NCBI GenBank assembly: GCA_963205525.1
Contig: CAUJJP010000092.1
Location: forward strand, 1-18,231
Source of the DNA: Pseudomonadota bacterium
GTDB lineage: Bacteria; Pseudomonadota; Gammaproteobacteria; Burkholderiales; Burkholderiaceae
Length of the DNA stretch: 18,231 nt
Reading direction: 5' to 3'
How positions within the stretch are numbered: the first letter of the stretch is position 1; every line of letters starts with the position of its first letter. The translations under genes were made by a program, and so were the position numbers. A model generated the notes under the pieces. It worked only from the letters and a program-made list of their open reading frames with translations. It did no database searches and was not told where the DNA came from. Positions 1 to 18,231 of this stretch are shown piece by piece.

Positions 1-81
1 CCGCACCCGACGCGTCCGCGTTCTATCGCCTGCTGGTGACGACCCTGGAGCCGGCGCTCGGCGCCAGCGAGCACGGCCTGA

Positions 82-480
82 GCAGCGAGCGCCAGCGCAC
101 GCTGGACGGCGCGCAAGATCGGCCTCGACTACCGGCCCGCGATGATCAACGACCCGCAGGTCAACCTGCGCCTGGGCACGGCCTACCTCAAGCTGCTGCT
201 GGACGACTTCGAGGGCATGCAGCCGCTGGCGATCGCCGGCTACAACGCCGGCCCCAACCGCCCGCGGCGCTGGCGCGACGGCCCGCCGCTGGAAGCCGCG
301 ATCTGGATCGAGACCATCCCCTTCAACGAGACGCGCGACTACGTGAAGAAGGTGCTCACCAACGCCGTCCACTACGCCCAGCTGCTGGGCGAATCCGGCA
401 CCAGCCTGAAGGCGCGCCTGGGGGCGGCGATCGGCCCGCGGCGCGGCGAGGCGCAGGCCAGCGACCGCGATCTGCCGTGA
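82..480 (+). CDS. Soluble lytic murein transglycosylase, C-terminal fragment (5' part disrupted or cut off)
   Basis: Soluble lytic transglycosylases cleave the MurNAc-GlcNAc bond of peptidoglycan in the periplasm. The visible part reads ARWTARKIGLDYRPAMINDP, then NLRLGTAYLKLLLDDF, AIAGYNAGPNRPRRW and IPFNETRDYVKKVL. These are the C-terminal half of the SLT catalytic domain, including the AGYNAGP segment. This frame is closed by a TGA at 79-81, and the catalytic-glutamate segment (usually ESRF followed by GLMQ) is not seen in any plus frame of bases 1-100. Upstream sequence is instead open in the +3 frame. The first in-frame ATG is at 142, but homology begins before it, so 142 is not a credible natural start. 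Family members are about 600-650 residues, so this is a 3' fragment. It ends 2 nt before the next gene. Either the gene carries a deletion or frameshift near 85-100, or there is an assembly junction. The family call is firm; the intactness is not. Confidence 0.7.
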   Translation, partial: AASASARWTARKIGLDYRPAMINDPQVNLRLGTAYLKLLLDDFEGMQPLAIAGYNAGPNRPRRWRDGPPLEAAIWIETIPFNETRDYVKKVLTNAVHYAQLLGESGTSLKARLGAAIGPRRGEAQASDRDLP

Positions 481-482
481 GC

Positions 483-1463
483 ATGGATCCGGCAGCGGCC
501 GACACCGCGCCGCAGGCAGCGCTGCCGCGGCGGGTGCTGGTCACCGGCGGCAGCGGCTTCATCGGCCGTGCGGTCTGCGAGCAGCTGCTGCGCGCCGGCT
601 GCAGCGTGCGCGTGCCGAGCCGGCGCGCCGCGCGCAGCCGGTCGCTGCAATGCCTGCCGACGCTGGAGCTGGTGCCAGCCGACCTGCACGATGCGCGCGC
701 CCTGCCCGCGCTGCTCGCCGGCTGCGACGCCGTGATCCACCTGGTGGGCATCCTGCACGGCAGCGCCGCCGCGTTCAGGCAGGTGCACGCCGAGCTGCCG
801 CGCTCGCTGGCGGCGGCCATGCGCGCCAGCGGCGTGCGGCGGCTGGTCCACGTCAGCGCGCTCGGAGTCGGCCCCGGTTCGCCGTCCAACTACCTGCGCA
901 GCAAGACCGCGGGCGAGGCGGCACTGCGCGACGCCGGGCTGGACCTGACCGTGTGGCGGCCGTCGGTCGTGTTCGGCGCCGACGACCGCTTCATGAACAC
1001 CTTTGCCCGCCTGCAGGCGCTGGCGCCCTGCGTGCCGCTGGCCTGCGCCGAGGCCCGTTTCCAGCCGGTGTGGGTGCAGGACCTGGCGCTCGCGCTGTTC
1101 CGTTCGCTGCGACAGCCGCAGACGGTGGGCGGCGTCTACGAGGCGGCGGGGCCCGAGGTCTGCTCGCTGGCAGATCTGGTGCGTCTGGCCGGCCGCTGGA
1201 GCGGACACCCGCGCCCGCTGCTGGCGCTGCCGCGCTGGGCCGGGCGCCTGCAGGCGGCACTGCTGACGCTGGCGCCGGGCGAAACCCTGCTGTCGGCCGA
1301 CAACCTCGACACCCTGCGGCGCGACAGCATTGCCAGCAAGGCCCTGCCGGGGCTGCAGGCGCTCGGCATCGCGCCGACACCGCTGGCAGCGGTGATGCCG
1401 CCGCATCTGGGTGCCGGCCCCGGCCGCGCCCGTTTCGACACCTACCGCGCCCGGCGCCACTGA
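483..1463 (+). CDS. NDUFA9-type NAD(P)-binding protein (atypical SDR, complex I accessory subunit-like)
   Basis: A 326-residue Rossmann-fold protein. VLVTGGSGFIG at about 18-28 is the glycine-rich dinucleotide-binding motif. S125 with Y137-xxx-K141 (YLRSK) sits where the SDR active-site residues lie. RPSVVFGADDRFMNTFARL is typical of the NDUFA9 group, and no membrane segment is evident. Bacterial members are annotated as complex I NDUFA9 subunit family proteins or NAD-dependent epimerases. Their substrate is generally unknown, and most bacteria with this gene do not incorporate the product as a canonical Nuo subunit. The ATG at 483 comes 2 nt after the transglycosylase stop, consistent with co-transcription. 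The GST gene follows after 17 nt. An open frame extends upstream through the transglycosylase, but that part shows no homology and is discarded. Confidence 0.85.
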   Translation: MDPAAADTAPQAALPRRVLVTGGSGFIGRAVCEQLLRAGCSVRVPSRRAARSRSLQCLPTLELVPADLHDARALPALLAGCDAVIHLVGILHGSAAAFRQVHAELPRSLAAAMRASGVRRLVHVSALGVGPGSPSNYLRSKTAGEAALRDAGLDLTVWRPSVVFGADDRFMNTFARLQALAPCVPLACAEARFQPVWVQDLALALFRSLRQPQTVGGVYEAAGPEVCSLADLVRLAGRWSGHPRPLLALPRWAGRLQAALLTLAPGETLLSADNLDTLRRDSIASKALPGLQALGIAPTPLAAVMPPHLGAGPGRARFDTYRARRH

Positions 1464-1480
1464 CTCCACAGGAGAGCACC

Positions 1481-2161
1481 ATGCAGCTCGTGATCGGCAA
1501 CAAGAACTACTCGTCGTGGTCCATGCGCGCAGGGGTGCTGATGGGCGCGCTGCACATCCCCTTCAGCGAGCTGAAGCTGCGCCTGGACTTCGCCCCCGAC
1601 TCGCCATTTCATCGCGCGCTGGCCGCAATCAGCCCGGCCGGCAAGGTGCCGGTGCTGATGCTCGACGACGGCTTCGCGGTCTGGGACACGCTGGCGATCG
1701 CCGAGACGCTGGCCGAACTCTTCCCGCAGGCCGGCGTGTGGCCCGCGGACGCCCGCCAGCGCGCACGCGCACGCAGCATCTGCGCCGAGATGCACAGCGG
1801 CTTCACGGCCCTGCGCAGCCACTGCGGCATGAACATCGAAGCCGACCTCGCCGCCGTTGGCGCGCGCATCTGGGCCGAACAGGCGGCGGTGCGCAACGAC
1901 GTCGCGCGCATCGAATCGATCTGGTCCGCCGCCCTGGCCCGCAGCGGCGGACCCTTCCTGTTCGGCGCCTTCGGTGCCGCTGACGCCTTCTACGCGCCGG
2001 TGGTGATGCGCTTGCGCAGCTACGCGCTGCCGATGTCCGACACCGCGCGCGCCTACGCCGGGCGCGTCGTCGCCCAGCCGGCGGTGGCGGCCTGGATCGC
2101 CGACGCGCTGGCCGAGCAGGACTTCATCGCCGACGACGAGCCTTACCGCCAGGCGCGCTGA
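1481..2161 (+). CDS. Glutathione S-transferase family protein
   Basis: A 226-residue cytosolic GST. The N-terminal thioredoxin-like domain (about 1-80) has NYSSWSMRAGVLM at 9-21, which resembles the serine-containing SSxSxR glutathione-activating motif of zeta-like GSTs. The cis-proline segment AGKVPVLMLDDG carries P57, and WDTLAIAETLAE is the glutathione-contact motif. The all-alpha C-terminal domain follows (about 95-215). The electrophilic substrate cannot be inferred. A good Shine-Dalgarno (AGGAG at 1470-1474) precedes the ATG. The stop codon TGA abuts the palindromic element: its last base is the first base of the terminal repeat. The gene order NDUFA9-like, GST, cca is common in betaproteobacteria, so the element probably inserted into an old neighbourhood. 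Confidence 0.88.
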   Translation: MQLVIGNKNYSSWSMRAGVLMGALHIPFSELKLRLDFAPDSPFHRALAAISPAGKVPVLMLDDGFAVWDTLAIAETLAELFPQAGVWPADARQRARARSICAEMHSGFTALRSHCGMNIEADLAAVGARIWAEQAAVRNDVARIESIWSAALARSGGPFLFGAFGAADAFYAPVVMRLRSYALPMSDTARAYAGRVVAQPAVAAWIADALAEQDFIADDEPYRQAR

Positions 2162-2428
2162 GAGCCTGTGAAGATATGCATCATGCCCGCGTAGGCCCCC
2201 GCAGAGGGCCCAATCTAGGCGCGAAGCACAGCCGGGGTTGGGCCCCGGCGAAGCTTCGCAACGACGAGTGGGCCCTCTGCGGGGGCCTACCCGTAGGGCC
2301 GGGGTGGCCAAGGGCGCTGGCGGGTGTTGCGCCGCTTGCCCGGGCGGCGAGCCCGGGCCGCGCGTCGCGCCTACGCCAGCGCCCTTGGCCGCCCCGGCGC
2401 GGGCACGATTCATATTTTCACAGGCTCT
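2161..2428. repeat. Nested-palindrome element with 31-bp imperfect terminal inverted repeats (MITE-like)
   Basis: Between the GST stop and cca lies a 268-bp unit built of inverted repeats. The outer arms are 2161-2191 and 2398-2428; the left arm starts AGAGCCTGTGAA and 28 of 31 positions match. Inside is hairpin A, with arms 2191-2212 and 2269-2290, a perfect 22-bp match. Its loop contains two further nested stems: 2221-2227 with 2253-2259 (GCGAAGC/GCTTCGC) and 2231-2237 with 2243-2249 (GCCGGGG/CCCCGGC). Hairpin B has arms 2298-2322 and 2374-2398 (24 of 25), and its loop holds two copies of the self-complementary GCCCGGGC at 2338 and 2351. There is no plausible coding capacity. The small ORFs inside are by-products of the palindrome. 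Terminal repeats with internal hairpins fit a non-autonomous, MITE-like or REP-derived interspersed repeat. It would be transcribed as the GST 3' end and the cca leader. Confidence 0.85.
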
Positions 2429-2451
2429 GAGTCGCGGGCAGGGCGCGCGCC

Positions 2452-3681
2452 ATGCAGGTCTACGAAGTCGGCGGCGCGGTGCGCGACGCGCTGCTCGGGC
2501 TGCCGGCGGGAGACCGCGACTGGGTGGTCGTCGGCGCCACGCCACAGCAGATGCTGGACGCCGGCTACACGCCGGTCGGCAAGGACTTCCCGGTCTTCCT
2601 GCATCCGCAGACACGCGAGGAGTACGCGCTCGCGCGCACCGAGCGCAAGAGCGCACCCGGCTACCACGGCTTCGTTTTCCAGGCCGCGCCGGACGTGACC
2701 CTGGAGCAGGACCTGGCGCGTCGCGACCTGACGATCAACGCCATCGCGCGGGCCGAGGACGGCACCCTGATCGACCCCTACGGCGGCCGGCGCGACATCG
2801 CCGCGCGCGTGCTGCGCCACGTCTCGCCGGCTTTTGCCGAAGACCCGGTACGGCTGCTGCGGGTGGCGCGCTTTGCCGCCAGGCTGCCCGACTTCAGCAT
2901 CGCCGACGAAACCATGGTGCTGCTGCGCCGTCTGGTGGACGAAGGCGAGGTCGACGCCCTGGTGCCCGAGCGCGTCTGGCAGGAGTTCGCACGCGGCCTG
3001 ATGGCGCAGCGCCCCGGCCGCATGCTGGAGGTGCTGCGCCGCTGCGGCGCGCTGGCGCGGCTGCTGCCCGAACTGGACCGGCTGTGGGGCGTGCCGCAGC
3101 GCGCCGAGCACCACCCGGAGGTCGACACCGGCGCCCACCTGCTGCTGGTGCTGGACCTGGCGGCACGGCTGCAGCAGCCGCTCGCGGTGCGCTGGGCGCT
3201 GCTGTGCCACGACCTCGGCAAGGGCACGACACCGACCGATCTGCTGCCGCGCCACCTGGGCCACGAGCAGCGCAGCGTGGCGCTGGCGCACGCCATCGGC
3301 GAGCGGCTGCGCGTGCCCTCTGACTGCCGCGAGCTGGCCGAGGTGGTCGCGCGCGAGCACGGCCACATCCACGCCAGCGCCGGCCTGGGCGCGGCGGCGC
3401 TGCTGCGCCTGCTGGAGCGCTGCGACGCGCTGCGCCGGCCCGAGCGCTTCGCCCTCGTGCTGCAGGCCTGCGAGTGCGACGCCCGCGGGCGCGGCGGCAT
3501 GGCCGACCAACCCTACCCGCAGCGCGCACGCCTGAGCCGGGCGCTGGCCCTGGTGCAGGCGGTGGACGGCGCGGCGGTGGCGCAGGCGGCGATGGCGCAG
3601 GGCGCGCGCGGCCCGGCGGTCGGGCGCGCGCTGCAGACGGCGCGCGAAGCGGCGCTGGCCGCACTGGCTGCCACGCCCTGA
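2452..3681 (+). CDS. cca: Multifunctional CCA-adding enzyme (tRNA nucleotidyltransferase / phosphatase / phosphodiesterase)
   Basis: This enzyme adds and repairs the 3'-CCA of tRNA without a nucleic acid template. The 409-residue length matches the HD-domain-bearing class II enzymes of E. coli type (about 412). [10 protein letters not shown] at 7-16 and the metal-binding pair D21/D23 in GDRDWVV form the nucleotidyltransferase core. [10 protein letters not shown] and [14 protein letters not shown] are the nucleobase- and tRNA-contacting segments of the neck. CHDLGKG carries the HD pair of the phosphohydrolase domain found in gamma- and betaproteobacterial enzymes. The start codon lies 23 nt downstream of the palindromic element. 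No strong Shine-Dalgarno is seen (only a GGCAGGG-like stretch), so expression may depend on the structured leader. It is convergent with the DUF2905 gene. Confidence 0.95.
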
Positions 3682-3704
3682 GCGCCGGCCCTGAGCGCCA
3701 GCCC
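3679..3704 (+). repeat. Two 13-bp tandem units starting at the cca stop codon
   Basis: Starting with the cca stop, TGAGCGCCGGCCC (3679-3691) is followed directly by TGAGCGCCAGCCC (3692-3704), a 12/13 match. The duplication places a second TGA 13 nt downstream, in a different frame. The next bases (TGCCTGCACGCC) look like a decayed third unit. Confidence 0.7.
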
Positions 3705-3728
3705 TGCCTGCACGCCGGGCGAGCGCCC

Positions 3729-3783
3729 GGAAGGTGCCCGGAAGGGGCGGGGAAGGCGCGGGGAAGGCGCGGGGAAGGGCCCC
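3729..3783. repeat. 11-bp tandem array (GGAAG spaced every 11 bp) in the cca / DUF2905 convergent gap
   Basis: GGAAG occurs at 3729, 3740, 3751, 3762 and 3773, exactly 11 bp apart. The units are GGAAGGTGCCC, GGAAGGGGCGG and GGAAGGCGCGG (the last one twice, at 3751 and 3762). The array ends in a GC hairpin (3769-3774 with 3780-3785, GCGGGG/CCCCGC). That hairpin could help end transcription from either side, but there is no T tract. Together with the 13-bp repeat it makes up most of the 109-bp gap. Confidence 0.8.
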
Positions 3784-3790
3784 GCCCGCC

Positions 3791-3982
3791 CTACAGCAGC
3801 AGGCCTATGCCCATCGCGATGAAGCTCAGCAGCAGGCTGCTGGCCAGCGGCAGGTAGAGCTCGCGGCCGAACAGGCGCAGCGTGAAGTCGCCCGGCAGAC
3901 GCCCCAGGCCGATCTTGTGCAGCCAGCCGCGCAGGCCGTTGAAGACCACGAGCGCGATCAGGAAGACGAACAGCCAGCGCAT
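3791..3982 (-). CDS. DUF2905 family small membrane protein
   Basis: A 63-residue protein with two hydrophobic segments: about 2-15 (RWLFVFLIALVVFNG) and about 42-63 (LASSLLLSFIAMGIGLLL). Between them is the family signature LGRLPGDFTLRLFGRELYLPL. DUF2905 proteins are about 65-75 residues, found in many bacteria and of unknown function. I chose the ATG at 3982 because it begins the conserved part and is preceded by a GACGAGG Shine-Dalgarno-like stretch. A longer reading from a TTG at 4024 would add 14 poorly conserved residues overlapping the methyltransferase. It follows the methyltransferase stop by 10 nt and is probably co-transcribed with it. Confidence 0.85.
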   Translation of the reverse strand: MRWLFVFLIALVVFNGLRGWLHKIGLGRLPGDFTLRLFGRELYLPLASSLLLSFIAMGIGLLL

Positions 3983-3992
3983 CGCCGCCTCG

Positions 3993-5120
3993 TCACAGCC
4001 GGTGGCTGCGGTCGCCACTGGCAAAGCCCAGCGCCTCGAACCACGGCCCCTTGACGAAGCCGATGGCCTTGAACAGCTCGCCCATCTCGTGCTCCTGGAT
4101 CAGCTTGTGCGCCAGCGCGCGCGTGCGCAGATCGGCCGCCTCCAGCAGGGGCGCGATGCCGCAGTTCAGCAGAAAGTGGGCCTGCGAGCTGTAGCCCAGC
4201 AGCTCCAGCCCCGCGTCCTGCGCCGCCAGCGCGATGCCGGTGAAGTCGACGTGGGCGGTGATGTCCTTCTCGCCCACCTCCACCAGCGGATCGGCGTCGG
4301 CGCGGTGCGCGCGGTGGCACATCAGGGTGCCGCCGGTACGCTGCGGCAGCCAGTATTCGGCCTCAGGGAAGCCGTAGTCGATGAGGAAGATGGCGCCGCG
4401 CTGCAGCGCCGCAGCCAGGGTGCGGATCCAGGCCTGGGCCTGCGGGTGGATCTCGGTCACCGTGCCGGGCAGGAAATCGGCCTCCAGCGGCGGGCGCAGA
4501 TCGGTCGCGCGGTCGGCCCAGGCCAGCGCAGCGTCGGCCACCGTCACCCCGCGCTCGAACCAGCGCTGGCCGTCGAAGTGCAACAGCTTGACCGGCATCG
4601 CGTCCAGCACCTCGTTGCCGACCAGCACGCCGCTGAAGGCCTCGGGCAGGCTGTCGTGCCAGACCACGCGCGCGCCATGGGCCGCCAGCCGCTGGCGCTG
4701 CTGGCCCTGCAGCGCACTCGAGAGCTCGACCACGTGGTAGGTCCGCAGCGTCGGCCCGAGTGCGGCCAGCAGCTCGGCGGCCAGGGCTCCGCTGCCGGCG
4801 CCGAACTCCCAGACCTCGTCGGTGCCGGTGGCCGCCAGCGCCTGCGCCAACTGCGCCGCCAGGGCGCGTCCGAACAGCGGCGAAAGCTCGGGCGCGGTGA
4901 CGAAGTCGCTGCCCGGCGCCCCGTCCAGCGCCGGCATGCGGCCGAAGATGCGCTGCCCGCGCGCGTAGTAGCCCAGGCCGGGCTCGTACAGGGCAAAGCC
5001 CATGAAGCGGTCGAAGGGCCACCAGCCGCCGTCGGCAGCGATCGCGGCGGCCGCGGCAGCGGTGCCCGGCACGCTGTCCGGCACGGGTCGGCTGGCTACA
5101 CTGGCGGACTTTTCGCGCAT
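3993..5120 (-). CDS. MidA/NDUFAF7 family SAM-dependent methyltransferase
   Basis: A 375-residue class I methyltransferase of the COG1565 (Methyltransf_28) family. The N-terminal ALYEPGLGYYARG at about 43-55 and SDFVTAPELSPLFG at 71-84 are the family signature. FGAGSG at 106-111 is the SAM-binding loop, with the acidic residue E132 in VVELS. GNEVLDAMPV at 168-177 follows. The mitochondrial relative NDUFAF7 dimethylates an arginine of complex I subunit NDUFS2. Bacterial substrates are not established, so acting on a Nuo subunit is only inference. An open frame continues far upstream, but it overlaps the divergent reductase gene antisense and has no homology. The ATG at 5120 gives the expected length. 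The gene lies 21 bp from the divergent reductase start. Confidence 0.9.
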   Translation of the reverse strand: MREKSASVASRPVPDSVPGTAAAAAAIAADGGWWPFDRFMGFALYEPGLGYYARGQRIFGRMPALDGAPGSDFVTAPELSPLFGRALAAQLAQALAATGTDEVWEFGAGSGALAAELLAALGPTLRTYHVVELSSALQGQQRQRLAAHGARVVWHDSLPEAFSGVLVGNEVLDAMPVKLLHFDGQRWFERGVTVADAALAWADRATDLRPPLEADFLPGTVTEIHPQAQAWIRTLAAALQRGAIFLIDYGFPEAEYWLPQRTGGTLMCHRAHRADADPLVEVGEKDITAHVDFTGIALAAQDAGLELLGYSSQAHFLLNCGIAPLLEAADLRTRALAHKLIQEHEMGELFKAIGFVKGPWFEALGFASGDRSHRL

Positions 5121-5129
5121 CGGCGCTGG

Positions 5130-5135
5130 ATTGTA
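5130..5135 (-). promoter_or_regulatory. Candidate -10 box (TACAAT) for the methyltransferase gene
   Basis: On the minus strand TACAAT matches the sigma-70 -10 consensus at 5 of 6 positions. It stands in a GC-rich background where AT-rich hexamers are rare. It lies only 9 bp upstream of the methyltransferase ATG, so transcription would begin at or within about 3 nt of the start codon. No recognisable -35 is seen at 16-18 bp. Confidence 0.3.
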
Positions 5136-5141
5136 GAAAGC

Positions 5142-5966
5142 ATGGCCGCTCCCCCTCGCACCGACCGCAGCCCGGACCGCCCGGTGGTCCTCGTCACCGG
5201 CGCCGCGCGCCGCCTCGGGCGCGCGATCGCGCTCAACCTCGCCGGCCGCGGCTGGAACGTCGCCGTGCACTACCGGGCCTCGGAAGCCGACGCGCGCCAG
5301 ACCGTGCTGGCGGCGCAGGCGATGGGCGCGCGCGCCCAGGTCTTCGCCGCCGACCTCGCCGACGAGGCCGCCTGCCAGGCCCTGCTGCCGGCAGTGAAGA
5401 AGCACTTCGGGCGCGTCGACGCGGTGGTGAACAACGCCTCGCTGTTCGAGCACGACACGGTGGCCGACTTCAGCGTGGCGACGATGGAGCGCCACTGGCG
5501 CGCCAACACCGCGCCGGCCGTGCTGCTGGCGCGCGCGCTGCACGAGCAGGTCAGCGCCGCCGGCCATCCCAGCGGCAGCGGGGCGGTCGTCAACCTGCTC
5601 GACCAGAAGCTGTGGAACCCGAATCCCGACCACCTGAGCTACACCCTGAGCAAGGCCGCGCTGGAGGCCGCGACCACCCTGCTCGCGCAGGCGCTGGCGC
5701 CGCGCGTGCGCGTGTGCGGCGTGGCCCCCGGCATCACCCTGGCCTCGGGGCCGATGAGCGAGCAGGTCTTCGCGCAGGCGCACCGGCAGACCCCGCTCGG
5801 GCGCTCCTCGGAGCCCGCCGACGTCGCGCAGGCGGTGGCCTACCTGCTGGGCGCGCCGGCCGTCACCGGCACCACGCTGCTGGTGGACGGCGGCCAGCAC
5901 CTGCTGCGCCAGCCGCGCGACCCGCTGTTCCTGAACCCCCCCGGCGACCCGCAAGCCCCATGCTGA
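5142..5966 (+). CDS. folM: SDR family pteridine reductase (FolM-like)
   Basis: A 274-residue classical short-chain dehydrogenase. TGAARRLG at 19-26 is the cofactor loop with the double arginine typical of NADPH-dependent pteridine reductases (PTR1/FolM). NNAS is at 97-100. [18 protein letters not shown] contains the catalytic Y167-xxx-K171 with the Asp and Pro of the pteridine reductase subgroup. FolM-type enzymes reduce dihydromonapterin or dihydrofolate. The stop codon is shared with the folB start in ATGCTGA (7-nt overlap), which supports a pterin role. The ATG at 5142 is divergent from the methyltransferase. A TACACT at 5097-5102 is a possible -10 inside that gene. The exact substrate is not provable from sequence, so the symbol follows family and context. 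Confidence 0.85.
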
Positions 5967-6358
5967 CCCTGCTGCAACACCCGCGGCTGATGGACTGCCG
6001 GCGGCTGTTCCTGCGCGACTACGAGGTCAGGATCAACATCGGCGTGCACGAGGCCGAGAAGCGCGGCGAGCAGCGGGTGCTGATCAACGTCGAGCTGTTC
6101 GTGCCGCTGGCCCTGTCCACCCCGACGCGCGACCAGCTGCACGAGGTGCTGGACTACGACTTCATCCGCCGCAGCATCGCCGAGCGCGTGGCGCGCGGCC
6201 ACATTCACCTGCAGGAGACCCTGGTCGACGACGTGCTGGCGGCGATGCTGGCCCACCCCATGGTGCGTGCGGCGCGCGTGAGCACCGAGAAACCCGACGT
6301 CTACCCCGACTGCGACGCCGTCGGCGTCGAGGTCTTCGGCATCAAGGAAGGAATCTGA
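5960..6358 (+). CDS. folB: Dihydroneopterin aldolase
   Basis: FolB converts 7,8-dihydroneopterin to 6-hydroxymethyl-7,8-dihydropterin and glycolaldehyde in tetrahydrofolate synthesis. The 132-residue protein shows [20 protein letters not shown] at about 16-35, including the IGVxxxEK signature. [10 protein letters not shown] follows, and [19 protein letters not shown] near the C-terminus carries the EKP segment with the catalytic lysine. It is slightly longer than the usual 118-122 residues because of about 11 extra N-terminal residues. An alternative ATG at 5990 would remove most of that. I keep 5960 because of the overlap with the reductase stop, which suggests translational coupling, and because the betaproteobacterial branch tends to carry this extension. 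Its stop overlaps the ttcA start by 1 nt (TGATG). Confidence 0.9.
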
Positions 6359-7296
6359 TGTCCAGCGACCCGCGCAAGCAGGCCTTCGAGGACCGCAAGC
6401 TCGTCAAGCGCCTGTACCGCCAGGTCGGGCAGGCGATCGTCGACTACCGCATGATCGAGGCCGGCGACAAGGTCATGGTCTGCCTGTCCGGCGGCAAGGA
6501 CAGCCACGCACTGCTGGACCTGCTGATCGGCCTGCGCGCGCGTGCGCCGGTGCCCTTCGAGCTGGTGGCGGTGAACCTGGACCAGAAGCAGCCCGGCTTC
6601 CCGGCCGAGGTGCTGCCCGCCTACCTGAAGCGAACAGGTGTGCCCTTCCACATCGAGAACCAGGACACCTACAGCATCGTCAAGCGCCTGGTGCCCGAGG
6701 GCCAGACCATGTGCAGCCTGTGCTCGCGCCTGCGCCGCGGCATCCTGTACCGGGTGGCGGGCGAGCTGGGGGCGACCAAGATCGCCCTCGGTCACCACCG
6801 CGACGACATCGTCGTCACCCTCTTGATGAGCATGTTCTTCGGCGGCCGCATGAAGAGCATGCCGCCCAAGCTGGTGAGCGACGACGGCCGCAACGTCGTC
6901 ATCCGCCCGCTGGCCTACGTGGCGGAGACCGACATCGAGCGCTTCGCGGCGCTGCGCGAGTTCCCCATCATTCCCTGCTCGCTGTGCGGCAACCAGCTCA
7001 ACCTGCAGCGCGTGCAGGTGCGCGCCATGCTGCGTGAATGGGAGCGCCAGTACCCCGGTCGCACCGACAACATGTTGCGCGCGATGTGCACCGTCGTGCC
7101 CTCGCACCTGGCGGACCGGAAACTCTATCCCTTCGAGACCATCCAACCCACCGGCGTGGCCGACCCGCAGGGCGACCGCGCCTTCGACCCCGACGACGAG
7201 CCCGGCACGGCGGCCCCCGAGTCCTCGCCCGAGGCGCTGCGCTGGGCCGGCGACGAGGCCCACGAAGCCACTGAAACCCAGGAGGGCAGACCATGA
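6358..7296 (+). CDS. ttcA: tRNA 2-thiocytidine(32) synthetase
   Basis: TtcA thiolates C32 of certain tRNAs using ATP, a cysteine-derived sulfur and a [4Fe-4S] cluster. SGGKDS at 44-49 is the PP-loop ATP-binding motif. C119 and C122 ([12 protein letters not shown]) and C207/C210 ([10 protein letters not shown]) include the cluster ligands. [21 protein letters not shown] is family-typical. The core ends near residue 265. The remaining tail, rich in Asp, Glu, Pro and Ala, is presumably disordered, as in many betaproteobacterial homologues. A strong Shine-Dalgarno (AAGGAAGGA, 6344-6352) lies inside the end of folB. The stop overlaps the next start as ATGA. Its place in a folate operon looks like conserved neighbourhood rather than pathway logic. 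Confidence 0.95.
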
Positions 7297-7886
7297 GACG
7301 CTGGATCGCCGCGGCCCTGGCTACGCTCCTGCTGGCTGCGCTCGGCGGCTGCGCGGTGCTCAACACCGTCTACGCCGACCTCTCGACCTGGGGCGACTGG
7401 CCGGCGGGCCGCAGCGGCGGCAGCTACGCCTTCGACCGCCTGCCCTCGCAGCAGAGCGACCCGCAGGCCGCGGATCGGCTCGAGGCGGCGGCGCGCCCGG
7501 CGCTGGAGAAGGCCGGCCTGCGCCCCGTCGCGGCGGGCGAGAGGCCCGATTTGCTGGTGCAGCTGGCGCTGCGCACCACGCGCAGCGCCTTCGACCCCTG
7601 GGACGACCCGCTGTGGTGGCGCGGCGGCTTCGGCCACTACCGCCTCGGCTGGGGCGGTCCGATGTGGGCGCTGGGCGCGCGCTGGGATTCGCCGCGCTAC
7701 GAGCGCCAGGTGGCGCTGCTGCTGCGCGACGCCGCCAGCGGCAAGCCGCTGTTCGAGGCGCGCGCCGCCAACGAAGGCAGCACCGGCGCCAGCGACGCCG
7801 TGCTGCAGGCGCTGTTCCAGGCCACGCTGATCGACTTCCCGCGCCACGGAAGCAACCCGCGCACGGTGCGCATCGCGCTGCCTTGA
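7293..7886 (+). CDS. DUF4136 family lipoprotein
   Basis: A 197-residue protein. Its signal peptide [20 protein letters not shown] ends in a lipobox (LGGC, C20), so it is predicted to be lipid-anchored in the envelope. The mature part carries DUF4136 features: a YAFDRLP strand near the start, [20 protein letters not shown] (family-type variable-copy helix), [14 protein letters not shown], a Trp/Gly-rich central loop ([20 protein letters not shown]) and a C-terminal [13 protein letters not shown] strand. Members occur widely as envelope lipoproteins with no settled function. A perfect Shine-Dalgarno (AGGAGGG, 7280-7286) lies within ttcA, and the ATGA overlap couples it to ttcA. It is the last gene of the plus-strand operon and is followed by the TGA repeat. 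Confidence 0.85.
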
Positions 7887-7916
7887 ACCTGCGCTGAACC
7901 TGCGTTGAAGCCGCGG
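7884..7916 (+). repeat. Three 11-bp units starting at the DUF4136 stop codon
   Basis: TGAACCTGCGC (7884-7894), TGAACCTGCGT (7895-7905) and the diverged TGAAGCCGCGG (7906-7916) follow each other with no spacer. The first unit contains the gene's own stop. The 11-nt step puts the three TGAs in three different reading frames. The first unit differs at one base from the first unit after glmU (TGAACCCGCGC). Confidence 0.8.
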
Positions 7917-7920
7917 CGCT

Positions 7921-7935
7921 CCCAGGCAGCCTGGG
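7921..7935. terminator. Small hairpin between the convergent DUF4136 and DUF6279 genes
   Basis: CCCAGG-CAG-CCTGGG forms a perfect 6-bp stem with a 3-nt loop. It is centred in the 57-bp gap between two convergent stop codons. There is no T tract on either side, so action as an intrinsic terminator is uncertain. Confidence 0.3.
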
Positions 7936-7943
7936 GTCCGGGT

Positions 7944-8814
7944 TCAATCCGCCGCCACCAACGCCAGCGCGCGCAAGTCCTCCTCCCAGCCCGCCAGGCG
8001 CTGGCGCAGCTGCTGGCGCTGGGCGGCGCTGGCGCTCGCGTGCAGGCGCGCCAGGGTCTCGCAGTTGTGGCTGCGCCAGCGCGCCTGCAGCACCGCCACC
8101 TGCGCATCGGCCGGCTGCAGCAGGGTCTGCAAGGCCAGTTGCAGGGTGCCCAGCCGGGCCGTGGCGTCGGCCTGGGCGTGCGCGCGCCGCAGCTCGGCCA
8201 GGAAGCGCTGCTGGCGCCGCTCGCGGTCGGCGAGCCAGGCGGCAGCGTCCATCGGCGATGCCGTCAGCCGCTGCCCCAGCAGGCTGCGCTGGGCCTCGCT
8301 CAGCGTGCCGTAGACCTGCTCGGCACGCTCGACCGCGTGCTCCAGCGCCGCCGCCGCACGCGCGCGGACATCGGCCGGCGCGCGCTCGCGCCGCTCGTCC
8401 GCGAGCCGGCTCGCCAGCTCGGCCGCCAGCCGGTCCAGCTGCGCCGGGCGCAGCGCGGGCAGCCAGTCGGCCGCTGCCGGCAGGCCCTGCTGCAGCATCG
8501 TGGCCCAGCGCTCGCGCAGCACGCCATCCCAGCGGCAGACCTCGTCGGCGCCCACCTCGCCCGCGGCGCGGTCGCGCCAGCCGGCAAGCCAGCGCGCATC
8601 CTCCGCCAGGCGCGTGCTGCGGTGCCAGGCGAACCACTGGCCGAGCCGCGCGCGCGCGTCGGCCTCCTGCACGCTGTCCAGGTCCAGGTAGCCGTCCAGC
8701 CACCAGACCACGAGCGCGGGGCCGTTGGCATAGCTCAGGCGCAGCAGGCTGCAGGCGCTGATGGCAGCGAGCGCGATGCCGATAATCAGCGCTTTGACGG
8801 TGGAAGACAGACGC

Positions 8815-8816
<2 letters not shown>
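7944..8816 (-). CDS. DUF6279 family lipoprotein
   Basis: A 290-residue envelope protein. MRLSSTVKALIIGIALAAIS followed by AC is a lipoprotein signal with the lipidated cysteine at C22. Just after it comes SLLRLSYANGPALVVWWLDGYLDLD, the N-terminal signature of DUF6279 (a Y...WWLD-Y-DLD pattern). The rest is strongly helical, rich in Ala, Arg and Glu with several Trp, and has no catalytic motif I can name. The function of the family is unknown. The ATG at 8816 gives a proper signal peptide. Longer readings add sequence antisense to glmU and would bury the signal. Its start codon overlaps that of glmU on the opposite strand. No good Shine-Dalgarno is visible. Confidence 0.8.
8781..8786 (+). promoter_or_regulatory. 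Candidate -10 box (GATAAT) for glmU
   Basis: GATAAT differs from the sigma-70 -10 consensus at one position. It lies 28 bp upstream of the glmU ATG, within the signal-peptide codons of the DUF6279 gene. A weak -35-like CTGATG lies 17 bp further upstream (8758-8763). Transcription would start near 8793 and include the GGAAG Shine-Dalgarno. This is based on pattern only. Confidence 0.3.
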
Positions 8817-10179
<1,363 letters not shown>

Positions 10180-10182
<3 letters not shown>

Positions 10183-10284
10183 ACCCGCGCTGATCCGGCA
10201 CTGACCCGGCGCTGATCCGGCGCTGATCAGCCGTCCATCGGGCGCTGAACGAACGCTGATCGGGTGCTGATCGGGTGCTGATCA
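10180..10284 (+). repeat. Ten-unit 11-bp array of TGA-headed repeats filling the glmU / GGDEF-EAL convergent gap
   Basis: Beginning with the glmU stop, TGA occurs at 10180, 10191, 10202, 10213, 10224, 10246, 10257, 10268 and 10279. All fit a strict 11-bp step, and only the unit at 10235 lacks TGA. Units include TGAACCCGCGC, TGATCCGGCGC and TGATCGGGTGC. The last TGA lies in the palindrome TGATCA, whose other half is the stop codon of the convergent GGDEF-EAL gene. On the minus strand only two TGAs occur, so the stop-codon bias belongs to the glmU side. There is no coding potential and no hairpin with a T tract. Confidence 0.9.
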
Positions 10285-12327
10285 GAGCGCCAGCGCCGCC
10301 AGCGGCTGCGGCGGCGCGATCAATCGGCCCTGCATCACCGGGCAGCCGTGGGCGATCAGCCAGTCGCGCTGGGCCGCGGTCTCCACGCCCTCGGCGATCA
10401 CTTCGATCGCCAGCGCTTGCGCCAGCTGCAGCAGGGCCAGCGCCACCGCCTGCGCGACGGCGTCGCCCGGCAGCTCGGTGACGAAGCCGCGGTCCAGCTT
10501 CAGCCGGTCCAGCGGCAGCCGGCGCAGACAGGCCAGCGATCCGTGGCCGGCGCCGAAGTCGTCGATCGCGATCCGCACGCCCAGGGCGCGCAGCCGGCGC
10601 AGGGTCTGCAGCGCGCTGCCGAGGTCGTCGCTCAGCAGCTGCTCGGTGAGTTCGAGCTCCAGCAGCGCGCCCGCCACGCCGGCCTCCTGCAAGGCCTGCT
10701 GGACGCTGGCGACGAAGTCCGGCGCCTGGAACTCGGCGGCCGAGACGTGGACCAGCACCGGCACCGGCGGCCGGCCGGCGCGCTGCCAGCCGCGCGCCGC
10801 GTCCAGGGCCCGCCGCAGGGCGATGCGGCCGATCGGCCCCATCAGGCGCTGCGCCTGCGCAACGGCGAGGAACTGCCCCGGCTCGACCAGGCCCAGCTTG
10901 GGGTCGCGCCAGCGCAGCAAGGCCTCGACCGCGCACAGCTCGCCGGCCGGAAGCCGGCGCACCGGCTGGAAGTGCAGCTCGAAACCGTCGGCGCGCAAGG
11001 CCTGGGCGAGCCGGCTCTCGGTCTGCAGGTCGTCCCAGGCGTGCTGCGCCATGCCGGGCTCGAAGAAGCGCACCGCCGCGCGACCGGTCAGCTTGGCGGC
11101 GTACATCGCGGTGTCGGCGTGCTGCAGCAAGGTGTCGGCGTCGCCGCCGTCGCCAGGGTGGCAGGCGACACCGATCGAGGGCGTGACCGAGATCGCGACG
11201 CCGCCGATCTCGACCTCGGCCTGCACCGCCGCCAGCAGGCGCTGCGCCAGCGCCGCCACCTCGTCGTGCGACCGCGCGCTGCCGAGCAGGACCAGGAACT
11301 CGTCGCCGCCGAAGCGCGCCACCTCGTCGCCGGCACCCAGCGCGGCGCCTATGCGCTGCGCCACCGTGCACAGCAGGCGGTCGCCGGCCAGGTGGCCGAG
11401 CGAGTCATTGACGCGCTTGAAGTGGTCCAGGTCGACGAACAGCAGCGCCAGTCCCTCGGCCCCGGGAGCCGCCAGCCGCTGCTGCAGCCGCTGCATGAAG
11501 CTGCTGCGGTTGGCCAGGCCGGTGAGCGCGTCGTGCTCGGCCAGGTGGCGGATGCGCGCCTGCGCCGCGAGCTGGGCGCGCTGGTCGCGCAACAGCGCCA
11601 TGCGCAGCCGCACGCCGTCGCGCTCCAGGGTGCGGACCCGGCACTCGACCGGGATGCGGCTGCCGTCGCGGTGCAGCACCACGCTGTCGTAGCTGATCTC
11701 GGCGCCCGAGAGCATCACCTCGCGCGCGCGCGCCTGCTGGTCGGGGGCGATGAAGTCCAGCGTCGGCCGCCCGCGCATGTCCTCCAGGCGCAGGCCCAGC
11801 AGCGCCAGCAGCGGCGGGTTGGCGTCGGTGATGAAGCCGTCGCGGTGGAACACGATGCCCTCGGCGCTCGCGTGCATGAAGCGCGCCAGACGCTCCTCGC
11901 TCTCGCGCAGCGCACGCTCGGCCTCGCGGTGGCGCGTGATGTCGGCGATGAGCACGAAGGCGCCTATCGCCCGCCCGCCCTGCAGGTGCGGCACCAGGTT
12001 GACCTCGATCACGCGCCGGCTGCCATCGGCGTCCTGCAGCTCGCGCTCGTAGGCGGCGCTGCGATGTTCTTCCAGCGCGATGCGCACGTGGGGCTGGATC
12101 TGTGCGTTCGCCTGCTCACCGATGATGTCCACCACCTGCCGGCCCAGCAGCTCCGAGGCCGACGCGTGGCCGAAGATGCGCGCATACCCTTCGTTGGCGA
12201 ACAGGCAACGGTTGTCGGCACTCTCGAAGTAAGCGATCGCTACCGGAACATTGTCGGCCAGCAGCCGCATTCTCTCCAGTTCCGCCTGAACCACAGCGAG
12301 ATCCGGCAGGCCGCCACGCGAGTTCAT
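10282..12327 (-). CDS. PAS-PAS-GGDEF-EAL cyclic-di-GMP signalling protein
   Basis: A 681-residue cytosolic protein with no signal or membrane segments. PAS 1 is at about 20-130 (NRCLFANEGYARIFG; DGSRRVIEVNLVPHLQGGRA) and PAS 2 at about 145-250. The GGDEF domain (about 260-425) has DLDHFKRVND at 299-308 and intact GGDEF at 340-344. The product-inhibition I-site is GAGD at 331-334 instead of RxxD. The EAL domain (about 435-680) keeps E468 of EALLRW, E559 of ELTE, D589/D590, K610, E646 and Q666. H527 replaces the metal-binding Asn of the usual VNxS. It may make c-di-GMP without feedback inhibition, with phosphodiesterase activity doubtful. The start overlaps the glycosylase stop (ATGA); an upstream in-frame extension is only antisense or shadow reading of other genes. 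Confidence 0.9.
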   Translation of the reverse strand: MNSRGGLPDLAVVQAELERMRLLADNVPVAIAYFESADNRCLFANEGYARIFGHASASELLGRQVVDIIGEQANAQIQPHVRIALEEHRSAAYERELQDADGSRRVIEVNLVPHLQGGRAIGAFVLIADITRHREAERALRESEERLARFMHASAEGIVFHRDGFITDANPPLLALLGLRLEDMRGRPTLDFIAPDQQARAREVMLSGAEISYDSVVLHRDGSRIPVECRVRTLERDGVRLRMALLRDQRAQLAAQARIRHLAEHDALTGLANRSSFMQRLQQRLAAPGAEGLALLFVDLDHFKRVNDSLGHLAGDRLLCTVAQRIGAALGAGDEVARFGGDEFLVLLGSARSHDEVAALAQRLLAAVQAEVEIGGVAISVTPSIGVACHPGDGGDADTLLQHADTAMYAAKLTGRAAVRFFEPGMAQHAWDDLQTESRLAQALRADGFELHFQPVRRLPAGELCAVEALLRWRDPKLGLVEPGQFLAVAQAQRLMGPIGRIALRRALDAARGWQRAGRPPVPVLVHVSAAEFQAPDFVASVQQALQEAGVAGALLELELTEQLLSDDLGSALQTLRRLRALGVRIAIDDFGAGHGSLACLRRLPLDRLKLDRGFVTELPGDAVAQAVALALLQLAQALAIEVIAEGVETAAQRDWLIAHGCPVMQGRLIAPPQPLAALAL

Positions 12328-13169
12328 GTCCGCCCCCGATCCGCCACCTCGGCGGCCAGGCACAGGTCGGCCCAGGCCTTGGCCTTGTCCGCCGGGCTGC
12401 GCAGCAAATAGGCCGGGTGGTAGCTCACCACCAGCGGCACCCCATGCCAGTCGTGCACGCGGCCGCGCAGGCGGCCGATCGGCTCCTCGCTGTCCAGCAA
12501 GGTCTGCACCGCGAAGCGACCCAGGGCGAGCAGGATGCGCGGCTGCACGAGCGCGATCTGGCGCGCCAGGAAGGGCTGGCAGCGCGCCAGCTCCTCGGCG
12601 CCGGGGTTGCGGTTGCCCGGCGGCCGGCACTTCAGGGTGTTGGCGATGTAGACCTGGCGCGCCGGGTCCGCGCCGCCGCTGGCGCGCGTCAGGTCCAGCG
12701 CCGCCAGCATGCGGTCCAGCAGCTGGCCGGCCGGACCGACGAAGGGCTCGCCCTGGCGGTCCTCCTGCTCGCCCGGCGCCTCGCCCACCACCATCCAGTG
12801 CGCACGCTCGGCGCCGACACCGAACACCGGCTGGCGCCGCGTTGCGTGCAGGCCGCAGGCGGTGCAGGCCGCCACCGCCGCGCGCAGCTGCGGCCAGTCC
12901 AGCGCCGCGGCGGCGTCGGTCTGCGCCAGCCGGGCTGGCGACGGCGCGTCCGCCGGCGCCGCCGGCGCCGCCAGTGCGGCGGGCGCAGCGGGCGCGGCGG
13001 GCGCGAACTGGATCGCGTCCGGGGCGGCGTCCGCCGCCGGCCGCGCCACAGGCGTCGGCCGAACTGGCGCAGGCAGCGTGTCGGCGTCCGCCAGCACCGG
13101 CAGCGGCGGCGACCACAGGCGCAGGCCCATGGCGCGCAGCATGGCGTGCTGGGACTCAGTCCAGGCCAT
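12324..13169 (-). CDS. Uracil-DNA glycosylase, family 4 (Fe-S)
   Basis: Removes uracil from DNA at the start of base excision repair. The 281-residue protein has an N-terminal helix, a disordered Ala/Pro linker (about 43-88), then the family-4 core. GEAPGEQEDRQGEPFVGPAG begins at 129 (motif A). NTLKCRPPGNRNP follows at 178-189, and HPAYLLR is at 251-257. The four cysteines C102, C105, C181 and C197 are placed as the [4Fe-4S] ligands of this family. This is distinct from the Ung family. It overlaps the rimI end by 14 nt and the next gene by 4 nt, so it lies within one transcript. Internal ATGs at M10 and M14 are alternative starts; the first fits the homologous N-terminal helix. Confidence 0.92.
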   Translation of the reverse strand: MAWTESQHAMLRAMGLRLWSPPLPVLADADTLPAPVRPTPVARPAADAAPDAIQFAPAAPAAPAALAAPAAPADAPSPARLAQTDAAAALDWPQLRAAVAACTACGLHATRRQPVFGVGAERAHWMVVGEAPGEQEDRQGEPFVGPAGQLLDRMLAALDLTRASGGADPARQVYIANTLKCRPPGNRNPGAEELARCQPFLARQIALVQPRILLALGRFAVQTLLDSEEPIGRLRGRVHDWHGVPLVVSYHPAYLLRSPADKAKAWADLCLAAEVADRGRT

Positions 13170-13632
13170 GGTCGGCCAGGGCCAGGCGCATCACCAGCGC
13201 GTCCTCGCGCTCGCCGGGCGCCGGGTAGTAGCCACGGCGGCGCCCGACCTCGCAGAAGCCGTGGCGCCGGTACAGCGCCAGCGCGCGCGCGTTGCTCGGC
13301 CTGACCTCCAGCCACAGGGTGGGCAGCGCGAGGCGCCGGCAGTCGTCCTCCAGCCGCCGCATCAGCAGGTCGGCCAGGCCCTGGCCCTGCGAGGGCGGGC
13401 GCACCGTCAGGTTGAGCAGGTGCATCTCGTCGACGCCGATCATCGCCACCCGGTAGCCGAGCAGGGCGCCGGCCTCATCGAGCGCGAGCTCGGTTTCGTA
13501 GCCCGCAACCAGCGAATCGACGAAGGCGCCGCGCGACCAGGGGTAGGCATAGCAGCGCTGCTCGACCGCCATCACCGCGTCCAGATCGTCCAGCCGCATC
13601 GGCCGGCAGCGCGGGTGCAGCTCGGTCAGCAT
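13156..13632 (-). CDS. rimI: Ribosomal-protein-alanine N-acetyltransferase (GNAT)
   Basis: A 158-residue GNAT-fold enzyme. RimI acetylates the N-terminal alanine of ribosomal protein bS18. PMRLDDLDAVMAVEQRCYAY at the N-terminus and NLTVRPPSQGQGLADLLMRR at 74-93, with the acetyl-CoA pyrophosphate loop, fit the family. So does LWLEVRPSNARALALYRRHG at 107-125, which holds the conserved Glu of the LEVR segment. The start overlaps the tsaB stop as ATGCTGA, suggesting translational coupling. The tsaB-rimI pair is a well-known conserved neighbourhood, which strengthens the call over a generic GNAT. An alternative start at M12 would give a slightly shorter protein. Confidence 0.9.
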   Translation of the reverse strand: MLTELHPRCRPMRLDDLDAVMAVEQRCYAYPWSRGAFVDSLVAGYETELALDEAGALLGYRVAMIGVDEMHLLNLTVRPPSQGQGLADLLMRRLEDDCRRLALPTLWLEVRPSNARALALYRRHGFCEVGRRRGYYPAPGEREDALVMRLALADHGLD

Positions 13633-14342
13633 GAAGCCGCCTTCGCCGCGCGCTCGGCACTGCGCTCGGCACTGGTCAGGGCCACCTTGTCGCGCAGATA
13701 GACCGGCAGCGCCTGCGCGGCGTCGACCGCCTCGCCGCGCCGCCACGCCGATTGCGCCAGGCGCAGCAAGGCGCCCGGCCGGTCCTGCATGCGCTCGTGG
13801 GTGGCGGCGCCGGTGCGCGGCCAGCGATCGCCGAAGGCCGCCGCCGCATCGCCGGCGATGCGCAGCGGCGGCGCCGCGTGCCAGCACGCCGCCAAGGCCT
13901 CCAGGGTGTAGAGCGCGGGGCCGGTCTCGGCCTGCCAGAAGGACTCGCCCGCACGCCGGTAGCAGCCGGCGTAGAGCTCGCCCATGCGCGCGTCCAGCGC
14001 CACCCAGACCGGCGTGTCGTCGCGCCAGGGGCTGTCCTCGGCCCAGACCGCGAGGTCGTCCAGCGCCAGCAGCGGGCAGCCCAGGCCGAAGGCCAGCCCC
14101 TGCGCCACCGCACAGGCGCCGCGCAGGCCGGTGAAGGCGCCCGGCCCGGCACCGAAGGCGATGGCGTCCAGCGCCATGTCCGCCAGCCCGGCCTGTGCAA
14201 GCACGGTCTGTACCGCCGGCAGCAGCTGCACCGAGGCCTGGGCGCCGCCCGGCCCGGTCCAGCGCGCCGTGCCCGCAGGCCCGCAGGCGGCGACCGCCAC
14301 CGTCTCGGTGGCGCTGTCCAGGACCAGCAGCGCTTCGGCCAT
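13626..14342 (-). CDS. tsaB: tRNA threonylcarbamoyladenosine synthesis protein TsaB
   Basis: TsaB is the scaffolding partner of TsaD in the TsaB-TsaD-TsaE complex, which transfers the threonylcarbamoyl group to A37 of ANN-decoding tRNAs. The 238-residue protein begins LLVLDSATETVAVA (ASKHA-fold first strand) and has GPGAFTGLRGACAVAQGLAF from residue 66, the TsaB signature (normally GPGSFTGLR). The C-terminal PVYLRDKVALT is also characteristic. It heads the minus-strand operon with rimI, the glycosylase and the GGDEF-EAL gene. It is divergent from dacB with a 32-bp gap. Confidence 0.93.
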   Translation of the reverse strand: MAEALLVLDSATETVAVAACGPAGTARWTGPGGAQASVQLLPAVQTVLAQAGLADMALDAIAFGAGPGAFTGLRGACAVAQGLAFGLGCPLLALDDLAVWAEDSPWRDDTPVWVALDARMGELYAGCYRRAGESFWQAETGPALYTLEALAACWHAAPPLRIAGDAAAAFGDRWPRTGAATHERMQDRPGALLRLAQSAWRRGEAVDAAQALPVYLRDKVALTSAERSAERAAKAASC

Positions 14343-14348
14343 CGCGAA

Positions 14349-14354
14349 AGTGTA
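14349..14354 (-). promoter_or_regulatory. Candidate -10 box (TACACT) for tsaB, placing transcription start at the ATG
   Basis: On the minus strand TACACT is 4/6 to TATAAT, and its edge lies 6 bp upstream of the tsaB ATG. A start site about 7 nt downstream of the box would coincide with the A of ATG, implying a leaderless mRNA. No Shine-Dalgarno and no clear -35 are seen. Confidence 0.25.
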
Positions 14355-14374
14355 GTCGTGCCATCATCCCCGCC

Positions 14375-15844
14375 ATGGGTGGACAGAGGGCCGGCAAGCT
14401 GCGGCGCGCAAGGGCATGGCGACGCTGGCCGCGCGGGCTCGTCGTCCGCGCCGCCTGGGTCGCCTGGGCCGCCTGGGCCACCGCCAGCGCGGCCTGGGCA
14501 GTCGGCTCCGGGCTGCCGCCCGAAGTCGCCCAGGCCTTGCAGCGCGCGCGGGTGCCGGAGTCGGCGCTCGCGGTGGTGATCGAGGAAGCGGGCAGCGGTC
14601 GCCCGCTGCTCTCGGCGCAGGCCCACACGCCGGTCAACCCGGCCTCGCTGGCCAAGCTGCTGACCACTTACGCGGCGCTGGATCGGCTCGGCCCGGCCTG
14701 GACCTGGCGCACCCCGGTGTGGCTGGACGGGACGCTGCGCGATGGCGTGCTCGAGGGCTCGCTGGTGATCCAGGGCCGTGGCGACCCCACCCTGGTGCTG
14801 GAGCGGCTGTGGCTGCTGCTGCGCCGCCTGCAGGCGCTCGGACTGCGCGAGATCCGGGGCGACATCGTGCTCGACCGGCGCGCCTTTGAGCTGCCCCCGC
14901 ATGCGCCCGCCGCCTTCGACGGCGAGCCGCTGCGGCCTTACAACGTGGGGCCGGACGCCCTGCTGCTGAACTACAAGTCGCTGCTCTACCGCTTCGCGCC
15001 AGACCCGGCGCGCGCTCGCGTGCGCGTGACCCGGCTGCCCGCACTGGACGCGCCCGCGATCGAACTTCCGCTCACGGACGGCCCCTGCAGCGACTGGCGC
15101 AGCGGCCTCAAGGCCAGCTTCGACGGCACGGGCATGCGATTCGCCGGCAGCTACCCGGCGTCCTGCGGCGAGCAGCAATGGCCGATCGCCGACCCCGACC
15201 CCGACAGCTATAACGCGCGCCTGCTGGCCAGCCTGTGGCGCGAGATGGGCGGCGTGCTGAGCGGGCGCGTGCGCGAAGGCGTGGCGCCGGGGGCGCGCCC
15301 GCCCGACCTGGAGGCGGTCTCGCCGCCGCTGGCCGAGGTGGTGCGCGACATCAACAAGTTCAGCAACAACCTGATGGCGCAGCAGCTCTTCCTGAGCCTG
15401 GCACTGGCACAGTCGGCGCCGGCCAGCTTCGAGGCTGCGCGCGCGCTGATGGACGAGTGGCTGCGCAGCCATCTCGGCGAGCTGGCGCAGCCGCTGCGGG
15501 TGGACAACGGCGCCGGACTGTCGCGCGAGGCGCGCATCACCGCCGCCGCGCTGGCACGGCTGCTGCAGCAGGCCTGGAGCAGTCCGGTGATGCCCGAGCT
15601 GATGGCCTCGCTGCCGGTGACGGGGCTGGACGGCACGCTGCGGCGCGCACGCGAAGGCATAGGCCGTGCGCACCTGAAGACCGGCTCGCTGCGCGACGTC
15701 GCCGGCGTCGCCGGCTGGGTGCTGTCCGACAGCGGCCGGCGCTACGTGCTGGTGGCCATCATCCACCACGAGCAGGCACAGGCGGCGCGCCCGGCGCTGG
15801 ACGCGCTGCTGCGCTGGGCACGCGCCGATGCACCGGCGCGCTGA
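14375..15844 (+). CDS. dacB: D-alanyl-D-alanine carboxypeptidase/endopeptidase (PBP4, DacB)
   Basis: A 489-residue low-molecular-mass class C penicillin-binding protein acting on peptidoglycan peptides in the periplasm. The arginine-rich N-terminus followed by LVVRAAWVAWAAWATASAAW is a signal peptide. PASLAKLLTTYAALDRLG holds the catalytic SxxK (Ser and Lys of SLAK). DINKFSNNLMAQQLFLSLA holds the SxN motif (SNN). HLKTGSLRDVAGVAGWV holds the KTG triad. The large domain inserted between SxxK and SxN is present, as in E. coli DacB. The ATG at 14375 gives a normal signal peptide but no clear Shine-Dalgarno. It is divergent from tsaB and convergent with the SGNH gene (33-bp gap, with a weak imperfect palindrome at 15871-15888 over that gene's stop). 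Confidence 0.93.
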   Translation: MGGQRAGKLRRARAWRRWPRGLVVRAAWVAWAAWATASAAWAVGSGLPPEVAQALQRARVPESALAVVIEEAGSGRPLLSAQAHTPVNPASLAKLLTTYAALDRLGPAWTWRTPVWLDGTLRDGVLEGSLVIQGRGDPTLVLERLWLLLRRLQALGLREIRGDIVLDRRAFELPPHAPAAFDGEPLRPYNVGPDALLLNYKSLLYRFAPDPARARVRVTRLPALDAPAIELPLTDGPCSDWRSGLKASFDGTGMRFAGSYPASCGEQQWPIADPDPDSYNARLLASLWREMGGVLSGRVREGVAPGARPPDLEAVSPPLAEVVRDINKFSNNLMAQQLFLSLALAQSAPASFEAARALMDEWLRSHLGELAQPLRVDNGAGLSREARITAAALARLLQQAWSSPVMPELMASLPVTGLDGTLRRAREGIGRAHLKTGSLRDVAGVAGWVLSDSGRRYVLVAIIHHEQAQAARPALDALLRWARADAPAR

Positions 15845-15877
15845 GCCCAGCGCCACGTGACTCGATCCAGACCCGCT

Positions 15878-16834
15878 CTAGAACGGGTTGTTGCGCACGC
15901 GGCTGACCGCCAGCGAGCCGAGCCGGCTCTGCGCCGCGTAACCCATGCGCAAGGTGTCGGCCCAGAGCCAGCTCACTGCATCGGCGCCGCTGACCAGGGT
16001 CTTGTTGCTGCAGTCCGGCAGCGCCGCGCTGCAGGCGGCGTCCTTCGCGTTGTTGAGGGCGAAGCTGCCCGGCGACTTGACCATCGCCTGCACCATCTCG
16101 TCGGCCAGCACCAGACCGACGAATCGGCCATCGTTGAGCACGTCCACGCGCAGGCCGGTGTTCAGCGCCGTCGTCAGCGCGCTCAGCAGCGCCGCCCGGT
16201 CGGTATCGGTGTTGGCTGCCTTCTGCGCCAGCGCATAGGGCGTAAGGCCGATGTCGGGCACCGTGGAGACGACCACCCGCGCCCCCGCCTCGACGAGCCG
16301 GTTGACCTGCGCGGCGAGCTGCTCACCGCGGTCGCGCGCCTGCGTCAGCAGGGCGTCGCGGCCGAGGTCCGGGAACTGCGCGTAGAGGTCGAGCACGTCG
16401 TTCGCCCCCACCAGCACCGTCACCAGGGTGCGGCCGGCGAAACCGGTGCCGGCGAGCTGGGCGTCGATCTGGGTCGCCAGATCGGCCACCCGGGCGCCGG
16501 CCTGCGCGCGCATGAAGGCCTGCGGCGACGCGACGTTTGAGGGGTTGCACTCGGCGAACACGAAACCGTAGACGCTGGCCACCGACTGCACCCAGATCGG
16601 CTGCGCCGCACAGTCCAGGCTGTTGTCGTCCTTGCGCACGTTGACCGCGTACTTGCGCCCATCGGCGGTGAGCACGCTGCTCTCGTCGCCGAAGACGATC
16701 ACGCGCTCGGCGTCGAAGGGGTCGATCTGCGAGGTGCCGCCACCGCAGGCGGCCAGCAGCAGCGCCGCCAGCGAAGCGGCCAGCAGGGCGGCCCGCGGCC
16801 GGCGCCGCATCGACAGGAATCCAGGAAAGCTCAT
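15878..16834 (-). CDS. SGNH/GDSL hydrolase-like lipoprotein with altered catalytic positions
   Basis: A 318-residue secreted protein. Its signal ends in LLAAC, a lipobox with C30, followed by GGG. RVIVFGDESSVL (GDE at 49-51) sits at the GDSL block I position, where the nucleophile serine usually follows GD; here Glu is there and Ser comes next. GAND at 143-146 matches block III (GxND). VVVSTVPDIGLTPYA and VLNDGRFVGLVLADE resemble SGNH lipases and esterases, and LWADTLRMGYAAQSRLG is at the block V position. That block normally has DxxH, but here it is D293-x-x-R296. Hence esterase activity is uncertain. The GGAG Shine-Dalgarno at 16840-16843 supports the ATG at 16834; M9 is an alternative. It lies 35 bp after the Sua5-type gene, with a small hairpin between. 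Confidence 0.75.
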   Translation of the reverse strand: MSFPGFLSMRRRPRAALLAASLAALLLAACGGGTSQIDPFDAERVIVFGDESSVLTADGRKYAVNVRKDDNSLDCAAQPIWVQSVASVYGFVFAECNPSNVASPQAFMRAQAGARVADLATQIDAQLAGTGFAGRTLVTVLVGANDVLDLYAQFPDLGRDALLTQARDRGEQLAAQVNRLVEAGARVVVSTVPDIGLTPYALAQKAANTDTDRAALLSALTTALNTGLRVDVLNDGRFVGLVLADEMVQAMVKSPGSFALNNAKDAACSAALPDCSNKTLVSGADAVSWLWADTLRMGYAAQSRLGSLAVSRVRNNPF

Positions 16835-16844
16835 CGTTTCTCCA

Positions 16845-16861
16845 CGTCCGCCAGGCGGACG
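16845..16861. other. Inverted repeat between the Sua5-type gene and the SGNH lipoprotein gene
   Basis: CGTCCGC-CAG-GCGGACG gives a perfect 7-bp stem with a 3-nt loop, lying just before the Shine-Dalgarno of the SGNH gene. It could be a weak terminator or attenuating hairpin for readthrough from the upstream gene. It has no T tract. Confidence 0.35.
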
Positions 16862-16869
16862 GCGTGTGG

Positions 16870-17853
16870 TCAGGCGGCGGCCCGGCGCAGGCGGTCGGCG
16901 ACCGCGGCCCAGTCCGGCTGCGCTGGCGGCGCCTCGATCCAGATCTCGGTCGCGCCGCCGGCGTCCAGCGCCCGCAGCACCGCGAACAGCTCGTGCGCCG
17001 CGGCCGGCGCCTGCTGCGGCATGGCCCGGAAGGCCGCCGCAGCGGGTGCCGAAAGCAGGCTGCGCGAATATACCGCCACCCCGCGCAGGCGCTGCGGCGC
17101 AGCCTGGGCGAGCGCGGCGCGCAGGGCGGGGGCATCGTCGAACAGGCGCACGCGCGCGCTCGGCGCGTAGTGCGACTCCAGGGTTCCGGAGGCGCGCGGG
17201 CGGCCGGCGTCGGGCGCGGCCAGCGGCGCTCCGAGCACAGATTCGATCTCGGACGCGAGCACGCTGCCCGGGCGCAGCAGGGCCGGCGCCCCGGCGCTGC
17301 AGTCGACGATGGTGGACTCAATGCCCAGCGTGCAATCGCCGCCGTCCAGCACCAGGAGCTCGGGGCCGAACTCCTGCCCCACGTGGGCGGCGCGCGTCGG
17401 GCTGACACGGCCGAAGCGGTTCGCGCTCGGCGCCGCTAGCCCAGGGACGCCGGCCGCCGCCGCGGCGCGCAGCAGCGCCTGCGCCACCGGGTGCGCCGGG
17501 CAGCGCAGGCCTATGCTGTCCTGGCCACCGGCGGCAGCGGCGCCAACGCCGGGGCGTCGGGGCAGGATCAGGGTCAGCGGCCCGGGCCAGAAGCGCGCCA
17601 TCAGCGCCTGCGCCTGCGCGCCAGGTGTGGCGCAGAAATGGAGTGCGGCGTGTGCATCGGCCACGTGCACGATCAGCGGGTGATCCGCCGGCCGGCCCTT
17701 GGCGGCGAAGATGGCGGCCACCGCCGCGTCCTCGTCGGCGCGTGCAGCCAGGCCGTAGACGGTCTCGGTGGGAAAGGCCAGCAGGCGGCCGGCCGCCAGT
17801 TCGCGCGCGGCCTGGGCCTGCGCGGCCGGATCGCTGCCGTCGAGCACGGGCAT
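16870..17853 (-). CDS. tsaC: L-threonylcarbamoyladenylate synthase, Sua5 type
   Basis: Makes threonylcarbamoyl-AMP from threonine, bicarbonate and ATP, the first step of tRNA t6A synthesis. The 327-residue length indicates the two-domain Sua5/TsaC2 form rather than the short TsaC. The YrdC domain (about 1-205) contains PTETVYGL at 28-35, KGRPADHPLIVHV from 52, RFWPGPLTL, SANRFGRVSPT at 143-153, GIESTIVD and RPGSV. A linker with SHYAPSARVRLFD (about 225-237) leads to the C-terminal Sua5 domain. TsaB, from the later step of the same pathway, is encoded about 2.5 kb away. It starts 8 nt after the purK stop and so is probably co-transcribed with it. Confidence 0.93.
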   Translation of the reverse strand: MPVLDGSDPAAQAQAARELAAGRLLAFPTETVYGLAARADEDAAVAAIFAAKGRPADHPLIVHVADAHAALHFCATPGAQAQALMARFWPGPLTLILPRRPGVGAAAAGGQDSIGLRCPAHPVAQALLRAAAAAGVPGLAAPSANRFGRVSPTRAAHVGQEFGPELLVLDGGDCTLGIESTIVDCSAGAPALLRPGSVLASEIESVLGAPLAAPDAGRPRASGTLESHYAPSARVRLFDDAPALRAALAQAAPQRLRGVAVYSRSLLSAPAAAAFRAMPQQAPAAAHELFAVLRALDAGGATEIWIEAPPAQPDWAAVADRLRRAAA

Positions 17854-17861
17854 GCGCGAAC

Positions 17862-18231
17862 CTACGGCGGCGGCAGGCCGAGCAGCGCGCAGGCCTGCTG
17901 CGCCGTCGCCCGCGCCTGGTCGGCGCTGGCGCCGACCAGGGTCAGATGCCCCATCTTGCGGCCAGGCCGCGCCTGCGCCTTGCCGTACAGGTGCAGCCGG
18001 GCGCCCGGCAGGGCGAGCACGGCAGCCCAGTCGGGGCTGCGCGGCGGCCGGTCTGCACCGTCGGCGAACCAGAGATCGCCCAGCAGGTTGAGCATCACGG
18101 CCGGCGAGTGCTGGCGCGGCATGGGCAGCGGCAGCCCGGCCAGCGTGCGCACCTGCAGGTCGAACTGCGAGAGGTCGCAGGCATCGATGCTGTAGTGGCC
18201 CGAGTTGTGCGGCCGCGGCGCCATCTCGTTG
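17862..18231 (-). CDS. purK: N5-carboxyaminoimidazole ribonucleotide synthase, C-terminal part (cut by window edge)
   Basis: PurK carboxylates AIR to N5-CAIR with ATP and bicarbonate in purine synthesis. Only about 123 C-terminal residues are inside the window. The visible start [18 protein letters not shown] is the highly conserved ATP-grasp segment of PurK ([12 protein letters not shown]). SQFDLQVR, the GDLW segment and [18 protein letters not shown] are also classic PurK C-terminal motifs. The first full codons are at the right edge, so the gene continues beyond 18231. The stop TAG is at 17862-17864. purE is probably further upstream, outside the window. Confidence 0.96.

Follow-up and report, generated by a model that had tools for sequence, protein, structure and literature searches.

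The window, by which we mean the whole 18,231-nucleotide stretch of DNA that was analysed, contains glmU and a gene convergent to it, and the whole gap between the two is occupied by an array of 11-bp units (Table 1). Genes were called with a simple codon-usage script and not a standard gene finder, so that some arrays described below as intergenic may be located in uncalled genes; the start given for glmU is that of our gene call, and an upstream ATG at 8761 is possible.

Table 1. Genes and repeats of the window discussed in the text.
Feature	Position	Strand	Remarks
glmU (NTP transferase + hexapeptide repeats)	8821..10182	+	TGA stop 10180-10182 is the first array unit
Convergent gene (PAS + GGDEF + EAL domains)	10282..12327	-	Stop is TCA 10282-10284, inside the array
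11-bp tandem array	10179..10289	+	Ten units from 10180; TGA heads nine
CTGATCAG palindrome	10223..10230	.	At unit n = 4
TGATCA	10279..10284	.	Last + strand array TGA, then TCA stop of the convergent gene
Second stop-overlapping 11-bp repeat	7884..7909	+	TGA at 7884, 7895, 7906
13-bp repeat	3670..3706	+	TGA at 3679, 3692; overlaps the stop of gene 2452-3681
TGA-free 11-bp repeat, CGGGGAAGGCG type	3723..3782	+	Another convergent gap; in-window control

Reading the sequence directly, we found TGA at 10180 + 11n for n = 0-4 and 6-9, with CCA in its place at n = 5. This confirms the nine regularly spaced TGAs of the original prediction, as well as its statement that the array runs from the stop codon of glmU to a TGATCA holding that of the convergent gene. 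The units n = 0-4 read TGAACCCGCGC, TGATCCGGCAC, TGACCCGGCGC, TGATCCGGCGC and TGATCAGCCGT, and the units n = 5-9 read CCATCGGGCGC, TGAACGAACGC, TGATCGGGTGC, TGATCGGGTGC and TGATCAGAGCG, two adjacent units being identical. Run on the window, TRF reported 10179-10283 with a period of 11, 9.5 copies and 75% matches, and the lag-11 identity within the array was 0.72, compared with 0.16-0.22 at lags 9, 10 and 12. Nine in-register TGAs were reached in none of 20,000 dinucleotide shuffles of the array stretch; the shuffle maximum was four in register, both in these 20,000 at lag 11 and in 3,000 scored at any lag from 6 to 15. The CTGATCAG octamer occurs again at 10278-10285, 55 bp (five units) from the first, and the two 55-bp halves of the array have 36 of 55 bases in common.

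Two columns were invariant (10/10), namely the A of TGA and unit position 5 (a C), followed by the T and G of TGA (9/10), positions 7, 10 and 11 (8/10) and the remaining positions (4-7/10). The earlier claim that TGA and its spacing are kept while the flanks vary was overstated, as one column outside TGA is at 10/10 and three more reach 8/10. The + strand of the array carries nine TGAs and the - strand two (as TCA), as had been noted; this bias follows from the sequence of the unit, TCA being present only where TGATCA is. The predicted rotation of successive TGAs through the frames was also borne out. Downstream of the glmU stop the first stop in each frame lies at +11, +22 and +33 nt, no frame stays open for more than 36 bases counted from the first base of the glmU stop codon, and the next stop in the frame of glmU itself is 11 codons on. 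Rfam gave no match in the window up to E = 1, and a plasmid collection gave none to 10150-10320.

Two further repeats of the window overlap stop codons, the 11-bp one following a DUF4136 gene (7293-7886). The 11-bp habit is not tied to TGA, since the window also holds a TGA-free 11-bp array.

We compared the glmU gap with that of related genomes, as the original prediction had proposed. The GlmU comparison set consisted of the best 80 relatives, nearly all labelled Burkholderiales or a Burkholderiales genus. The best match among 399 family genomes was G345 (83% identity); G456 reached 80%, and the genomes G001, G012, G013 and G015 were placed in the genus of G345. The array was absent from the glmU 3' gap in all 20 relatives examined (loci from the search of the G345 genus). 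In G345 (L251) and G456 (L298) the glmU TGA abuts TCA to give the palindrome TGATCA, and the gene convergent to glmU is related to the uracil-DNA-glycosylase (UDG)-family gene of the window, with no EAL gene between. An EAL-type neighbour of glmU was present at five loci (L252, L303, L304, L310 and L313), where the gaps likewise lacked the array. This absence from the relatives read, including the five with an EAL-type neighbour, makes the lineage of the window the most likely place of origin. Growth of the array out of a TGATCA junction would be a guess. Across 81 glmU loci there was no lag-11 excess of TGA after TGA stops (9/626 at +11), and the TGA rate peaked at +22 (16/559).

Short tandem arrays proved common in the DNA sampled from relatives (1.2 Mb of G013 and 0.4 Mb each of G014, G004 and G126, together with the window and 80 glmU loci). 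In G013 (the first 0.4 Mb of its sample), G014 and G004, at 0.4 Mb each, TRF counted 67, 84 and 69 intergenic arrays, respectively. Among the arrays listed with periods 9-13 in these three genomes, 62 of 89 units contained neither TGA nor TCA and 27 contained either. Arrays over TAA or TAG stops exist (L041, TAAGGAGT; G126, TAGCCCGAG), as do stop-overlapping arrays with periods of 9 and 12, which cannot rotate frames. Two-unit duplications, expressed per 10,000 anchors, numbered 31 at the stop, 37-38 at +1..10, 56 at +10..20, 53 at +20..40 and 48 at +40..80, with 27-38 upstream of starts and 25 in coding DNA. Duplications were thus not concentrated at stop codons, where they were rarer than anywhere from +10 to +80.

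In G049 (L239, L263) an array spans, like that of glmU, the entire distance from one stop codon to the other, here separating a ribulose-phosphate-epimerase-family gene from a methyltransferase-domain gene. G418 (98% identity over the query) shares all six units of this array, whereas G420, at 93% identity, has two and is 32 bp shorter. The minus-strand gene of G420 lacks the first array stop of G049, is four codons longer and ends at a later array TGA. The original prediction had held that a copy number varying among strains, with TGA lost at random, would point to a neutral local repeat; the variation seen here, with one genome per species searched, is between species at this one comparable locus.

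Retention of the stop triplet was assessed with a masked-column test, in which the stop columns were hidden during array detection and their identity was afterwards compared with that of other masked triples. Including the window, this gave 19 arrays of period 11 (3.8 in shuffles), with an identity of 141/216 for stop columns and 758/1140 for the others. As five of the 19 were the window's own, the repeat test left the window out (leave-three-out; 1,998 3' regions from 2.4 Mb of four genomes plus 80 loci). It yielded 14 arrays of period 11 with a stop-column identity of 75/123, against 390/618 for other masked triples, and for periods 7-16 together 979/1842 against 5134/8202, the stop columns being lower at every period. 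In this pooled test stop triplets were therefore not conserved above other columns, although the test is diluted because many of its arrays begin downstream of the stop. When the first junction was also required to match, the pooled values for periods 7-16 were 429/840 for stop columns and 1920/3126 for others. Only in the strict period-11 subset, which comprises nine arrays, were stop columns better kept (39/54 versus 214/354); this was seen at no other period from 7 to 16. The first-junction test over periods 8-15 found the stop triple kept in 13/154 cases and other triples in 78/344, and over periods 11-14 first-junction retention was 7/13 for the stop triple versus 42/118 for others.

Downstream TGAs were also sorted by the likeness of their flanks. 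Pooled TGAs at +11 with matching two-sided flanks, which represent tandem duplications, numbered 13 where 2.3 were expected (p = 1.2e-6), while those with unlike flanks showed no excess (20 versus 18.9 expected). Likeness was scored on two sides because a one-sided version misfiled duplications starting upstream of the stop. This did not hold for G013 taken alone, which had raised numbers of TGAs with unlike flanks at +11 (10 versus 4.3, p = 0.013) and at +10 (14 versus 4.3); a dispersed element contributes 9 of all 17 G013 TGAs at +10. Conditioning retention on four bases to either side was given up, since flanks that match by chance dominate such a measure; it had the triple kept at lag 11 in 12/58 cases at a threshold of 6 and 3/14 at a threshold of 7, compared with 0.15 and 0.37 elsewhere. 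As a separate observation, TGA at +8 after TGA stops was raised in the pooled set with unlike flanks (36 versus 19.2, p = 0.0004), for which we found no explanation.

We then turned from 3' ends to whole genomes, counting runs of four TGAs at lag 11; in these counts overlapping matches in one array are counted several times. In a set of 16 genomes the pattern matched 98 times, in 14 of them (the AGT control 12 times, in 3); it was present in 101 of 150 family genomes (AGT in 16), and gave 136 matches in 32 of 41 genus genomes (AGT 14 in 6). Because AGT, which is TGA reversed, is rarer in intergenic DNA (frequency 0.0068 versus 0.0119), GAT, ATG and other lags were used as controls. In the same 41 genomes, fourfold GAT at lag 11 gave 46 matches in 12 genomes and ATG 26 in 11, and fourfold TGA gave 41 matches in 14 genomes at lag 10 and 67 in 12 at lag 13. 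TGA at lag 11 is the most widespread of these five patterns, which argues against a purely motif-blind account.

Stop overlap and conserved upstream sites account for part of this breadth. A called gene stop was included in 20 of 56 distinct lag-11 TGA chains (57 loci from the 16- and 41-genome searches). Some of the 56 are arrays away from called stops, and some chains have little in common except TGA, which gives them an operator-like look. In 2.4 Mb, intergenic lag-11 chains of at least three numbered 18 for TGA, 12 for GAT, 4 for ATG and 3 for AGT, with 1.0, 1.3, 1.1 and 0.2 expected from trinucleotide frequency, and a gene stop was included in 8 of all 22 TGA chains. Lag 8 was also prominent, with 18 intergenic chains of TGA and 17 of GAT in the same 2.4 Mb. 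The absence of a lag-11 excess after other genes had been named beforehand as an outcome that would speak for a neutral repeat; in relatives the excess is present.

Two groups of upstream sites were encountered in these searches. Four to six TGA-N8 direct repeats lie upstream of related HAMP-domain genes at L316, L317, L335, L337 and L108, in several species, and a HisKA domain was found in three of the five genes. Judging from the sequences, these repeats likely represent a conserved operator. A quadruple TGA(C/A) at lag 11 precedes Acetyltransf_5 (GNAT) genes at L241, L245, L246, L247, L249 and L250, six sites that come from 20 stretches chosen by eye in the 16- and 150-genome searches. We take these sites to resemble tandem PHO boxes, and the genes presumably resemble olsB.

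Taken together, these results make it highly probable that the glmU array is a short tandem repeat specific to its lineage, which originated when a segment spanning a stop codon was duplicated. An 11-bp segment including the TGA of glmU would have been duplicated successively, probably by slipped-strand mispairing or short-homology recombination. Since translation would still end at the first copy, duplication across a stop does not alter the protein; stop-overlapping arrays should therefore be tolerated at any period. The founding unit would have contained TGA, hence its recurrence at 11-bp intervals, and the three-frame rotation would be a by-product of the period. Point changes may then have diverged the units, with local duplication making neighbours alike, as in the TGATCGGGTGC pair. 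The stops in all three frames are on this account a side effect, and no selection for them was demonstrated. Expansion of a stop-containing segment was one of three readings offered by the original prediction. It is the one that gained support, from the intergenic arrays of relatives with and without stops and from the differing unit number at the comparable locus; the other two, a translational backstop and a phased protein site, did not gain it here. Related behaviour is on record: in the part of PMC4060949 available to us, tandem repeats of 6-11 bp are strongly over-represented in the intergenic DNA of a few prokaryotic species and longer loops are weakly repaired by mismatch repair, and the available part of PMC2799673 describes repeat-number change in a Burkholderia species, with slipped-strand mispairing and recombination as suggested sources.

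A translational backstop would mean that the array is kept to stop ribosomes passing or slipping at the TGA of glmU, in all three frames. The first downstream stops in the three frames, the wide distribution of lag-11 TGA chains in the genus and the better-kept stop columns of the nine strict period-11 arrays are consistent with this idea, as is the minus-strand gene of G420, which ends at another array TGA when the first is missing. We nevertheless regard it as quite unlikely, since with all periods taken together retention is lower for stop columns than for others, stops are not where duplications gather, and periods of 9 and 12, which leave the frame unrotated, occur over stops as well. The frame of glmU itself must wait 11 codons for its next stop, and none of the 20 glmU relatives read has the array. 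As far as its accessible text goes, the eubacterial survey PMC6764699 found no compelling evidence of selection for additional stops, reporting a paucity and not an enrichment. Some slight room for a functional reading is left by how widely lag-11 TGA occurs in the genus and by the nine strict arrays. One such reading, in which 3' ends of this Rubrivivax-like genus repeatedly grow "stop satellites" of ~11 bp that are at least partly kept as an all-frame stop reserve, is unlikely. If it were true, a primary stop that was lost or read through would be backed up by the next unit, for which the G049/G420 pair would leave room.

The other functional readings place the signal in DNA or RNA. A regulator or nucleoid protein could recognise direct repeats placed one DNA turn apart: a spacing of 11 bp corresponds to roughly one turn, and lag-11 TGA sites do precede GNAT-domain genes (six loci) and, in four to six copies, HAMP-domain genes (five loci) in relatives. 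Such a class therefore exists elsewhere, but at glmU the array is enclosed by the stop codons of two converging genes, a search of 9900-10560 gave no promoter-like site, and the array is neither present at the same place in the relatives read nor conserved at an orthologous upstream position, so that a helically phased site at glmU is very improbable. The convergent position would also suit a transcription terminator, either bidirectional or Rho-dependent, ending both genes, and a fold of 10165-10310 on the + strand gives a long, imperfect hairpin (-67.5 kcal/mol). The z-score of this fold is only -1.45, however (-0.22 for the - strand), the gap is without the intrinsic-terminator pattern of a stable stem followed by a T run, and C is not in excess over G (35 versus 38); we give this explanation hardly any credence. 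On the evidence, the array is an ordinary short tandem repeat overlapping a stop.

Of known systems, VNTR-like short intergenic repeats come closest, being head-to-tail short units of fixed period with diverged copies. As in such repeats, unit sequences differ between loci (the window contains a 13-bp array as well as a TGA-free 11-bp one). A difference in unit number between close species was seen at the one comparable locus (six versus two units at 93% identity), whereas at the glmU gap the 20 relatives read have no array whose units could be counted. Unlike VNTR-like repeats in general, the glmU array starts at a stop codon and consequently has a stop in nearly every unit. PHO-box/OmpR-family operators consist of direct repeats at 11-bp spacing upstream of genes. 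The array has this spacing in common with them but is located between converging stops, and the 20 relatives read lack it. Repeats of 11-12 nt overlapping stop codons may already have been described in bacteria, and for this reason we claim no priority, although a superficial search of the literature on stop-overlapping, intergenic or additional-stop repeats found no such arrays described. Additional (tandem) stops, treated in the portions available of PMC6764699 for bacteria and PMC1088959 for yeasts, likewise lie downstream of a primary stop. Those stops are in-frame and judged by selection, whereas the stops of the array are repeat-borne, occupy all frames and, in the pooled test, show no extra conservation.

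These results illustrate that a striking all-frame stop pattern can arise without selection for stops, as a tandem repeat overlapping a stop must multiply the stop. They advise caution before such arrays are taken for termination signals, a distinction for which masked-column retention offers a simple test. Were TGA retention to be found among strains, it would support fail-safe stops in bacteria, for which PMC6764699, in its accessible part, found no evidence.

A MITE-like element was also observed in the window at 2158-2431 and again on contig C5 of G013. It has inverted ends, AGCCTGTGAA (2163-2172) and TTCACAGGCT (2417-2426), and is flanked by direct repeats CTGAG (2158-2162 and 2427-2431), the left of which contains the TGA stop of a GST-like gene (1481-2161). 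Rfam gave no hit for the element. Its sequence TGAGAGCYTGTGAA was present in 16 of 41 genus genomes, with 31 occurrences in G013. A right partner lay within 500 bp in 16 of 40 copies, 12 of these 16 having a direct repeat of at least 4 bp. The frame running into the TGA of the element was open for 100 codons in 31 of 40 copies, and a second frame was often open too. A looser TGAGAGCYTGTGAA-like pattern gave 12 matches in 1.2 Mb of G013, one of them in coding DNA, and in 8 of the 11 non-coding matches the TGA of the element was a called gene stop. A preference for CTGAG at stops, or selection against insertions within genes, are possible reasons for this placement.
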